DNA of 64,000 bases from an uncultured Candidatus Saccharibacteria bacterium. GTDB taxonomy: Bacteria > Patescibacteriota > Saccharimonadia > Saccharimonadales > Saccharimonadaceae. A program made the position numbers and the translations under genes. Numbering within the stretch: the stretch's first letter is position 1; each line of letters opens with the position of its first letter. The notes under the pieces were generated by a model that did not search any database, was not told where the DNA came from, and saw only the letters and a list, made by a program, of their open reading frames with translations. Of the stretch, positions 1 through 64,000 are shown in pieces. The DNA lies in NCBI GenBank assembly GCA_937859515.1, contig CALMAK010000011.1, positions 1 through 64,000 of the forward strand, given 5' to 3'.

Positions 1-2826
1 TCGTATGATCAAGGGTTTTGGGATGGATGGCGAGCTTTTGGCAAGAAGGTTCATTCTGATATCACCAAAGATACCGTCACAAAGGAAAAGCTACAATCAT
101 ACGTTAACGCTGGATCGACGGGTGTTATACCAGGTGAGTCTACCGCCACCCCACCAACAGCCATATCGACACCACCAACCACAGAAGCACCGACCCCGTT
201 GACAGTCACGGCCCCCATCAGTAACGATGCCCCAACAACCATCCAGTTAGAGGCCACCCCCGAGGAAAAAGAGCGCCTTGCTCTCAAGAATCTCAATACT
301 ATGCTGTATGTCGCCAGCTTTCTTTTAATTGGCGCTACTGCTGCGTTTATCGCTGCCAGCGGTACTCCGCCTGAAGTGCGCCTCATTCTACTCTGGATTG
401 CAGCTGGTCTCTTCTACGGCAGTGGCCTAATACTGCACGTACGTAGCAAACGCTTTCAACCAGCCGCGCTGGCGTTTGCTGGAACTGGTCTTGCCATTCT
501 GCCATTCGCTGGGCTTGCGCTCACTATGTTGGCAGATATGCCGGGGCAGATCGCATGGTTTATCACCTCACTCGTAGGTATCATAGCCTATGGTGCCGCG
601 ACACTCGTCTTGCGACATGCGATTGTCGCGTATCTTACGATGGCGTTTGTTCTATCACTGGCAACTGCCAGTACTTCAATGCTACAGCTGCCGCTTGTGT
701 GGGGATTTGTCGTTGTTATGGTCGTCGCATTATTGACACACTTCGTTGCAACGCTATGGCCATCATCGCTACCCGATGTCTTTAAGGCACCCGTAGAACA
801 GACGGGGCAATATGTGACACCTCTCGCGCTTATCGCCAGCCTCACCGCGGCCACAGAGCTGTCATTGAGCGAGTTTACTCTTATTTTCTCAGTTGCAGCA
901 CTGCAATACATCGTCTTCTGGGCACAAAAGCGTACCTATATCAACGAGACGATTGCACGCGCCTTACTTATTATCGCGTTGTCGCTGCTAGGCTTTACGA
1001 TCGACGAAGAGAATGCCTTGTTTATTACGATTTGGCACACGGCACTATTGCTCATTAGTGCCGTCTTCTCGCTCGTTCGGGTACGCACACAGAGTCCCGA
1101 GAATCTGCAACAAGAATCCGCCTGGCTAGCAGTAACACTGGGTGGGTTAGTATGTACACTGGGTGGCTGGATGCAGACCGACATACCCGACATCGGTGTT
1201 ACGATCACCCTAATGCTCGTATCGCTTATTGCTGCTGCCGCAACATTCCGCTTGCGCCACATTAGCTGGGCATATGTGTGTTTGATTGCCTCGGTCATAC
1301 TGCCATTTAGTATTGGAGAGTGGGCAATGAATATCACTTGGTATGAAGATGCTTACCCATGGATATTCCTTGCAGCTTCGTTTGCCGCACTACTAGGTAC
1401 CTCCCTATGCAAAAAAGCAAACAAATCACTGCCCGTGCAACAATTTACTGCCGCAGCCTTTTGGACATATACGATTGTTGCGACAGTAATGGTGTTTGTT
1501 CTCTATGGCTCGCCACTTTCACTGTGGGTCGTATTATTCGCTGCACTTACTGCCATCAGCGCAATTATCTTTTCATACATTCGTAACATTGTCGCCAGTG
1601 AGGCGATTGCCATAGGATATATTGCCCTTGCCATCACGGCTGTCGTATGGAACACTTCTGATATTCATACCTGGCACAGTCTGATTATCGTTGGCACTCT
1701 TTATCTCGTGTTGCTTATCGGTGGACTCGTTCATTCATTGCGTGCCGAAGCTGAACGTACGACATGGATTCTCAGTATCGGACAAGGTGTCGCCTTATTC
1801 TTTGCGCTGGGCATGGCACAAGATGAAACACGACTCGCCGCGGCACTTCTACTATTGGCGACGGCAGTAGGCGCTAGCGTCAGGTACATGGTTACTAAAA
1901 CCTCAACGACGCTTGATCAGCTGTATGCCGTATCAACTGTGCCGTATTTGATACTAGCATGGGCGAGCTCTCTCGCTCTTGCTGAGGGGTGGCAGATTCT
2001 CATCCTTGGAGCTGCAGCAACACTATATTGGGCCATTTCGTATCGAGCTGTACAGCCGTCGATCGCAATCGTGGCGAATGTCGCCGCGCTTGGTGCTGTC
2101 GTAACGCTCTTTTCGTGGATTGATGCACCAGTCGAATGGAGAATATTACTGATTGGCTGGGTCGCCACAGCGTTGCTTACTGCATGGTACGGCATCACTC
2201 TATGGATGAAGGACATTGACCGGGCATGGATTCATATTGCGTCTATTTGGACAATTCTTGCCGCAGCTGCACTGTTATCCATTACGGCAGAGAAAGCCAT
2301 CGCCCTGTCAGCGTGCACAACCCTTATATCACTTGCGGGATTCATTGGTGCACATGGGTATGTTCTGCGCCGCACGACATATTTTGATACCACTATTGCC
2401 GTTGTATCATTTGCCGTGCAAGCAGCTATCTATATTCAATGGCCCGAAACTGCTATTACCGTATATGGTCACATTACCGCCGCGACCATACTGGGGATCG
2501 CTTTATGGCGACGCGCACATGGTCAATCACGCATCACGCATTATTTCCTTGCAGCAGGATCCTTAACGCTTGGCGCAGCCATCAGCGCCTTTACCGAGAA
2601 TGCCGTCTACCAACTCATCTTCCTTGTTGAGCATGTCATCATTCTTGTTATCGGTGGGCTCAAACAATGGCAAAAAGTCGTCTGGTGGGGTGTTGCCTCA
2701 ACGGTGGGTGCGATCCTTTATTTCCTACGCGATTACTTCTTCCTGTGGCTCGCATTCCTGGGCATCGTTCTTATCGCAATTGTTATTTGGCGCCTCAGCG
2801 TCTTAAACAAACCAAAGTCTGAGTAA
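1..2826 (+). CDS. Large polytopic membrane protein, 5' end outside window
   Basis: The frame is open from the first base, so the start lies upstream; the TTG at 199 is not needed as a start. About 941 residues are visible. The first ~45 are soluble, followed by a Thr/Pro-rich linker (about residues 48-70) and a charged segment. The remaining ~850 residues are almost continuous hydrophobic helices, roughly 25 or more membrane spans, with very short loops and a short basic tail. The pattern resembles large multi-span bacterial proteins of the DUF2339/DUF2157 kind, but I see no catalytic motif and assign no function. It ends 20 nt before the methyltransferase gene on the same strand. Confidence 0.8.
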   Translation, partial: SYDQGFWDGWRAFGKKVHSDITKDTVTKEKLQSYVNAGSTGVIPGESTATPPTAISTPPTTEAPTPLTVTAPISNDAPTTIQLEATPEEKERLALKNLNTMLYVASFLLIGATAAFIAASGTPPEVRLILLWIAAGLFYGSGLILHVRSKRFQPAALAFAGTGLAILPFAGLALTMLADMPGQIAWFITSLVGIIAYGAATLVLRHAIVAYLTMAFVLSLATASTSMLQLPLVWGFVVVMVVALLTHFVATLWPSSLPDVFKAPVEQTGQYVTPLALIASLTAATELSLSEFTLIFSVAALQYIVFWAQKRTYINETIARALLIIALSLLGFTIDEENALFITIWHTALLLISAVFSLVRVRTQSPENLQQESAWLAVTLGGLVCTLGGWMQTDIPDIGVTITLMLVSLIAAAATFRLRHISWAYVCLIASVILPFSIGEWAMNITWYEDAYPWIFLAASFAALLGTSLCKKANKSLPVQQFTAAAFWTYTIVATVMVFVLYGSPLSLWVVLFAALTAISAIIFSYIRNIVASEAIAIGYIALAITAVVWNTSDIHTWHSLIIVGTLYLVLLIGGLVHSLRAEAERTTWILSIGQGVALFFALGMAQDETRLAAALLLLATAVGASVRYMVTKTSTTLDQLYAVSTVPYLILAWASSLALAEGWQILILGAAATLYWAISYRAVQPSIAIVANVAALGAVVTLFSWIDAPVEWRILLIGWVATALLTAWYGITLWMKDIDRAWIHIASIWTILAAAALLSITAEKAIALSACTTLISLAGFIGAHGYVLRRTTYFDTTIAVVSFAVQAAIYIQWPETAITVYGHITAATILGIALWRRAHGQSRITHYFLAAGSLTLGAAISAFTENAVYQLIFLVEHVIILVIGGLKQWQKVVWWGVASTVGAILYFLRDYFFLWLAFLGIVLIAIVIWRLSVLNKPKSE

Positions 2827-2846
2827 CAAATGGTACACTGGTACAG

Positions 2847-4148
2847 ATGACTAAAAAATCCTTTCCTGTTGTAACCATAACTCTTGATAAAATCGTTGGC
2901 GGCGGCCAGGCACTTGGCACCATGGAGGATGGGCGCAAATTATTTGTATGGGGTGGACTGCCAGGCGAAACCGTTGAAGTGCAGGTTACCAAAAAGAAGT
3001 CTAATTTTGCCGAAGGTATCGTGACGAACGTCATATCTGCATCAAGCGAACGAGTCTCCCCGCGTGATCCTAATAGCTATCTCAGCACCAGTCCATGGCA
3101 AATTATGGACTTTGGCAGCGAACAACACTACAAGGCCGCATTGATCGAAGAAGCTTTCGAGCTGCACGATATCGTCTTGCCTGACCCAATTACTGTCTAT
3201 ACCGATGGACAGGAGTATCATTATCGCAATAAAGTGGAGTTCAGCTGGTACAGCACGACTGATACCGCATCTGGTGGCGATACACTAGATCTGGCGTTTT
3301 TCCGACGTGGCTCAAAAGGCAAAATCATCGTAAAAGAATGTGCGCTTTTACCGGACTCCATCGTGCACACAGCTCACGCTATCCGAGATGCGCTGCAGGC
3401 TGCACACGTCACTGCCCGACAACTAAAAACACTTTTGATCCGCTACAACCAGGCTGGCGACTGTGTGTGGCAATTGTACGTAAAAGACGAAGATTTTGAC
3501 ACAGCAGCACCTTCACTTGAAAACATTGGCAGTGGTGGGGAAATTATCTTCAGCAACCCAAAAAGTCCGGCTAGTGTTATTACCAAACGTCTGGCATCAT
3601 ATGGAAATATCGTATTAACCGACACCATCCTCGGTATTTCATTTCGTTATGCGACAGAAGGGTTTTTCCAGGTTAATATACCCGTCTACGAACGTGCACT
3701 GCACGACATGAAACAGTGGATTGACGGTGCACGCCCGACTGTTGATCTTTATAGTGGCGTCGGCTCAATTGGCCTCACTATTGGCGGTGATCATACAACC
3801 CTCGTGGAGATCAACGAACATGCTGTCCGTGAAATGCAACGCAACATCAAAGAACTTGCCGTCCGTGCAACACCCGTTCTCGCCGCAAGCGAGAATGCTC
3901 TCGATCATATTACCGGGGACAAGACCATTATCGTTGATCCACCACGAGCCGGTCTCCATGAAGCGGTTATACAACGTCTTCTTGAAACGACACCACAAAG
4001 GATCATCTACCTCAGCTGTAATCCTGTCACCCAGGCTCGCGACGTTGCACGCTTGGCTGAAAAGTATGGCGTCCGTGCGCATCAAGGGTATAACTTCTTC
4101 CCACGCACACCGCATATCGAGCATCTCGTTATCCTCGATCTAAAATAG
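2847..4148 (+). CDS. TrmA/RumA-family RNA m5U methyltransferase
   Basis: SAM-dependent uracil-C5 methyltransferase acting on tRNA or 23S rRNA. Residues 1-60 form a TRAM RNA-binding domain. The Rossmann part has the SAM loop VDLYSGVGSIGL (about 298-310), the DPPRAGL motif (about 362) and the catalytic-cysteine motif YLSCNP (Cys near 390). The C-terminal PRTPHIEHL matches the PHTxHxE motif with the general-base Glu. The cysteine cluster that holds the 4Fe-4S centre in RumA/RlmD is absent after SPR (DPNSYLSTSPW replaces it). RumA and TrmA specificity cannot be told apart here. An extended -10 (TGG then TACACT at 2834-2839) ends 7 nt before the ATG, so the mRNA is probably leaderless. Confidence 0.9.
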   Translation: MTKKSFPVVTITLDKIVGGGQALGTMEDGRKLFVWGGLPGETVEVQVTKKKSNFAEGIVTNVISASSERVSPRDPNSYLSTSPWQIMDFGSEQHYKAALIEEAFELHDIVLPDPITVYTDGQEYHYRNKVEFSWYSTTDTASGGDTLDLAFFRRGSKGKIIVKECALLPDSIVHTAHAIRDALQAAHVTARQLKTLLIRYNQAGDCVWQLYVKDEDFDTAAPSLENIGSGGEIIFSNPKSPASVITKRLASYGNIVLTDTILGISFRYATEGFFQVNIPVYERALHDMKQWIDGARPTVDLYSGVGSIGLTIGGDHTTLVEINEHAVREMQRNIKELAVRATPVLAASENALDHITGDKTIIVDPPRAGLHEAVIQRLLETTPQRIIYLSCNPVTQARDVARLAEKYGVRAHQGYNFFPRTPHIEHLVILDLK

Positions 4149-4184
4149 TTGCACGACATGAAGTAATCAACTACACTAAACCTT

Positions 4185-6233
4185 ATGAAAAGCAAAAGGG
4201 GATTCAGCATCGTTGAGGTATCAGTAGTACTTGTTATTATTGCAATTCTCGCCACCGTAGGAACGTTCTCATATCTATTTATTCAACGCGACGCACGCGA
4301 TAGTCAGCGTCAGGCAAAAGCAACTCTTATCGCAGAGGGGCTTGAAAAGTTCTACGACAAGAATGGAGAATACCCATCTCCCGCTGCACTTACCGGCAAT
4401 ATCTCTGCCAACACTGGCCAAGCCGTAGCCTCTAAGCTAAAGGTTGATCAAGAGACGCTCGTTATGCCAAAGGCACCAAGTGGCATAACTAACTCAATTG
4501 CAACAGCACTGAACGATACCGATGTTCTTGCTTATATCGCAAAAAGCGACATGAACAACACAAGTTGCCAAACGAATGTCGCGGGTGGTTGTGACGAGTT
4601 TACGCTGTCCTACAAAAAGGAGCGTGACAACGAAACGGTTACCATCAAGAGTCGTCATAGTGGACGCGAGGCAGGGTTCGAAACGACACCAGAGGCACCA
4701 AGTCGTCCGACCATCACCGCCACACAGTCAGGCACTAACCTTATTGCAACCTCATCAACGCCAACATGTGAAACTGGACTGACTGCCAAATATAGCTTCC
4801 AAAATAAAGCCGGATCCGGAGCTTGGACGGCCTGGACAGCCTGGCAAACAGGACACACCTGGACACGAACAGGCAATACAAACGCTGTCGTCTACCAATT
4901 CCAGGTGAAGGTTCGCTGCGATAGCGCAAGCAAAGAAGGGAACGAATCAGCCGCAAGCGCACCTGTTTCAGTTACCTATACACATGTTGTCGTTGCGCCT
5001 TCAACACCGACAGTAACAGTATCTGGCTCAACCAGCAGCATCACAGCAACATCATCAACTGTCACATGCCAGACAGGTGAAACGCGACAATACAAGATCG
5101 ATTATCGCATAGGTTCGGGCGCCTGGGATGAAGGCACTTGGGCAACCGGGACTACACGCACCGTTAGTGGCCTATCGCAGGGCAGTGTCTACGGATTCAG
5201 GGCGACGGCACGCTGCATAATGAACTCTGATATTCAAACTTCAGGTACAAGCGCCATAGCAACCTACACCGTACCCGTTGCCGCACCTTCAGGGCTCACT
5301 ATATCTGCAGCAATGTCAGGCTCTGATGCCGTAGGTACTGCAGCAGGCGGAACTTGCGGGACTGGCGCAACTATCGAACGTCAGATCCGCTACCACTCTA
5401 CTAGTACAAGTACTGACGGGACTTGGTCAAGCTACACAAGCGGCGCGACCCGTTCAGTATCGGCCCTGCAGGGTCATAAATACACCTTTCAACAGCAGGC
5501 TCGATGTACCGGCGGCTCAACAAGTAGTGCCTGGGTGACAAGCGGAACCGCTAACACCGTTCGTCCAATTGCAGCACCATCGACACCAACTATTTCAGCG
5601 AGTACGAGCGGCGACACGACAACCTACTCGCGAAATAATATATCATGTCCTACAGGCACAACAACACGCTACCAGTATAAATATCTTGCCGACTATAGTG
5701 GCGGCTATGAGACTGCCTGGTACGGACCAACGACGGGCGTTGCCACTATAGACTGGAACACTCAGAGTCAAGGCTACCAATATAGGGTTCAGATGCAGGC
5801 CCAATGCTATACAGTACACGCTACCAGCGGATGGAGCGGCACAGGAACTGGCAGTTATATTCGTCCCGTCAATCCTCCAGGGCCAATATCCTACACAGGG
5901 CAGCGCATAAACAACCGAACTATTCATATTAGGGGTATCTCGTCATGCGGGCCGGGTGCAAGCTTATACTCACAAGCTGATATCTGGTCTGAAAGTTGGT
6001 CATTTACTCCACGCCCTCCAGATAAGTACGGCTGGTATAGAACCCACTTCGGTAGTTGGTCGCAGAGCTGGAATTACTATGGCACTTCAGTCCTTACGGG
6101 AACTGTGAGCGCAAGTGATATACCTGCAAGTCGAAGATTTGCCGGATCATTCGAAATGCGTTGCGTCAACCAGGTGACAGGGCGACAAAGCGCAACAAAT
6201 GGCTATCAACAAAGCCCTACATACACACTTTAA
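4185..6233 (+). CDS. Modular type IV pilin-like protein with five Cys-paired Ig-like repeats
   Basis: 682 residues. The N-terminus is a class III prepilin signal (basic, then G|FSIVEVSVVLVII with Glu at +5), cut by prepilin peptidase, followed by the pilin helix and a short pilin head with an internal Cys pair near 125-135. From about residue 165 come five beta-rich modules of 90-105 residues, each starting AP(S)xPT or similar. Each has one Cys in an (S/T)C-x-(T/P)G motif near its start and a second in an (A/V/M)(R/Q)C motif near its end, suggesting one disulfide per module. They resemble fibronectin-III or Ig-like folds. It is likely a surface pilus subunit or adhesin. TACACT at 4172-4177 ends 7 nt before the ATG. 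Confidence 0.85.
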   Translation: MKSKRGFSIVEVSVVLVIIAILATVGTFSYLFIQRDARDSQRQAKATLIAEGLEKFYDKNGEYPSPAALTGNISANTGQAVASKLKVDQETLVMPKAPSGITNSIATALNDTDVLAYIAKSDMNNTSCQTNVAGGCDEFTLSYKKERDNETVTIKSRHSGREAGFETTPEAPSRPTITATQSGTNLIATSSTPTCETGLTAKYSFQNKAGSGAWTAWTAWQTGHTWTRTGNTNAVVYQFQVKVRCDSASKEGNESAASAPVSVTYTHVVVAPSTPTVTVSGSTSSITATSSTVTCQTGETRQYKIDYRIGSGAWDEGTWATGTTRTVSGLSQGSVYGFRATARCIMNSDIQTSGTSAIATYTVPVAAPSGLTISAAMSGSDAVGTAAGGTCGTGATIERQIRYHSTSTSTDGTWSSYTSGATRSVSALQGHKYTFQQQARCTGGSTSSAWVTSGTANTVRPIAAPSTPTISASTSGDTTTYSRNNISCPTGTTTRYQYKYLADYSGGYETAWYGPTTGVATIDWNTQSQGYQYRVQMQAQCYTVHATSGWSGTGTGSYIRPVNPPGPISYTGQRINNRTIHIRGISSCGPGASLYSQADIWSESWSFTPRPPDKYGWYRTHFGSWSQSWNYYGTSVLTGTVSASDIPASRRFAGSFEMRCVNQVTGRQSATNGYQQSPTYTL

Positions 6234-6246
6234 GGAGATGAATACT

Positions 6247-6639
6247 GTGAATATTGGAAAAAGAAGTATAACCAAAATAATCATAGCGCTCTCTATTGTA
6301 CTATTATCTGCTGGTGTGGTTTTTGGCGCCTTACTAATCCTGGAAAGTACTGGTGTTATAAAGTCTGGAGAAAACCCCAATGATCAGTCCGCCGTATCAA
6401 AGGAAGACCCTGCCAGAAGAGCGGCATCGTTAGAAGAGCAGGCGTCAGAAGCCTCAGCCAACAATGATTACACCAAGGCAACCAACTTATACGAACAAGC
6501 CGCTGATTTATACCTAGAAAGCAAGGATACAGACGCAGCAGCAAATGCAGCAGCAAATGCAGAAAGCGTAAGACAATCTGCAAAGAAAAGCCCTGAGGTC
6601 CCAGAAGAAGACGTAAAATCTTCTTTACCTAAGAGCTAA
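6247..6639 (+). CDS. Small membrane-anchored Ala-rich helical protein
   Basis: About 130 residues. Residues ~8-32 form one membrane helix. The rest is a charged, Ala/Glu-rich helical domain with TPR-like composition (NNDYTKATNLYEQAADLYLESKD) and a KKSPE tail. I prefer GTG at 6247: the sequence TAAGGAG at 6231-6237, made by the stop codon of the pilin gene plus four bases, is a good Shine-Dalgarno site 9 nt upstream. The ATG at 6238 directly abuts it. Tight coupling to the modular pilin suggests a partner or chaperone role, but no family is recognised. Confidence 0.7.
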   Translation: MNIGKRSITKIIIALSIVLLSAGVVFGALLILESTGVIKSGENPNDQSAVSKEDPARRAASLEEQASEASANNDYTKATNLYEQAADLYLESKDTDAAANAAANAESVRQSAKKSPEVPEEDVKSSLPKS

Positions 6640-6654
6640 TAAAATAAATTAGCT
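6634..6654. terminator. Hairpin between convergent genes
   Basis: A 7-bp A/T-rich stem (6634-6640 with 6648-6654) lies between the converging 6247 and 6649 genes. It could serve both strands. It is weak and lacks a clear T-run. Confidence 0.35.
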
Positions 6655-7137
6655 TGTTCGTATCCGGCGATATGCAAATTTCACTGCAGGGCGCCAACCG
6701 CCTGAGGCGTCACTGTCAAACTGATAGATCGTACCGTTCTTTACTTCGTTAATCTGCACGAGAGCAGGATTATATGGCGCAAGAGTGCGATAGAACGCAA
6801 TATCTGTATCAGATATATGTGTACGACCTGGAAAGACCTCGGCAAACTTCTGTCGACCAATTTCATCGAAATAACTCGGTTTACCTTTCGGAGGCAGATA
6901 CAATTCAGCTTTTAGCCCCATACGTGATACTACCTTCTTGATGTCAGCCAAAACAATGCGTGATTGTGCCTCGATATATACGTACAGCTGTTTTTTCGTC
7001 GTCAAGAACACTGTCGCATGGTCAGTACGATTGATTGGCGTACGCCACAATAGTATCTGCTTAATCTCGGCCGTGACTCCAAACGACGCTTTGCAGGTGC
7101 GCTCTAATGCTAATTGATCAAAAGTTGCACTATCCAT
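6649..7137 (-). CDS. Hypothetical protein, 162 aa
   Basis: Soluble alpha/beta protein without signal or membrane helix. The middle carries LTTKKQLYVYIEAQ and ADIKKVVSRMGLKAELYLPP, a beta-alpha-beta pattern. The C-terminus is basic (FAYRRIRTS). No family is recognised. It is transcribed divergently from the 7190 gene; on its strand a TGG-extended TACAAT (7147-7152) ends 9 nt before the ATG, and its convergent partner is the 6247 gene. Codon use matches the neighbours. Confidence 0.75.
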   Translation of the reverse strand: MDSATFDQLALERTCKASFGVTAEIKQILLWRTPINRTDHATVFLTTKKQLYVYIEAQSRIVLADIKKVVSRMGLKAELYLPPKGKPSYFDEIGRQKFAEVFPGRTHISDTDIAFYRTLAPYNPALVQINEVKNGTIYQFDSDASGGWRPAVKFAYRRIRTS

Positions 7138-7189
7138 ATAGCTATTATTGTACCACTTTGACGCTTTCTGTGTGCTAGACTAGAGACAG

Positions 7190-8563
7190 ATGAACGATCT
7201 TACGGTTATGATTGAGGTAGTTGCTCGCGCCGGAGGAGGTGGATCGAGTGGCGATGGGGGCGGAGGTGAGATAATCGCGCTTATCGGTTATTTCCCTAGC
7301 TACTACCTTGGTAAGCTCATTAAAAAATTACTCCCACGCAAAGCGGAACTCTTCGTTAGCGCCGCATTTGCCACACTTTGTAGCGTCATCCTCCTTATTA
7401 TTGGTGCAGTCGGCGGCTTCAGCGGTACATGGTTTATGATTCTTATTATTATTGGTATCTGGGCAGGATGGGGCGCTGCCTTCTTCGGTGTTATGGATCG
7501 TCTTAAAAAGCGTCAAGCTGCGGCAAGTCAAGCAATCTCTGCCGCTGCACTACAAGATGGCGCCTGGAATGAAGAGGCGCTTCTGGCCCATGCTCGTCAA
7601 GCCTTCCTACAATATCAATACGATTGGTCGACATTCAATACCGCTAACATCAAGACATATACAACACCCCGCTACGGAATGCACAGTAGCCTTCTACTCA
7701 GCGTTCTTCACGAACTTGGACGGACAAACGTCATGGCTCAAGTGCAAATTAAAAACAGCCTCATCGTTGGAATGCATGATGATGCCGATAATTCACGCGA
7801 CACTTTCGAGGTCGCATTTGAGGCTTCGGCACTCGATCAATTAGTCGACAGCAATAACACCGTCTTGTTTAAAGATTCAAAACCTTTCATTGAGTACTGG
7901 CACTTTATCCGCAGTGGCGAGTCATGGCTACTCGACAACATCGTCCAGCATACGCAAAACCTTTCGGCCGCCAATACGTCACTTCGTGCTTTTGCAGAGA
8001 ATAATCATATGTTTTACTCACTCGATATGGGCTGGCTTTTCTTGCCTTCAAAAGGTCTCCTGATGTCGCGTGGTAAATTCGGAACAAGCGATATCAATAA
8101 TCACGTCGTCGGCACCTACAACGAGCGTCTCGTCCAGCTGTATACCTATACGCCCGTGCCACTTAACAACAATAATGCGAGCTGGCTCATTCTGCAGGTC
8201 ACGCTACCAAAATCATACGGCGGCATTATCGTGCAGCAGAATAAGAAAGCCTTCTCGACGACGAGTGTCTACCAAAAAACTCCTAAGGAATATACAAAAT
8301 ACACATTTGAATGGAATGACTTCAACAAGCGATACAGCGTTCATGCCACTGATGCAGACAGACTGGCCGCCTTTGAGCTGATTAACCCTGGGTTCATGGC
8401 ATACCTCTACGATAACGATCCAAGTGTTGGTATCGAAGTGGCCGACAATGTCCTTTACCTATTCAAATATCTTGGCGCACGCACCACGACAACGGTCAAT
8501 CCGCAGGAATACCAGGCGATGATGACAATTGCGTTAAAGGCATTCAAAGAACTGCAACTCTAA
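7190..8563 (+). CDS. Tim44-like-domain membrane protein
   Basis: 457 residues. Residues 14-26 are almost all Gly/Ser/Asp, then come two membrane helices (about 60-105). Residues ~125-260 resemble a Tim44-like domain: helix ALLAHARQAFLQYQYDWSTFN, then strands ending in EYWHFIRSGESWLLDNI. A second globular region of ~190 residues (260-457) is beta-rich and of unknown fold. Tim44-like domains in bacteria are usually membrane-associated, of uncertain role. TGC-extended TAGACT (7176-7181) ends 8 nt before the ATG. It stands alone between divergent and terminated neighbours. Confidence 0.75.
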   Translation: MNDLTVMIEVVARAGGGGSSGDGGGGEIIALIGYFPSYYLGKLIKKLLPRKAELFVSAAFATLCSVILLIIGAVGGFSGTWFMILIIIGIWAGWGAAFFGVMDRLKKRQAAASQAISAAALQDGAWNEEALLAHARQAFLQYQYDWSTFNTANIKTYTTPRYGMHSSLLLSVLHELGRTNVMAQVQIKNSLIVGMHDDADNSRDTFEVAFEASALDQLVDSNNTVLFKDSKPFIEYWHFIRSGESWLLDNIVQHTQNLSAANTSLRAFAENNHMFYSLDMGWLFLPSKGLLMSRGKFGTSDINNHVVGTYNERLVQLYTYTPVPLNNNNASWLILQVTLPKSYGGIIVQQNKKAFSTTSVYQKTPKEYTKYTFEWNDFNKRYSVHATDADRLAAFELINPGFMAYLYDNDPSVGIEVADNVLYLFKYLGARTTTTVNPQEYQAMMTIALKAFKELQL

Positions 8564-8596
8564 TACAATAGCACCGCTGTTGTAAGTCCTCACTCG

Positions 8597-8620
8597 ATCA
8601 AGAAAGCAAGCTCTCTTGAT
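8597..8620 (+). terminator. Hairpin after Tim44-like gene
   Basis: An 11-bp stem with one mismatch and a 2-nt loop (8597-8607 with 8610-8620), followed by a T/C-rich stretch. It is plausible as a weak terminator between 7190 and uvrD-like genes. Confidence 0.4.
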
Positions 8621-8646
8621 TCTCATTTCGTAGTACAATAGTTATA

Positions 8647-11600
8647 ATGAATTTCGAATCTCGTTATAAAACTCTTAATGACAATCAACGCCTTGCTGTT
8701 GATGCGATTGATGGGCCCGTCATGGTCATCGCAGGGCCTGGCACAGGCAAAACTGAGCTTCTAGGTATGCGCGCTGCTAACATCCTCAAAAAGACCGACA
8801 CACTGCCCGAAAGCATCCTATGCCTCACATTCACCGAAAGCGGAGCACATGCCATGCGCGAGCGTCTGGCAAGTATCATCGGTAAGGATGCCTACAAGGT
8901 CGCGATTCATACCTTCCACAGCTTTGGTACTGAGATTATCAACCAACATAGCGAGTTCTTCTATCACGGTGCAAATTTCCGGCCAGCCGATGATTTATCA
9001 AGCTATGAAATTATCAAGAAGATTCTCGACGAATTAGATTACAGCAATCCACTTGCCGGCAAAATGAACGGCGAATATACACATATTCGTGATATCACGA
9101 CGGCCATCTCGGAGCTAAAGAAGAGTGGTCTTACCAGCGACGAGTTACTGCAAGTACTCGACAGCAACGACTTAGTACTTGATACAAGTGAAGCAAAACT
9201 GCAAGATGTCTTTAGTGCGCGGATCGGCGCCACCACACTGGCACGCCTCGTCCCTGTCGCAGGTGAGATTGCCGACATCACACCACCCGCGTTGCCGCCC
9301 GGGCTAACACCACTCACGAACACCATCGCACTCAGCTTGGCGCATGCCATCGACGAAGCCACGGAAAATAACTCAACCAAGCCAATTACTGCCTGGAAAA
9401 ACCGCTGGATGGAAAAAAATGCTGAGGGGACGCCAGTATTCAAAGACCGCAAACGTCACGAAAAACTACGTTCGTTAAGTTATGTATATTTCCAATACCT
9501 CGCACGCATGCAAGAGGCTGAGCTATACGACTATGATGATATGATCCTGCGCGTCGTACATGCCATGGAAGTATTTGATGACCTCAGGTTCAATTTGCAG
9601 GAAAAATACCAATACATCATGGTTGACGAGTTCCAAGATACCAGCTTGGCGCAGATGCGTATCCTTGATAACCTCACCAACAACCCCGCGCAAGAGGATA
9701 CGCCGAATATCCTTGTCGTAGGCGATGATGATCAAGCGATTTACAGCTTCCAAGGTGCCGATATTAGCAACATTCTGTCATTCCGTGACAGGTACAGTAA
9801 AGTAAAGCTTATTACGTTGACCGATAACTACCGCTCAGCGACACCAATTCTCAACACAGCTCGGTCGATTATCACTCAAGGAGCTGACCGCCTTGAACGA
9901 TATATCGACGAACTCGACAAGACGTTGACACCTCATCGGGATGGTACGACTGAAGTATCCCTATTATCCGCACCGACCACCAGTGATGAACGCAGTTGGA
10001 TGATACACGAGATCGCATCACGTCTTAAGCGCGGCGATGACCCACAAGAAATTGCCGTTCTGGCACGCCGCCATCACGAAATTATCGCCTTACTGCCATA
10101 CTTTGCTGCCGCGGGTATTCCCGTTTCGTATGAACGTCGTGATAATGTTCTTGAAATCACGCCCGTATTGCTCATTGAACAATTAGCCCGAATTATTGTA
10201 CTACTTGGCGACCAGAAGCTACAGGAAGCTGATGCGTTGCTGCCTGAGTTATTATCGCACCCCGCCTGGCGAATACCACCATCCGACCTCTGGAAACTCA
10301 GCACTACTGCCTACGACAGTCACATGCGCTGGTTCGACGCCTTAGCAACCATGAAGCAATTTACACCACTCCATCAATGGCTCATCGAACAAATTGCTGC
10401 GTCCCATTATCAACCACTGGAATATATTTTAGATACATTAATCGGTACACCAAGTGCCACGACACCCGAAATCGAGTCGGATGACACCGACGATGCGTTT
10501 GCCGAACCAACACCAACACCATTTACTTCACCACTGTATGAATACTTTTTTGGCGCAGAAGCGCTAGCTGGCGACCCAAACGAATACTTGACCTACCTAG
10601 AAGGTCTGCGTACGATTCGTAGCGCACTACGTGATTATCAGTCAGACACTCAACCAACATTGGCCACGTTTATTGCATTCATTGACCTTTACCGCGAAAC
10701 TGGCGGTGTCCTAACTTCAGCCCGCCAAGTTGGCACTTCCTCGGCTGCTGCAATTCAACTGATGAGCGCACACAAATCAAAAGGTCTTGAGTTTGACACC
10801 GTCTTTATTACTGGCGCAGTTGACTCAATGTGGGGCGAACGAGTACGGGGCAAAAGCCGTCTCATTTCATATCCCGAAAACCTGCCCCTCAGCCCAGCAG
10901 GTGATTCGCCCGATGAGCGTTTGCGTCTATTCTTTGTTGCGGCAACCCGTGCTAAAAAAGAATTGCTCATCAGTTATGCCGAGGCAAATGATGATGGCAA
11001 ACCACTCGATCGCGCCGGATTTCTATTAAGCATTGGTGATGCACAACCGATCACACAGAAGAGCGACGCAGCAAACTTGCGGTCAAGCGCCGAACAGCGC
11101 TGGTACACCGCTGTCACCACGCCTTCGTCCGACCTTCACGAACTTTTAGGGCCAACGCTAGAACGCTACAAATTAAGCGCCACACACCTTGGCAACTTCC
11201 TCGACGTGACACGTGGCGGTCCACAGACATTCCTCCTCAACAACCTCTTGCGCTTTCCGCAGGCAATGAGCGCACCAGCCGCCTACGGATCAGCCATTCA
11301 TGGAACCTTGCAGCGCGCTCATGCACACCTGACGGCAACAGGGAAGTACCGCGCCACTGAAGATATTATTCGTGACTTCGAGACCCTCCTTGCCGACTAT
11401 CGGCTGGATGATGCAACCCGTGAGGCACTGTTACAAAAGGGAATCGACACTCTCGGCATCTTTTTAACCGAAAAATACCATTCGTTTACACCCAACCAAA
11501 AATCCGAGCTAGGATTCGCCAATCAACAATCAATCGTTGATGGTGCTCACCTGACCGGTAACCTCGACCTTGTCGATATTGATACGAGCTCAAAAACAAT

Positions 11601-11970
11601 GACCGTCACTGATTACAAAACAGGCCATCCCGTACGCGATTGGAAGGGCAAGACTGATTACGAAAAGATTAAGCTTCATAAATATCGCCAGCAGCTGATG
11701 TTTTATAAATTACTCGTCGAGCATTCGCGTGATTATGGGTCATACTCAGTCATAAAAGGTGTCTTGCAATTTGTCGAACCTACTAAAGATAGGCAGATTC
11801 TTGCCCTCGAGGATGATTTTCAGGCGGCAGAGCTGGATGAATTCCGTCAATTACTGACAGTTGTATGGAAAAAAATTACCACGCTTGACCTTCCGAATAT
11901 TGACACCTACGAACCAAATTACAAGGGTATCATGGCATTTGAGCGCGATTTAATTGACGAGAATATATAG
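8647..11970 (+). CDS. UvrD/Rep-type helicase fused to PD-(D/E)XK nuclease
   Basis: 1107 residues. SF1A helicase motifs appear in order: I (GPGTGKT, about 30-36), Ia (TFTESGAHAMRERL), II (VDEFQDTS, near 326), III (GDDDQAIYSFQGA), IV (LTDNYRS), V (HKSKGLEFDTVF, near 708) and VI (FFVAATRAKKEL). The last ~230 residues carry a RecB/AddB-like nuclease with NLDLVDID and VTDYKTG (about 970-990), followed by a basic/aromatic QLMFYK helix. This architecture unwinds DNA 3' to 5' and cuts it, as in AddAB-like end processing and recombination. No partner subunit is nearby. TACAAT (8634-8639) ends 7 nt before the ATG, so it is probably leaderless. Confidence 0.92.
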   Translation: MNFESRYKTLNDNQRLAVDAIDGPVMVIAGPGTGKTELLGMRAANILKKTDTLPESILCLTFTESGAHAMRERLASIIGKDAYKVAIHTFHSFGTEIINQHSEFFYHGANFRPADDLSSYEIIKKILDELDYSNPLAGKMNGEYTHIRDITTAISELKKSGLTSDELLQVLDSNDLVLDTSEAKLQDVFSARIGATTLARLVPVAGEIADITPPALPPGLTPLTNTIALSLAHAIDEATENNSTKPITAWKNRWMEKNAEGTPVFKDRKRHEKLRSLSYVYFQYLARMQEAELYDYDDMILRVVHAMEVFDDLRFNLQEKYQYIMVDEFQDTSLAQMRILDNLTNNPAQEDTPNILVVGDDDQAIYSFQGADISNILSFRDRYSKVKLITLTDNYRSATPILNTARSIITQGADRLERYIDELDKTLTPHRDGTTEVSLLSAPTTSDERSWMIHEIASRLKRGDDPQEIAVLARRHHEIIALLPYFAAAGIPVSYERRDNVLEITPVLLIEQLARIIVLLGDQKLQEADALLPELLSHPAWRIPPSDLWKLSTTAYDSHMRWFDALATMKQFTPLHQWLIEQIAASHYQPLEYILDTLIGTPSATTPEIESDDTDDAFAEPTPTPFTSPLYEYFFGAEALAGDPNEYLTYLEGLRTIRSALRDYQSDTQPTLATFIAFIDLYRETGGVLTSARQVGTSSAAAIQLMSAHKSKGLEFDTVFITGAVDSMWGERVRGKSRLISYPENLPLSPAGDSPDERLRLFFVAATRAKKELLISYAEANDDGKPLDRAGFLLSIGDAQPITQKSDAANLRSSAEQRWYTAVTTPSSDLHELLGPTLERYKLSATHLGNFLDVTRGGPQTFLLNNLLRFPQAMSAPAAYGSAIHGTLQRAHAHLTATGKYRATEDIIRDFETLLADYRLDDATREALLQKGIDTLGIFLTEKYHSFTPNQKSELGFANQQSIVDGAHLTGNLDLVDIDTSSKTMTVTDYKTGHPVRDWKGKTDYEKIKLHKYRQQLMFYKLLVEHSRDYGSYSVIKGVLQFVEPTKDRQILALEDDFQAAELDEFRQLLTVVWKKITTLDLPNIDTYEPNYKGIMAFERDLIDENI

Positions 11971-11982
11971 ATATGCTATAAT
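11954..11982 (+). promoter_or_regulatory. Promoter TTGACG-17-TATAAT
   Basis: The -35 (11954-11959) and -10 (11977-11982) are spaced exactly 17 nt and lie over the end of the helicase gene. Transcription would begin near 11989, with no open reading frame immediately downstream. Confidence 0.65.
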
Positions 11983-11988
11983 AAAAGA

Positions 11989-12068
11989 GTAGGCGTTTGA
12001 GAAGTGCGTGCTCTGGCAAGCAGAAATCCCTGATTGACAGTGTTCGCACCTCTCCGTCTCGTTTTTTT
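11989..12068 (+). ncRNA. Putative ~80-nt hairpin RNA with its own promoter and terminator
   Basis: Downstream of a near-consensus promoter, 11999-12008 pairs with 12045-12054 (10 bp, one mismatch). The helix continues inward through CTG/CAG and CAA/TTG pairs, and the unit ends in seven T residues (12062-12068). I compared the loop with the conserved SRP, 6S, tmRNA and RNase P cores and found no match. It could be an independent small RNA or an attenuator for the element that begins at 12069. Confidence 0.45.
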
Positions 12069-12229
12069 GACAAGAGATAGTGTACCATGTTGTGGCCACA
12101 AACCACGATAAGCTGGGCGCCGCCCCTCCTGGGGAAAAGCGGCCTCTGGGGGTGCCGCGATAAAGAAGTGGTGATACGAAACACAACGACGTGTTTATAA
12201 TCGCAACTTCGGGCGGCGCCCGCCAAACC

Positions 12230-12291
12230 GTCGCTGCTGCGCACATTCCTCTGACGACAATGGTGTCGTTACGAATGTGCGCAGCAGCGAC
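12230..12291 (+). promoter_or_regulatory. 19-bp hairpin in leader of zinc-finger gene
   Basis: An exact 19-bp stem (12230-12248/12273-12291) encloses a nested 6-bp hairpin (12254-12259/12264-12269). It starts ~30 nt after a TATAAT hexamer (12194-12199) and ends 23 nt before the ribosome binding site. Likely roles are mRNA stabilisation, attenuation or protein binding. Confidence 0.55.
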
Positions 12292-12329
12292 ACCTCATTC
12301 CTACAAGACCACCCGAGGAGGTGATCACT

Positions 12330-12494
12330 ATGGCATGTACGCCATGTCGCAACCTGGGCTACACCGGCAGCAGGTCGTGTTCGACCTGCTCGGGTACCGG
12401 CGATACCGCCAAGGTCGGGGAAGTCTCGAAGACCTGCACCAAGTGTGCTGGCTCCGGGCGCCTCTGTTCCACGTGCGGTAAAGCCGACGTGTAG
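12330..12494 (+). CDS. Orphan DnaJ-type zinc-finger microprotein, 54 aa
   Basis: Four CXXC pairs occur at residues 3-6, 17-20, 36-39 and 46-49. The second and third are exact CXXCXGXG motifs (CSTCSGTG and CTKCAGSG), the signature of the DnaJ/Hsp40 cysteine-rich domain, which binds two zinc ions. No J domain or substrate domain is attached: the whole protein is the zinc finger. GAGGAGGTGATC gives a near-perfect Shine-Dalgarno site 6-7 nt before the ATG. About three quarters of codons end in G or C, against roughly half in neighbours. It may be a zinc-binding adaptor, a chaperone modulator or an RNA-binding peptide; function is unknown. The coding call is strong because the motif spacing is preserved. 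Confidence 0.85.
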   Translation: MACTPCRNLGYTGSRSCSTCSGTGDTAKVGEVSKTCTKCAGSGRLCSTCGKADV

Positions 12495-12559
12495 CAGTCA
12501 TATGAGACGTTTTACCCCCGGGTAACTCGAAAAAAGGACATACCGCACTATCTCTTGTC

Positions 12560-12610
12560 CATCTCACTGGTTTCATATACTTATGTGAACCCAGTGAGAT
12601 GTTTTTGTTT
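12560..12610 (+). terminator. Rho-independent terminator of zinc-finger unit
   Basis: An 11-bp stem (12560-12570 with 12591-12601) encloses further pairing in the loop and is followed by TTTTTGTTT. It lies immediately outside the right inverted repeat. Confidence 0.8.
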
Positions 12611-12627
12611 GGTACAATATAATGAGT

Positions 12628-13716
12628 ATGAAAAATATTTGGCACAACCTACCACGTCCATTTTTTATTCTTGCCCCCATGGAGGCGGTAACTGATGTCG
12701 TGTTTCGTCATGTCGTAAAAAAAGCCGCCGCACCAGATCTCTTTTTTACCGAATTCACCAACGCCACTGGCTGGGTACACGCTGGCGAAAAGGCTATTCG
12801 TGGGCGTCTCATTAAAACCGAAGATGAAAATCCAATCATTGCACAAATATGGGGTGGGGAAGTTGGTGATATGGCACGCCTTGCCGAATACTGCCGCGAG
12901 TTAGGGTATCAAGGTATCGACATCAATATGGGATGTCCAGCCAAAAGTGCCGTTAAATCTGGCGGTTCAGCCCTGATTCGCAATCCAGAACTTGCCGCTG
13001 CCGCTATTGCTGCCGCAAAAACCGCAGGACTACCTGTTAGTGTCAAAACACGTCTCGGCTATACACATATTGCCGAATGGCGCGACTGGCTGACACATTT
13101 ACTACGCCAGGATATCGTTAATCTTACCATCCATTTGCGCACCAAAAAGGAAATGAGCAAAGTCCCAGCACACTTTGAACTCATCCCTGAAATCGTTGCC
13201 TTGCGCGATGAGATTGCTCCTCATACATTATTGACCATCAACGGGGATATTCGCGACCGTGCGCATGGCGAAGAACTCGTGGAACAATATGGTGTTGATG
13301 GCGTGATGATTGGACGAGGGATTTTTCATAATCCCTTCGCATTCGCCGCTACCCGTGCTGGCGTGCCTGGAGCTGTAGAGCCGTTCGACACCTCTTTTTC
13401 GGAAACATCTGCAGCCCAAGTCTCTCTGGGGCTGCCAAGGGCCCTCGCCGAGACGTGGCGCGAAGCCGTTGATGAAAAAGATGGTATCGAAAAAGGCGAA
13501 CGGGACAACAGGAGCGATGCCAAAACCGACCTCCTTAATCTCCTCAATTACCACCTCGATCTCTACGACCAATGGCAACCACAGTTGCAGCGACCTTTTG
13601 AGACCCTCAAACGCTTTTTCAAAATATACATACGTGATTTTGACGGCGCATCCGAACTTCGTAATCAATTAATGCAAACAAAAAGCACCGATGAGGTGCG
13701 CAAATTGCTGGAATAA
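12628..13716 (+). CDS. dus: tRNA-dihydrouridine synthase
   Basis: FMN-dependent reduction of uridine to dihydrouridine in tRNA D-loops. The TIM-barrel opens with FILAPMEAVTD. The MGCPAK motif carries the catalytic Cys (near residue 103), then come SVKTRLGY, the INGDI phosphate loop and GVMIGRGIFHNPF. A C-terminal helical domain completes the fold. The length (~362 aa) is usual. Two ATGs are possible, 12622 and 12628. TACAAT (12613-12618, TGG-extended) lies 9 nt before the second, matching the spacing seen at many genes here, so I prefer 12628. Confidence 0.92.
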   Translation: MKNIWHNLPRPFFILAPMEAVTDVVFRHVVKKAAAPDLFFTEFTNATGWVHAGEKAIRGRLIKTEDENPIIAQIWGGEVGDMARLAEYCRELGYQGIDINMGCPAKSAVKSGGSALIRNPELAAAAIAAAKTAGLPVSVKTRLGYTHIAEWRDWLTHLLRQDIVNLTIHLRTKKEMSKVPAHFELIPEIVALRDEIAPHTLLTINGDIRDRAHGEELVEQYGVDGVMIGRGIFHNPFAFAATRAGVPGAVEPFDTSFSETSAAQVSLGLPRALAETWREAVDEKDGIEKGERDNRSDAKTDLLNLLNYHLDLYDQWQPQLQRPFETLKRFFKIYIRDFDGASELRNQLMQTKSTDEVRKLLE

Positions 13717-13742
13717 GTCACAAGTAGACAAGCTCAGAGTGA

Positions 13743-13779
13743 CGGGACGAGTGCTGCAGCTAGGGCAGCACTCGTCCCG
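13743..13779 (-). terminator. Terminator of plsC-like gene
   Basis: A perfect 14-bp GC-rich stem (13743-13756 with 13766-13779) begins a few bases after the stop codon. It is not followed by a strong T-run. Confidence 0.65.
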
Positions 13780-13782
13780 TTG

Positions 13783-14481
13783 TCACTTCTTGCGAGGTAC
13801 CGGGAAGTACTGATCAACGTACTCGTTGTCTGAGAGACGAGTGATCTCCTTCATCAGGACGCTGGTGATCGTCCGTGACAAGGCAGCCTCAAGCGCCTTG
13901 TCAGCCAGCTTTGAGTGCCCCGCCATCTCCTGGTAATGCAGCGGATCGATCGGCTTGCCGATGACCATCGTTGCGCGTCCCGGACGCAGCAACTTTTTGC
14001 CAGGTGGATTGAACTTGGTCATGCCGACCAACCCAATGGGCACAATCGGCACGCCACCACCACGAATCGCCGTGCGTGCAACTCCGGTATGTCCCTTGTG
14101 AACGCGGCCATCGAGCGAGCGCGTCCCTTCAGGATAGATGGCCATGATGCCGCCAGCCCGCAGGATGGCAGCACCTTTCTCGATCGCCTCGTTCGCAGCA
14201 CGGGCATCCGTGCGCGACAACGGCACCTGTCCCGTGTTCGTCATGAACCACGCGTGCACAGGACTCTTGTCCCAGTACTCGGCCTTGGCGAAGAAATGAA
14301 TCTTCACCTCGTTGAGATAGCTGGCGATCAGTGCCGATTCCAGTTCCGTCGTGTGCGGACCTGGCGCGAGAATGTATGGACCCTCCTTGGGCAAGTTTTC
14401 ACGACCCACCACGTCGACGCGAAACGCAAGCCGCAGTGGTGGCCCCATAATGACATTGCGGAATGTATCATTCCAGTCCAT
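13783..14481 (-). CDS. plsC: PlsC-like 1-acyl-glycerol-3-phosphate acyltransferase
   Basis: 232 residues. Lysophosphatidic-acid-acyltransferase motifs are present in order: I (H43, with Glu at 48, so HX4E where the family has HX4D), II (GQVPLSRTDA, ~87-96), III (YPEGTRS, ~118-124) and IV (VPIVPIGLVG, ~145). It would transfer an acyl chain to lysophosphatidate at the membrane. The Asp-to-Glu change in the catalytic motif is unusual and may alter activity. The gene is GC-rich and monocistronic, unlike the flanking dus and atp genes, and suggests transfer from a high-GC donor. No other lipid-synthesis gene is nearby. Confidence 0.85.
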   Translation of the reverse strand: MDWNDTFRNVIMGPPLRLAFRVDVVGRENLPKEGPYILAPGPHTTELESALIASYLNEVKIHFFAKAEYWDKSPVHAWFMTNTGQVPLSRTDARAANEAIEKGAAILRAGGIMAIYPEGTRSLDGRVHKGHTGVARTAIRGGGVPIVPIGLVGMTKFNPPGKKLLRPGRATMVIGKPIDPLHYQEMAGHSKLADKALEAALSRTITSVLMKEITRLSDNEYVDQYFPVPRKK

Positions 14482-14533
14482 GGAGTAGCCTTTCTTGTCT
14501 ACTTGTGAGGTTCAACGGGGGTTAGAACCCGCA

Positions 14534-14556
14534 GAAGACCTACGGCGTAGGTCTTC
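14534..14556 (-). promoter_or_regulatory. 10-bp hairpin in plsC-like leader
   Basis: A perfect 10-bp stem with a 3-nt loop (14534-14543/14547-14556) lies at the predicted transcript start of the plsC-like unit. It could also end atp transcripts. Confidence 0.45.
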
Positions 14557-14559
14557 ATA

Positions 14560-14588
14560 AGCGTAAAACAACAGAGGTCATTTTGCAA
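14560..14588 (-). promoter_or_regulatory. Possible promoter TTGCAA-17-TACGCT for plsC-like gene
   Basis: On the minus strand the -35 is 14583-14588 and the -10 is 14560-14565, spaced 17 nt. The -10 match is moderate. A hairpin (14580-14601) directly after the atpC stop overlaps the -35 and may end the atp mRNA. Confidence 0.4.
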
Positions 14589-14604
14589 GCACAAGCAAAA
14601 TTGC

Positions 14605-15027
14605 CTAGCGACGCTTGCGTCTGCGTAGTTCTGCAACCTTCAGGCGAACCTGGTGACGATCAATCAATTGATGCGCTTTCTCAAGTTCAATTTGATCGTC
14701 CGTCTCATCGCGAAGTTTCATCGCACGCTCAAGTGCTGCACGTGATTCGGCCTCGATAATCTCTTCGCCATGCTCAGCCTCGTCAACCAAGATGCGGATT
14801 CGCTTACCAGATATCTCAACCACACCGCCACTAATCGCAAAAAACTCCGTACGATCATCGCCATCATCCTTACGGTTGCGTACCGAAATCACACCAGGTA
14901 CAGCAATCGCCACAAGATCCTCATGATCAGGGAAGACGCCGATTTCACCTTCCGTTGTTGGAATATTCGCCTGATAAATCTCCTGATCAAGCTTCACCCC
15001 AGTTAACGTGACGAGTTCAAGCCTCAT
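14605..15027 (-). CDS. atpC: ATP synthase epsilon subunit
   Basis: 140 residues. The N-terminal beta-sandwich (MRLELVTLTGVKLDQEIYQANIPTTEGEIGVFPDHEDLV) is typical. It carries an unusual insertion, RNRKDDGDDRTEFFAISGGVVEISGKR, where the family has a short turn. The C-terminal helical hairpin is long and ends in a highly basic tail (VAELRRRKRR). Epsilon couples gamma to the c-ring and can inhibit ATP hydrolysis. It is the last gene of the operon, 2 nt after atpD. Confidence 0.92.
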   Translation of the reverse strand: MRLELVTLTGVKLDQEIYQANIPTTEGEIGVFPDHEDLVAIAVPGVISVRNRKDDGDDRTEFFAISGGVVEISGKRIRILVDEAEHGEEIIEAESRAALERAMKLRDETDDQIELEKAHQLIDRHQVRLKVAELRRRKRR

Positions 15028-15029
15028 TA

Positions 15030-17324
<2,295 letters not shown>

Positions 17325-17325
<1 letters not shown>

Positions 17326-18851
17326 TAGTCTTCAAACCCCTTCGCAACAGACTTTGTTGCTGAATCAATGAGCTCCACTAATTCATCAGATGGCTTGTCA
17401 CCCTTATTGAGTTCACGCATTTCGGCCTTGTGATCGCCCCATAGCTTTGCGATCAATGCAGCCTGAGCTTCCTTAATTCGATCAGGATCAACGACGTCGA
17501 ATAGGCCACTCGTTACAGCATGGATGCTTACAAACTGTTCCCATACACCCATTGGCTGGTACTGTAATTGCTTCAACAATTCAGTCAAGCGACGACCGCG
17601 GTCAATCTGTGACTTGGTCGCATCATCAAGGTCACTGCCAAATTGCGCAAATGAGGCAAGTTCGCGGAATTGCGAAAGTCCCAGCTTTAGGTTGCCGCCA
17701 ACGCTCTTGACGGCCTTGGTTTGCGCAGCACCACCAACACGTGATACCGAAAGACCTGCCGAGATTGCTGGGCGGATACCCTGATAGAACAAGTCCGTCT
17801 CAAGGAAAATCTGGCCGTCGGTAATCGAGATCACGTTAGTTGGAATGTACGCTGAAATATCACCAGCCTGCGTTTCAATAATCGGTAGGGCAGTTAACGA
17901 ACCAGCACCTAAGTCATCACTCAATTTTGCTGAACGCTCCAAAAGGCGAGAGTGCAGATAGAAAACGTCACCTGGGAACGCCTCGCGTCCTGGTGGACGA
18001 CGAAGGAGCAGCGACATTTGGCGATACGCTACGGCGTGCTTAGTAAGATCATCATAGATCATCAAAGCGTGTTCGCCATTGTCACGGAAATACTCACCCA
18101 TGGCAGTACCGGCATATGGCGCAAGGTATAGCAGGGAAGCCGAGTCACTTGGACTGGTTGCAACAATAATGGTCTGATCCATCACGCCTTCTTCTTTGAG
18201 ACGATCAACAAGACGTGCAATCTTTGAGAGTTTCTGGCCAATGGCCACATACACATTCACTACGCTAGTCTTTTGCTTGGCTTGGTTAATCATTGTATCG
18301 ATGGCGATTGCCGTCTTACCCGTCTGACGGTCACCAATAATCAGCTCTCGCTGTCCGCGACCAATAGGGAACATCGCATCAATTGATACAATGCCCGTCA
18401 TCAACGGTTCGTGCACCGATTTTCGACCCATCACACCAATCGCTTCACGCTCAACAACACCGCGCTGTTTAGTTTTGATCGCCGGACCGCCATCCAGTGG
18501 GCGACCAAGTGGATCAACCACGCGCCCCAACAGCTCTGGACCAACCGGCACCGACAATGTCTCACCCTTGAGGGTCACACGGGCACCAGCCTTAACTTCG
18601 CTATCATTACCAAGAAGCACTGCACCGATTTCATCTTCATTCAAGTTCAATGCAAACGCCTCAACATCGCCAGCATCTGACTCAATCGTCAATACTTCGC
18701 TGTATCCAGCACTCTGCAACCCGTGGACCCATGCCACACCGTCACCAACTCGCGTGACAATACCAACTTTTTCAAGACCCTCGGTCGTTTCAAGCTGAAC
18801 AATCGCATCACGGAGATCACGGGATAATTCTGTTACTGAAAGTTTCGTCAT
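17325..18851 (-). CDS. atpA: ATP synthase alpha subunit
   Basis: 508 residues, full length. The non-catalytic nucleotide site GDRQTGKT is at 173-180, and the signature [17 protein letters not shown] lies near 365. It alternates with beta in the F1 head. Spacing to atpH is 9 nt and contains an AGGAG site. Confidence 0.97.
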
Positions 18852-18860
18852 GTTCTCTCC

Positions 18861-19250
18861 TTATACTTTCATTTTCTGTAGTTTATTTAGTTGACGCCGT
18901 AGGGATGCATCATATTCAGCATCAGCAGTCCTGACGCGAACACCGCCAATCAACTCTGAGTCAACTGACGGACGCAGCTCAACACGATCAGCCTTGTACG
19001 AATCTTGCAAAAATACCGTAATGGCATCTTGCGTCGCCTTCGTCAAATCACGTGCCGATACCACGTCTGCTACGACGAGGCCCTTGGCAAGGAGCGCCGT
19101 CTCAACGTCATACACGTAGGTATCAAGCTCTTTGGTGCGTCGCGACTCAACAAGGTAAGCTGCAAGTTGCGTAATGACATTACTATCACCGTCCAAAAGA
19201 CGACCTGCGACATATTCGGCCATGAGACGACGTGAAATCCGCTGTGCCAT
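18861..19250 (-). CDS. atpH: ATP synthase delta subunit, short form
   Basis: 129 residues, against ~175-180 in most bacteria. The C-terminal block VDSELIGGVRVRTADAEYDASLRRQLNKLQ is well conserved, and the preceding LVESRRTKELDTYVYDVETALLAKG matches the last helix of the N-terminal domain. About 50 residues of the alpha-binding N-terminal helical bundle are missing. Delta holds the peripheral stalk to the F1 crown. The ATG overlaps the atpF stop. Confidence 0.88.
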   Translation of the reverse strand: MAQRISRRLMAEYVAGRLLDGDSNVITQLAAYLVESRRTKELDTYVYDVETALLAKGLVVADVVSARDLTKATQDAITVFLQDSYKADRVELRPSVDSELIGGVRVRTADAEYDASLRRQLNKLQKMKV

Positions 19251-19795
19251 TACTGCGCCTTCGCCTCCTCGAGTGACTGCTTGATAAGGTTCGCATCGAC
19301 AGTATCAGATACCGACTTACCGACAACCTTTTCAGTAGCAGCTGCCACAAGATCAAGCGCCTCTTTGCGAAGCATCTTCTTGGCGGCCAACACCTCTTTA
19401 TCGAGCTCCTCGAGAGATGCAGCAGCAATTGCCTCGGCTTTGGCACGTGCTTTCGCCTCAGCATCTTGCGTCATGGCCGCCGCCTCTTGTTTGGCGGTGC
19501 CAACAATCTCGCTTGCCTCACGGCGCGCTTCCTTCAGCAACTTGGCAACATCTTCGCCAGCCGTATCAGCCGCTTGTCGCGCCTCATCAGCCGCCTTGAG
19601 GCTCTCGCTGATACGCGTCTCTCGACGATCAACGGCAGACATAAAGACAGGGAAGACCCATTTACCCAAGGCAAATACAAGCAATAAGAACGCGATTGCC
19701 TGAAAAATCAGAGTTGGTACATCAATACCAAATGCTCCCATAATTCCACCATCGCTCGTCTCAGCAGATGCAATGAATGTTACTATTGATTGCAC
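19250..19795 (-). CDS. atpF: ATP synthase subunit b
   Basis: 181 residues. One membrane helix (FGIDVPTLIFQAIAFLLLVFALGKWVF, ~22-48) is followed by a long Ala/Glu/Lys-rich coiled coil, the peripheral stalk. It starts with GTG behind AGGAGG. About 20 extra residues precede the membrane helix. Confidence 0.95.
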   Translation of the reverse strand: MQSIVTFIASAETSDGGIMGAFGIDVPTLIFQAIAFLLLVFALGKWVFPVFMSAVDRRETRISESLKAADEARQAADTAGEDVAKLLKEARREASEIVGTAKQEAAAMTQDAEAKARAKAEAIAAASLEELDKEVLAAKKMLRKEALDLVAAATEKVVGKSVSDTVDANLIKQSLEEAKAQ

Positions 19796-19805
19796 GTTGA
19801 GCCTC

Positions 19806-20018
19806 CTATAGGAACCTTGGGATAATCGCTACGATGATACCGATAATCGCAAGGCTATCTGCGAAAACAATTGCCGTAATCATCAACGAACGAATATCAC
19901 TGGCTTTTTCTGGGTTGCGACCAAGTGCATTAAGTGCAGCAGCACCAATCATACCAACAGCAAGTGCGGCACCAAGTGCAGCAAGGGCAAACGTAAGACC
20001 AAAAGCTAGATTATCCAT
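19806..20018 (-). CDS. atpE: ATP synthase subunit c
   Basis: 70 residues, two membrane helices with the polar loop ALGRNPE (31-37). The ion-binding carboxylate is Asp54 (FADSLAIIG). The helix-1 Gln typical of Na+-dependent c subunits is absent (Val21 by alignment to the RNPE loop), so I infer proton coupling. An AGGAG site precedes the ATG. Confidence 0.96.
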   Translation of the reverse strand: MDNLAFGLTFALAALGAALAVGMIGAAALNALGRNPEKASDIRSLMITAIVFADSLAIIGIIVAIIPRFL

Positions 20019-20076
20019 TATTATTTTTCTCCTTATTATTTACATTATTTAACTTACTATTACTATTTCGCACCCA

Positions 20077-20889
20077 TCACTCTAACTGCGGTACGTTTTT
20101 TACAACTGCAGCAGAGGAGTGATTGTCGTCATGATCATGACCGTGACTGACGGCCAAAGAGGTAAAGATCAGTGTCAACATAAAGAACACGTATGCCTGG
20201 ATAAATCCAATAAACAGCTCGAACGCCATAAACAGCGGCAGTATCAGACTTGATATCGCACCCGCTAGTGCTGCTACCAACATCAGTAGCACCTCACCGG
20301 CAAAGGCGTTACCGAACAAACGAAGAGCAAGAGCGATACCACGCGAAAACTCACCAATCAGTTCAAGAATTCCTTCGAATGCACCAATTGGGTCCTTCAG
20401 AGGGTTACGGAAATAGCGTCCTGCGTTACCAATCAGGCCCAACTGACGAACCGCAAACACCTGCACCGCAATCATCGTGACAACCGCCAACATTACCGTA
20501 AAGTTAACATCGGCCACCAGTGCTCGGAAGATCGGTACTCCATTCCAACTGACTGATCCAACACCCGGTAGGACCGACAACCAATAGTTGAACAAAACAA
20601 ACAAAAAGATAGTAATCGCAAGTGGTGCGATTTTACGTGCCAGTTTGCGATCCGGGATGGCGTTATTAACCTGATTTAGCAGCAGTTCAAACGCCCATTC
20701 AAACAAACCAGTAAATTTATTCTTTTCACCACGCACTACTTTATGACGTACATAAAAACACACGCCCACTGTCGCCACAAGACCCATACACCCCATAATA
20801 AGTGCATTCGTAACAGCAAAATTTCCGATATAAAAGACGGGCTCGGCAGCAAGACTAATGTGAAGGTTGGCGGCAGCAAATGTATTCAT
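20077..20889 (-). CDS. atpB: ATP synthase subunit a
   Basis: 270 residues, five to six membrane helices. The essential arginine of the proton path is Arg190 in ALALRLFGNAFAGE. The C-terminal tail is rich in His and Asp (SHGHDHDDNHSS, ~248-259), an unusual extension that could bind metal. It follows the small atpI-like gene by 13 nt. Confidence 0.96.
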   Translation of the reverse strand: MNTFAAANLHISLAAEPVFYIGNFAVTNALIMGCMGLVATVGVCFYVRHKVVRGEKNKFTGLFEWAFELLLNQVNNAIPDRKLARKIAPLAITIFLFVLFNYWLSVLPGVGSVSWNGVPIFRALVADVNFTVMLAVVTMIAVQVFAVRQLGLIGNAGRYFRNPLKDPIGAFEGILELIGEFSRGIALALRLFGNAFAGEVLLMLVAALAGAISSLILPLFMAFELFIGFIQAYVFFMLTLIFTSLAVSHGHDHDDNHSSAAVVKNVPQLE

Positions 20890-20902
20890 TATTTCCTCTA
20901 TG

Positions 20903-21154
20903 TTACTTCTTCTGTAGTGCGGCTAATTGCCTTCGTACCAACAATACGGTGATTATTGTACCTACAATGATACCCGCAATTGTCATCCATGGCTTCGTGG
21001 ACTGGTGATCGTCGATCACAAGCCCTAGTATGGTCAAGCCAATCGTAGGCACGAACATACGCCAGGTTGTATCGCCCATAGTTTTTACTAACGAAACAGC
21101 CATCTCCCGACTTGACGGGGCAGGGGTATCGTCGGATTGTTGTGACGACTTCAT
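20903..21154 (-). CDS. AtpI-like small membrane protein
   Basis: 83 residues with two membrane helices (about 33-50 and 56-75) and a basic end (RRQLAALQKK). It is the first gene of the atp operon, the usual place of AtpI/AtpQ-type proteins that help c-ring assembly or Mg2+ handling. The sequence is too short for a firm family call, so this rests on topology and position. Confidence 0.8.
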   Translation of the reverse strand: MKSSQQSDDTPAPSSREMAVSLVKTMGDTTWRMFVPTIGLTILGLVIDDHQSTKPWMTIAGIIVGTIITVLLVRRQLAALQKK

Positions 21155-21164
21155 CTACTGACAC

Positions 21165-21193
21165 AGTATACCAAACTCTCGTACGAGTTGCAA
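21165..21193 (-). promoter_or_regulatory. atp operon promoter with palindromic spacer
   Basis: On the minus strand, TTGCAA (21188-21193) and a TGG-extended TATACT (21165-21170) are spaced 17 nt. The -10 ends 10 nt before the first ATG. The spacer contains the 10-bp perfect palindrome CTCGTACGAG (21178-21187), a possible operator for a dimeric regulator. Confidence 0.7.
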
Positions 21194-21251
21194 AGGATAT
21201 CTTAATACAACGAGAGAGTTGCTAGAACGCATAGAGCATAGCCTGCAATTA

Positions 21252-23111
21252 CTAGTAATACATAGGGGGGATAACTGGCAAAAGCACCTGTCCGGGTAGG
21301 CTGTTTGATCCCGTCCTCCCGAGCTGGCTATAATTATTTGCGCCAAACGACCAAACATTAAAGTCCGTCGTCACAACGTATGTTGTGTAGTAGTCACTGT
21401 CGGCTACAAGTAAGACGTTATCCATTACCTTGTAGGGAGTACATTGTGAAGTGCCTCCAGATAGAGCCCCCTCATTGATGCCATTACCGACAGCACCCAA
21501 CATATTTGATCCCCATGCATATAATGATCCATCATGAGTAACAGCCGCGAATCGAGGAGCCGCAGCCCCAGCCCCATAACTGCCGTCACTGTATGCATAC
21601 ATACTTGCCACATTCGTCATAATTTGTACGGGGCTGTACCGATTAATTGTCGTCCCATCCGCTTGCTGACAATAGTTATTCTGACCCCAACCCCACAGCA
21701 CGCCATCGCTTCGCAGAGCAAGTGTCCCAGAATATGACGATCGACTCGTGTCAACATCTACTACGCCCGAACTAAATACCATATACGGAGTGTCAACCCT
21801 TGAACTAGACGTACCATTGCCAATCGTACCGTTAGAGTTAGCACCCCAGGAATACAATGCACCAGAATCAGTAATACCGTAGGTCGAGCTCGAGGTGCCA
21901 ACAAGACGATTTATCCCAGATAAGCCAGTCACCGCCACCGGCAACGCAGTATATCCGTAACCCCAACGTCTCACCGTACCATCGTTCATTAATGCGGAAA
22001 TATCACCCATTGAACTTGATATAACAACTTGCTTCACATTACTAGTGATAATCTGTACAGGGGTTAACTGCGACCCGCTCGAGCTCCCATTCCCAATACC
22101 TTTACGGTCCGCCTGTCCCCATGCCCAGAGGCTACCATCCGTTTTAATTACAAACCGCACCGCATTGAATCCGGCTTTAGATATAATAAAGTCTTTTACT
22201 CCACTTGGAATAACCCTCACAGGAGTTAATTGGTTTGTTGTTGAGTTATTGCCAACCGTCCCATAAGTATTTAATCCCCACGCCCAGAGGCTACCGTCAG
22301 ACTTTATTGCATATCCATTGTTACCATAGGCATATACATCCACGACATCACTACTGATTACTTCGACCGGTTCAGACTTATCAATAGTTGTGCCGTCGCC
22401 TAGCTGTCCATTACTATTTAATCCCCACGCCCAGAGGCTACCATCAGACTTTACAGCATAGGTAGTGGACGTATTAGTTGCAACCTTTACGACACCGCTC
22501 CCTATAATTTTCGTCGGTGTGGCAACCGTAGAAGTCGTGGCGCCACTGCCAATTGCGCCGCTTGTATTCTGTCCCCATGCCCACAGGCTACCGTCGGGAC
22601 GAACAACAAACATATTGTAACCCCTTGTGACGACTGCAAAATTAGTAATTGACAAGAACGCTTTATGAACGTTCACCCTCAGAAGATGCTCCTTTGAGCG
22701 CCACGCCTCACCATTACTCCGGCGCAATGAGTTAACCGTACCTCTTGCATCAAAAAAATAATAGTCACCCTCAACACTCGCAATGCGTACAGAAAATGTC
22801 GACTCAATACCATCCCCAGAAAGCACCTGCCGTGACTTTGTAGACGATTGAGTACTATCGGTACATGATGTCGAGTTTGGGTGGTAGTCCACACCAGTAG
22901 TAGGTATTTCATTCTTTTTTATACACGCTAACAGAAACTGAACGCCACTCTCGGCAGCCTCTCGCGCAAGCTGTTCGCGATACTGATCGTCCAGCGCCGT
23001 ACGCGTTGTCGTTACCGATGAAATTGCCGTCGCTAGCAGGGCCAGCATCACGACGGATGCAATCATAATCGATGGAAGGGCAAAACCCTGATGTAATATC
23101 TTCTTCACCAT
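21252..23111 (-). CDS. Pilin-like protein with RCC1 beta-propeller
   Basis: 619 residues. The N-terminus (KKILHQGFALPSIMIASVVMLALLATAISSV) resembles a prepilin or PilX-type minor pilin, though +5 is Ser rather than Glu. A helix with QLAREAAESGVQFLLACIKK follows, as in PilX-like proteins. Residues ~165-615 hold about eight RCC1-like blades, each with a DGSLWAWGxNxxGxxGxG core and a PVxI-type strand, probably forming a seven-bladed propeller. It is likely displayed at a pilus tip or cell surface for binding. It is convergent with nothing and stops 97 nt from the atp promoter start codon. Confidence 0.85.
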   Translation of the reverse strand: MVKKILHQGFALPSIMIASVVMLALLATAISSVTTTRTALDDQYREQLAREAAESGVQFLLACIKKNEIPTTGVDYHPNSTSCTDSTQSSTKSRQVLSGDGIESTFSVRIASVEGDYYFFDARGTVNSLRRSNGEAWRSKEHLLRVNVHKAFLSITNFAVVTRGYNMFVVRPDGSLWAWGQNTSGAIGSGATTSTVATPTKIIGSGVVKVATNTSTTYAVKSDGSLWAWGLNSNGQLGDGTTIDKSEPVEVISSDVVDVYAYGNNGYAIKSDGSLWAWGLNTYGTVGNNSTTNQLTPVRVIPSGVKDFIISKAGFNAVRFVIKTDGSLWAWGQADRKGIGNGSSSGSQLTPVQIITSNVKQVVISSSMGDISALMNDGTVRRWGYGYTALPVAVTGLSGINRLVGTSSSTYGITDSGALYSWGANSNGTIGNGTSSSRVDTPYMVFSSGVVDVDTSRSSYSGTLALRSDGVLWGWGQNNYCQQADGTTINRYSPVQIMTNVASMYAYSDGSYGAGAAAPRFAAVTHDGSLYAWGSNMLGAVGNGINEGALSGGTSQCTPYKVMDNVLLVADSDYYTTYVVTTDFNVWSFGANNYSQLGRTGSNSLPGQVLLPVIPPMYY

Positions 23112-23129
23112 AAGCGCTTTATGTTGTTT

Positions 23130-23158
23130 ATTATACGTACCTTACCAGTACCTGACAA
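23130..23158 (-). promoter_or_regulatory. Promoter TTGTCA-17-TATAAT
   Basis: On the minus strand the -35 is 23153-23158 and the -10 is 23130-23135. It drives the RCC1 pilin-like gene with a leader of about 10 nt. A separate TATAAT on the plus strand near 23181 probably serves glutaredoxin. Confidence 0.7.
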
Positions 23159-23219
23159 CTACCTTTTTTCCACCATTCATATATAATAGAAAGAGCATAG
23201 GGAATAAGGGAGAATCATC

Positions 23220-23492
23220 ATGTCCAATACAGACACACCACAAGTAACCGTTTACAGCACCAGCTGGTGCGCATTTTGCCACACTGAAATGCAGTGGCTT
23301 GAAAAACTCGGCGTTACCTTCACGGCCAAAGATGTTGAAGCAGACGAAGCGGCCATGGAAGAATTAAAGTCTAAGAATGGCGGTGACTTTTCGGGCGTAC
23401 CAGTAACTGACATTGCAGGCGAAGTCATCCTTGGCTTTAATCGTCCAGCTTTGCAGGCGGCACTTGAAAAGAACGGCCTCGTAAAGGCGTAA
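23220..23492 (+). CDS. Glutaredoxin-like / NrdH-type redoxin
   Basis: 90 residues, thioredoxin fold. The active site CAFC is at about 18-21 after VYSTSW, the cis-Pro motif is GVPVTD, and the C-terminal GFNRPALQAALEKNGL completes the family pattern. It reduces disulfides in the cytoplasm, for example of ribonucleotide reductase or oxidised proteins. AAGGGAGAATC gives a Shine-Dalgarno site. The next small gene starts directly after its stop codon. Confidence 0.9.
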   Translation: MSNTDTPQVTVYSTSWCAFCHTEMQWLEKLGVTFTAKDVEADEAAMEELKSKNGGDFSGVPVTDIAGEVILGFNRPALQAALEKNGLVKA

Positions 23493-23702
23493 ATGCCGCG
23501 CCGAACGCACAAAATCCATCATACGCCGCTGAAATTTACCAGCGGCGTTACTGTCTGTGGTGCCAAACGACGTTTTGCGAACAAGTTAGAAGCCGAACGA
23601 GCCGCAGAGCTAAAGAACCTCGAGGATGTTACCCTTGATATCACGGTGTACCAATGTGATTATTGTAAAAAGTGGCACCTGACACGGCGCCAGACAGATT
23701 AA
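23493..23702 (+). CDS. Small zinc-ribbon-like protein, 69 aa
   Basis: Basic N-terminus, then VTVCGAKRRF and a C-terminal YQCDYCKKWHLTRR. One Cys plus CDYC and a His could bind one metal ion. No named family is recognised. The ATG abuts the glutaredoxin stop, with AAAGG 6 nt upstream, so the two are translated together. Its last 4 nt overlap the convergent ABC-F gene. Confidence 0.75.
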   Translation: MPRRTHKIHHTPLKFTSGVTVCGAKRRFANKLEAERAAELKNLEDVTLDITVYQCDYCKKWHLTRRQTD

Positions 23703-25339
23703 ACTTTGCCAATCTGCAGCACTTCGCCACCAATCGCCTTGCGGAAATAGTCGTCGTGACTAACATACAGTACGGCACCGTTATATTTCGCTAATGCCGA
23801 TTCCATCTCTTCGATACTAGGAAGATCAAGGTGATTAGTTGGCTCATCAAGGATCAACAACTGCGGATCGTTGGCCAACATTGCAATCAACTGAAACCGA
23901 GCCTTTTGACCACCGCTGAGGCGCCTGATCGGAACCTTGCCGTCACCCTCAGTAAATAAATAATCGCTCATTAATTGACGAATTTTGGTGGTCGATATCG
24001 CCAAGTTGCGGTCAAGGTGCATTTTTTCAATGGCTTCGGCCAGCGGTATGTTGAAATATTCCGGTGACACTTCTTGTTCGTATATGCCAACACGGACATG
24101 CGAATCTAGTGTTAATTCACCATCAAACAACGTTGATACTGTATCACCAAGTAATCGCTTGATAAGAGTTGTTTTACCAGCACCATTTCGCCCACGCAGC
24201 TCCATCGCTTCGCCCTCACGCAGATCAATATCGATGCCATCAAAAAGAATCGTATCACCATATCCCAACGCCAAGTCGCGCGCGCTGACAAGAATATGCT
24301 TACTACGTGAATCATCACTTCTCAGTCCAATGCGCACATTTTTCGCCTTAAACTTGTCATACTGGCCCGCCACCTTGTAATTTAGCTCGGCAACCGATTC
24401 TTTATCAATCCAGAACGTTGGCTTTTCTTTCGCCTGTAATTCTGCCAGTTCCTTCCGTGATGTCTCCTCCAGTCGCTTAAACTTTTGAATTGTCCCAGCA
24501 TTGCGAGACTTTTCCTTCAATCGCTGATAATCAATCACTTTCTGTTTGAGATTAATAATGCGCTTTTCAATCAGCTCGAATTCATTCATTTGGCTGCCGG
24601 TGCTGACGGCATTTTGCCGCAGATAGGCATCATAATTACCCTTGTAACTGGCGCTACTGCCATCTTTTAATTCAACGATGCGGTCCATCTGCTGCAAAAC
24701 ATCACGGTCGTGCGTAATCACCAGCACCGCCTCGCGCGCCTGAGCAAGCCAATCAATAAACTGCGCCTTGGCGACATAGTCCATGTGGTTAGTTGGTTCG
24801 TCAACCAGTGCCAGATGCGCGTCGGAATGCATAATCTTAACCACCTCAACCAGACGCTTTTGCCCACCCGACAAGGTAGAAAAGGGGCGATGAGCGATAT
24901 CGGGTAGCTGGAAGTGGGTTAACTCACGCTCGATCTGCTCTTCAATTTGGTAGAATCCTTTATCGTCAAAACGCTGCAATGCTGCAGTATATTCTTCGAT
25001 CATCTTCATATCGTCGCCCATTGTCATAGGATACGTCTCAATAATATGACTGAGCTGCGGATACTCGGGTAGACCCGCCAGTACATATTGCAGCACCGTC
25101 GTATCCTTCATATCATGATGCTCTTGAGCGGTGGCCACCACTGTCGTGCCACGTCGATAGATGATGTCGCCCGTAAAGTCTTTGTCCGTGCCCGCCAAAA
25201 TGCCAAACAGGGTTGATTTACCAACACCATTGCGGCCAATCACGCCAATTTTTTCGCCATCATCAATACTAAATTTGATATTACTCATCAAGACCTTAGG
25301 GCCAAAAGACTTTTCTGTCACAGTGATATCGGCAATCAT
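23699..25339 (-). CDS. ABC-F family ATP-binding protein
   Basis: 546 residues with two ABC cassettes and no membrane domain. First cassette: GRNGVGKST, LSGGQKRL and LALVDEPTNHMD. Second: GRNGAGKT, LSGGQKARF and LLILDEPTNHLD. A charged, helical interdomain linker with ELIEKRIINLKQKVIDYQRLKEKSRN lies between, as in ribosome-binding ABC-F proteins (EttA, YbiT, antibiotic-protection factors). It probably acts on the ribosomal E site; the exact subtype is open. TGC-extended TAGAAT (25349-25354) ends 9 nt before the ATG. Confidence 0.92.
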   Translation of the reverse strand: MIADITVTEKSFGPKVLMSNIKFSIDDGEKIGVIGRNGVGKSTLFGILAGTDKDFTGDIIYRRGTTVVATAQEHHDMKDTTVLQYVLAGLPEYPQLSHIIETYPMTMGDDMKMIEEYTAALQRFDDKGFYQIEEQIERELTHFQLPDIAHRPFSTLSGGQKRLVEVVKIMHSDAHLALVDEPTNHMDYVAKAQFIDWLAQAREAVLVITHDRDVLQQMDRIVELKDGSSASYKGNYDAYLRQNAVSTGSQMNEFELIEKRIINLKQKVIDYQRLKEKSRNAGTIQKFKRLEETSRKELAELQAKEKPTFWIDKESVAELNYKVAGQYDKFKAKNVRIGLRSDDSRSKHILVSARDLALGYGDTILFDGIDIDLREGEAMELRGRNGAGKTTLIKRLLGDTVSTLFDGELTLDSHVRVGIYEQEVSPEYFNIPLAEAIEKMHLDRNLAISTTKIRQLMSDYLFTEGDGKVPIRRLSGGQKARFQLIAMLANDPQLLILDEPTNHLDLPSIEEMESALAKYNGAVLYVSHDDYFRKAIGGEVLQIGKV

Positions 25340-25384
25340 ACTCGTTATATTCTAGCACACCTCTGTTGTTTATTGTCGTTGTGC

Positions 25385-25413
25385 TTGCAAAAACACCCAT
25401 AGCGGGGTAGCGT
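25385..25413 (+). promoter_or_regulatory. Promoter TTGCAA-17-TAGCGT
   Basis: The -35 (25385-25390) and -10 (25408-25413) are spaced 17 nt, and the -10 ends 6 nt before the ATG at 25420. A leaderless transcript is predicted. Confidence 0.5.
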
Positions 25414-25419
25414 AGCGAC

Positions 25420-25776
25420 ATGGAATACATCAAAAAAGTTGAGGGTAATGTGATATATCCCAACTTCGCATTACATCGTGCTGCTGTCGCCATGCGAGAT
25501 AGAAACCCAGTCACACCTATACATCATCTTGCCGAGGTAATAGAGCTACCTCTTGATCCGGCCAATGAACCGCTTCCTGATGAACTCATTACCATCACAA
25601 ACTTCTTAAGAGAGCATCACCCTGACGACTACGATGAGATTGGCACCCAAATCAGCGTATCATGCGCCAGCGACGCCCCCGGGCATGTCATTTTACAAGA
25701 AGTTCTTACGACGCTTGAGTCCGACAAGCCAGAATTGTTCGAAGAAGTATCACGAGTCCTGACTGGTGTACACTAG
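25420..25776 (+). CDS. Hypothetical acidic protein, 118 aa
   Basis: Soluble, acidic, mostly helical. Visible pieces are an N-terminal EYIKKVEGNVIYPNFALHRAA and a helical C-terminus VILQEVLTTLESDKPELFEEV. No family is recognised. It is followed 8 nt later by the hydrolase gene, which has its own -10 element inside this gene's end. Confidence 0.7.
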   Translation: MEYIKKVEGNVIYPNFALHRAAVAMRDRNPVTPIHHLAEVIELPLDPANEPLPDELITITNFLREHHPDDYDEIGTQISVSCASDAPGHVILQEVLTTLESDKPELFEEVSRVLTGVH

Positions 25777-25784
25777 TAGATAGA

Positions 25785-26576
25785 ATGAAAAAAACAACAA
25801 TTATCATGATTCATGGTTTTCGTGGCACCCACCACGGACTAGCACGAATTGCCGAAGAGCTAGGGGACACGTATAACCTGATTATTCCTGACATTCCTGG
25901 ATTCGGGGAGGGTGAGCCGCTTGAGGATTACTCGTTAGATAGCTACGTGACGTGGCTGCAGGGTTTTATCAAAGCACAAAAACTCGCTACCTCACCCGTA
26001 TTGTTGGGACATTCGTTTGGCAGCATTATTAGTGCCGCTTATGCCGCTAAATATCCCAAAACTATCGCAAAGCTTATCCTGGTTAACCCTATTGGCGCAC
26101 CTGCACTTGAAGGGCCAAAGGCCATCATGACACGTCTTGCCGTTTTCTATTACTGGGTCGGTGAAACGTTGCCTGCGCGCCTCGCACACCCTTGGCTGGC
26201 GGCACGCCCAATCGTGATGGTAATGAGTATCACGATGGCAAAAACCAAAGACAAGCAGCTGAGGCGGTATATCCACGACCAGCACTTGCAGTATTTTAGT
26301 CGATTCCATAGCCCGCACAGTGTTTCACGGTCGTTCAAGACCTCAACCAGCCATTCAGTACGTGACGTTGCTGCAGATATTTCCGTTCCAACCTTATTGA
26401 TTGCAGGCGATAACGACGACATCACACCACTACCCAAGCAAAAGGAGCTGGTAACATTATTTCCAGACGCCAGGTTAAAAGTAATAAAAAATGTCGGGCA
26501 CCTCACGCATTATGAGACGCCCGACCAAGTCGCTCAATTTGTCACTGATTTTATTGCATCACCTGTTCGTAAATAG
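25785..26576 (+). CDS. Alpha/beta-hydrolase
   Basis: 263 residues. The nucleophile elbow is GHSFGS (Ser77), the oxyanion region is IHGFRG, the acid is in AGDNDDITPL (~210) and the catalytic His is in NVGHLTHYE (~243). A helical cap lies between. It is a cytoplasmic esterase, lipase or peptidase-like enzyme of unknown substrate. TACACT (25769-25774) ends 10 nt before the ATG. The 3' end overlaps the convergent glycosyltransferase by 26 nt. Confidence 0.88.
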   Translation: MKKTTIIMIHGFRGTHHGLARIAEELGDTYNLIIPDIPGFGEGEPLEDYSLDSYVTWLQGFIKAQKLATSPVLLGHSFGSIISAAYAAKYPKTIAKLILVNPIGAPALEGPKAIMTRLAVFYYWVGETLPARLAHPWLAARPIVMVMSITMAKTKDKQLRRYIHDQHLQYFSRFHSPHSVSRSFKTSTSHSVRDVAADISVPTLLIAGDNDDITPLPKQKELVTLFPDARLKVIKNVGHLTHYETPDQVAQFVTDFIASPVRK

Positions 26577-27714
26577 CCAAAAACTCGTCAAGCGTATGGT
26601 TAATGTCATGCGTATTTGCGATTGCAAGACTGGCATCAGAATATTTCTTATGAAGTGCTGTATCTGTCAAAATACGGATGATACCTTCGGCCATCTGTTC
26701 GCTGTTATCTTGCTCGCAAAGGACTCCGTTAACGCCGTCCTGACACAATTCCTTCAGTGCGCCCGCATCAACCGCCACCACTGGTTGACCGCTTGCCATT
26801 GCTTCGAGTGTCGCAATGCTTTGCAGCTCGGCAGGCGAGGGCATTGCAAATACCGTACCGACGCGGTGAAGTTCAACCAGATCTTCGTCCGAAACACGCC
26901 CCGTAAACGTCACCTTGTCAGTAATCTCCAGCTCACTCGCCAGTTGGTGTAAGTTATCAGCATCCGTCCCGTCACCAACCACCAAAAGATGTGCGTCAAC
27001 CGCATCAAGTACCTGAATAAACGCTTTGAGAAGGACCGATATATGCTTTTCCGCATCCAATCGACCGACATACGTTACGATTGGCACGTCCTTCGGCAGT
27101 TGGTAGGTTTCGTATATTAATGGACTGGGCACCACGGGAGTGAAACGCCCTAGATCAATACCATTCGATACCGCTTTCAACGGTGTCTCGATCTTACTAG
27201 CAGATGCAAACATATCAATCGCCGATTGAGTAGGCATCGTAACACAGTCAGATTGTGAATGAAAACGACGACCATATTCAGTTAAAATATAATTAATTGG
27301 CCGCGAGACGGGCGCCAACAGTTTAAGGTTGTCCATCAGATTCTCGGGCATGGCATGATTAGTACTGACAATCGGAATACCGACCTTGTTGCCACAGCGC
27401 ATCGCCGCCTGACCAATCCCTAGTAGCATCTGAATATGAATAACGTCTGGCTCGAATTCATTGATAATTTTTTTGACCTCGCGATCAGGTCGTAGCGAAA
27501 TGCGAAAGTTCTGATAGAACGGGAAGGGAACTGCTGCTGTACGGTGAATGACATGATTGCCATCTACCTCTTTGTAGTGTTTGCCGGTTTGACTTGGCGC
27601 AATCACGAGGACTTCGTGACCGCGACCAGCCAGACCTTTCGCAAGGTTACGACTGAAGGTCGCGACGCCGTTAATGGTTGGCCAATGAAGGTCAGATGCA
27701 ATGAGTATTTTCAT
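26551..27714 (-). CDS. GT4-type glycosyltransferase
   Basis: About 387 residues, GT-B fold. The N-terminal Rossmann domain begins MKILIASDLHWPTINGVATFSRNLAKGL, and the donor-binding half has VGRLDAEKHISVLLKAF and the EX7E region SPAELQSIATLEAMASGQPVVAVDAGALKE. It resembles PimB/alpha-mannosyl or diacylglycerol-glucosyl transferases. It probably builds glycolipid or surface glycan. The longer reading from 27738 adds eight residues before the usual MKILI start, so I chose 27714. Confidence 0.9.
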   Translation of the reverse strand: MKILIASDLHWPTINGVATFSRNLAKGLAGRGHEVLVIAPSQTGKHYKEVDGNHVIHRTAAVPFPFYQNFRISLRPDREVKKIINEFEPDVIHIQMLLGIGQAAMRCGNKVGIPIVSTNHAMPENLMDNLKLLAPVSRPINYILTEYGRRFHSQSDCVTMPTQSAIDMFASASKIETPLKAVSNGIDLGRFTPVVPSPLIYETYQLPKDVPIVTYVGRLDAEKHISVLLKAFIQVLDAVDAHLLVVGDGTDADNLHQLASELEITDKVTFTGRVSDEDLVELHRVGTVFAMPSPAELQSIATLEAMASGQPVVAVDAGALKELCQDGVNGVLCEQDNSEQMAEGIIRILTDTALHKKYSDASLAIANTHDINHTLDEFLAIYEQVMQ

Positions 27715-27758
27715 ACGTAATAAAATATAGTATAGCACATGCTACAATCAGAGGAGGT

Positions 27759-28838
27759 ATGAAGGTGTTTTACGACGCACGATGGATATTGGTTGAAAAC
27801 CGCTTTGACGGTGTCAGTCGATATAGCCATGAACTAGCATGGGCATTGGCGCGCCGCAAGGACCTCGATATCACCTGGATTGTCCACGATGAACGTCAGT
27901 TAAAAAAGTTGCCAAACGGCCCTCATGTTATGGTCAACGATCCCAATAATGGGCTGGCTGAATTGGGACTGGCTCGTGATCTTAATAGGGCAGGAGCAGA
28001 GGTTGTCTACTCACCGTTTTTCGTTATGGGCACTTTGGGTAAAAAATACAAACTTATCCTGACTATTCATGACATGATCTACTTTACTCACCGCACACCA
28101 CCGCAGTGGCTGCCATGGCTCACCCGCGTTGGATGGCGATTATTTCACTTAACCTACTGGCCAATGCGCTGGCAGTTAAATCGGGCCGACCATATTGCCA
28201 CCGTCAGCCAGACTGCCAAACAAGAATTGCTGGATGCCCGTGCCACCAAGCGACCAATTACTGCCGTACCGAATGCCGTCGGAGACAATTTCTTTGCACC
28301 AGACAGCGATCATGCAAACAAAAACGGTGTCGTCTATATGGGTGCCTTCACCCCATATAAAAACGTTGAATGTGTTATCGATGCTGTCGCACTAATTCCA
28401 GACATCACACTGCACCTGATGGGAAAAATACCGCCAATTCGCCGCATTGAAATTGAACAGCGATTGAAGGAAAAGGGTATCACTAATCGTACCGTTATCT
28501 ACGACGGAGCAACCGACAACCAGTACCGTGACGCACTAGCTGAGTCGCGCTGCGCCATGAGTGCCAGCCGACTGGAAGGCTTTGGCCTACCCCTCATTGA
28601 GGCTCAACAAGCAGGTGTCCCGTTTGTGGCTGCTGATACCCCGATTTTTCATGAAATAGGACAAGACAGTGTGCTGTATTTTGATCCCGACGCACCACAA
28701 GAGGCGGCTGCACATATCAAACACTTGGCTAACCCTTCAGTCAACCGTGAGTATGTCAAAAAAGGACGCAAAAATGCCGCCCGTTATACCTGGCAAGCTA
28801 GTGCCGCCTCCGCCGCCGAGATTATTAATCATCTGTAA
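27759..28838 (+). CDS. GT4-type glycosyltransferase
   Basis: 359 residues, second GT-B enzyme, divergent from the first. MKVFYDARWILVENRFDGVSRYSHELAWAL opens the acceptor domain, and VVYMGAFTPYKNVECVIDAVA then SASRLEGFGLPLIEAQQAGVPFVAADTPIFHEI gives the donor site with EX7E. It resembles mannosyl/glucosyltransferases of the WbdA or MtfB kind. GAGGAGG lies 1 nt before the ATG region, but TACAAT (27743-27748) ends only 10 nt upstream, so little of it may be transcribed. Confidence 0.9.
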   Translation: MKVFYDARWILVENRFDGVSRYSHELAWALARRKDLDITWIVHDERQLKKLPNGPHVMVNDPNNGLAELGLARDLNRAGAEVVYSPFFVMGTLGKKYKLILTIHDMIYFTHRTPPQWLPWLTRVGWRLFHLTYWPMRWQLNRADHIATVSQTAKQELLDARATKRPITAVPNAVGDNFFAPDSDHANKNGVVYMGAFTPYKNVECVIDAVALIPDITLHLMGKIPPIRRIEIEQRLKEKGITNRTVIYDGATDNQYRDALAESRCAMSASRLEGFGLPLIEAQQAGVPFVAADTPIFHEIGQDSVLYFDPDAPQEAAAHIKHLANPSVNREYVKKGRKNAARYTWQASAASAAEIINHL

Positions 28839-28858
28839 TCTGTTACAATGTAATAACT

Positions 28859-29332
28859 ATGGCCGTGCCAAAGAAACCAGCAACCAAATCCATTCTCAAC
28901 CGCCGCGCACGGTTTGATTATGCATTAGGAGACGAGATTGTGGCTGGTCTCAGTTTGACCGGTCTTGAGGTGCGTGCTGCCCGCGATGGTCATGTGCAAC
29001 TGCGCGGATCGTTTGTAACCATCAAGGATAATGAGCTATGGCTGAATAACGCCAGCTTTAGCCTTCGGCTGAACGAGCGCGGCAACCCTGGCGCACGCAG
29101 TATCGATACTAATCCGCGCAAACTATTGGCCAGCCGTAAGCAAATCGACCAGCTAGCCGTAAATAAGAAGAATGGGCAAACCATTGTGCCGCTACGCCTT
29201 CTAACGAATGGCCGCTACATCAAACTGGTGATTGCGCTTGGTACTGGTAAAAAACGATACGACAAACGCGAGACTATCAAACGTCGCGATCAGGATCGTG
29301 AAACGCAGCGCTCTTTAAAACATTCTGCATAA
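28859..29332 (+). CDS. smpB: SsrA-binding protein SmpB
   Basis: 157 residues. The beta-barrel core has NRRARFDYALGDEIVAGLSLTGLEV and a TNGRYIKLVIALGTGKKRYDKRE segment, and the basic tail ends KRRDQDRETQRSLKHSA. It binds tmRNA in ribosome rescue. TGT-extended TACAAT (28844-28849) ends 9 nt before the ATG. The tmRNA gene is not in this window. Confidence 0.96.
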   Translation: MAVPKKPATKSILNRRARFDYALGDEIVAGLSLTGLEVRAARDGHVQLRGSFVTIKDNELWLNNASFSLRLNERGNPGARSIDTNPRKLLASRKQIDQLAVNKKNGQTIVPLRLLTNGRYIKLVIALGTGKKRYDKRETIKRRDQDRETQRSLKHSA

Positions 29333-29393
29333 CCACCTTGTGGTATACTGTAATTATCAAGAAATAATTGCCTCAACGACGGCAGGAACAATC

Positions 29394-29915
29394 ATGACAA
29401 ACGACAAATCTACCCCTGAACAACAACCAACTCAAGCACCAGCTCCTCAGCCGCAGTTTGTGCCTCAACAAGCACAAGCACAAGCACAACAAGTGCAGTA
29501 TATCGTTTCAGAGCGATCACTCGAAGGTGTCGGTGGATGGCTTATCTTCTGGATTATCGTCTTTATCCTTGGTGGTATTGGCTATATTATGATATTTTTC
29601 AACGGCATTGAGAGCGGAAGCACAGAAGCAACAGACATTCTTAGTATGATATTCTCACCACTCCTTGCTATTGGGTTTATCGGCAGTGCCGCAACTATTG
29701 CCTTGCGCAAAGCAATTGGCAAATGGATAAGTGTTGGTACGCTCGGTCTTGCCGGCCTCTTCAGTGTACTTAACATTATTATCACCGCTTCGGAAAGCCG
29801 TGTAACCAGCATTGCACTCACTATCGGGGGTGTGCTGGCGAGCCTTGTCTTTAGTGGCGCAATGATTCTTTATTTCTTTGCTTCAAAGCGCGTCAAGCAA
29901 ACATTAACGAAATAA
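29394..29915 (+). CDS. Four-span membrane protein, DUF2569-like
   Basis: 173 residues. A Gln/Pro/Ala-rich cytoplasmic N-terminus (~40 residues) precedes SLEGVGGWLIFWIIVF, the opening seen in DUF2569-type proteins, and four membrane helices in total. It ends KRVKQTLTK. I chose ATG 29394 with AGGAA 6 nt upstream over an upstream start at 29340, which would add a stretch overlapping the promoter (TATACT at about 29345). Confidence 0.75.
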   Translation: MTNDKSTPEQQPTQAPAPQPQFVPQQAQAQAQQVQYIVSERSLEGVGGWLIFWIIVFILGGIGYIMIFFNGIESGSTEATDILSMIFSPLLAIGFIGSAATIALRKAIGKWISVGTLGLAGLFSVLNIIITASESRVTSIALTIGGVLASLVFSGAMILYFFASKRVKQTLTK

Positions 29916-29935
29916 TCACATCGTCTAAAAGTAAT

Positions 29936-29963
29936 GAGCCCTGCACCAATTGGTGCAGGGCTC
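29936..29963. terminator. 28-bp perfect palindrome between convergent genes
   Basis: 14-bp arms with no loop spacer (29936-29949/29950-29963). It ends transcription for the GC-rich gene on the minus strand and possibly for the membrane protein on the plus strand. Confidence 0.75.
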
Positions 29964-29968
29964 TCTGT

Positions 29969-30358
29969 TCATGTGGACAGCGATCTGGTGTGCAGGCCGG
30001 GACCCGCCTTCAGCGACACATGACGATCCTCAAAGAAGAACGTTGCCACGTAGAGCCCGCGGCGGGCGTCGTAGGAACGGTAGATCACCGCCTCTGTGCC
30101 TGCCGCAACATCCAGCGTCAGATGGCGAATCGCCTCCTTGACCTGCGCGTAGGTCCCGTCCGATCGCTTCTCTGAGGTGATCTTGTAAACAGGGAACCGC
30201 ATGCGCGTGTTTCGCCTGATCACCGTCCGGATATTGCGATTGTAGTACGGACCCGGAGGACGCTCATTGCGATCAGCGATAAGCCCGCTCAACCACTGCT
30301 CTCCATCGATCTCCATGAAGGTACCTGCCACCACATCGGTGGCAATCAAAGTACTCAT
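29969..30358 (-). CDS. Hypothetical protein of GC-rich single-gene unit, 129 aa
   Basis: Soluble, beta-rich and basic, with no cysteine. Visible pieces are GTFMEIDGEQWLSGLIADRNERPPGPYYNRN and a C-terminal YVATFFFEDRHVSLKAGPG. No family is recognised. The start at 30358 follows GGAAAGGAAGGG, while the longer frame to 30400 would cover the leader. Codons favour G/C at third positions. Bases 29963-29970 (overlapping the stop) and 30377-30384 (leader) are complementary and could pair the two mRNA ends. Confidence 0.75.
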   Translation of the reverse strand: MSTLIATDVVAGTFMEIDGEQWLSGLIADRNERPPGPYYNRNIRTVIRRNTRMRFPVYKITSEKRSDGTYAQVKEAIRHLTLDVAAGTEAVIYRSYDARRGLYVATFFFEDRHVSLKAGPGLHTRSLST

Positions 30359-30391
30359 ACCCTTCCTTTCCTCAGCGAACAGAGTGAAGAC

Positions 30392-30420
30392 ATAATACAA
30401 TGATAGAATAAAACTGTCAA
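30392..30420 (-). promoter_or_regulatory. Promoter TTGACA-17-TATTAT
   Basis: On the minus strand the -35 is 30415-30420 and the -10 is 30392-30397. It drives the 129-aa GC-rich gene with a ~27-nt leader. It lies back-to-back with the xthA -10 (TACACT, 30428-30433). Confidence 0.75.
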
Positions 30421-30440
30421 TCGGTGGTACACTATACTAC

Positions 30441-31232
30441 ATGAAATTATATTCTTGGAACGTCAACGGCATCCGCGCTGTCATTAAAAAAGGAGCTTTT
30501 CAAGACTTCATAGCCAGCCATCAACCCGACATTCTATGCCTACAAGAAACGAAGGCGCGTCAAGGCCAAGCAGAAATCGACCTCTCTGAATACGAAGAAT
30601 ATTGGAACAGCGCCGACAAGGCAGGGTATAGTGGCACTGCCATCTTTACAAAGATAAAACCCATTGCCGTCATCAATGATATTCCAGGGGAATTTACTGC
30701 CGCAGCCGGCTTGATGCCCGACGCATACGGTGACAGTAATGCCGAGGGGCGCGTTATTGCCGCAGAATTCGAAGAATATTACGTGGTTACCGCTTACACA
30801 CCGAACGCCAAGGATGGGTTACTGCGCATTGCACTACGCCAGCAGTTTGACCGGGCGATGATATTATACTGCGCAGACCTTCAAAAGAAAAAACCCGTAT
30901 TGTATTGCGGCGATATGAACGTCGCGCACACCGAGGACGATCTTGCTAACCCAAAGGCAAATAAGGGTAAAAAAGGCTTTTCTAATGAAGAGCGTACCGG
31001 CTTTGACGCATGGCTCGCAGCTGGCTTTACCGATACATTTCGTATCTTCACCCAAGGCAACGGCCACTACAGTTGGTGGAGCCACTTCGCAAAATCTCGA
31101 GAACGAAATGTCGGTTGGCGGATTGACTATTGGCTAGTGTCGACTTCGTTTAAACACCACGTAAAAAACGCCGAAATCCATGCCACACAACTAGGCAGCG
31201 ATCATTGCCCCGTCAGTATTGAGGTAGAATAG
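30441..31232 (+). CDS. xthA: Exodeoxyribonuclease III
   Basis: 263 residues of the exonuclease III/AP-endonuclease family. MKLYSWNVNGIRA, CLQETK (metal Glu), YCGDMNVAHTE, WRIDYWLVS and LGSDHCPVSIEVE are all present. It repairs abasic sites and trims 3' ends in base excision repair. TGG-extended TACACT ends 7 nt before the ATG. The HAD gene follows after 5 nt. Confidence 0.96.
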   Translation: MKLYSWNVNGIRAVIKKGAFQDFIASHQPDILCLQETKARQGQAEIDLSEYEEYWNSADKAGYSGTAIFTKIKPIAVINDIPGEFTAAAGLMPDAYGDSNAEGRVIAAEFEEYYVVTAYTPNAKDGLLRIALRQQFDRAMILYCADLQKKKPVLYCGDMNVAHTEDDLANPKANKGKKGFSNEERTGFDAWLAAGFTDTFRIFTQGNGHYSWWSHFAKSRERNVGWRIDYWLVSTSFKHHVKNAEIHATQLGSDHCPVSIEVE

Positions 31233-31237
31233 TTACT

Positions 31238-31966
31238 ATGAAGAAATTTGCCGCATTTGATATCGACGGAACATTATTCCGCAGTGGACTGTACCGCGAA
31301 GTATTTTATGAGTTGTACAAAATGGGGGTTCTGCCAAACGACCTGACCGAACAAACTACAGAAAAGCACCGCGAATGGCGCCACCGCATCCACGGCAACG
31401 CCTTTGAGGAATTTGAACAACTTATGGTGGTAGGACTTGATTCACATCTCAGCAAACTACGCATTACCGACTACGAAGCGGCCGTGACGCGCGTCCTCAA
31501 CAAAAAGGCTGAGAACGTCTACGTCTATACACGCGACCTCCTGAAAAAGCTTCAAGACGAAGGCTACTTTACTATTGCCATTAGTGGCTCGCAGCACGAG
31601 CTGGTTGAACCTTTCGCCAAGCGGTACGGTTTTCACGCCTGGGTTGGTGCAGAATGGGAGCGTGGCGAAGAGTTCTTTACCGGTAATGTCACACGGACTC
31701 ACACTGGCAAAGATGCAATCGTTCAACGACTTGTGACCGAACACAACTTAACATTCGACAACAGTTACGCCGTAGGTGATAGCAACGGCGACAGTGGCAT
31801 GTTAGAGTTAGTCGAACACCCCATTGCGTTCAATCCTACGCACGAGCTGCTCGAAAAGGCGCTGATAAACGGATGGAGAATCGTGATTGAACGCAAGAAC
31901 ACCAGCTACGAGCTAGAAAAGAGGGAAGATGGAAACACCATACTGGCGCAAGCAAACCGCCACTAA
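31238..31966 (+). CDS. HAD-superfamily phosphatase (SerB-like, subclass IB)
   Basis: 242 residues. Motif I FDIDGTLF has nucleophile Asp8 and Asp10, motif II is AISGSQ, a Lys lies in THTGKDAIV, and motif IV is GDSNGDSGML. The helical cap sits between motifs I and II, as in phosphoserine-phosphatase-like enzymes. Substrate is unknown. It overlaps the next gene by 38 nt, which suggests coupled translation. Confidence 0.9.
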   Translation: MKKFAAFDIDGTLFRSGLYREVFYELYKMGVLPNDLTEQTTEKHREWRHRIHGNAFEEFEQLMVVGLDSHLSKLRITDYEAAVTRVLNKKAENVYVYTRDLLKKLQDEGYFTIAISGSQHELVEPFAKRYGFHAWVGAEWERGEEFFTGNVTRTHTGKDAIVQRLVTEHNLTFDNSYAVGDSNGDSGMLELVEHPIAFNPTHELLEKALINGWRIVIERKNTSYELEKREDGNTILAQANRH

Positions 31967-32717
31967 GCCACTGTTTCCCGATATCGAATGGAACAAGCCC
32001 GAACGTCATGATCAGGCGGGCCGCCTCGTGATTATTGGCGGCAATAAACTTGGCTTTACTGGGGTTGCCGAAGCATACTCCGTTGCTCAAGCCGCAGGTG
32101 TTGGTGAAGTGCGTGCGCTATTACCTGATGCCCTAAAAAAGACCATTCCCACCTCCATCTCCGATACTATCTTCGCGCCGACCAACCCAAGCGGCAGCCT
32201 ATCTCGCGATGCGCTGAATGAAATGCGTGCATTAGGACAGTGGGCGAATGGTGTTGTTTTAATTGGCGATGCAGGCCGCAACAGTGAAACAGCATTACTA
32301 TATGACGATTTTATCCGTGACTACACCGGACAATTGACTATCACACGTGATGCGATTGATCTGGTAAAAAATAATGCGTCCCTGCTGGTTGAGCGTCCCG
32401 ATACCGTATTAGTTGCCTCATTTGCCCAAGTCCAAAAGCTTTTTCAAAGTGTCTACTACCCGAAAATACTCACTTTCAATATGCACCTCGCACAGCTAGT
32501 CGAGGCGCTACATAAATTCACCATCACCTATCCAATCACTATTGTCACACTTCATCGTGACACTCTCATTATGTCCTCTGGCGGTAATGTCATCACGCAA
32601 GACTGGGATAGTCCTATGTTAATCTGGCGCGGTACAGTTGCCACACGGGCAGCCTGCTATTACCTATGGAGTCCATCCAGCCCTCTTGAATCGATTGCAA
32701 CCAGCATTACTCTATAA
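31929..32717 (+). CDS. Ribokinase-like protein related to NnrD (NAD(P)H-hydrate dehydratase)
   Basis: 262 residues. GRLVIIGGNKLGFTGVAEAYSVAQAAGVGEVRALLPDALKK matches the opening of the YjeF C-terminal/NnrD fold, which repairs hydrated NAD(P)H using ADP or ATP. The phosphate-binding GGNG/GTGD-type motif expected near the C-terminus is not clear, being replaced around SSGGNVITQDWDSPML. It may be a divergent or altered-activity member. The start has GAGGGAAG directly upstream, inside the HAD gene. Confidence 0.6.
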   Translation: METPYWRKQTATKPLFPDIEWNKPERHDQAGRLVIIGGNKLGFTGVAEAYSVAQAAGVGEVRALLPDALKKTIPTSISDTIFAPTNPSGSLSRDALNEMRALGQWANGVVLIGDAGRNSETALLYDDFIRDYTGQLTITRDAIDLVKNNASLLVERPDTVLVASFAQVQKLFQSVYYPKILTFNMHLAQLVEALHKFTITYPITIVTLHRDTLIMSSGGNVITQDWDSPMLIWRGTVATRAACYYLWSPSSPLESIATSITL

Positions 32718-32752
32718 TTGCATAAAAAACAATAATATTGTATTATTAAACG

Positions 32753-33271
32753 ATGCGAGACAGCGTCCATATTCGTCGCTTTGTTCATCCTGAGTCGATT
32801 CCATCACTCAGGTTTCGTTTTCGTGCCAAGAAAGAATTTGGTCGACTTGGACTTGAAATGGCCTCTAGTCATAATCTCCACACTACTATCATTCATGAAC
32901 GGAATTTTACAGGATCAATGCAAGACATAGCCGACGCTATGCGCCAGCAGCCAGGATCTACCGACCAGCCTATTGACGCACACGTCATTGGAGGCGGGGC
33001 AATCGGGCGTAATCGAATCACTCAAACATCATGGTTTGCGCTATTACTCGACAATAACGATCTTGACCGGGATTTCGAACGATTTAACCGACTATCGGAC
33101 GATACCCACTCGGAAATATTCATTCCTCATGTCACGCTGTTCAAGACGACCAACCCGACTTCCCCCGCCGAGTCAGATGCCATCGGTGAATGGATTCAAG
33201 ATAACGCACCTCGCAGCATACACCTAAAGCCCATCAGTGCCTCCTGGTCTGTTCGAAACGAAGATTCTTAG
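32753..33271 (+). CDS. 2H phosphoesterase-like protein
   Basis: 172 residues. Two HXTX motifs (LHTTI near residue 43 and PHVTLF near 124) are spaced as in the 2H superfamily (LigT/ThpR 2'-5' RNA ligase, cyclic phosphodiesterases). An N-terminal RRFVHPESIPSLRFRFRAKKEFGR and a C-terminal ISASWSVRNED agree with the two-lobed fold. It would hydrolyse 2',3'-cyclic or 2'-5' phosphodiesters, but the substrate is not known. It has its own -10 (TATTAT, 32741-32746) 6 nt before the ATG. Confidence 0.7.
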   Translation: MRDSVHIRRFVHPESIPSLRFRFRAKKEFGRLGLEMASSHNLHTTIIHERNFTGSMQDIADAMRQQPGSTDQPIDAHVIGGGAIGRNRITQTSWFALLLDNNDLDRDFERFNRLSDDTHSEIFIPHVTLFKTTNPTSPAESDAIGEWIQDNAPRSIHLKPISASWSVRNEDS

Positions 33272-33305
33272 CCAGTAGAATATATGGCATCCCCTCTGAA
33301 TATGG

Positions 33306-33311
33306 TACAAT
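33306..33311 (+). promoter_or_regulatory. -10 element of tRNA-Leu
   Basis: A TGG-extended TACAAT lies 29 nt before the mature tRNA 5' end. Confidence 0.5.
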
Positions 33312-33340
33312 ACGAGGGTAACTACGCTTGCGCTCCACAC

Positions 33341-33427
33341 GCCGCGGTGGTGGAATTGGTAGACACGTTAGACTCAAAATCTGATGTCCAATAGGACGTG
33401 CCGGTTCAAGTCCGGCTCGCGGTACCA
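33341..33427 (+). tRNA. tRNA-Leu (anticodon CAA)
   Basis: 87 nt with encoded CCA. The acceptor arm has the G1-U72 pair also seen in E. coli tRNA-Leu. The D-loop is GGAATTGGTAGACAC, the anticodon loop CTCAAAA gives CAA, a long variable arm follows, and the T arm is GCCGG/TTCAAGT/CCGGC. It reads UUG codons. The sortase gene starts 24 nt downstream with no terminator between, so both are probably on one transcript. Confidence 0.95.
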
Positions 33428-33451
33428 GCGCAGTCGTAGTTGAAAGAAATT

Positions 33452-34762
33452 ATGAAACCAGATGAAGACACATCAAGTAGGCGAGTGGGCACGCCGCTAC
33501 ATGGACAGCGGTCGTTTGTTCATACGCCTCCATCTCGAGACCCACAGTATCGCCAACAAGAAGCTGCTGCTGCTATTATTCGGTCGCAGCTTGATTCGAT
33601 TTATGCTGGAGATTCATCACAAACCCCAGAACAAAAATCTCATTCGACACCGGCCGCGGCCCCTGCACAAACCCAAACACCAGCAACGCCCCCTCAGCAC
33701 GCCGCGTCCGCACAGCCCCAAAGCGATACCAGCAATCTTGCCGTAGTCAACCCATACGAGCGTACTCATACGCCACAAACCGCCATCAAACCAGATCAAT
33801 GGAAGGCATACCATAGCGCATGGCAAGATTACTATCGTCGTTACTATGAAGGGTACTATACGCGTCAAGTTACTACCGCAAAAAATACCACTCCAGCGGT
33901 TCAAACAACAATCCCCAAAGAAGCATTCGGCAGTAAAGTTGAACAACCTGAGGAGCCCATCAGAAAAACTGGTCCCATGACACGCAACGAAGCCATGCAG
34001 GATCTGCGTGCCAAATTGCTAGCCAAGGTTGAAAAATCGGCCAAAAAGGCACGAAAAAGTCGCCACTTCGTTCCAGTTATCGCCGCACTAGGCGTCGTGT
34101 TGATCTTTGGTTTTCTGCAATACAATCAATTACTTATCGCCAACGTAAAGGCGTACATTACCCCAGGCAGTATTGATCCACAAAATATTATTGTTGACCC
34201 TGCCAGTACTGTCTCAGTAGGACCCGAGCCTCGCCTTATTATTCCGAAGATAAATGTCGATACACCCGTATTTTACGACATCCCAACCGACAAGGCTTCG
34301 CAAGACAAAGCAATGGAAAACGGCGTCGCACACTTTGGTATTCCCGGCGCCAACAGTCATCCGGGTCAAATCGGCAATACCGTCCTATCGGGACATAGCA
34401 GTAATGACGTCTTTGCAGCAGGTGATTATAAGTTCATCTTTATGCAGCTTGAGAAACTTGAAGTAGGCGACACTATCTATGCCAATTATGAAGGCAAGCG
34501 CTATACCTATGTAATCACGAAAAAAGAAGTCGTTTTACCGAGCCAAGTCGACCAATTAATCTATGAAACCAACAAGCCTGTTATGACACTGATTACGTGC
34601 ACACCCCTTGGCACGGCGCTCAAGCGACTTCTCGTGACAGCCGAACAAGTATATCCTACAAGTGGTTTTGCCCCAGCACCAACCAATACGGGCGGATCAT
34701 CACAGGCAACCATTCCTGGACAAGGGCAGCCCACCGTTATTGAACGAATCTTCGGATCGTAA
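33452..34762 (+). CDS. Membrane-anchored sortase
   Basis: About 436 residues. A long cytoplasmic Pro/Gln-rich and then charged N-terminus (~200 residues) precedes one membrane helix (~205-222). The sortase beta-barrel has the catalytic His in SGHSSND (~315), Cys in TLITCTP (~383) and Arg a few residues on (GTALKRLLV). It is a transpeptidase that would anchor surface proteins or assemble pili; class D/E-like by the TLxTC motif. The ATG 33452 is preferred over TTG 33440. The unusually long cytoplasmic tail is Pro-rich and probably disordered. Confidence 0.9.
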   Translation: MKPDEDTSSRRVGTPLHGQRSFVHTPPSRDPQYRQQEAAAAIIRSQLDSIYAGDSSQTPEQKSHSTPAAAPAQTQTPATPPQHAASAQPQSDTSNLAVVNPYERTHTPQTAIKPDQWKAYHSAWQDYYRRYYEGYYTRQVTTAKNTTPAVQTTIPKEAFGSKVEQPEEPIRKTGPMTRNEAMQDLRAKLLAKVEKSAKKARKSRHFVPVIAALGVVLIFGFLQYNQLLIANVKAYITPGSIDPQNIIVDPASTVSVGPEPRLIIPKINVDTPVFYDIPTDKASQDKAMENGVAHFGIPGANSHPGQIGNTVLSGHSSNDVFAAGDYKFIFMQLEKLEVGDTIYANYEGKRYTYVITKKEVVLPSQVDQLIYETNKPVMTLITCTPLGTALKRLLVTAEQVYPTSGFAPAPTNTGGSSQATIPGQGQPTVIERIFGS

Positions 34763-34771
34763 CGACCTCAA

Positions 34772-36220
34772 TTACTTAAGAATCATACGGAAGCGTTGCA
34801 ATTGAACCGCTTCACCATCTGCGCCGTCACCAATAGAATAAAGATATGTGCCATTTCGACTCAGCACACCCTTGTGTGCACCGCTTACCGCAGTAAGATC
34901 ATGCTTGTTTGTTCCATCAATATCACGCATCGTCAATATGCCATCGACAATCAGTCCAAGGTGCATTGAATCAAGCCAATAAAGATCCTTAGCGGCAACG
35001 GGAATATCAACAGTGCTAAAGAGTTTACGCTCGAGACTATAGCTCGTAAATGACGTCTCTGATCGTGCCAGTACATATGATCCGACATCGTTAAACTCAA
35101 CTTGAGTAATAGCTGCGGGCAGCGTCTTCTCAGTGATACGCTCAAGCCCCTTGATGCCTTGATCATAGTGCCCTTTATATAGTGTTAGTTTTGTACCATC
35201 GGCGATTGCCGTATAGGTCGATCCGTAATAGGTACTGGTCGCGATTGACAGGGAAGTATCTTGCTTTACCGTTTTAAGGATAGTAGGTTCATTGTCTCCC
35301 TCATGATATATTCCAGCAATCCGAGAGTTGACGCCTTCATTATGCACCTGTGCAGTAAAGGCAATCGTATTTGTATCATACAAAGAAAATTTTTCAACAC
35401 CGCTCACAAGACTGCGCGATACCGTTCCACCGGAAATGTCTACTTTTCGCAAGCTGCCTTCGGAGACGATATAGAGAATGTTACCCGAGCGTCCCGACAG
35501 TACCGCCTGCGTAATTGGCAGCGAAAACTCACGCGAGACATTTACCGACTGATCAGGGTTGCGTGTATCAACGACCAGAACATCTGTTTTATCACCGAGT
35601 GTATAGCGCACCAATATATACCGTCCGCCCTCATCCCAGCCTCCCAATGAGAATGTCGGCACCTGGCCCTCAGCCGGTTCGTCAAATAACGTAGACGAGA
35701 GAATAATATCTTTGCCTGATGGCTGGTCACGAGCAATGTCAACCAAGCGGAATACCGGACGCGACTGGTCATACTGTAATATTATTGATTTCTTATCAGG
35801 TGCTGCCGATGAGGCAGCAACCGAGGCGTAGGTACTGATGGGCTGGTTCACACGCTTTTGCGGCACAAGACGCGCATAATTCAGCCAGACAAGACTACCT
35901 TCAGGAACCTTTGTCGTAAGTTTCCATGATTCATACCCATCACGATGTATCATAAAGGAATGTTCACCTGGATCAACTGATTGCTTAGTTGAAGTTCGAG
36001 AACTCAGTTGCGACCCGTCAATCGTAACATTTGCCCCCGACGGAATTGAGGCAAACTGCATGAGACCACGCTGTTCCAGCGTGCCTGTTTCGCGGTTAAA
36101 ACCATAGTTAGCCACCACCAACACCAATAACGCAACAACCACTACAACCGTGACGGACATCACTGAATATAATGCAAACAATTGAAGGCGCTGAGTGCGT
36201 TTTGAAGGTCGTTTATACAT
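34772..36220 (-). CDS. PEGA-domain surface protein with propeller-like region
   Basis: 482 residues. A short cytoplasmic basic N-terminus and one membrane helix (~16-38) precede a PEGA domain (~58-120: SIPSGANVTIDG then VDPGEHSFMIHRDGYESW). The remaining ~350 residues contain repeated strand patterns (DKKSIILQYD, GGRYILVRYT, GNILYIVSE, GTYLYSIGDG) like a WD40/TolB-type beta-propeller. It is probably exposed outside the membrane. Its gene ends 9 nt from the convergent sortase stop. TGG-extended TATACT (~36234) lies 13 nt before the ATG. Confidence 0.85.
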   Translation of the reverse strand: MYKRPSKRTQRLQLFALYSVMSVTVVVVVALLVLVVANYGFNRETGTLEQRGLMQFASIPSGANVTIDGSQLSSRTSTKQSVDPGEHSFMIHRDGYESWKLTTKVPEGSLVWLNYARLVPQKRVNQPISTYASVAASSAAPDKKSIILQYDQSRPVFRLVDIARDQPSGKDIILSSTLFDEPAEGQVPTFSLGGWDEGGRYILVRYTLGDKTDVLVVDTRNPDQSVNVSREFSLPITQAVLSGRSGNILYIVSEGSLRKVDISGGTVSRSLVSGVEKFSLYDTNTIAFTAQVHNEGVNSRIAGIYHEGDNEPTILKTVKQDTSLSIATSTYYGSTYTAIADGTKLTLYKGHYDQGIKGLERITEKTLPAAITQVEFNDVGSYVLARSETSFTSYSLERKLFSTVDIPVAAKDLYWLDSMHLGLIVDGILTMRDIDGTNKHDLTAVSGAHKGVLSRNGTYLYSIGDGADGEAVQLQRFRMILK

Positions 36221-36337
36221 AATGAATACCTTTAGTATACCATTTTATTGTTTTTTACTTGCATATTTCGCCACGTATTACTACTATAGATTGCAGGAGA
36301 AACCACAAGCGTTTCACACACTAAACTGCGAGATACA

Positions 36338-37300
36338 ATGACAAAAGACGAGACTACCACTACCGTTAACGGCCAGGCCTACGATACACAAACAGGGTTA
36401 CCTGTTGCTCGCACATCTGCCCATACGCCCACAGGACAGACCACGCCTCACCGCCCGGCAACGGCGCTTCATGCCTCGACTCAAAAGTCAAAGACCCTCA
36501 GGCGCGTTCCCACCAAAAAGCCCGAAGCAAAAAAGCCTGACACCCTCAGCCCGTTGGTTGCACGACGACCACAACGACGTTCATTAGACATTGCCAGACA
36601 CCCTCAGGTAAAAAAGACCGCCACAACACCTCTTAGGGCGCCGGAAACTCCGGATATCGCCCCTCGCACACACCCTCACGTAGAGAAAGCGAACCAACGC
36701 CTCGGGGCAAAGAAGACCACTCATCATCCTGCACCCCACAAGACACCGACACCCAAAGAGATAAAGAATGCCGAGATTGCACGCGCGCTCGAGAAGAGCA
36801 CTTCCGGCAAAAAGGAAAAGCACATCAAGAGACAGTCGACCACGCGCCGCAAAAAGATTACTCGTTTTAGTATTATTGGTGCTGCAATTGCCATTATTAT
36901 CGGTGTAATCGTATGGATTAACCTTCCATCGCTATCGGTCCGTTTCGCTGCTTCACAAACTGGTGTTTCTGCAACCGTCCCGCACTACACCCCCGAGGGA
37001 TTCCGCATGCAGTGGCCAGTCGGAACAAAAGACAACTACGTCTCCATTACGTACACCGCACACGACACAGATACATCTTTTACATTAGGTCAATCAAACA
37101 GTTCATGGAACTCGGACGCCGTTCGATCGATGGTCGAAGAAGACTCAGAAGGACGATTCTTAACCTCACGTGATCGTGGCATTACCGTCTATACATACAA
37201 CGGCAATGCAGCCTGGGTTAACAGAGGTATCCTCTATACCATCGAAGGCACCGCCGATCTGTCAAGTGATGACATCATGCGCATCGCTAACAGCTTATAG
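36338..37300 (+). CDS. Membrane protein with DUF4367-like extracytoplasmic domain
   Basis: 320 residues. The first ~175 are Thr/Pro/Lys/His-rich and likely disordered. A basic stretch and one membrane helix (~176-196) lead to a ~120-residue domain with YVSITYTAHDTDTSFTLGQSNSSW and GITVYTYNGNAAWVNRGILYTIEG, matching DUF4367-type domains. DUF4367 is often found on anti-sigma or envelope-sensing proteins; the role here is unknown. It is followed at once by a 33-bp palindrome. Confidence 0.8.
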   Translation: MTKDETTTTVNGQAYDTQTGLPVARTSAHTPTGQTTPHRPATALHASTQKSKTLRRVPTKKPEAKKPDTLSPLVARRPQRRSLDIARHPQVKKTATTPLRAPETPDIAPRTHPHVEKANQRLGAKKTTHHPAPHKTPTPKEIKNAEIARALEKSTSGKKEKHIKRQSTTRRKKITRFSIIGAAIAIIIGVIVWINLPSLSVRFAASQTGVSATVPHYTPEGFRMQWPVGTKDNYVSITYTAHDTDTSFTLGQSNSSWNSDAVRSMVEEDSEGRFLTSRDRGITVYTYNGNAAWVNRGILYTIEGTADLSSDDIMRIANSL

Positions 37301-37333
37301 GGTATATTGATTACAATATTGTATCAATATACC
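37301..37333 (+). terminator. Near-perfect A/T-rich palindrome after DUF4367-like gene
   Basis: Starting with the base after the stop codon, an 11-bp arm plus a further 5 bp pair with a single-base bulge. No T-run follows, so it could instead be a protein-binding site or mRNA-stabilising hairpin. Confidence 0.45.
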
Positions 37334-37402
37334 ACTTCGTTACCTCGGCAATAACTGCAAACAGCTATTTCGCTCGGACTCCTAGTGTTATAATAAGGAA
37401 AT

Positions 37403-38848
37403 ATGAGTATTGTTCGCACCCGTTTTGCCCCAAGTCCCACTGGTTTTATGCACGTTGGTGGTGTTCGCACTGCATTATTTGCATGGTTATTAGCCCAACA
37501 AGCCAAAGATGAAGGAACGTTTATCCTTCGTATTGAAGATACCGACAAGGTACGCGAAGTCGCGGGCAGCATTCAGCAGATTGAAGACAGCCTGCGTTGG
37601 CTAGGAATCACCTGGAACGAGGGTATTGACGTCGGCGGACCACACGCGCCCTATAAGCAGTCACAACGTCTTGAGCTTTATCACGAATGGGCACGTAGAC
37701 TGATCAAAGAGGGGAGGGCATACGCCGACCCGTACACGCCCGCAGAGCTTGAAGCATTCCGTCAGGCTGCCAAGGACGCCAAGCAACCGTTCCTCTTCCG
37801 CAACCATCGACCCGAACATCCACCAGAATGGGACGGAACGCAACCGCTACGATTCAAGTCTGATCCAAAGCCTTATCAATGGACCGACGCTGTCATGGGC
37901 AATCTCTCAACCGGGCCCGAAGCAATTGACGACTTTATTCTCATTAAAAGTGATGGCTACCCAACTTATAACTTTTGTCACATCGTCGATGACGCCATCA
38001 TGGAAGTAACTCATGTATTGCGTAGCCAAGAGTTTATTAGCAGCACACCGAAATTCCTTAACCTTTACGAAGCACTCCACCTCGAACGGCCAACCCTTGC
38101 AACGCTACCTTTCGTGATGGCGATGGACGGCAAGAAAAAACTAGGCAAGCGTGACGGGGCAAAAGACATTCTTGAGTACGCGAAAGAGGGGTATTTGCCT
38201 GAGGCGATGGCCAACTTTCTCGCAACCCTCGGCTGGAACGACGGTACCGAGCAAGAAGTATTTACCATTCATGAGCTTGTTGACAAGTTCGACCTAGCAC
38301 GCGTTCAAAAGAGCCCTGCGCGATTCGACGAACGGCGCCTCCTCTGGCTGAACGGACAGCATATCCGTATGCTATCGATTGACGAGCTCTACCAGCGTGC
38401 CGAACCATTTTGGACCGAGGCCGCCGCCAAAGCTTCTGAGGCACTCAAAAAAGAAGTCCTCTCGCTCGTGCAGGATCGTCTTAAAACCTTGGCCGACCTT
38501 CCTGTCATTACACAATATTTCTTTGAAGACCCAACACCTGACTGGACAATGGTCGAAAGCAACAAACAGTTCAAAAAGCATTCTCGTCAAGATTTGATCG
38601 AGCTTTTAAAAACAACAAAAACCGCCCTTCAAGCTGACACTGACTTTTCTGAAGAGTCAATTCAAGAAACATTAAATACTCTTCTCGAACAAACCGATGA
38701 GAAACCTGGCGTTCTATTTAGTATCATCCGCCTCAGCGTTAGCTGGGCTCCGTTCAGCCCAGCCCTCAACGAAACTCTGACACTCATTGGCAAGGAAAAA
38801 ACTCTTCGCCGTATTGATCAAGCCATTGCCATGTCCACCAGTTCGTAG
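37403..38848 (+). CDS. gltX: Glutamyl-tRNA synthetase
   Basis: 481 residues, class I. The HIGH equivalent is APSPTGFMHVGGVRTALFAWL (~9-28), and the KMSKS loop is KKLGKRDG (~245), where the usual Ser is Gly. The anticodon-binding C-terminal domain is helical and ends RRIDQAIAMS. It charges tRNA-Glu and, as no glnS is in view, perhaps also tRNA-Gln. TGT-extended TATAAT (37389-37394) ends 8 nt before the ATG. Confidence 0.96.
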   Translation: MSIVRTRFAPSPTGFMHVGGVRTALFAWLLAQQAKDEGTFILRIEDTDKVREVAGSIQQIEDSLRWLGITWNEGIDVGGPHAPYKQSQRLELYHEWARRLIKEGRAYADPYTPAELEAFRQAAKDAKQPFLFRNHRPEHPPEWDGTQPLRFKSDPKPYQWTDAVMGNLSTGPEAIDDFILIKSDGYPTYNFCHIVDDAIMEVTHVLRSQEFISSTPKFLNLYEALHLERPTLATLPFVMAMDGKKKLGKRDGAKDILEYAKEGYLPEAMANFLATLGWNDGTEQEVFTIHELVDKFDLARVQKSPARFDERRLLWLNGQHIRMLSIDELYQRAEPFWTEAAAKASEALKKEVLSLVQDRLKTLADLPVITQYFFEDPTPDWTMVESNKQFKKHSRQDLIELLKTTKTALQADTDFSEESIQETLNTLLEQTDEKPGVLFSIIRLSVSWAPFSPALNETLTLIGKEKTLRRIDQAIAMSTSS

Positions 38849-38886
38849 TCCATATCGCTCGTGCTTATTGTGGTATACTGTACGTA

Positions 38887-39972
38887 ATGCGTACGAAAAT
38901 AAATAGCTTTGTAAAATTTCGCGGCTGGGTCGATAGTCACCGTATACTTAGTCTTGTCATTGCAGGCATCCTACTACTTATACTTGGTGCAGGTGTTGCT
39001 ACTTTTGTAATCGCCCGGCACCCCGTCGCCGATATCCCTCCAGCCACAAAAACTGCTTCCAAAAAAGAAGAGCCAAAGCCCACCTTCTATGCACCCCTGA
39101 CTGGTCTGGCCGTCGATAGTGAAGAGGCGATCGCCAAACCCGTCACTGCTATTATGATCGAAAATAGCCCTGATGCCAGGCCACAATCTGGCATCAAAAA
39201 TAGTGCAGTCGTCTACGAAGCAATCGCCGAGGGTGGCATTACGCGTTTCCTCGTACTATACCAGCAAGAAAAACCACAGCTTGTTGGACCTGTTCGTAGC
39301 CTTCGCATGTACTACGTCGACTGGCTCGCCCCTTATAATGCTAGCGTTGCTCATGTTGGCGGCAGTGCCAACGCACTTGCTGAAATTCGCAACGGTAATT
39401 ATCGTGACATTGACCAATTCTTTAATGGTGGCAGCTATTGGCGTGCTAGTGAACGTTGGGCGCCTCATAATGTTTACACGAGCTTTGAGCGACTTGATGC
39501 GCTCAATGCATCAAAGGGTTACACAATCTCAAAGCCGTCGGTGTTTGCTCGTAAAGATTCCAAACCCACCCAAACGCCAACTGCAACCTCTATTTCTGTC
39601 ACTATGAGCGGTCCAACATACAACAGCAGCTACACCTATGACGCCGCAAGCAATCTCTACTTCAGATCTCAGGGTGGCGCACCCCATACCGATAGAGAGG
39701 AAGGACAAATTACACCTAGAGTAGTAATCGTCATCAAATCAGCAATGCAAACTGTCTTTGAGGATGGCTGGCGGCAACAATACCAAACAACTGGCAGCGG
39801 CAGCGCCACAATCTTCCAAGATGGCACCGTCCAGGAAGTTACATGGCACAAGACCGACCGAGTGGGTCAATATCACTTTACCGACGCCGAGGGTAAAAAT
39901 GTAGCTTTGGCCCGAGGACAAACCTGGATCAGCGTTGTGCCAGCCGATACAGGAGGTGTATCATGGCAGTAA
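38887..39972 (+). CDS. DUF3048 (YerB-like) membrane-anchored protein
   Basis: 361 residues. One membrane helix (~20-42), a Lys/Pro-rich linker, then DUF3048: APLTGLAVDSEEAIAKPVTAIMIENSPDARPQSG, the AEGGITRFLVLYQQ strand and the C-terminal TWHKTDR and GQTWISVVPADTGGVSW. It lacks the lipobox of YerB. It overlaps the kinase gene by 10 nt, which suggests a sensory or envelope partner of that kinase. TGG-extended TATACT (38874-38879) ends 7 nt before the ATG. Confidence 0.88.
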   Translation: MRTKINSFVKFRGWVDSHRILSLVIAGILLLILGAGVATFVIARHPVADIPPATKTASKKEEPKPTFYAPLTGLAVDSEEAIAKPVTAIMIENSPDARPQSGIKNSAVVYEAIAEGGITRFLVLYQQEKPQLVGPVRSLRMYYVDWLAPYNASVAHVGGSANALAEIRNGNYRDIDQFFNGGSYWRASERWAPHNVYTSFERLDALNASKGYTISKPSVFARKDSKPTQTPTATSISVTMSGPTYNSSYTYDAASNLYFRSQGGAPHTDREEGQITPRVVIVIKSAMQTVFEDGWRQQYQTTGSGSATIFQDGTVQEVTWHKTDRVGQYHFTDAEGKNVALARGQTWISVVPADTGGVSWQ

Positions 39973-41519
39973 AAGATGATAAGAAGCCCGCACCCATCTC
40001 GCTTATCACGGAGTATATCCCTAAGCTTCAGCGTAGAATGGTACTTACAATTACCTTGCCTAGTGTTTTGATTGGCCTTGCGTGCGCCTTACTACTGATC
40101 ACGACTAGTATCACGTATCCTAATCATTACGTCTTTTGGATAATCACTGCAGCCGTTACGTTACTATCATTCGCTAGCAACCTCCTCATTTTTGTACACA
40201 CCTCAAGTCCCGTTGATGATCTGATGCGCGCCATCGCTCGAGTCTCAGGTGAGTCATCCAATGGACCATTACCAAATCCGCATGATGAAAAGTACATCAA
40301 AAATGGGCTCAGTGCAGCTTTGCAGGCTGTCTACAATCTTGACGGCCAGCAGCATAAAAAAGCCGCAGATGCTTCCGCTAATGAACTAAGTAAGACTTCA
40401 TCCTCTATTCTTCATTCGCTTGATCGCATGCATGGTTCACTAATTACGCTCGATGCCAAGCACAATGTTGTATATGCCAGCAAGGCAAGCCCCCTTCATA
40501 CCGTTGACGGAAAACTGCAGCCTCAACTTTTGTTCAATGTTAATGATGCGCTTCTCCCGTGGCTAGAGGAATGTGAGGCGAACGCAGTAAAGTCTGAGCG
40601 TATCTGGCGACGCATCCCCAACAAGCCAGCCGACCAAGAAGATCAGCGAATATTTGATGTTTACGCCTCATACGAAAAGGGTGCTGCGCACGAAACTGTC
40701 CTGACGCTTGTCGACCAGACAACCCTTTATCAGAACGACGAAGAAGATCTCAACTTCATTGCGTTTGCTGCACATGAACTACGCGGTCCAATCACTGTTA
40801 TCCGTGGCTATCTCGACGTCCTTGAAGACGAACTTTCAGATGTCCTTGCCGCTGATCAACGTGAACTGTTCCATCGCCTTACTGTGTCCGCCAATCGACT
40901 CTCTAGCTATATTAACAATATTCTCAACACCTCACGTTACGACCGTCGCCACATGAGCATTACTCTAGTGCCCGACTCACTTGAAGACATATATTCTACC
41001 ATTAATGATGATATGATGCTTCGCGCCGCATCACAAAATAGGATCCTTTCTGTCAGTATTCCTGATTCATTGCCGCAGATTGCCGCAGAGCGTGCCAGCC
41101 TCAGTGAAGTCATCAGCAACCTCATCGACAACGCGATTAAATACAGCAATGAGGGCGGCGTCATCAATGTCACCGCCGAACAAAAAGGAGATTTTGTCGA
41201 TATTGTCGTATCCGACCATGGCATCGGCATGCCAGGCAATGTTGTCAACAACTTATTCCAAAAGTTCTATCGATCGCATCGCTCACGTGAGACCGTTGCC
41301 GGGAGTGGCATCGGCCTTTACATCAGCAAGGCAATTGTTGAGTCGCATGGTGGTACAATTAGTGTACGAAGCGTTGAAGGGCAGGGCTCAACATTTACCG
41401 CCTCCATTCCAACGTATGCCTCAGTCGCTGACAAGCTTACTGAGAACGGCAATAACAACCAAGACCTTATCTCGCAAGGAAAAGGTTGGATAAGAAATCA
41501 TTCAATGTACCGAGGGTAA
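39963..41519 (+). CDS. Sensor histidine kinase
   Basis: 518 residues. Two membrane helices (~29-50 and 57-80), a HAMP/PAS-like central region (~85-255), HisKA with AAHELRGP (His271), and a HATPase with NLIDNAIKYS, SDHGIGMP and SGIGLYISK. The extracytoplasmic loop is only a few residues, so it probably senses through the membrane or through the overlapping DUF3048 protein. The response regulator starts 5 nt after its stop. Confidence 0.93.
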   Translation: MAVKDDKKPAPISLITEYIPKLQRRMVLTITLPSVLIGLACALLLITTSITYPNHYVFWIITAAVTLLSFASNLLIFVHTSSPVDDLMRAIARVSGESSNGPLPNPHDEKYIKNGLSAALQAVYNLDGQQHKKAADASANELSKTSSSILHSLDRMHGSLITLDAKHNVVYASKASPLHTVDGKLQPQLLFNVNDALLPWLEECEANAVKSERIWRRIPNKPADQEDQRIFDVYASYEKGAAHETVLTLVDQTTLYQNDEEDLNFIAFAAHELRGPITVIRGYLDVLEDELSDVLAADQRELFHRLTVSANRLSSYINNILNTSRYDRRHMSITLVPDSLEDIYSTINDDMMLRAASQNRILSVSIPDSLPQIAAERASLSEVISNLIDNAIKYSNEGGVINVTAEQKGDFVDIVVSDHGIGMPGNVVNNLFQKFYRSHRSRETVAGSGIGLYISKAIVESHGGTISVRSVEGQGSTFTASIPTYASVADKLTENGNNNQDLISQGKGWIRNHSMYRG

Positions 41520-41523
41520 AAAT

Positions 41524-41907
41524 ATGACAACCGCTAAATCCATTCTTATTATCGAAGACGACCGTTTTATCGGTGAGATGTACGTTCGCAGCCTGCGCAA
41601 AGCAGGATATGACGTTGATTGGATGGTTGATGGTAACGATGGTCTTGTCGCCGCCCGAAACAAGCCATACGATGCGATGCTTCTCGATGTCATGTTGCCT
41701 GAACGACGAGGCAGCGACATCCTCCACGCACTTCGTGGCAATGGCGAAGACCTTATCCCCGACACCAAGGTCATTGTGTTAACTAATTTTGAACAAGACG
41801 ATGAGTCGCGGACCGCCATGCAACAAAATGCCGACGCCTATCTCATTAAGGCAGAAATTACCCCTCGAAAACTACTATCCATTCTCGACGATATATTTAC
41901 TCGTTAA
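41524..41907 (+). CDS. Single-domain response regulator
   Basis: 127 residues, receiver domain only. The phosphoacceptor is Asp55 (LLDVMLP), the acidic pocket is EDD (11-13), the switch Thr is in VLTN and the conserved Lys is in LIKAE. With no output domain it probably signals by protein contact, like CheY, or in a phosphorelay. It is co-transcribed with the kinase. Confidence 0.93.
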   Translation: MTTAKSILIIEDDRFIGEMYVRSLRKAGYDVDWMVDGNDGLVAARNKPYDAMLLDVMLPERRGSDILHALRGNGEDLIPDTKVIVLTNFEQDDESRTAMQQNADAYLIKAEITPRKLLSILDDIFTR

Positions 41908-41922
41908 CACCAAAACACCACG

Positions 41923-41949
41923 AAAAAAGCCCACCTTCTGGGGTGAGCT
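41923..41949 (-). terminator. Terminator of tRNA-Glu
   Basis: On the minus strand an 8-bp stem (41928-41935/41942-41949) is followed by six T residues. It sits inside an outer 11-bp stem (41916-41926 with 41951-41961) that includes the CCA end of the tRNA. Confidence 0.8.
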
Positions 41950-41956
41950 GTTTTCG

Positions 41957-42031
41957 TGGTGACCTCACGGGGAATCGAACCCCGATTGCAAGGATGAGAA
42001 CCTTGTGTCCTAACCGTTAGACGATGAGGCC
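41957..42031 (-). tRNA. tRNA-Glu (anticodon CTC)
   Basis: 75 nt with encoded CCA. The acceptor is GGCCTCA/TGAGGTC, the D-arm contains AACGGTTAGGAC, the anticodon loop TTCTCAT gives CTC, and the T arm is CGGGG/TTCGATT/CCCCG. It reads GAG codons. Confidence 0.95.
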
Positions 42032-42154
42032 AAATCTTGATAAAACAAGTACGATGACCTACTGTTAAATCACGGTCATTACTCGCAACATTGTACCAAA
42101 CATTTTATCTAACGTCCACCATACTGTAGCGGATTTTATTGCTATACTTAGCCT

Positions 42155-43171
42155 ATGCAATCATCACAAAAACCTCTTCGTGGCGTCAATCTTGGCGGCT
42201 GGCTCGTGCTCGAGCAATGGATGACGCCCCATCTTTTTGCGGGAACTGATGCAAAAGATGAATATACCTTCATGCAGACACCTGATGCTGCGATAAAAAT
42301 TAAAAAACATCGCGATTCATTCATCACAGAAGAGGATTTTCGGTGGCTTGCAGGCAATAATTATAACGCGGTCCGTATTCCCGTCGGATATTGGATCTTT
42401 AACGGAGATAATCCTTTCACGCCCTGTATCGATTATCTTGATTGGGCAATTAAGATGGCCACCAAATATAACCTACATGCACTGATCTGTCTGCATGGTG
42501 CACCTGGCAGCCAAAACGGACATGACCATAGCGGTCGCATTGGTGGGGCAGAGTGGTATAATAACCCAACCTATCGCCAGCAAACCATCGACGTCATATC
42601 CCGTCTTGCTGCCAGGTACAAACAACAACCTGCTGTCTGGGGGATTGAGCTCCTCAACGAACCAAACGCATGGCGATTGCCGTGGGTTCTGCGACGATAT
42701 CACAAAGATGCCTACAAGGCGATTCAATCCACTGGACGAGAAGGACTTGTGACCGTTTTTTCTGATGGGTTTATGCCGCGATATATGTCAGGCACTCTTA
42801 AGGCCGTACCAGAATACCCTGTCATGATGGATACGCATTGGTATCATTTTTTCATGCCAAAATGGGTTCAACGAAGACTGCCATTCGCATTTTATCAATG
42901 GCAGCTACGTCGTCGCACCAAACTTCTTATCAGACTCAGTAAAGCCCAGCCCATCATCATGGGCGAGTGGAGCGGTGTCATTGGCGGAGAGGCATTGTCG
43001 CGCTTTGATACATCGCATCACAAAGAGCTGACGTACCGACATCTACGCGACCAACAGCGTCTCTTTTCACACCTCGCCGGCTGGTTTTACTGGAACTACA
43101 AGACCGAACGTCGAGGCATCTTCCACTACAGATCAATGAATGAAGATGGACACACAGAACCACCGTTTTAA
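42155..43171 (+). CDS. GH5-family glucanase-like protein (exo-beta-1,3-glucanase type)
   Basis: 338 residues. RGVNLGGWLVLEQWMTPHLF is the hallmark opening of GH5 subfamily 9 exo-1,3-glucanases known mostly from fungi. The acid/base Glu is in LLNEPN (~169) and the nucleophile in IIMGEWSG (~271), with the substrate-binding DTHWYHFF between. No signal peptide or anchor is visible, so it may be cytoplasmic or exported by another path. It may cleave glucan from a host or biofilm. TGC-extended TATACT (42143-42148) ends 6 nt before the ATG. Confidence 0.88.
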   Translation: MQSSQKPLRGVNLGGWLVLEQWMTPHLFAGTDAKDEYTFMQTPDAAIKIKKHRDSFITEEDFRWLAGNNYNAVRIPVGYWIFNGDNPFTPCIDYLDWAIKMATKYNLHALICLHGAPGSQNGHDHSGRIGGAEWYNNPTYRQQTIDVISRLAARYKQQPAVWGIELLNEPNAWRLPWVLRRYHKDAYKAIQSTGREGLVTVFSDGFMPRYMSGTLKAVPEYPVMMDTHWYHFFMPKWVQRRLPFAFYQWQLRRRTKLLIRLSKAQPIIMGEWSGVIGGEALSRFDTSHHKELTYRHLRDQQRLFSHLAGWFYWNYKTERRGIFHYRSMNEDGHTEPPF

Positions 43172-43228
43172 CCTCTTGCCATCAGGCGAAATCTCATGCA
43201 TACTAAGGGTAAGTAATATTATGTTAGT

Positions 43229-45406
43229 TTGACTTTAGGGGGCGCTATTAAACCGGTTGTCATTGACAGTTTCTGGTATCGACGCATCAATGAGGCGATT
43301 GCTTTTATGGCGTTGTCTATTTTTGCGCTGTATATGTGGTTTAATTTCCTCAGTCCCCACAAGCCACCCTATGACATCCAGCTGATTACACTACTCGTTG
43401 CTATTGCCGCAGCAGCTTCAGGTATCGTAGCACGCGCCATTGTTGATCTTCAGGGCACTTTTGTCCGTACCCTCATAAGCTATCTTCTCCTTGCTGCCGC
43501 TATCGCATTGCTCTTATTTGATACCTCAGGTATCTCCTCACCATACTTGTTCATGTGGACGCTTGTCGCTGCCTTTGCTGGACTGTTTGGCATCTGGAGC
43601 TCAGCTCCGATATTTCTCGTTGCCAGTGGCTATTTGGCTGTATTACTTATTGGGGGCGACATCCAACAAGCAAGCATCGCCCCAACTGTTCTTATCGTCA
43701 CATTACCGATTCTTTTCAGTATTATTGTGTGGTCACACGTTAACCAGGTTTCATATCTTAAGAAAGAACGCGACCCTGTTGCATACAAACAACTGTCCGA
43801 CGAGTTGAGTGACCTTGCTAACGAATCTTCAGAAGTTGTTATTAATGCCATCGGTGACGGCGTTCTGGCAATCGATAGCCAAGGTATCATCCAGCTGATT
43901 AATCCAGCAGCCCAATCGATCCTCGGATGGACAAAGCATGATGCCTTAACCTTGCAGTATCAATCGGTACTCAAGCTCACCAGTGAAGATAACAAGCAAC
44001 TTTCTGATACTATGGAGCCAATCAAGCAAGCCCTCAATACAACCCAAGAAGTTCGCTCAAACCATCTTCAAGTTGAGACAAAAAGCGGTAAAAAGATATT
44101 TATTTCTCTCGTTGTGTCACCACTTGGGCCTGCTGGCAGCGGTGTTATCGCAGTGTTTCGAGATGTCACCAAAGAACGTGCCGAAGAGCGCGAGCAAGCC
44201 GAATTCATCAGTACCGCCAGCCACGAGATGCGTACACCAGTCGCCAGCATCGAGGGCTACCTTGGATTGGCTCTCAACCCAGCCACCGCTACTATCGACG
44301 ACAAAGCACGTGACTTTATTAACAAAGCCCACGAATCCGCACAACATCTTGGCCGCCTCTTCCAGGACCTCCTTGATGTTTCAAGAGCAGAAGATGGGCG
44401 CCTGTCGAACAATCCAACCGTTATTGATATTGTACAGTTTACCGGCGACGTGGTTGAGGGTCTTCAGCAAAAAGCAACCGACAAGGGTCTCCAACTAGCC
44501 TTTAAACCTGGACCAAGTACGGCCGACAAGGGCGAACGACGTCTTAGCCCGGTGTACCATGTAAACGTTGATAAGGACCATATTCGTGAGATCATCAACA
44601 ATCTTACCGAAAATGCCATAAAATACACCCCAGCTGGCGAGGTGTCAATTGACATTACAGGAGATAACGAACATATCACAATCGCCATTACCGACAGTGG
44701 TATTGGTATTCCAGCCGAAGACTTGTCGCATCTTTTTCAAAAGTTTTATCGGGTTGATAATACTGATACGCGCGAAATTGGCGGCACTGGCCTTGGTTTG
44801 TACCTCTGTCGGCGTCTCGTCGAGACAATCGGTGGACGCATCTGGGCCGAAAGTACTTACAAAAAGGGGAGTACTTTTTACGTTCAAGTGCCTCGGCTTG
44901 ACCCCCTCCAGGCAAAGCAGCTTCTCAGGGAACAAGCTGATGCTGAGGCTGCAAAAGCCAAACAAGCTGCCGAAGCCGCTGAAGCTGCAGCAACCTCAAC
45001 ACCGTCCCTTCCGGCATCACCCACTCCAACATCAGTCCCGACTCAGTCCCCAACACCAATAGCAGTGTTACCACCACAGCCCACACCTCAACCGGCACCT
45101 GTCGCTATAGGCACCCCTCCTTTACCATCAACACCTACACCCATTGCCACTTCACAACCAGTACCTGTATTTGTCGCGCCCGCCCCTCAGCCCTCGGTAG
45201 CATCTGCAGCTCCGGTCATATCCACGCCAGTACCACCCATTCCAGAACCAGCATCAATCCCAATTGCGCCACCCGTCGCTCCTCAACCTCAACCACCAGT
45301 TCAAGTTCCCGTACGCACAAATATACCTCTATCCAGCATCGAACAAAATCCTGCCGCATTCACAGCGCCGAGGGACGGAAATGTTAATATTCCACCCCGA
45401 AATTAA
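43229..45406 (+). CDS. Multi-span sensor histidine kinase with PAS and long Pro-rich tail
   Basis: 725 residues. Six to seven membrane helices (~20-185) form a MASE-like sensor with no large loop. A PAS domain follows (~205-320: VINAIGDGVLAIDSQGIIQLINPAA), then HisKA (STASHEMRTP, His332) and HATPase (NLTENAIKYT, DSGIGIP, GTGLGLY). After residue ~560 an Ala-rich helix runs into ~150 residues of Pro/Thr/Ala/Val low complexity. The TTG start fits TATTAT (43217-43222) ending 6 nt upstream, but the exact start is uncertain. Confidence 0.9.
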   Translation: MTLGGAIKPVVIDSFWYRRINEAIAFMALSIFALYMWFNFLSPHKPPYDIQLITLLVAIAAAASGIVARAIVDLQGTFVRTLISYLLLAAAIALLLFDTSGISSPYLFMWTLVAAFAGLFGIWSSAPIFLVASGYLAVLLIGGDIQQASIAPTVLIVTLPILFSIIVWSHVNQVSYLKKERDPVAYKQLSDELSDLANESSEVVINAIGDGVLAIDSQGIIQLINPAAQSILGWTKHDALTLQYQSVLKLTSEDNKQLSDTMEPIKQALNTTQEVRSNHLQVETKSGKKIFISLVVSPLGPAGSGVIAVFRDVTKERAEEREQAEFISTASHEMRTPVASIEGYLGLALNPATATIDDKARDFINKAHESAQHLGRLFQDLLDVSRAEDGRLSNNPTVIDIVQFTGDVVEGLQQKATDKGLQLAFKPGPSTADKGERRLSPVYHVNVDKDHIREIINNLTENAIKYTPAGEVSIDITGDNEHITIAITDSGIGIPAEDLSHLFQKFYRVDNTDTREIGGTGLGLYLCRRLVETIGGRIWAESTYKKGSTFYVQVPRLDPLQAKQLLREQADAEAAKAKQAAEAAEAAATSTPSLPASPTPTSVPTQSPTPIAVLPPQPTPQPAPVAIGTPPLPSTPTPIATSQPVPVFVAPAPQPSVASAAPVISTPVPPIPEPASIPIAPPVAPQPQPPVQVPVRTNIPLSSIEQNPAAFTAPRDGNVNIPPRN

Positions 45407-45464
45407 CAATAAACATGAGTACTATGGTATTTTTAAAATGCATTGGGTACAATAGGAAACAGTT

Positions 45465-46358
45465 ATGACAAAGATTCTATTAGTTGAGGACGACAAAAGC
45501 CTACGCGAAATTTACGGCGTACGGTTACTTGCCGAGGGGTACGACATCGTATCGGCTGGCGACGGGGAAGAAGCATTGGCAATGGCCATCAAAGAGCGCC
45601 CACAGCTCATCGTGAGTGATGTAATGATGCCAAAAATTAGTGGATTCGACATGCTTGATATATTGCGAAGCACCACCGAAACCAAGGACATTAAGGTCAT
45701 TATGATGACCGCGTTATCATCTGAAGATCAGCGTATTCGCGGCGAACAGCTTGGTGCTGATCGTTATCTTGTAAAATCACAAGTTGGCATCGAAGATGTT
45801 GTTCGCACCGTTCATGATGTCCTTGGTGATATTCCTTCTGCCACGCCAACCGCCCAACAAACGTTTGGCACTCCAGCACCATCAGCCGCCCCACGTCCTG
45901 CTGCACCTGCTGTACCTCCACGTCCAACTGAGATACCTCCTGCACCAGCACCCGTTATCCCTCAGCCTATAGCACCGACCCCTCCTGCACCTGCACCGCA
46001 ACCAGCGCCTGCAGCTCCACAACCAGCCGTGCTGCAACCCTCTCCGGCACCTGCACCGCAACCTCAGCCAACTGCGCCACAATCTGCACCCACGCTGATC
46101 ACACCCCCTGCGCCCGATCCAACCGACGGCCAACTCCCTCAACCAACTGCACCATTCTCAGGTCAACGTCCTGCTAGTCTTGGCGAACGAGTTATTCACC
46201 CCATTGAAGACCCTGCGCCTACCTCGGATGTTGCGAGCCTTATCGCCCAAGAACTTGGCGATCCATCGGCTGTGCCTGCGCCTCCTGCGCCGCCAATGCC
46301 AGAGATGCCACCTGCAGCACCAAATCAATTTCAGGATCCTCCCGCACCGGGGCAATAG
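45465..46358 (+). CDS. Response regulator with long Pro/Ala-rich tail
   Basis: 297 residues. Receiver domain 1-125 with phosphoacceptor Asp52 (VSDVMMPKISG), Lys in LVKSQ and the conserved MTA switch. Residues ~128-297 are Pro/Ala/Gln-rich with APAPQPAP-type runs, and no DNA-binding domain is present. A short conserved-looking segment (ERVIHPIEDPAPTSDVASLIAQELGDPS) sits within the tail. Its kinase, just upstream, has a similar tail. TACAAT (45448-45453) lies 11 nt upstream. Confidence 0.9.
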   Translation: MTKILLVEDDKSLREIYGVRLLAEGYDIVSAGDGEEALAMAIKERPQLIVSDVMMPKISGFDMLDILRSTTETKDIKVIMMTALSSEDQRIRGEQLGADRYLVKSQVGIEDVVRTVHDVLGDIPSATPTAQQTFGTPAPSAAPRPAAPAVPPRPTEIPPAPAPVIPQPIAPTPPAPAPQPAPAAPQPAVLQPSPAPAPQPQPTAPQSAPTLITPPAPDPTDGQLPQPTAPFSGQRPASLGERVIHPIEDPAPTSDVASLIAQELGDPSAVPAPPAPPMPEMPPAAPNQFQDPPAPGQ

Positions 46359-46382
46359 CCACCGTGATACACTAGGGGGTAT

Positions 46383-47075
46383 ATGGACACACCTTCCTCG
46401 ACACGTCTTAATAAATTCCTTGCCTTGCAGTTGGGAATTTCTCGTCGTGAAGCCGATACTCTCATAGAGAAAGGCGCCGTGACGGTCAATGGCACGGTTG
46501 CGACGCTAGGCGCGCGCTGCCATGAAACTGATATCATTACAGTCAAGGGCAAACCAATAGCCACCTCAACTCGATATCAATACATCGCCTTTCATAAACC
46601 CATAGGGTACGTCTGTTCGCGCCGCCAACAAGGGGATAATCCGACCATCTACTCGTTACTGCCACATTTGCTGCATCACCTTAAGCCTGTTGGTCGCCTC
46701 GACAAAGATTCATCTGGTATTATTCTGCTCACCAACGACGGCGACTTTACCCAGCGCATGACGCACCCCTCATATCACAAGCAAAAAACCTATTTCGTCA
46801 CCATCGACCACGACCTCGCCCCTCTACACCAACAGATGATTAGCGATTTCGGCGTACAGCTAGACGACGGTATTAGTAAGATTCTTCTCACAAGAGACGC
46901 TGATGACGACCGACAACACTGGCGCATCGATATGCACGAAGGGCGTAACCGACAAATCCGTCGTACCTTTGCCGCCATGGGATATACTGTCACCGCACTC
47001 CATCGCACACAGTTTGGACCGTATTCGCTGGGTGATATAAAGCCAGGCAACTACCAAATCCTCGATATATCATAA
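46383..47075 (+). CDS. RsuA/RluB-family pseudouridine synthase
   Basis: 230 residues. An S4 RNA-binding domain (TRLNKFLALQLGISRREADTLIEKGAVTVNG, ~6-45) and the catalytic domain with VGRLDKDSSGIILLTNDG (catalytic Asp) and EGRNRQIRRTFAAMGY are present. It isomerises uridine in 16S or 23S rRNA. RsuA and RluB/E/F specificity cannot be separated. TGA-extended TACACT (46368-46373) ends 9 nt before the ATG. Confidence 0.93.
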   Translation: MDTPSSTRLNKFLALQLGISRREADTLIEKGAVTVNGTVATLGARCHETDIITVKGKPIATSTRYQYIAFHKPIGYVCSRRQQGDNPTIYSLLPHLLHHLKPVGRLDKDSSGIILLTNDGDFTQRMTHPSYHKQKTYFVTIDHDLAPLHQQMISDFGVQLDDGISKILLTRDADDDRQHWRIDMHEGRNRQIRRTFAAMGYTVTALHRTQFGPYSLGDIKPGNYQILDIS

Positions 47076-47133
47076 ATGAGATACCGCTTATGCTCGCAAA
47101 ATCCTGTGACCTCTGATATAATTATCAAAAGTT

Positions 47134-48546
47134 ATGGCTTCTAAACTACCCACCGTTGCGATCATTGGCCAAGCGAACGTCGGCAAGAGTTCGCTTTTTA
47201 ACCGTATGGTAAGAGCACAGCAAGCAATTGTCGCGCGTGAGGCAGGCACCACACGAGACAACGTGCTGGGTCGCGTCGAGCATAAATATCATCAGTTTTG
47301 GCTGGTCGATACTGCTGGGCTGAAAGACCCAAATGACGAGTTTGAAGCGTCTATTCAAGAGCAAATCACCGAGGCGGCCGACGCTGCAGACGTAATTTTG
47401 GTCACCGTTGACGGCACGCAATATGTCAGCGACCACGACCGCTTTGTTGCCAAAAAGGCCCTCCGCAGCAAAAAGCCCGTCATCCTCCTCATCAACAAAA
47501 GCGACATCAAGGGCAGCCTACCAGACGACGAATTCAAACGTCTGGGTATCAAGACAATGATCCGCACCAGCGCCGAACATAACCGCGGTATTCTATCGGT
47601 CCTCGACCACATCGTCGAACTGATTCCAGCTAAACACGAAGAAACTCCAGACGAAACGCTACGTATTGCCCTGATCGGTCGTCCGAATGTCGGTAAATCG
47701 TACCTATTCAATACACTGGCAGGCAAGCAACAAGCCCTTGTCGCTAACATCGCCGGTACTACCCGCGATGTTAACCGTGTCGCCGTACGCTATGGCGGTC
47801 GTGATATCGAAATCCTTGATACCGCCGGTATGCGCAAACCTGGCAAGCAAGAGGTTGGTATTGAGAAGTTCTCAGTTCTACGCACCCTACAGGCCATCGA
47901 AGAAGCCGATGTATGTTTCCTCCTTATGGACGTCAACGAGCTCAACACCGCACTTGATCAGCGCCTCGCCGGCATTATTGACGAAGCAGGCAAGAGTATG
48001 GCGATTGTCGTCAGCAAATGGGATAGTGTTGAAGGTAAAGATGCCTATACACGCGACGCGCTGGCACCGAAAATCGCCCACTTCTTTAACTTTGTTCCAT
48101 GGGCACCGCTGATCTTCACCAGTAGCGTCACCGGTCAAAATGTCACCAAACTGTTCGACCTTGCTCTTGATATTGATGCACGCCGCAAACAGACGACCAA
48201 GACGCGTGTATTGAACGACCTCCTGCAAAAGGCTATCCAGCGCCATCCGCCAGCGGGGCTCAAGAACACGCATCCAAAACTACGTTATATCGTACAGACC
48301 GACACAACACCACCATGGTTTGTGATTCATGGATCAAATCTCAAGTTTGTTCACTGGTCATACAAGCGCTATCTCGAACGACTGTTGCGCGAGACTTACA
48401 ACTACGCAGGTACTCCAATTAAATTTAGCTTTATCGACGAAAAACAAGTCAAGAATAATAAAGAGCGCGTCAAACAAGGCAAAGCTCCTGTCACTAAAGC
48501 CTACAAAAAAGCAAAAGAAGACGAAAAGGAAGACCAAAGAAAATAG
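47134..48546 (+). CDS. der: Ribosome-biogenesis GTPase Der (EngA)
   Basis: 470 residues. Tandem G domains: G1 GQANVGKSS, G3 DTAGL and NKSD in the first; GRPNVGKSY, DTAGM and SKWD in the second. A C-terminal KH-like domain follows (LRYIVQTDTTPPWFVIHGSNLKFVHWSYKRYL). The extreme C-terminus is highly charged (KKAKEDEKEDQRK). It acts in 50S assembly. TGA-extended TATAAT (47117-47122) ends 11 nt before the ATG. Confidence 0.96.
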   Translation: MASKLPTVAIIGQANVGKSSLFNRMVRAQQAIVAREAGTTRDNVLGRVEHKYHQFWLVDTAGLKDPNDEFEASIQEQITEAADAADVILVTVDGTQYVSDHDRFVAKKALRSKKPVILLINKSDIKGSLPDDEFKRLGIKTMIRTSAEHNRGILSVLDHIVELIPAKHEETPDETLRIALIGRPNVGKSYLFNTLAGKQQALVANIAGTTRDVNRVAVRYGGRDIEILDTAGMRKPGKQEVGIEKFSVLRTLQAIEEADVCFLLMDVNELNTALDQRLAGIIDEAGKSMAIVVSKWDSVEGKDAYTRDALAPKIAHFFNFVPWAPLIFTSSVTGQNVTKLFDLALDIDARRKQTTKTRVLNDLLQKAIQRHPPAGLKNTHPKLRYIVQTDTTPPWFVIHGSNLKFVHWSYKRYLERLLRETYNYAGTPIKFSFIDEKQVKNNKERVKQGKAPVTKAYKKAKEDEKEDQRK

Positions 48547-48602
48547 CCCACCAGATCGGAGTGCTATCTTCTTTAACGAGTAGATGCTCCTCTCTTGTGG
48601 GC
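48546..48602. terminator. Compound hairpin between der and convergent membrane-protein gene
   Basis: An outer GCCCAC/GTGGGC stem (48546-48551/48597-48602) encloses GGAG/CTCC and ATCT/AGAT pairs. On the minus strand a T-rich run follows (below 48545), inside the end of der. Confidence 0.55.
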
Positions 48603-48620
48603 GTATCGCCACGCCGTCTC

Positions 48621-48986
48621 TCAGGACTGCAGTACGATGGTGCGCTGCATTCGCGCGATATCCTCCTGAAGCCGTTGCTCCGCCTTGTGAATCAGAACAC
48701 AGTTCCATATCAGGGCGAAGACCGCCACGACGAAGGTAGTGACCGCAAGCAACAAACTTGCGTAGGCGATGTCTGCGGCGTGCACGGGCAACCGAATCGC
48801 CAAGATGGCGAACACGCTTGCCGACGGCATCGCCAGCAGCGTCATCCAGATGAACGTGCATTGCAGCGAAGCGTGAGGTACCAGATAGCGGCACCACACA
48901 ACCAGCCATGTCCAGGCGATCACCGGTGTCAGCACAAAGCCTCCAACGATCAGCACCCAGGCGGCTGCATTCAGCCATGGTATCAT
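48621..48986 (-). CDS. Three-span membrane protein of GC-rich single-gene unit, 121 aa
   Basis: Three hydrophobic helices (about 8-32, 42-62 and 72-98) end in a charged helix HKAEQRLQEDIARMQRTIVLQS. No family is recognised. AGAGGAAAGCGC precedes the ATG. Codons are strongly G/C-ending, unlike der and pth on either side. Confidence 0.75.
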   Translation of the reverse strand: MIPWLNAAAWVLIVGGFVLTPVIAWTWLVVWCRYLVPHASLQCTFIWMTLLAMPSASVFAILAIRLPVHAADIAYASLLLAVTTFVVAVFALIWNCVLIHKAEQRLQEDIARMQRTIVLQS

Positions 48987-49022
48987 GCGCTTTCCTCTCT
49001 TTTGGACGAACGATACGATTTT

Positions 49023-49051
49023 ATTATATCATAATTCTATACAAAATACAA
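49023..49051 (-). promoter_or_regulatory. Promoter TTGTAT-17-TATAAT
   Basis: On the minus strand the -35 is 49046-49051 and the -10 is 49023-49028. It drives the 121-aa membrane protein with a ~30-nt leader. Confidence 0.65.
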
Positions 49052-49084
49052 TGTATAGTAGCCCCTGTCTGATACACTGGTAGT

Positions 49085-49654
49085 ATGAAAATAATTCTTG
49101 CCCAAGGAAATCCTGGCCCACACTATGCCGAAACTCGTCACAATATTGGCTGGCTTTTGCTTGATACGCTTGCAAATAATACCGCGTTCCAACCACGCAG
49201 TAAATTCTTTGCCGACATTGCCGAGGTAACTATCGCAAATGAGAAAGTCCTCCTCGTTAAACCAACAACATTCTATAACGAGACCGGCCGTACCGCACGA
49301 ACATTGATGGATTTTTATAAACTCAATCCTGCCACTGATCTTTTGGTTATTCACGATGACCTATCATTACCGTTCGGCACGATTCGTATCCGCGAAAAGG
49401 GCAGCGACGCCGGTAATAACGGCATCAAAAGCCTCAATGCACACATCGGGCCTGATTACTGGCGCATTCGTGTTGGTATATGGGATGAAAAGCGTGAGTT
49501 GCAGCCTGATGCAGACTTTGTCTTGTCTCGATTACCAGACACTGCCATGGACCGTATCAAACAAAAAATCACCCCCGTCGTTACAGAGATGATTACTAAA
49601 TTCCTTACAGGCTCAATAGCTGCCACGAGCCATCGAACCGACACAACTTCATAA
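49085..49654 (+). CDS. pth: Peptidyl-tRNA hydrolase
   Basis: 189 residues. LAQGNPGPHYAETRHNIGW carries the conserved Asn and the catalytic His20, and VIHDDLSLPFGTIRIREKGSDAGNNGIKSLNAHIG is the family core. It frees tRNA from peptidyl-tRNA dropped by ribosomes. TGA-extended TACACT (49073-49078) ends 6 nt before the ATG. Confidence 0.95.
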   Translation: MKIILAQGNPGPHYAETRHNIGWLLLDTLANNTAFQPRSKFFADIAEVTIANEKVLLVKPTTFYNETGRTARTLMDFYKLNPATDLLVIHDDLSLPFGTIRIREKGSDAGNNGIKSLNAHIGPDYWRIRVGIWDEKRELQPDADFVLSRLPDTAMDRIKQKITPVVTEMITKFLTGSIAATSHRTDTTS

Positions 49655-49664
49655 ATAAAAAGAG

Positions 49665-49703
49665 ATCGTGTAGGGGAGGGCGGCTGCCGCTCCCCTACAC
49701 GAT
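49665..49703 (-). terminator. Strong terminator of 108-aa membrane-protein gene
   Basis: A perfect 14-bp stem (49665-49678/49690-49703) with CGG/CCG pairing inside its loop. On the minus strand it is followed by CTCTTTTTATTT. Confidence 0.85.
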
Positions 49704-49718
49704 ATTCCCGTCTGTCCG

Positions 49719-50045
49719 TCAGCCGACATCGTCTCCTTCGCCCTTCTTGACGGGCTTGCCGACCTTCGTCTTGCGGAGCGTGCCCGCAGCGATGAGCAGC
49801 AGCGAGACGATGAGCAGCAGGGACATGACGACCACGAGGGCCGGCGATCCAGCGATCAGCGCCTGCGCCGAAGTCGACATGTAGGCCGCGAGGACCAGGG
49901 CGACGAAGATGGCGGACAGGGACAGGCCGAGGTCGACCAGGGTCCGGCCGGTGAAGCCATCCCGGTAGTCCTTGTAGGACCGGAGGAAGGCGATCAGGGC
50001 AGCCAGGGCGAGGGCGATCAGGGCGTAGTAACCGAGGTAAGTCAC
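49719..50045 (-). CDS. Membrane protein of GC-rich single-gene unit, 108 aa
   Basis: Three to four hydrophobic helices (about 3-20, 36-58 and 66-90) and a basic-then-acidic tail (KTKVGKPVKKGEGDDVG). It starts with GTG behind AAGGAG. Nearly every codon ends in G or C, with CTG, GTC, ATC and GCC dominating, which resembles actinobacterial coding more than its neighbours. No family is recognised. Confidence 0.8.
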   Translation of the reverse strand: MTYLGYYALIALALAALIAFLRSYKDYRDGFTGRTLVDLGLSLSAIFVALVLAAYMSTSAQALIAGSPALVVVMSLLLIVSLLLIAAGTLRKTKVGKPVKKGEGDDVG

Positions 50046-50093
50046 GATAGACTCCTTCAGGTTGGGAACACGTGCGTTTGCACGATATTACAT

Positions 50094-50122
50094 ATTATAC
50101 ATAAGTTTTATTATTTTGTCAA
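50094..50122 (-). promoter_or_regulatory. Consensus promoter TTGACA-17-TATAAT
   Basis: On the minus strand the -35 is 50117-50122 and the -10 is 50094-50099, both exact. The leader of about 42 nt contains a CGTGC/GCACG hairpin and the AAGGAG site. Confidence 0.85.
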
Positions 50123-50127
50123 TGCCA

Positions 50128-50445
50128 ACTAAAAAAGCGCCAGGTAAGGGTGGGCATCACCTGGCGCCGTTTTACCCTTCAACCCACCCCAGACGAAGCA
50201 CACAGAGACCCAAACTCCACGTAGGGTGGTGCCTGAAATTTCACTACTGGATAGTCGTCTTTGAACGGGACCTTTACTCTCGGGGACGAAAGAAAGGGGT
50301 TAAAGGGGTTAGTATGCATGCAACGTTTTGATGCAGGTAAGTGGAGGGTAGAATACTTAGCCTGCCATTGCACACAACCTAACTTTATAGTTAGAATAGG
50401 GGGTATAAGGTGCATTTGATTGACCTCGCTGATCAATCAATCGTT
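50128..50445 (-). ncRNA. Minus-strand transcription unit without convincing protein
   Basis: A consensus promoter (50450-50478) and a strong terminator (50131-50167) bound a transcript of ~310 nt. Near its 5' end an 8-bp hairpin is followed by a CTAAC/GTTAG-type hairpin. I found no match to conserved cores of tmRNA, RNase P or SRP RNA. One frame (50179-50415, 78 codons from an ATG) is open, but its composition and codon use are not protein-like. I favour a non-coding RNA; a small gene is possible. Confidence 0.5.
50131..50167 (-). terminator. Terminator with 9-bp stem and T-run
   Basis: The arms are 50137-50145 and 50159-50167. On the minus strand six T residues follow (50131-50136). Confidence 0.8.
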
Positions 50446-50449
50446 TCTT

Positions 50450-50478
50450 ATATTAGCACGTACTTGACTTTATGTCAA
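50450..50478 (-). promoter_or_regulatory. Promoter TTGACA-17-TAATAT
   Basis: On the minus strand the -35 is 50473-50478 and the -10 is 50450-50455. It is divergent from dprA and overlaps its 5' region. Confidence 0.75.
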
Positions 50479-50498
50479 CACTTTTTGACACATTTCGT

Positions 50499-51356
50499 AT
50501 GAAAATCAATAAAATATCCCCAGATGAGCACGATTTTCTCCAGATTATCTCTGGTATTGCAAAAAATCCTAAAAGCTTATACTTTATAGGAAAATTACCC
50601 GAAACACGAATACCAACCGTCGCTATCGTCGGAAGTCGCAAACCAACGATGTATGGCAAAGAGGTAACCTATCGACTTGCGTACGACCTTGCCGCAAAAG
50701 GAGTTATCATCATCAGCGGCCTTGCAATTGGCGTTGACGGCATCGCGCACAGGGCAGCCCTCGAAGCGAACGGAACAACACTTGCCGTTCTCGGTAACGG
50801 CCTTCACAGTATCTACCCCGCCACACATCGACAACTGGCCAAAGACATCTTAGCTGCAGGTGGTGCCCTCATCAGTGAATATGAGCCTGCCGTCTCAGCA
50901 CGTAGCTTTCAGTTCCTCGAGCGCAACCGCATCGTCAGCGGCCTCGCCGATGCTGTTATTATTACCGAAGCCGCTCGTCGTAGTGGCACATTAAATACCG
51001 CCGCACACGCCTTGGACCAGGGCAAGGAAGTCTTCGTTGTACCCGGAAACATCACCAGCCCTATGAGTGCCGGCTGTAATCAACTACTAAGGCAAGGCGC
51101 CGCGCCCGTCACCCGTGCGGAGGATGTGTTAGAGGTAATTGCACCGCAACTTCTGACCACCCAAGCTCAATTACCCCTGGGCAACACGCCAGAAGAAACC
51201 ACTATCATACAGCTTCTACAACAAGGTCTTCGCGATGGTGATGAACTACAGCGCGCCAGTAGTATCGAACCTGCCACACTTTCGATGACACTCACTATGC
51301 TTGAGGTGAATGGCACTATTCGCGCGCTTGGCGGCAATCAGTGGACGCTGCACTAA
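50499..51356 (+). CDS. dprA: DNA-processing protein DprA
   Basis: About 285 residues. The Rossmann core is clear: VAIVGSRKPTMYGKEVTYRLAYDLA, SGLAIGVDGIAHRAAL, LAVLGNGLHSIYP, SEYEP, FLERNRIVSGLADAVIITEAARRSGTLNTAAHAL and VPGNITSPMSAGCN. A C-terminal winged helix (QLLQQGLRDGDELQRAS) follows. It loads RecA on incoming single-stranded DNA in transformation. I chose ATG 50499 (MKINKIS, the usual opening); ATG 50472 is possible. Its last 4 nt overlap the next convergent gene. Confidence 0.94.
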   Translation: MKINKISPDEHDFLQIISGIAKNPKSLYFIGKLPETRIPTVAIVGSRKPTMYGKEVTYRLAYDLAAKGVIIISGLAIGVDGIAHRAALEANGTTLAVLGNGLHSIYPATHRQLAKDILAAGGALISEYEPAVSARSFQFLERNRIVSGLADAVIITEAARRSGTLNTAAHALDQGKEVFVVPGNITSPMSAGCNQLLRQGAAPVTRAEDVLEVIAPQLLTTQAQLPLGNTPEETTIIQLLQQGLRDGDELQRASSIEPATLSMTLTMLEVNGTIRALGGNQWTLH

Positions 51357-51925
51357 GCCGCTAATCGATACGCATCTCGGATATTATGCACGGTCAGCTC
51401 GGCCGCAACCTCACTGCGCCATGTTGATGCCAACTCAATCAGTTTGTCATCCTCTTCATCTTTAGCCAACTCGTACACAAGGTTATCCAGTACATCCATT
51501 GTCTCAAGGTATGTCCGCTCGTCAGACTGATCATAATCATAACCACGCGCCTCAACACGACGCTCGAGTTCGGTCATCGTCCAATCTTGCACTGCTTGCG
51601 CATACAGCTTATCTTGCTCGGATAGTAGGTCGAGTCGCTCTTTCAATTCTTCACGCGCTAGCTTAGCCTCATGCTCAAGATTCTTCAGTAGATTCTCCGC
51701 CTCGACTTTCATGCCATCACCGAATCGATCGTTGCGTTGTCCGGCACGATGTTGCAACTCTAATGCATAGGCGAGTCGCTCGGAATACGACGCAACAAAC
51801 AAATCAGCTCCATTAGGGTCATACCCCGAAAGCTCATAACTATCATATACCGTGGCGGGGTCAGGAAAATCTTCATCGTTTTCGACCCATAATGGGTAGA
51901 CTGTGGTGGTTTCGAGTGTTTTCAT
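51353..51925 (-). CDS. Hypothetical acidic helical protein, 190 aa
   Basis: Soluble, rich in Glu, Asp and Leu. Residues ~70-120 predict a coiled coil (GMKVEAENLLKNLEHEAKLAREELKERLDLLSEQ). No cysteine, membrane helix or known motif is seen. AAAGGGG lies 6 nt before the ATG. TTGATA-type promoter sequence lies upstream near 51960, but I could not fix it. Confidence 0.7.
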   Translation of the reverse strand: MKTLETTTVYPLWVENDEDFPDPATVYDSYELSGYDPNGADLFVASYSERLAYALELQHRAGQRNDRFGDGMKVEAENLLKNLEHEAKLAREELKERLDLLSEQDKLYAQAVQDWTMTELERRVEARGYDYDQSDERTYLETMDVLDNLVYELAKDEEDDKLIELASTWRSEVAAELTVHNIRDAYRLAA

Positions 51926-52060
51926 AGCGACCCCTTTGTTGCATGTTTATATATATTATCAACACAGGGTCGTCACAGGTTAGTGTAATAATCCTGTAGT
52001 TCTACCCATAGCATACTCCTTACATATCCGTTCGTCAACAGTTTATATACCGCCCATGGT

Positions 52061-52088
52061 TTGTTGATCTCTCTGTCGATGGTATACT
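52061..52088 (+). promoter_or_regulatory. Promoter TTGTTG-16-TATACT
   Basis: It lies upstream of the GC-rich 179-aa gene. The leader has a hairpin at 52106-52137 (GAGCGC/GCGCTC outer, ACGG/CCGT inner). The 250 nt before this promoter show no gene. Confidence 0.5.
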
Positions 52089-52147
52089 TATCGTCACCTG
52101 GCGTAGAGCGCGTCACGGTTTACTCCGTCTTGCGCTCCGCTTAAGGC

Positions 52148-52742
52148 GACGCTTGACATGACCCGAAAGGGAAAGATAATGGCAAAGAAGAAGCAGAAGA
52201 AAGACAAGGACCTGGTCGGTCTGACTCAGCAACTGATCATCGCCGAGGAGGTCGACATCGCCTACTTCGAGAAGGGGCTCGACGAACTCCGGCAGACCAG
52301 TGTCGAGGACCTTCAGGAGGTTCTGACCGATGCGATTCAGCGTCTCATCGAGAAGAACGACGCACGCGACTTCGTACTGATCAACCTGGTCGATCCGACC
52401 CTCGACGTCGAATCCTTCGCGGGTAATGGCGCTTTCGCGGCAACTACTGCGTACTACGTCGAGAGGATCGCGGCCGCCCATTCACCGCTGCTGGGCATCG
52501 TGTTCGTCCCCGAGGCGGCAACCCTCGCGACCATCGCCAACGACGAGGAGCACGAGTACTACCTCCCGCTGTCGGTCGAGCAGGTCGTCGAGCTCCTCAC
52601 GGACGAAGAAGCCGACAACCCCGACAACGGTTCGCCGTTCGAGGAGCTGCTGCGCTGGCTCGATACCATCGGCCGCTTCAAGTCAAAGAGGAAGACCAAG
52701 AAGGCTCACACGGCCTGACCTCCGGTCAACCCATCAAGCGTC
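52148..52742 (+). repeat. 9-bp inverted repeat around the 179-aa gene
   Basis: GACGCTTGA at 52148-52156 and its complement at 52734-52742 flank the coding region between leader hairpin and terminator. It is shorter than the repeats at 12.1 and 13.7 kb and could be chance. Confidence 0.3.
52179..52718 (+). CDS. Hypothetical protein of GC-rich single-gene unit, 179 aa
   Basis: Lys-rich ends (MAKKKQKKDKD and KSKRKTKKAHTA) surround an acidic alpha/beta body with LLGIVFVPEAATLATIA. No family is recognised. ATG 52179 has AAAGGGA 6 nt upstream, better than 52158. Codons strongly favour G/C third positions (CTG, GTC, GAG, AAG), unlike dprA and topA beside it. Confidence 0.75.
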   Translation: MAKKKQKKDKDLVGLTQQLIIAEEVDIAYFEKGLDELRQTSVEDLQEVLTDAIQRLIEKNDARDFVLINLVDPTLDVESFAGNGAFAATTAYYVERIAAAHSPLLGIVFVPEAATLATIANDEEHEYYLPLSVEQVVELLTDEEADNPDNGSPFEELLRWLDTIGRFKSKRKTKKAHTA

Positions 52743-52747
52743 ACTGG

Positions 52748-52778
52748 CCGCCCCTTACCGGGCGGTCTTTGACTTTTT
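52748..52778 (+). terminator. Terminator of 179-aa gene
   Basis: The stem CCGCCC/GGGCGG (52748-52753/52760-52765) is followed by TCTTTGACTTTTT. Confidence 0.8.
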
Positions 52779-52835
52779 CTATGAACTTGCGTACACTCAC
52801 GTACTGTGTTTAGCTAAAAAGCACGAAAGTTATAT

Positions 52836-55250
52836 ATGTCAAAGAATCTTGTAATCGTCGAGTCACCAGCCAAAGCCAAAACTATCGAGAAGTATCTGGG
52901 TAAAGATTTTACCGTACTCTCCAGTATCGGTCATATCCGTTCTATCCCTAAAAAGACCAAGGACGGTACACCTCCGATTGATATTAAAAATGACTTCAAA
53001 ACGCAGTATGAAATTGACAGCGAGAAGAAGAAAACCATTGCCGAACTACGTAAGGCTGCCAAAGTAGCCGAAACAATCTGGCTCGCAACCGATGAAGACC
53101 GCGAAGGAGAGGCGATTGCCTGGCATCTTTGTGAAGTCTTGAAACTTGATCCTCGCACCACCAAGCGTATCGTTTTTCATGAAATCACAAAATCTGCCAT
53201 CGAAGAGGCGGTCAAGCACCCGCGTACTGTTGATATGAAGATGGTTGAAGCACAACAAGCCCGCCAAATCCTGGATCGTATTGTAGGCTTTGAACTATCA
53301 CCCGTGGTGTGGCAAAAGGTCCCGGGTGGCAAATCTGCTGGGCGCGTACAGTCACCGGCTGTGCGCCTATTGGTCGAACGTGAGCGCGAGATTACCGCCT
53401 TTGAAGGCTCATCACAATTCAAAATCAGCGCCTTGTTTTATCACGGTAATGACGAATTTAAGGCCGAATTAAAACAACGTTTTGATACCGAAGAAGAAGC
53501 CACGGCCTTCCTTGAACATCTAAAAGACGCCACCTTTACCGTTAGCGGCATTACCAAAAGTCCCAGCACGCGCAACCCAGGCGCACCTTTTACCACCAGT
53601 ACGCTACAACAAGAGGCTAACAGTAAACTTGGCTTTGGATCAAAGGCCACTATGGCAGCAGCTCAAAAACTGTACCAGGCGGGTAAGATTACGTACATGC
53701 GTACCGACAGTGTTAATTTATCGGGCCAAGCCATTGCCAGCGCAACCGATTTCATCAAACGTCTCTACGGACCAGAATATTCAACGGTTCGTAAATTCAA
53801 GACCAAGAACAGCAGTGCCCAAGAGGCCCACGAAGCGATTCGTCCGACTGATATCAGCCTTGAAACCGCCAGTAATAATGAATATGACCAAAAACTATAC
53901 GACCTGATTCGCAGGCGCACCTTGGCGTCCCAAATGGCACCAGCAAAACTTGAAAACACGACCATCACCATCACGATACAGAGCGCCCGTGGTGCGAACC
54001 TTTCTTTGTCCGACCTAACCCAGTCGACACCGTCAGGTGCGACACGGGAGGCAAAAGGAACGGTTCGCACCACGGGCGACCTCATATTCGAAGCAAAAGG
54101 CCAGGTGATTACCTTTGATGGCTTCCTGCGTGTGTATGGCGCATCCAAAGAAGAGATTCTGCCATCACTGACAAGTGGTGACATAGTAAGCGCCAGCGAA
54201 ATCAGTGCCCGCCAAGCCTTTGCCAAACCACCAGCCAGATACACCGAGGGAAGCTTGGTCAAAAAGCTTGAAGACCTTAGTATCGGCCGCCCTTCAACTT
54301 ACGCCACCATTATCGATACTGTCCAAACTCGTGGGTACGTAGAGAAGGGTGACGGCGAGGGCGCACCGCGCGATGTTATTACACTTACCTTGGTTGACGG
54401 CGCAGTCGAGCGCGAAGTCGTCCAAGAGAAGACTGGTTCAACCAAGGGGAAGTTGATTCCAACACCATCTGGCGAACTGATAGCAGACTTTTTAACCAAT
54501 CACTTTGAAAAAATCGTCGACTACGACTTTACCGCCAACGTCGAGCAAGAATTCGACAAAATCGCTACTGGCAGCCTGGCACGCAACATTATGTTGCAAA
54601 ACTTCTACACGCCATTCCACGAGCTGATCGCCCAGTCTGGTGGCATCGACCGCAGCACTGTAGGCGCCAACAGGGAAGTCGGTACCGATCCAAAGTCTGG
54701 CAAACCGATCCTCGCCAGGTTCGGTCGCTTTGGTCCGATGCTACAACTGGGCTCGCAGGACGACGATGAAAAACCCACTTTCGCACCGCTGCCGCGCGGC
54801 GCCAAAATAGAAACCGTCACTCTCGAACAAGCGCTTGAGGCCTTCAAACTTCCGCGTATCGTCGGCCAAACTTCAGAAGGCATCGACATCCGTGCCAACG
54901 TTGGTCGCTTTGGCCCATTCATTCAAATCGGTACCAAGACTACCAAAACAAAACCTCTCTACGTCAGCCTCAAAGAGGACGATCCGCATGATATCACCTT
55001 AGATCGAGCACTCGAGCTTTACGCCGAAAAACTAAAACTTGAGGCCGAAAAGAATATCGCTGACTTTGGCGATGGCATCAAGGTCCTGAATGGTCGCTTT
55101 GGTCCTTATATCACCGACGGCACCAAGAATGCCAAAGTACCCAAGGACGCAGACCCCAAAGAAATAACCCACGAACAAGCCAAGGATCTACTGAAAGCAG
55201 CAAAGCCTGGCAAAAAACGTCCCACCCGTCGTATATCAAGAAAGAAGTAA
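52836..55250 (+). CDS. topA: DNA topoisomerase I
   Basis: 804 residues, type IA. The TOPRIM domain opens LVIVESPAKAKTIEKYLG with ATDEDREGEAIAWH, and the active-site Tyr is Tyr287 in TYMRTDS. Three short C-terminal repeats with GRFGP(M/F/Y) cores follow, and the tail is basic (KPGKKRPTRRISRKK). No four-cysteine zinc fingers are present. It relaxes negative supercoils. Confidence 0.97.
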   Translation: MSKNLVIVESPAKAKTIEKYLGKDFTVLSSIGHIRSIPKKTKDGTPPIDIKNDFKTQYEIDSEKKKTIAELRKAAKVAETIWLATDEDREGEAIAWHLCEVLKLDPRTTKRIVFHEITKSAIEEAVKHPRTVDMKMVEAQQARQILDRIVGFELSPVVWQKVPGGKSAGRVQSPAVRLLVEREREITAFEGSSQFKISALFYHGNDEFKAELKQRFDTEEEATAFLEHLKDATFTVSGITKSPSTRNPGAPFTTSTLQQEANSKLGFGSKATMAAAQKLYQAGKITYMRTDSVNLSGQAIASATDFIKRLYGPEYSTVRKFKTKNSSAQEAHEAIRPTDISLETASNNEYDQKLYDLIRRRTLASQMAPAKLENTTITITIQSARGANLSLSDLTQSTPSGATREAKGTVRTTGDLIFEAKGQVITFDGFLRVYGASKEEILPSLTSGDIVSASEISARQAFAKPPARYTEGSLVKKLEDLSIGRPSTYATIIDTVQTRGYVEKGDGEGAPRDVITLTLVDGAVEREVVQEKTGSTKGKLIPTPSGELIADFLTNHFEKIVDYDFTANVEQEFDKIATGSLARNIMLQNFYTPFHELIAQSGGIDRSTVGANREVGTDPKSGKPILARFGRFGPMLQLGSQDDDEKPTFAPLPRGAKIETVTLEQALEAFKLPRIVGQTSEGIDIRANVGRFGPFIQIGTKTTKTKPLYVSLKEDDPHDITLDRALELYAEKLKLEAEKNIADFGDGIKVLNGRFGPYITDGTKNAKVPKDADPKEITHEQAKDLLKAAKPGKKRPTRRISRKK

Positions 55251-55282
55251 CATAGGGTTCTGGCGAGAAATAAGATGAGATC

Positions 55283-55316
55283 GAGAGGGGTGGCCATTCA
55301 TAGTCACCTCTTTTTC
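55283..55316 (+). terminator. Terminator of topA
   Basis: A ~10-pair stem with wobbles (around 55283-55292/55303-55312) runs into TTTTT. Confidence 0.6.
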
Positions 55317-55369
55317 ATACAAAAAAATAGTCAAAAAAATCAAAATGGTGTAGGATAAGCGTAGACATC

Positions 55370-56293
55370 ATGAAACATCTCAAAGGCTTTACTATCGTTG
55401 AAATCGCAGTTGTTATTCTTATAATTGCAGTTCTTGTGACGCTTAGCGTCGCCAGCTATCAAGGCCTTCGAGAGCGCGCCGCCAAAAACACCGTCCTTTC
55501 TGACCTCCAAAATGCCGGTACCATCGTCGAGCAGTACGCCCTGAAACACGGTGGTGAATTTCCTGATACCGACTATCTTGTGGCTAATTTTAATAACACC
55601 AAAGACGTGAACCTTTCAGTTGTTGTAAGCGGCGAAGAAGAGGGCGGCGGATCTACGGGTCCTGTATACTCAAACTTGACGTCTGTACAAAATGGTGTGC
55701 TATTCCATACAATCTGCACAAACCTTGCTAATGATAATCGACCAGACGTACCTGAACTTAAATATGGTCAAGGGTATCAAATTGACCGAAATACTGGGCA
55801 ACCATCTAGGACGGTTAATTACCTATGGGGGCCCACTACCTGCAATGTATACAATAACCCAGAAATTCAGATAAATGGTGCGTATGCAACTGCTGGAGCA
55901 ACACTGAATGTACCAATTTCCGAGGCAAGACTACTTCAGGAAGCAACAAAAAGCCGTACTGATCAAAATGCTATTGATTTTCCCGATTATAATCATGTAG
56001 TGAACCAGTTTTACCAAACCATTCATGATCGTTTTGTCGCTCAAGGCGGCACATGGCCCATTACCACCTTTTGGGATCCATGGGCTAATCAGTGGAGTGG
56101 CGTGCGCAAAGAGGAGCTTCCAGTACTACCTCCTGTAACTGGCGGCGGTGGAGTCGCAAGTGGACCAAACGAAATCACAAAAAGCTACTGCATCATTGCT
56201 ACGCACGAAAGATATCCAGACGTCATTTACTCATTCTCATCCGACAGCCTAACACCCAAGGCAGGCAACTGCAACGATACTATCGACAATTAA
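55370..56293 (+). CDS. Type IV pilin-like protein
   Basis: 307 residues. Prepilin signal with LKG|FTIVEIAVVILIIAVLVTLSVASYQGLRERA (Glu at +5), then a pilin-type head. Four cysteines (in FHTICTN, TTCNVYN, KSYCIIAT and AGNCNDT) could form two disulfides. A Gly-rich turn (VTGGGGVASGP) separates the last beta segment. It is likely a pseudopilin or pilus subunit for adhesion, DNA uptake or twitching. A TAGGAT-type -10 lies ~14 nt upstream. Confidence 0.88.
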   Translation: MKHLKGFTIVEIAVVILIIAVLVTLSVASYQGLRERAAKNTVLSDLQNAGTIVEQYALKHGGEFPDTDYLVANFNNTKDVNLSVVVSGEEEGGGSTGPVYSNLTSVQNGVLFHTICTNLANDNRPDVPELKYGQGYQIDRNTGQPSRTVNYLWGPTTCNVYNNPEIQINGAYATAGATLNVPISEARLLQEATKSRTDQNAIDFPDYNHVVNQFYQTIHDRFVAQGGTWPITTFWDPWANQWSGVRKEELPVLPPVTGGGGVASGPNEITKSYCIIATHERYPDVIYSFSSDSLTPKAGNCNDTIDN

Positions 56294-56408
56294 TACCGCT
56301 TACACCAAAACCTCTCACACCACAAAACTATCCATCCAGCCATCACCAAAACATTCTTTACATATGTCGTCTACAATGTGATATAATTTATATAAGCACC
56401 CAAATAGT

Positions 56409-56437
56409 TTGACATTATGTATAATATCTTATATAAT
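56409..56437 (+). promoter_or_regulatory. Consensus promoter TTGACA-17-TATAAT
   Basis: The -35 is 56409-56414 and the -10 is 56432-56437, both exact. The leader is ~58 nt long. Confidence 0.85.
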
Positions 56438-56502
56438 CAAGCTTAAGAACATATATAAAGCAGTTAATTCCAGAGGTGAGGCAGAGAGGATTCCACCAGA
56501 AC

Positions 56503-57561
56503 ATGAGCGACACACAGACACTCAACATGGTTGAAAATATTACCAAAGCAGTTGATCAAACCCTTGAGGTTATCGACCAGGAGCGTGAGCGAGAAATCAT
56601 CACGCGACGATTTGGTCTCTTCGAACGAAAGGAAACACTCGAGCAAATCGGCGAGCTACTCGGCATCACCCGCGAACGTGTCCGTCAGCTTGAAAAGGCG
56701 ATTATGATTCGCCTCAAATCTGCCGCCGAAGAAGGCAAAATCCCAGCCCTTACTGTCGTTGAAAAGCAGATCGTGGCGCATCTCAGCGAATCTGGTCGTG
56801 TGGCACGCGTTACCAACCTTACCGACGCCCTTACTAGTCACATCAGCACTCCTGAAGAGCGTGCCCGTATTGCATTCCTTGCCGAACTAGCACCACAACT
56901 CAGCGTTGTCAGCGAGAACGATCACTACTACCACACGGTTGGCCTGAAACAATACGGCGACGACAAAAAGATTAAAGGCAATGTTGACATCATTGTCAAA
57001 CAGATCAAAACGCACGGCCAGCCAATTACCGCCGAGCAGCTACACGAAGTTCTGTCGTTCGAGCACCCAACTCATATTAACGCCCACGCAACGGTCAGTA
57101 AGAATCTTGCCAGTCTCAAAGATAATTGGGGTCTCATCAAGTGGCCAACCGTCAACCCAAAGAATATTCGCGACAAGATTTACGTCATACTCAGCGACAA
57201 TGGCAAGCCAATGCACTTTTCTGAAATCGCACATGCCATCAAGGACAGCAGCTTCAAGCGCCGTGATGTCACCACACAGGCCATCCATAACGAACTCATC
57301 AAAGACAAGCGCTTCGTGCTGATTGGTCGCGGCATCTATGCCCTCAACGATTGGGGATTCTCACGCGGTACCGTGTCAGATATCATTGCTGATATTCTGA
57401 AGGAGGCAAACGAGCCGCTCCACCGTGATGAAATCGTCAAGCGCGTACTAAAAAGTCGCCAAGTCAAAGAAACGACAATCCTATTGAACCTGCAATCAAA
57501 ACCGCAGTTCAAACGCGTTGCCAAAGCAACCTACGCCCTCGAGAACACCGAAGGTAAGTAA
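56503..57561 (+). CDS. Sigma-70 region-4-like regulator fused to HARE-HTH domains
   Basis: About 352 residues. Residues ~15-70 match sigma-70 region 4: EREREIITRRFGLFERKETLEQIGELLGITRERVRQLEKAIMIRLK, the -35-binding helix-turn-helix. No region 2 or 3 is present. The C-terminal half has at least two winged modules of HARE-HTH type (GKPMHFSEIAHAIKDSSFKRRDVTTQAIHNELIKD and NEPLHRDEIVKRVLKSRQVKETTILLNLQ), like the RNA polymerase delta subunit RpoE. It probably binds RNA polymerase or promoter DNA. ATG 56503 is preferred; GTG 56476 is possible. Confidence 0.85.
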   Translation: MSDTQTLNMVENITKAVDQTLEVIDQEREREIITRRFGLFERKETLEQIGELLGITRERVRQLEKAIMIRLKSAAEEGKIPALTVVEKQIVAHLSESGRVARVTNLTDALTSHISTPEERARIAFLAELAPQLSVVSENDHYYHTVGLKQYGDDKKIKGNVDIIVKQIKTHGQPITAEQLHEVLSFEHPTHINAHATVSKNLASLKDNWGLIKWPTVNPKNIRDKIYVILSDNGKPMHFSEIAHAIKDSSFKRRDVTTQAIHNELIKDKRFVLIGRGIYALNDWGFSRGTVSDIIADILKEANEPLHRDEIVKRVLKSRQVKETTILLNLQSKPQFKRVAKATYALENTEGK

Positions 57562-57606
57562 TTTGCTAATCTTGGGCGTTAGTGCGACAATAAAAGGGTA
57601 AACATT

Positions 57607-60273
57607 ATGAGCATTTTCTCTTGGTTATTTGATACATTGTTGCAATGGTATGTTTGGATGCCGATTGTCGGCGTCTTGGCATACCTCACCTGGCGCAATA
57701 ATCGCATTATTGACGCTGTCAAATCAACCGACAGCGTGTTATTGATGCTGGAGATCCCGAAGGCTAACGACAAGCAAGAGCTCGCCGCCGAGCAACTATT
57801 CGCCAGTTTACATGGTATTTTACGCGACAAGTCTGAGCTTAAAATTAACAACGGCATCCAAGAGCACCTCAGCTTTGAGATTGCCAGCGTTAATGGTCAG
57901 ATTCGATTTTATGTCTGGATACCGAAGAACCTGCGCAGCTTTGTTGAAGGACAGATCTATGCTCAGTACCCAACCGTGCAAATCAACGAAGCCGACGAAG
58001 ATTACGTTGTGCATGAGCGTGACCATAGCGTCATCTATACTTCCGAAATCGTCTTAACAGATCACGAGGCGCTGCCGATCAAAACCTTCCAAAGTTTTGA
58101 AGTCGACCCACTAGCCGGCATCACTGGCACTTTGGCAAAACTCGACAGTGGGGAAGAAGTTTGGGTGCAGATCATTGTTCGTCCAATTGCTGATGAGTGG
58201 CACAAAAAGTCAGAGCGCTGGATTACTTCAACACGGAACGGCAACCCATTTGCCTTTCTTTCCGGTGGATCAATGAACTTCAGCTGGCTTTCAGGTATCC
58301 TCGAGGCGCTTTGGAAACCACCAGAAGGCGGGGCAGGTGCCTCAGCCACCACCAAGGAGTTATCTGACCGTGATAAAACACGCATCAGTGAGGCCGAAAA
58401 GAAGGCGGCAAAGCTGGGATATCAGGTTAAGCTTCGCATCGCCTACCTTGGAGAGAGTCAAACTAACGCCAAATTACAGATGCAAGCAATCGTCGGTACC
58501 TTTAAACAATTCAACAGCACCAACCTCAATGGATTCAAGATGGCCGTTCCAAGCTTTGCGAAGGACGATTTGATGTTTTATAAGGCAAGGTCTTTTTCAG
58601 ACCGTGGTTTTATTCTTAATATCGAGGAGCTCGCCTCGGTCTTTCACCTGCCGCACACCAACGTTGAAACACCAAACATTGTCTGGGCATCATCTAAGAC
58701 TGCCGAACCACCAGCCAAGCTACCTGTCATTACTGGAAACGATGCGATTGACGAAAATATCAGCGCCTTCGGCCTAACCAACTTCCGTGGTATCAATCAT
58801 CAATTCGGTATGTTGCGCTACGACCGTAGTCGCCATGTTTACATCATCGGACAGACCGGTGCAGGTAAGTCGGGTCTCCTTGAATTATTTGCTTTGTCGG
58901 ACGTTTTCCATAATCAGGGTTACGCCATTATTGATCCACATGGTGACTTTGCTATCAATAATATGAAGTTTATTCCAGGCTCGCGCCTCGGTGACGTCGT
59001 TTATTTTAATCCAGCCGATACTGCCTATCCACTTGGGTTTAATCCACTTGAAGTATACAATCCTTCGCAAAAGACCAACATCAGCTCTGAAGTGATTGGC
59101 GTTCTCAAGCGCATGTTTGGCGAATCATGGGGACCACGACTTGAATACATTTTGCGCTATACCATCCTCGCACTCCTTGATCGACCATCAACCACTATGC
59201 TTGACATTACCCGTATGCTGACTGACAAAAAGTTCCGCAAAGAAACACTGGATTACTGCCAAGATACCGTCGTATTGAACTTCTGGAAAGTAGAGTTCGC
59301 CAGCTGGAACGACAAATTCGTTGCCGAAGCGATCGCACCGGTCCTTAACAAGGTTGGTGCCTTTACTGCCAATCCTGTCATCCGTAATATCATTGGCCAG
59401 CCAAAATCAACGTTTAATATTCGTCAAATCATGGACGAGGGCAAGATTTTGGTCGTCAACCTGTCAAAGGGGCTGATTGGCGAGGATAATGCTGCCATCC
59501 TTGGGTCATTTATTGTCACCAAAATCCAGCTGGCCGCCATGAGTCGCCAGGATATTCCTAATATCAAAGACCGCCGGCCGTTCTATCTCTATGTTGACGA
59601 GTTCCAAAACTTTGCCACCGACAGCTTTGCCACTATTTTGTCCGAGGCACGTAAATATGGCCTCAACCTGACGGTCGCCAACCAGTACATCTCACAGATG
59701 TCAGAGACGGTGCGTGATGCCGTATTCGGTAACGTCGGCACGATGATTTCTTTCCGTGTATCAGCCGACGACAGCCCAATTCTTGCCAAACAGTTCGAAC
59801 CGCAGTTTGAACCAAATGACTTGCTACAGATGCATAACCGTCACTTCATTATTAACATGGTTATCAATGGCGAAAAGACACCAGCCTTTAGTGCCACAAC
59901 CCTGACACTGCCGCCTCAACAGGCCGACAACACTAGTCGCATTATCGAAAATACCCGTCGTCAGTATAGTCGTCCTCGCGCAGAAGTTGAGACTGAGATT
60001 AGTGCTGCTATCCAGCCACCCGATCACCTCAAAAAGCCAGCGCCGAAGGCAGTGGGTGCCGTCAACTGGCCAATTAATGCGCATACACAAGTTGTAACAC
60101 CAACAGCGGCTACGCCTCAATCAAAAGCCGAATCGCCACTCCGAGAACTGCCCCTCGTCGAAGATGCTCCTACCAAACCAACCGAAGCAATCGGCAGTGC
60201 CAGCGGTAAACCAAAGCGCAAACGAACTCGTAGTCGCAAAAAGAAAACGCCGGCGGAATCAACTACCGAATAA
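57607..60273 (+). CDS. VirD4/TraG-like type IV secretion ATPase
   Basis: 888 residues. One membrane helix (~7-27), a ~370-residue N-terminal domain of unknown fold, then the motor: Walker A GQTGAGKS (~415), Walker B FYLYVDEFQNFA (~660) and the SEARKYGLNLTVANQYISQM motif. A Pro-rich then highly basic tail (KPKRKRTRSRKKKTP) could bind DNA. Such ATPases couple substrates to type IV secretion or move DNA across the membrane. No VirB genes are adjacent. Confidence 0.88.
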   Translation: MSIFSWLFDTLLQWYVWMPIVGVLAYLTWRNNRIIDAVKSTDSVLLMLEIPKANDKQELAAEQLFASLHGILRDKSELKINNGIQEHLSFEIASVNGQIRFYVWIPKNLRSFVEGQIYAQYPTVQINEADEDYVVHERDHSVIYTSEIVLTDHEALPIKTFQSFEVDPLAGITGTLAKLDSGEEVWVQIIVRPIADEWHKKSERWITSTRNGNPFAFLSGGSMNFSWLSGILEALWKPPEGGAGASATTKELSDRDKTRISEAEKKAAKLGYQVKLRIAYLGESQTNAKLQMQAIVGTFKQFNSTNLNGFKMAVPSFAKDDLMFYKARSFSDRGFILNIEELASVFHLPHTNVETPNIVWASSKTAEPPAKLPVITGNDAIDENISAFGLTNFRGINHQFGMLRYDRSRHVYIIGQTGAGKSGLLELFALSDVFHNQGYAIIDPHGDFAINNMKFIPGSRLGDVVYFNPADTAYPLGFNPLEVYNPSQKTNISSEVIGVLKRMFGESWGPRLEYILRYTILALLDRPSTTMLDITRMLTDKKFRKETLDYCQDTVVLNFWKVEFASWNDKFVAEAIAPVLNKVGAFTANPVIRNIIGQPKSTFNIRQIMDEGKILVVNLSKGLIGEDNAAILGSFIVTKIQLAAMSRQDIPNIKDRRPFYLYVDEFQNFATDSFATILSEARKYGLNLTVANQYISQMSETVRDAVFGNVGTMISFRVSADDSPILAKQFEPQFEPNDLLQMHNRHFIINMVINGEKTPAFSATTLTLPPQQADNTSRIIENTRRQYSRPRAEVETEISAAIQPPDHLKKPAPKAVGAVNWPINAHTQVVTPTAATPQSKAESPLRELPLVEDAPTKPTEAIGSASGKPKRKRTRSRKKKTPAESTTE

Positions 60274-60332
60274 TCGACACGTCCTTTCTTTTGACTTGAA
60301 GAAAGCGTTGGGTTATCTCAAAAAATTACTGC

Positions 60333-60359
60333 GCCCCGGCATCACGAAGATGCCGGGGC
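60333..60359 (-). terminator. Terminator of GC-rich 179-aa minus-strand gene
   Basis: An 11-bp perfect stem (60333-60343/60349-60359). On the minus strand TAATTTTTTG follows. Confidence 0.85.
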
Positions 60360-60399
60360 AGCCACTTGGCCAGTGAACCTCTCAGAGGTAGTAGGGAGG

Positions 60400-60939
60400 T
60401 CAGTCCTCCGGGACGTAGCGGCGCCAGTCCCAGGTGTCAGTTACCATCATTGGGAGGGCGTGCATGACACCATCCTTCTCGACGTGCGGCTCACGCGTGA
60501 GGACCACCACGTAGTCCTGGTTGTTGACCAGGGTGTTGATCTCGGTGAACACACTCTCCGACAGGCCGAGGTCCCGCATGATCCGGTGGCTGAGCGCCGA
60601 GCCGGCCCCCTGGTACCCCAGGAGGGCGTTGATCACGTGCAGCAGCGGCACGCCACGGTCGTCGAAGAACACTGCACCTCGCTGGTTGGTCGCGCGGTCC
60701 CAGATGAACTCGACGCGGGCGATGCGCCCCGCCGAGACCGGGTTGTCGGATCGCGTCGCCAGTCGCTCGAGACCACGTAGCACCTGGCCCAGCAGCGGGT
60801 AGCACCTGCTGGCATCCTCGGTGAACGTCGCGAAGGTTACACCGTACAGCGCAACCCCGTTGGCGTCGGTACCAGCCTTCCTGAGGTTGGTGATCCGTGG
60901 CGTCTCGTAGGAAACGGTCATCGGTGCCTGGTAGGACAT
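60400..60939 (-). CDS. Hypothetical protein of GC-rich single-gene unit, 179 aa
   Basis: Soluble alpha/beta protein. Pieces include GVALYGVTFATFTEDASRCYPLLGQVLRGLERLATR, RIARVEFIWDRATNQRGAVFFDDRGVPLLHVINALL and YVVVLTREPHVE. No family is recognised. AAGGAG lies 7 nt before ATG 60939; the longer frame to 61167 runs through the promoter. Third positions are overwhelmingly G/C, in contrast to the upstream ATPase. Confidence 0.78.
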   Translation of the reverse strand: MSYQAPMTVSYETPRITNLRKAGTDANGVALYGVTFATFTEDASRCYPLLGQVLRGLERLATRSDNPVSAGRIARVEFIWDRATNQRGAVFFDDRGVPLLHVINALLGYQGAGSALSHRIMRDLGLSESVFTEINTLVNNQDYVVVLTREPHVEKDGVMHALPMMVTDTWDWRRYVPED

Positions 60940-60997
60940 ATTAACTCCTTGGTTCGCGCCTCGCTCACTACGGATGTAGGAACATAGGCATAAATCT

Positions 60998-61026
60998 ATT
61001 ATAACATATTTTGTAAGTATAGTAAA
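60998..61026 (-). promoter_or_regulatory. Promoter TTTACT-17-TATAAT
   Basis: On the minus strand the -35 is 61021-61026 and the -10 is 60998-61003. The leader is ~50 nt. Confidence 0.65.
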
Positions 61027-61102
61027 TGGAAAGTATTTCTCATCCAGGTGAGGCAACCAGGAACGTCGGTCAGGCCGCTTCTGTTTACCCTCATGAATTT
61101 TA

Positions 61103-61161
61103 TTGATTATGTTTGTAGACTTTTCTACACTTGACCCGTATTCTATGCCACGCGCTATACT
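61103..61161 (+). promoter_or_regulatory. Promoter region of 83-aa gene (two candidates)
   Basis: Candidate one is TTGATT-17-TACACT (61103-61131). Candidate two is TTGACC-19-TATACT (61131-61161). The second would give a leader of ~185 nt. Confidence 0.45.
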
Positions 61162-61167
61162 AAGCAT

Positions 61168-61353
61168 AGCTATGTAGGTACTGGTGGATTACCTTTTCAC
61201 TTACAAGCGTACAACGACTAACGTCCGAGAAAGACGTTCTTACACCTCCATCGTGGTAAACAGATTGGCGCTAGAGCGGCAGCCGGTCCTTTCCACCGCT
61301 GGATCACTCCAAAATCCGCTCGCTTAATTTCAATCAAGCAAAGGAGTGGTGTT
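61168..61353 (+). promoter_or_regulatory. Structured leader that can sequester the ribosome binding site
   Basis: An AACGTC/GACGTT hairpin (61220-61225/61233-61238) and an AGCGG/CCGCT helix near 61276-61299 precede an 8-pair helix between 61303-61310 and 61343-61350. The last covers the AAGGAG of the 83-aa gene. This is the layout of a riboswitch or thermosensor, but no known aptamer is recognised. The rest of 60940-61168 holds only divergent promoters. Confidence 0.45.
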
Positions 61354-61605
61354 ATGACCAAAACAATCATAAATAAAGAGGTGAGTGTGACACGCGTTGG
61401 GTTCAAGAAGAACCTCATGGCGTATCCGCGTCGAGTCGAGTACGAAGGAACAACCTACGACTTTATCGACGCCGGAATCAGCTGCATCGTTCGCAGTGGC
61501 GAACAGATCGCACAAATTCTGACACTGACCGATGGTCGCTCGCAATTTCGATTGCGCAGCGATAATAGGGGAGGCTGCTGGACATTATTGTCGATTAGCG
61601 CCTAA
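61354..61605 (+). CDS. Hypothetical protein, 83 aa, single-gene unit
   Basis: Small basic beta-rich protein with VEYEGTTYDFIDAGISCIVRSGEQIAQILTLTDGRSQFRLRS in the centre. No family is recognised. It has a long structured leader, AAGGAG 8 nt before the ATG and its own terminator, but only moderate GC richness. The expression design matches the other single-gene units. Confidence 0.7.
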   Translation: MTKTIINKEVSVTRVGFKKNLMAYPRRVEYEGTTYDFIDAGISCIVRSGEQIAQILTLTDGRSQFRLRSDNRGGCWTLLSISA

Positions 61606-61614
61606 AATCCTCTC

Positions 61615-61647
61615 AAAAATACCTCGCAATCCAAGCGGGGTATTTTT
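61615..61647 (+). terminator. Bidirectional-looking terminator of 83-aa gene
   Basis: A 13-pair stem with A-run and T-run arms (61615-61627/61635-61647). Confidence 0.85.
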
Positions 61648-61767
61648 GATATTGACTCAGACAGACAATTGACCAGTTTCCTATTCTTCTCTATAATAGG
61701 CGAGTTGCTCGATGACAATACCGTCATCAACTCTCATAATGAATACACGAGAAAGTAAGGAGACTTT

Positions 61768-63348
61768 GTGCCACGTTTACACAAGAAGAAACCCATCAAG
61801 TCAGAGATTACCAAGAAGGACCTTGAAGGTATTGATCCAAAAACCTATGCCCGTCGTTGGTGGATTCTAGGAACACTCTGCTTGACACTCCTTGGCGTCA
61901 TGCTTGCCAACAGCAGTCTCAATATGGCGTTGCCGTTAATGGCAACTGATTTGACACTCTCTCAGCTTGAGCTTACATGGGTGGTCAATGTATATACACT
62001 GGTATTTGCCAGCCTTCTCTTTATTGCCGGTGCAGTAGGTGACCGCTATGGACGCAAGCTTGCCATGCAGGTCGGATTAGCAATATTTACAGCTGGTTCA
62101 TTATATGCGGGATTTTTGGCGCAAACTGGTACCGAATTAATTATCTCGCGTATTGTCATGGGTATTGGTGGTGCATTCGTCATGCCAACGACACTATCGA
62201 TCATTAACAATACCTTTCCTAAAGCAGAACGTGCCCGTGCTGTAGCCATCTGGGGTGCCGTAGCGGGGGTCGGCATGATGTTTGGTTCAATCATCAGCGG
62301 CATATTGCTTGAACATTTTACTTGGCACTCGCTTTTCTTCTTTAGCGCCATCATTGCCATTATGGGATTTGTCGCCAACCAATACCTCGCCCATGAGTCG
62401 AAGGATGAAGAGCAAACACCGATCGACTGGTTAGGTGGACTCTTTTCAGCGGTCGGCATCTTTGGCATTGTCTACGGCATTACTGAAGCACCGTCCGCAG
62501 GCATGGGCGACCCCCTCGTACTTCTTGCCCTGATTGGTGGTGGGATCGCCATGACCGCCTTTATCGTTTGGGAATTCCGTGCCAAAGCGCCAATGCTTGA
62601 TATGAAGTTATTCAAGAATCGTAGCTTCACCGTCTCAAGCCTCGTTCTGACACTTGTCTTTCTTGCAATGTCGGGCGTGTTCTTTTCAATGAGTCAGTTA
62701 ATGCAGCTAGTAATGGGGTATACGCCCCTTGAGTCATCACTGCTGACCGTTCCACTAATGCTGCCGATGATGTTCGTCTCGCCATTCGTGCCAAATGTTG
62801 TTAAGAAAATCGGTGCTCGTGTCACTATTACTATCGGCCTTACTTTGACTGCAATCGCATTCGTAATCATGGCAACCTGGACCAGCGATATGACGTATTG
62901 GCACTTATTTGGCACAATGCTCGTAATGATGCTGGGCATTACCTTTGCAATGACGCCTGGCACCAATATCCTGATGGCGTCAGTACCACGCAACCGATCG
63001 GGTATGGGTTCGGCCATGAACGATACTACGCGCGAGTTGGGTGGAGCACTCGGCGTGGCCGTACTGGGCGCAATCCTCAGTGCAACCTACGAAAACCAGA
63101 TTCGCGAAACCGCTAGTCAGTTCACCGGAGCCGTTAAAGAAGGCCTCGAAAGCTCACTTGCCGTTGCCTTAGAGATTGCAAAAAACCTTGGGCCCGCTGC
63201 TGCTGACGTATCGCAAAAAGCCATGGATGCCTTCATGGCGGGTGTTGCTCATTCAGCAATCATTGCGGCGGTTATTATCTTTGCCTCGGCGCTCATTGCA
63301 TTTATATGGCTACCGAAACACACATCACGCGATGACAATACAATATAA
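61768..63348 (+). CDS. MFS exporter, DHA2 (EmrB/QacA) family
   Basis: 526 residues, about 14 membrane helices. Motif A GDRYGRKLAMQVG follows helix 2, motif B RIVMGIGGAFVMPTTLSII lies in helix 4, and motif C GAVAGVGMMFGSIISGILLE in helix 5. It is a proton-driven multidrug exporter. A soluble stretch of ~60 residues before the last helix is longer than usual. GTG start behind AAGGAG. Confidence 0.93.
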   Translation: MPRLHKKKPIKSEITKKDLEGIDPKTYARRWWILGTLCLTLLGVMLANSSLNMALPLMATDLTLSQLELTWVVNVYTLVFASLLFIAGAVGDRYGRKLAMQVGLAIFTAGSLYAGFLAQTGTELIISRIVMGIGGAFVMPTTLSIINNTFPKAERARAVAIWGAVAGVGMMFGSIISGILLEHFTWHSLFFFSAIIAIMGFVANQYLAHESKDEEQTPIDWLGGLFSAVGIFGIVYGITEAPSAGMGDPLVLLALIGGGIAMTAFIVWEFRAKAPMLDMKLFKNRSFTVSSLVLTLVFLAMSGVFFSMSQLMQLVMGYTPLESSLLTVPLMLPMMFVSPFVPNVVKKIGARVTITIGLTLTAIAFVIMATWTSDMTYWHLFGTMLVMMLGITFAMTPGTNILMASVPRNRSGMGSAMNDTTRELGGALGVAVLGAILSATYENQIRETASQFTGAVKEGLESSLAVALEIAKNLGPAAADVSQKAMDAFMAGVAHSAIIAAVIIFASALIAFIWLPKHTSRDDNTI

Positions 63349-63366
63349 ATACTAAAAAAGCCCGAC

Positions 63367-63939
63367 CTACGAAAGACGTGACGCCTCAATGGCGCGTATA
63401 TCTTCGAGGGTTGGTTCGATAAACTCAGCTTCTGTCACACCTTGATCAATCGTAAAAGCGAATCGTGACAATGGGGCAAGAGACAACGTCAAGAGATGAG
63501 TATGAAGATGCTGAATCGACTTACTGGGGTTCCTATCTCGACGAGTATACTCCTGGACAGCCACGCCTTCGGGTGCGCTGTCTTCTGCTGCATCGATATA
63601 TTCATCAATCATTTCTCGTAATTCAGGGTCCACATCGCGACGGTTGGCGATATGCGCGTCAGGAATAATCAACTTGTGATCAACAACTCGTTGTGCATCA
63701 AAATGTGCATAGGCCGGCGTCGCCTGGATGACATAGGCACCAAGGCCTTTTTCGCCAATTCGGTGTACAACTTCGATACCACGTCGCTCGAGACCTTCAG
63801 GACAAAAGGTACAAGCAGTATCGAGCGTGCCCGTGCGTACTTGCTTTGCATATGCCACACCCGACCCATCCGCATCCCGATAGAACCCTGGGCGAACAAG
63901 TTTACCATTACTGATACGGCTGCCTAATGTCTCACTCAT
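63367..63939 (-). CDS. HIT-like hydrolase or nucleotidyltransferase with CXXC
   Basis: 190 residues. CTFC (~44-47) followed by GAYVIQATPAYAHFDAQRVVDHKLIIPDAHI and the HIT signature QHLHTHLLTLS (His-x-His-x-His, ~152). This is the order in HIT/GalT-superfamily enzymes that act on dinucleotides or nucleotide sugars. Substrate is unknown. TGA-extended TATAAT (63948-63953) ends 8 nt before the ATG, so it is probably leaderless. Confidence 0.82.
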   Translation of the reverse strand: MSETLGSRISNGKLVRPGFYRDADGSGVAYAKQVRTGTLDTACTFCPEGLERRGIEVVHRIGEKGLGAYVIQATPAYAHFDAQRVVDHKLIIPDAHIANRRDVDPELREMIDEYIDAAEDSAPEGVAVQEYTRRDRNPSKSIQHLHTHLLTLSLAPLSRFAFTIDQGVTEAEFIEPTLEDIRAIEASRLS

Positions 63940-64000
63940 AATTTACTATTATATCATATATGTTATATAAATACAATACCTATCGACTACCTTGTCTTGC

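Follow-up and report, generated by a model that had tools for sequence, protein, structure and literature searches.

What kind of element occupies the interval between uvrD and dus in a Saccharibacterial genome, bounded by exact inverted repeats and carrying a gene for a very small DnaJ-type zinc-finger peptide? The question is raised by a stretch of 64,000 nucleotides from an uncultured Candidatus Saccharibacteria bacterium (contig CALMAK010000011.1, positions 1 to 64,000; hereafter the window), for which an earlier note had proposed either a large RNA with an embedded peptide gene or a miniature mobile cassette. Comparison with related genomes points to the former reading: the terminal repeats covary as an RNA helix, referred to as P1, and the peptide has homologues. 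Judged from sequence, the locus looks like an undescribed, single-copy Saccharibacterial RNA family, whose function we infer from its architecture. Saccharibacteria have genomes of about 0.5–1.2 Mb, and despite these tiny genomes most members of the window's family spend 0.3–1.4 kb at one site on an RNA that is absent from Rfam.

Architecture of the unit in the window

The folded unit spans positions 11954–12612 (about 0.6 kb) between genes that were named uvrD and dus from their sequences rather than by a family search (Table 1). The earlier note had drawn its limits at 12069–12559. This core stands, while the limits have to be widened, since the promoter, the 5′ hairpin P0 and the terminator are part of the same conserved unit. 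Within the core, the elements described before were all recovered, i. e. the exact 14-bp inverted repeats, the perfect 19-bp hairpin, the 11-bp helix, which is part of the MFE fold, and the 54-residue gene with its four CXXC pairs and strong Shine–Dalgarno (SD) site. The RNA fold of 12069–12559 has a z of −10.8 and that of 12069–12330 a z of −8.9; in neither case was any shuffle equally stable. About 250 nt of folded sequence separate the left repeat from the gene. Downstream, dus begins at 12622 and has its own promoter-like site.

Table 1. Features of the folded unit between uvrD and dus (positions in the window)
Feature	Position	Strand	Remarks
Sigma-70-type promoter TTGACG-17-TATAAT	11954–11982	+	TG ahead of −10 (extended −10); overlaps uvrD end/stop
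5′ hairpin P0	11991–12059	+	MFE fold; double changes among species
T run after P0	12062–12068	+	
P1 5′ arm ("left TIR")	12069–12082	+	exact 14-bp inverted repeat; covariation
P2 interior helix, 5′ arm GGGCGCCGCCC	12115–12125	+	11 bp; MFE fold
Imperfect 20-nt hairpin within P2	12165–12210	+	repeat search; MFE fold
P2 interior helix, 3′ arm	12211–12221	+	MFE fold
Hairpin with perfect 19-bp stem	12230–12291 (arms 12230–12248/12273–12291)	+	
CACC	12310–12313	+	able to pair with GGTG (12320–12323) of the SD site
SD site AGGAGGTGAT	12316–12325	+	strong
54-aa peptide gene, DnaJ-type	12330–12494	+	four CXXC pairs, two of them CXXCXGXG
Small hairpin TTACC/GGTAA, then CGAAAAAAGG	12512–12538	+	possible H-type pseudoknot before P1′, by eye
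P1 3′ arm (P1′, "right TIR")	12546–12559	+	exact 14-bp inverted repeat; covariation
Terminator hairpin, conserved internal loop	12560–12601, T run to 12606	+	covariation; model R1

Several of these features recur among relatives. Of 36 members, 27 have the same promoter element ahead of P1, where mononucleotide shuffles would give 1.3, and a motif like the small hairpin followed by CGAAAAAAGG is also found in L022, L048, L141, L137, L138 and L154. A scan of the window for terminator-like structures did not pick up the hairpin downstream of P1′, which is supported by the comparison across species.

Covariation and distribution of the closing helix

The P1-type unit occurs in more than 36 Saccharibacteria. 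In an alignment of P1 from 28 genomes (A5), 10 of 13 pairs are changed on both sides, so that the compensatory substitutions on which the earlier note had staked its proposal do exist; examples of such variants are GACAGAGATAGTGA/TCACTATCTCTGTC, GACAGGAATAGTGC/GCACTATTCCTGTC, GACAGGCACAGTGA/TCACTGTGCCTGTC and GACAGAGGTAGTG/CACTACCTCTGTC. The covariation score of this alignment is 0.62, compared with 0.206 ± 0.020 after shuffling and at most 0.23 with a slid partner. As the rows of A5 were picked partly by arm pairing, the corresponding figure of 96.9% paired is not independent, whereas covariation and constant position are, as is the search with the 3′-end model described below. A blind search for the best long-range helix, with no sequence requirement, gave P1 for over 30 intervals; the 5′ arm always starts 60–160 nt past uvrD. 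The 3′ arm nearly always lies directly before the terminator, C(G/A)TCTC... Double changes also affect all nine pairs in the stem of P0 (18 species) and 15 of 17 pairs of the terminator hairpin (20 species). Judged by these substitution patterns, the inverted repeats form an RNA helix and are not transposon ends, and the locus is a predicted transcription unit with promoter, P0 and terminator, in which P1 closes a folded domain of 300–950 nt.

The DNA upstream of dus was read at 137 loci, at 111 of which uvrD and dus are both present (two genomes are counted twice among these, as L025/L232 and L104/L149). Ten of the 111 intervals measure at most 51 bp, one has 240 bp and 100 have 320–1415 bp. 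The fold z is below −3 in 21 of 23 intervals tested, with values of −5 to −17 in most. Empty sites, for which the earlier note had suggested looking, are thus represented by the ten short gaps, in which the unit is absent (L025/L232 of genome G006, L136, L206, L212, L220, L222, L223, L233 and L037). Its absence between adjacent uvrD and dus means that the unit is dispensable for these neighbours.

Only one other genome of the window's genus was found (G001, locus L022), and it carries the unit in the same place. Promoter, P0, P1, SD site, gene and terminator are kept, while the interior from the left arm to the gene is nearly unalignable with that of the window. The L022 interior is again strongly folded (z = −6.7), and where P2 would lie it has a helix with another sequence (5820–5832/5941–5953); the 19-bp hairpin has no counterpart there. 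In L130, which belongs to another genus (g42; family and genus numbers are anonymous group labels), the same place holds a P1 of 14 perfect base pairs, a 17-bp hairpin in the interior and a CXXC peptide of smaller size. Given the near absence of interior conservation within the genus, this comparison speaks for the strictest selection being on the ends, the gene and its SD site.

For a search beyond these intervals, a covariance model restricted to the 3′ end (R1, right arm plus terminator) was run against 295 genomes of the order and 295 of the class, two samples that overlap. Each genome with a match has one copy, apart from G144 with two; most of the matches fall in the window's family, others in f10, f18 and f31; as R1 detects only the P1 structural class, these counts are lower bounds for the locus as a whole. 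The second match in G144 (G144:C1:512606–512668) is the weaker of the two. In these other families the unit is not at uvrD–dus: with gene names assigned by sequence inspection, it adjoins pheT-like and ABC-transporter genes in L259, L264 and L266 and stands beside an ABC-transporter gene in L257; L262 has it in yet another place. A complementary upstream 5′ arm (12 or 13 of 13 positions) is present in 30 of 32 contigs with R1 hits, some of them from other families and other loci, and includes new P1 variants such as GACAGGCGTGAT/ATCACGCCTGTC and ACAGGTGATGTA/TACATCACCTGT. When G–U is counted, 12 complementary positions of 13 are also attained by 19 of 160 shuffles, so that single cases are weak, but the set as a whole is not. 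A pattern built on P1′ and the terminator matched four named contigs, all from Candidatus Saccharibacteria.

These data bear directly on the notion of a miniature mobile cassette with transposase sites as its terminal repeats. Exact repeats flanking a variable cargo, the empty uvrD–dus sites and the other loci used in other families would all be in line with mobility. Yet the two repeats of a copy change together, from species to species they differ in the manner of an RNA helix, they lie inside the transcription unit, and the promoter, P0 and terminator outside them are conserved along with the unit. The unit is at uvrD–dus throughout the family, nearly always as one copy per genome, and no transposase is associated with it. 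Direct repeats sought by eye gave no target-site duplication at the window copy; likewise, the P1′/terminator pattern had no match in IMG/VR viral contigs, and the window DNA had none in a collection of phage records. Mobility in this form hence appears scarcely credible.

A second structural class, without the P1 motif, occupies the same interval in L137, L138, L149 (identical with L104), L150 and L154. Four of these five loci share GATTCACT...GCAGA(A/G)CC elements, and the class also has tRNA-like folds. In addition, L137 and L138 contain a pseudoknot-like CGTC-TA-GCCC-GACG-TAAAA-GGGC arrangement, with a similar one in L154. A 106-bp element in L091 (G023:C31, about 1448–1553), with the inverted repeat GAGAGATACTGCTC/GAGCAGTATCTCTC and a AAAAACGGG motif, resembles a very small P1-closed RNA but may have arisen by chance. 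Searching for further members with the pattern AAAAANRG-N-TATCTCT returned mostly chance matches.

Exchangeable small genes and their possible control by folding

The peptides encoded in the window and in L022 are 64–66% identical and share all eight cysteines, as does a more distant homologue from another genus (g16), which is encoded between uvrD and dus in L104. Homologues with conserved cysteines, which the earlier note had proposed to look for, are thus available. With a dN of 0.39 and a dS of 0.90 between the window and L022, the gene is, as far as substitution rates tell, under constraint. PF00684, the DnaJ cysteine-rich domain, aligns with 47 residues of the window peptide (E 0.036, 14.8 bits, below the curated cut-off of 32.7). 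The two have in common four CXXC pairs, two of them CXXCXGXG, whereas the window protein lacks a J domain and has only 54 residues. Pattern and conservation of the four pairs are as for two zinc ions. That such a domain should be known only inside larger proteins, as had been assumed, is incorrect: anti-TRAP (RtpA, YczA) is a free-standing small DnaJ-like zinc protein with CXXCXGXG-type pairs (PMC2896485). Anti-TRAP differs from the window peptide in having two CXXC pairs instead of four, and the latter has no TRAP-type context and is encoded in a folded RNA. The NCBIfam RtpA model does not match the window peptide and reaches the L104 homologue with E = 9e-4 (19.3 bits, far below its 65-bit cut-off). 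None of ten peptides tested matched a curated family, an AlphaFold prediction based on three sequences was not usable (pLDDT 44), and searches of genome contigs and viral contigs with degenerate peptide patterns found nothing. A CXXC peptide gene with no dus after it occurs in L113 (G039:C3, about 36400–37100), where the leader resembles that of L104 in having a GCACGAG hairpin and a T run after it.

Across the family, P1 encloses one small gene of about 40–60 codons, often with a nine-base SD match. Among 99 intervals, 24 carry a CXXC zinc-type gene and 29 a gene for a small hydrophilic, probably helical peptide (e. g. ...AKQAGSWGDSARSALERDKNR or ...NMQSVRNADHEARR...), 19 have others with a strong SD site and 27 none that was recognised, according to a crude classification whose filter drops some real genes (such as that of L141) and lets in a few doubtful ones. 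Going by their sequences, the cargo peptides are not one family; rather, unrelated mini-proteins replace each other within the same frame.

This exchange also weighs on the idea of a leader RNA that senses a metabolite or an ion, e. g. zinc, and thereby controls the downstream peptide gene. In the window copy, P0 and its T run ahead of the gene could form an attenuator, and the product would bind metal, judged by its motif. The T run is not kept in most relatives, however, non-zinc peptides occupy the same frame, and a leader sensor would have no use for a helix such as P1 that involves the distant 3′ end. Sensing of this type is accordingly very improbable.

A more plausible means of control is offered by the SD site itself. 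Among 34 strong SD sites of relatives, 24 are preceded by a CACC that is pairable with their GGTG, compared with a mean of 7.4 and a maximum of 13 in shuffled sequences; a general test for upstream anti-SD sequences is weak for all candidate genes and clear for the strong-SD subset. By sequence complementarity, the SD site can thus form a local hairpin in which it would be hidden. In addition, the P1 5′ arm is a better complement to the sequence upstream of it in the same species than to the corresponding stretch in others, none of 200 swaps being as good. This suggests an alternative early pairing of the arm, although relatedness of the species confounds the comparison.

Hidden SD sites are known from type I toxin–antitoxin mRNAs of the hok and aapA kind, in which end pairing silences a small toxic peptide and an antisense RNA completes the control. 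The unit shares with these mRNAs a long-distance 5′–3′ helix, a possible metastable 5′ hairpin and a small gene inside, the mechanism being known for aapA3 (PMC6733600), and the fast turnover of its cargo would suit such a system. On inspection, though, the peptides are hydrophilic and either Cys-rich (zinc-finger) or helical-basic, unlike type I toxins, which are hydrophobic membrane peptides; the RNA is longer and may contain tRNA-like folds; and the unit is single-copy at one fixed place in most species, whereas type I loci are scattered and multi-copy. A toxin–antitoxin function is therefore improbable.

Instead, the best explanation of the locus, to which we give about an even chance of being right, is a conserved end-paired RNA that doubles as the folding-controlled mRNA of an exchangeable mini-protein, with putative roles for both RNA and protein. 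P1 and the local SD hairpin would keep the full-length RNA closed and poorly translated, a logic resembling that of the hok and aapA mRNAs (PMC6733600). During synthesis, the P1 5′ arm may pair first with the upstream CUCU..., as in other end-paired mRNAs, and opening or cutting of the closed form would then allow the peptide to be made. The window peptide, as a minimal two-zinc DnaJ-type finger, would most likely be an RNA- or protein-binding factor, perhaps for its own RNA. Conceivably, RNA and peptide act together as a pair, but with cargo peptides from more than one family, any binding of theirs to the RNA scaffold is guesswork.

tRNA-like folds and relation to known RNA families

ARAGORN detects tRNA-like folds on the transcribed strand of 27 of 99 intervals, with none on the other strand and none in five rounds of shuffling, and the Rfam tRNA model scores the embedded folds with up to 70 bits. 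Among 36 P1 members, eight have such a fold inside P1; the window copy has none by either ARAGORN or the Rfam tRNA model. Many of the anticodon loops are AAA, two- or four-base or other A34 types, next to some normal-looking ones (GGG, GCC, UAC), so that many of these folds appear unlikely to decode. Their presence argues for a role of the RNA as well. Where they exist, tRNA-processing enzymes could cut the RNA at these positions.

The folds call to mind the ornate large non-coding RNAs of the GOLLD, ROOL or OLE type. By analogy, the folded RNA would be the product, perhaps as a multimer or ribonucleoprotein, with the small gene encoding a protein partner and the tRNAs or tRNA-like folds being a client or part of the RNA. 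GOLLD and ROOL are strongly folded bacterial RNAs of 0.5–0.9 kb that contain or associate with tRNAs; they are found near tRNA islands, with tRNAs in the GOLLD linker (PMC12286853). Size, strong folding and embedded tRNA-like folds of the unit agree with this analogy, and GOLLD similarly combines one conserved end with a variable part. However, the window and 18 related loci have no Rfam match to GOLLD, ROOL or OLE, none of which has been described with a gene in a loop, as enclosed here by the end-to-end helix. Moreover, the unit is chromosomal and family-wide rather than phage-borne, many of its tRNA-like folds have odd anticodon arms, its interior sequence is not conserved within one genus, and the folds are missing from the window copy and most P1 members. 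Overall, we regard membership in this group of RNAs as rather unlikely.

tmRNA invites a similar comparison, as the unit likewise has a gene inside a folded, end-paired RNA and tRNA-like folds in some of its members. It differs in that its gene has its own start and SD site and that its ends do not form a tRNA-like part. Identity with tmRNA was rejected: the window has no tmRNA match, and a true, separate tmRNA lies elsewhere in the same genome (G000). In the Rfam search of the window and the 18 related loci, no family was found except tRNA, one weak tmRNA match to a tRNA-like fold and sub-threshold matches. Weak matches to Ms_IGR-8 (minus strand, 26 of 44 bits) and DUF805b were taken as chance.

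Beyond folding-controlled translation, the locus could be an end-paired RNA scaffold, inherited vertically at one fixed place on the chromosome, that swaps unrelated mini-protein genes and tRNA-like modules over evolution and acts as a ribonucleoprotein. We put this forward tentatively, as a proposal that could well turn out wrong. If true, targets might be, for example, ribosomes, tRNA pools or the interaction of episymbiotic Saccharibacteria with their hosts. The locus is considered novel because the combination of end-paired scaffold, exchanged cargo genes and tRNA-like modules matches no family tested; its novelty would be smaller if folding-controlled translation were the only function. 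To our knowledge, no equivalent has been described of a frame with kept ends in which unrelated mini-proteins are swapped and tRNA-like folds are often enclosed, and the literature on structured RNAs in Saccharibacteria and Patescibacteria, subscription journals apart, yielded nothing relevant. The family offers a testable entry to the little-explored RNA biology of episymbiotic bacteria, in which the covariance model makes it searchable.

Two relatives display unusual arrangements of the tRNA-like folds. The uvrD–dus interval of G137 (L143) contains three of them (Gly GCC, Pro GGG and Val UAC) among large hairpins, and L033 has one with a long insertion.
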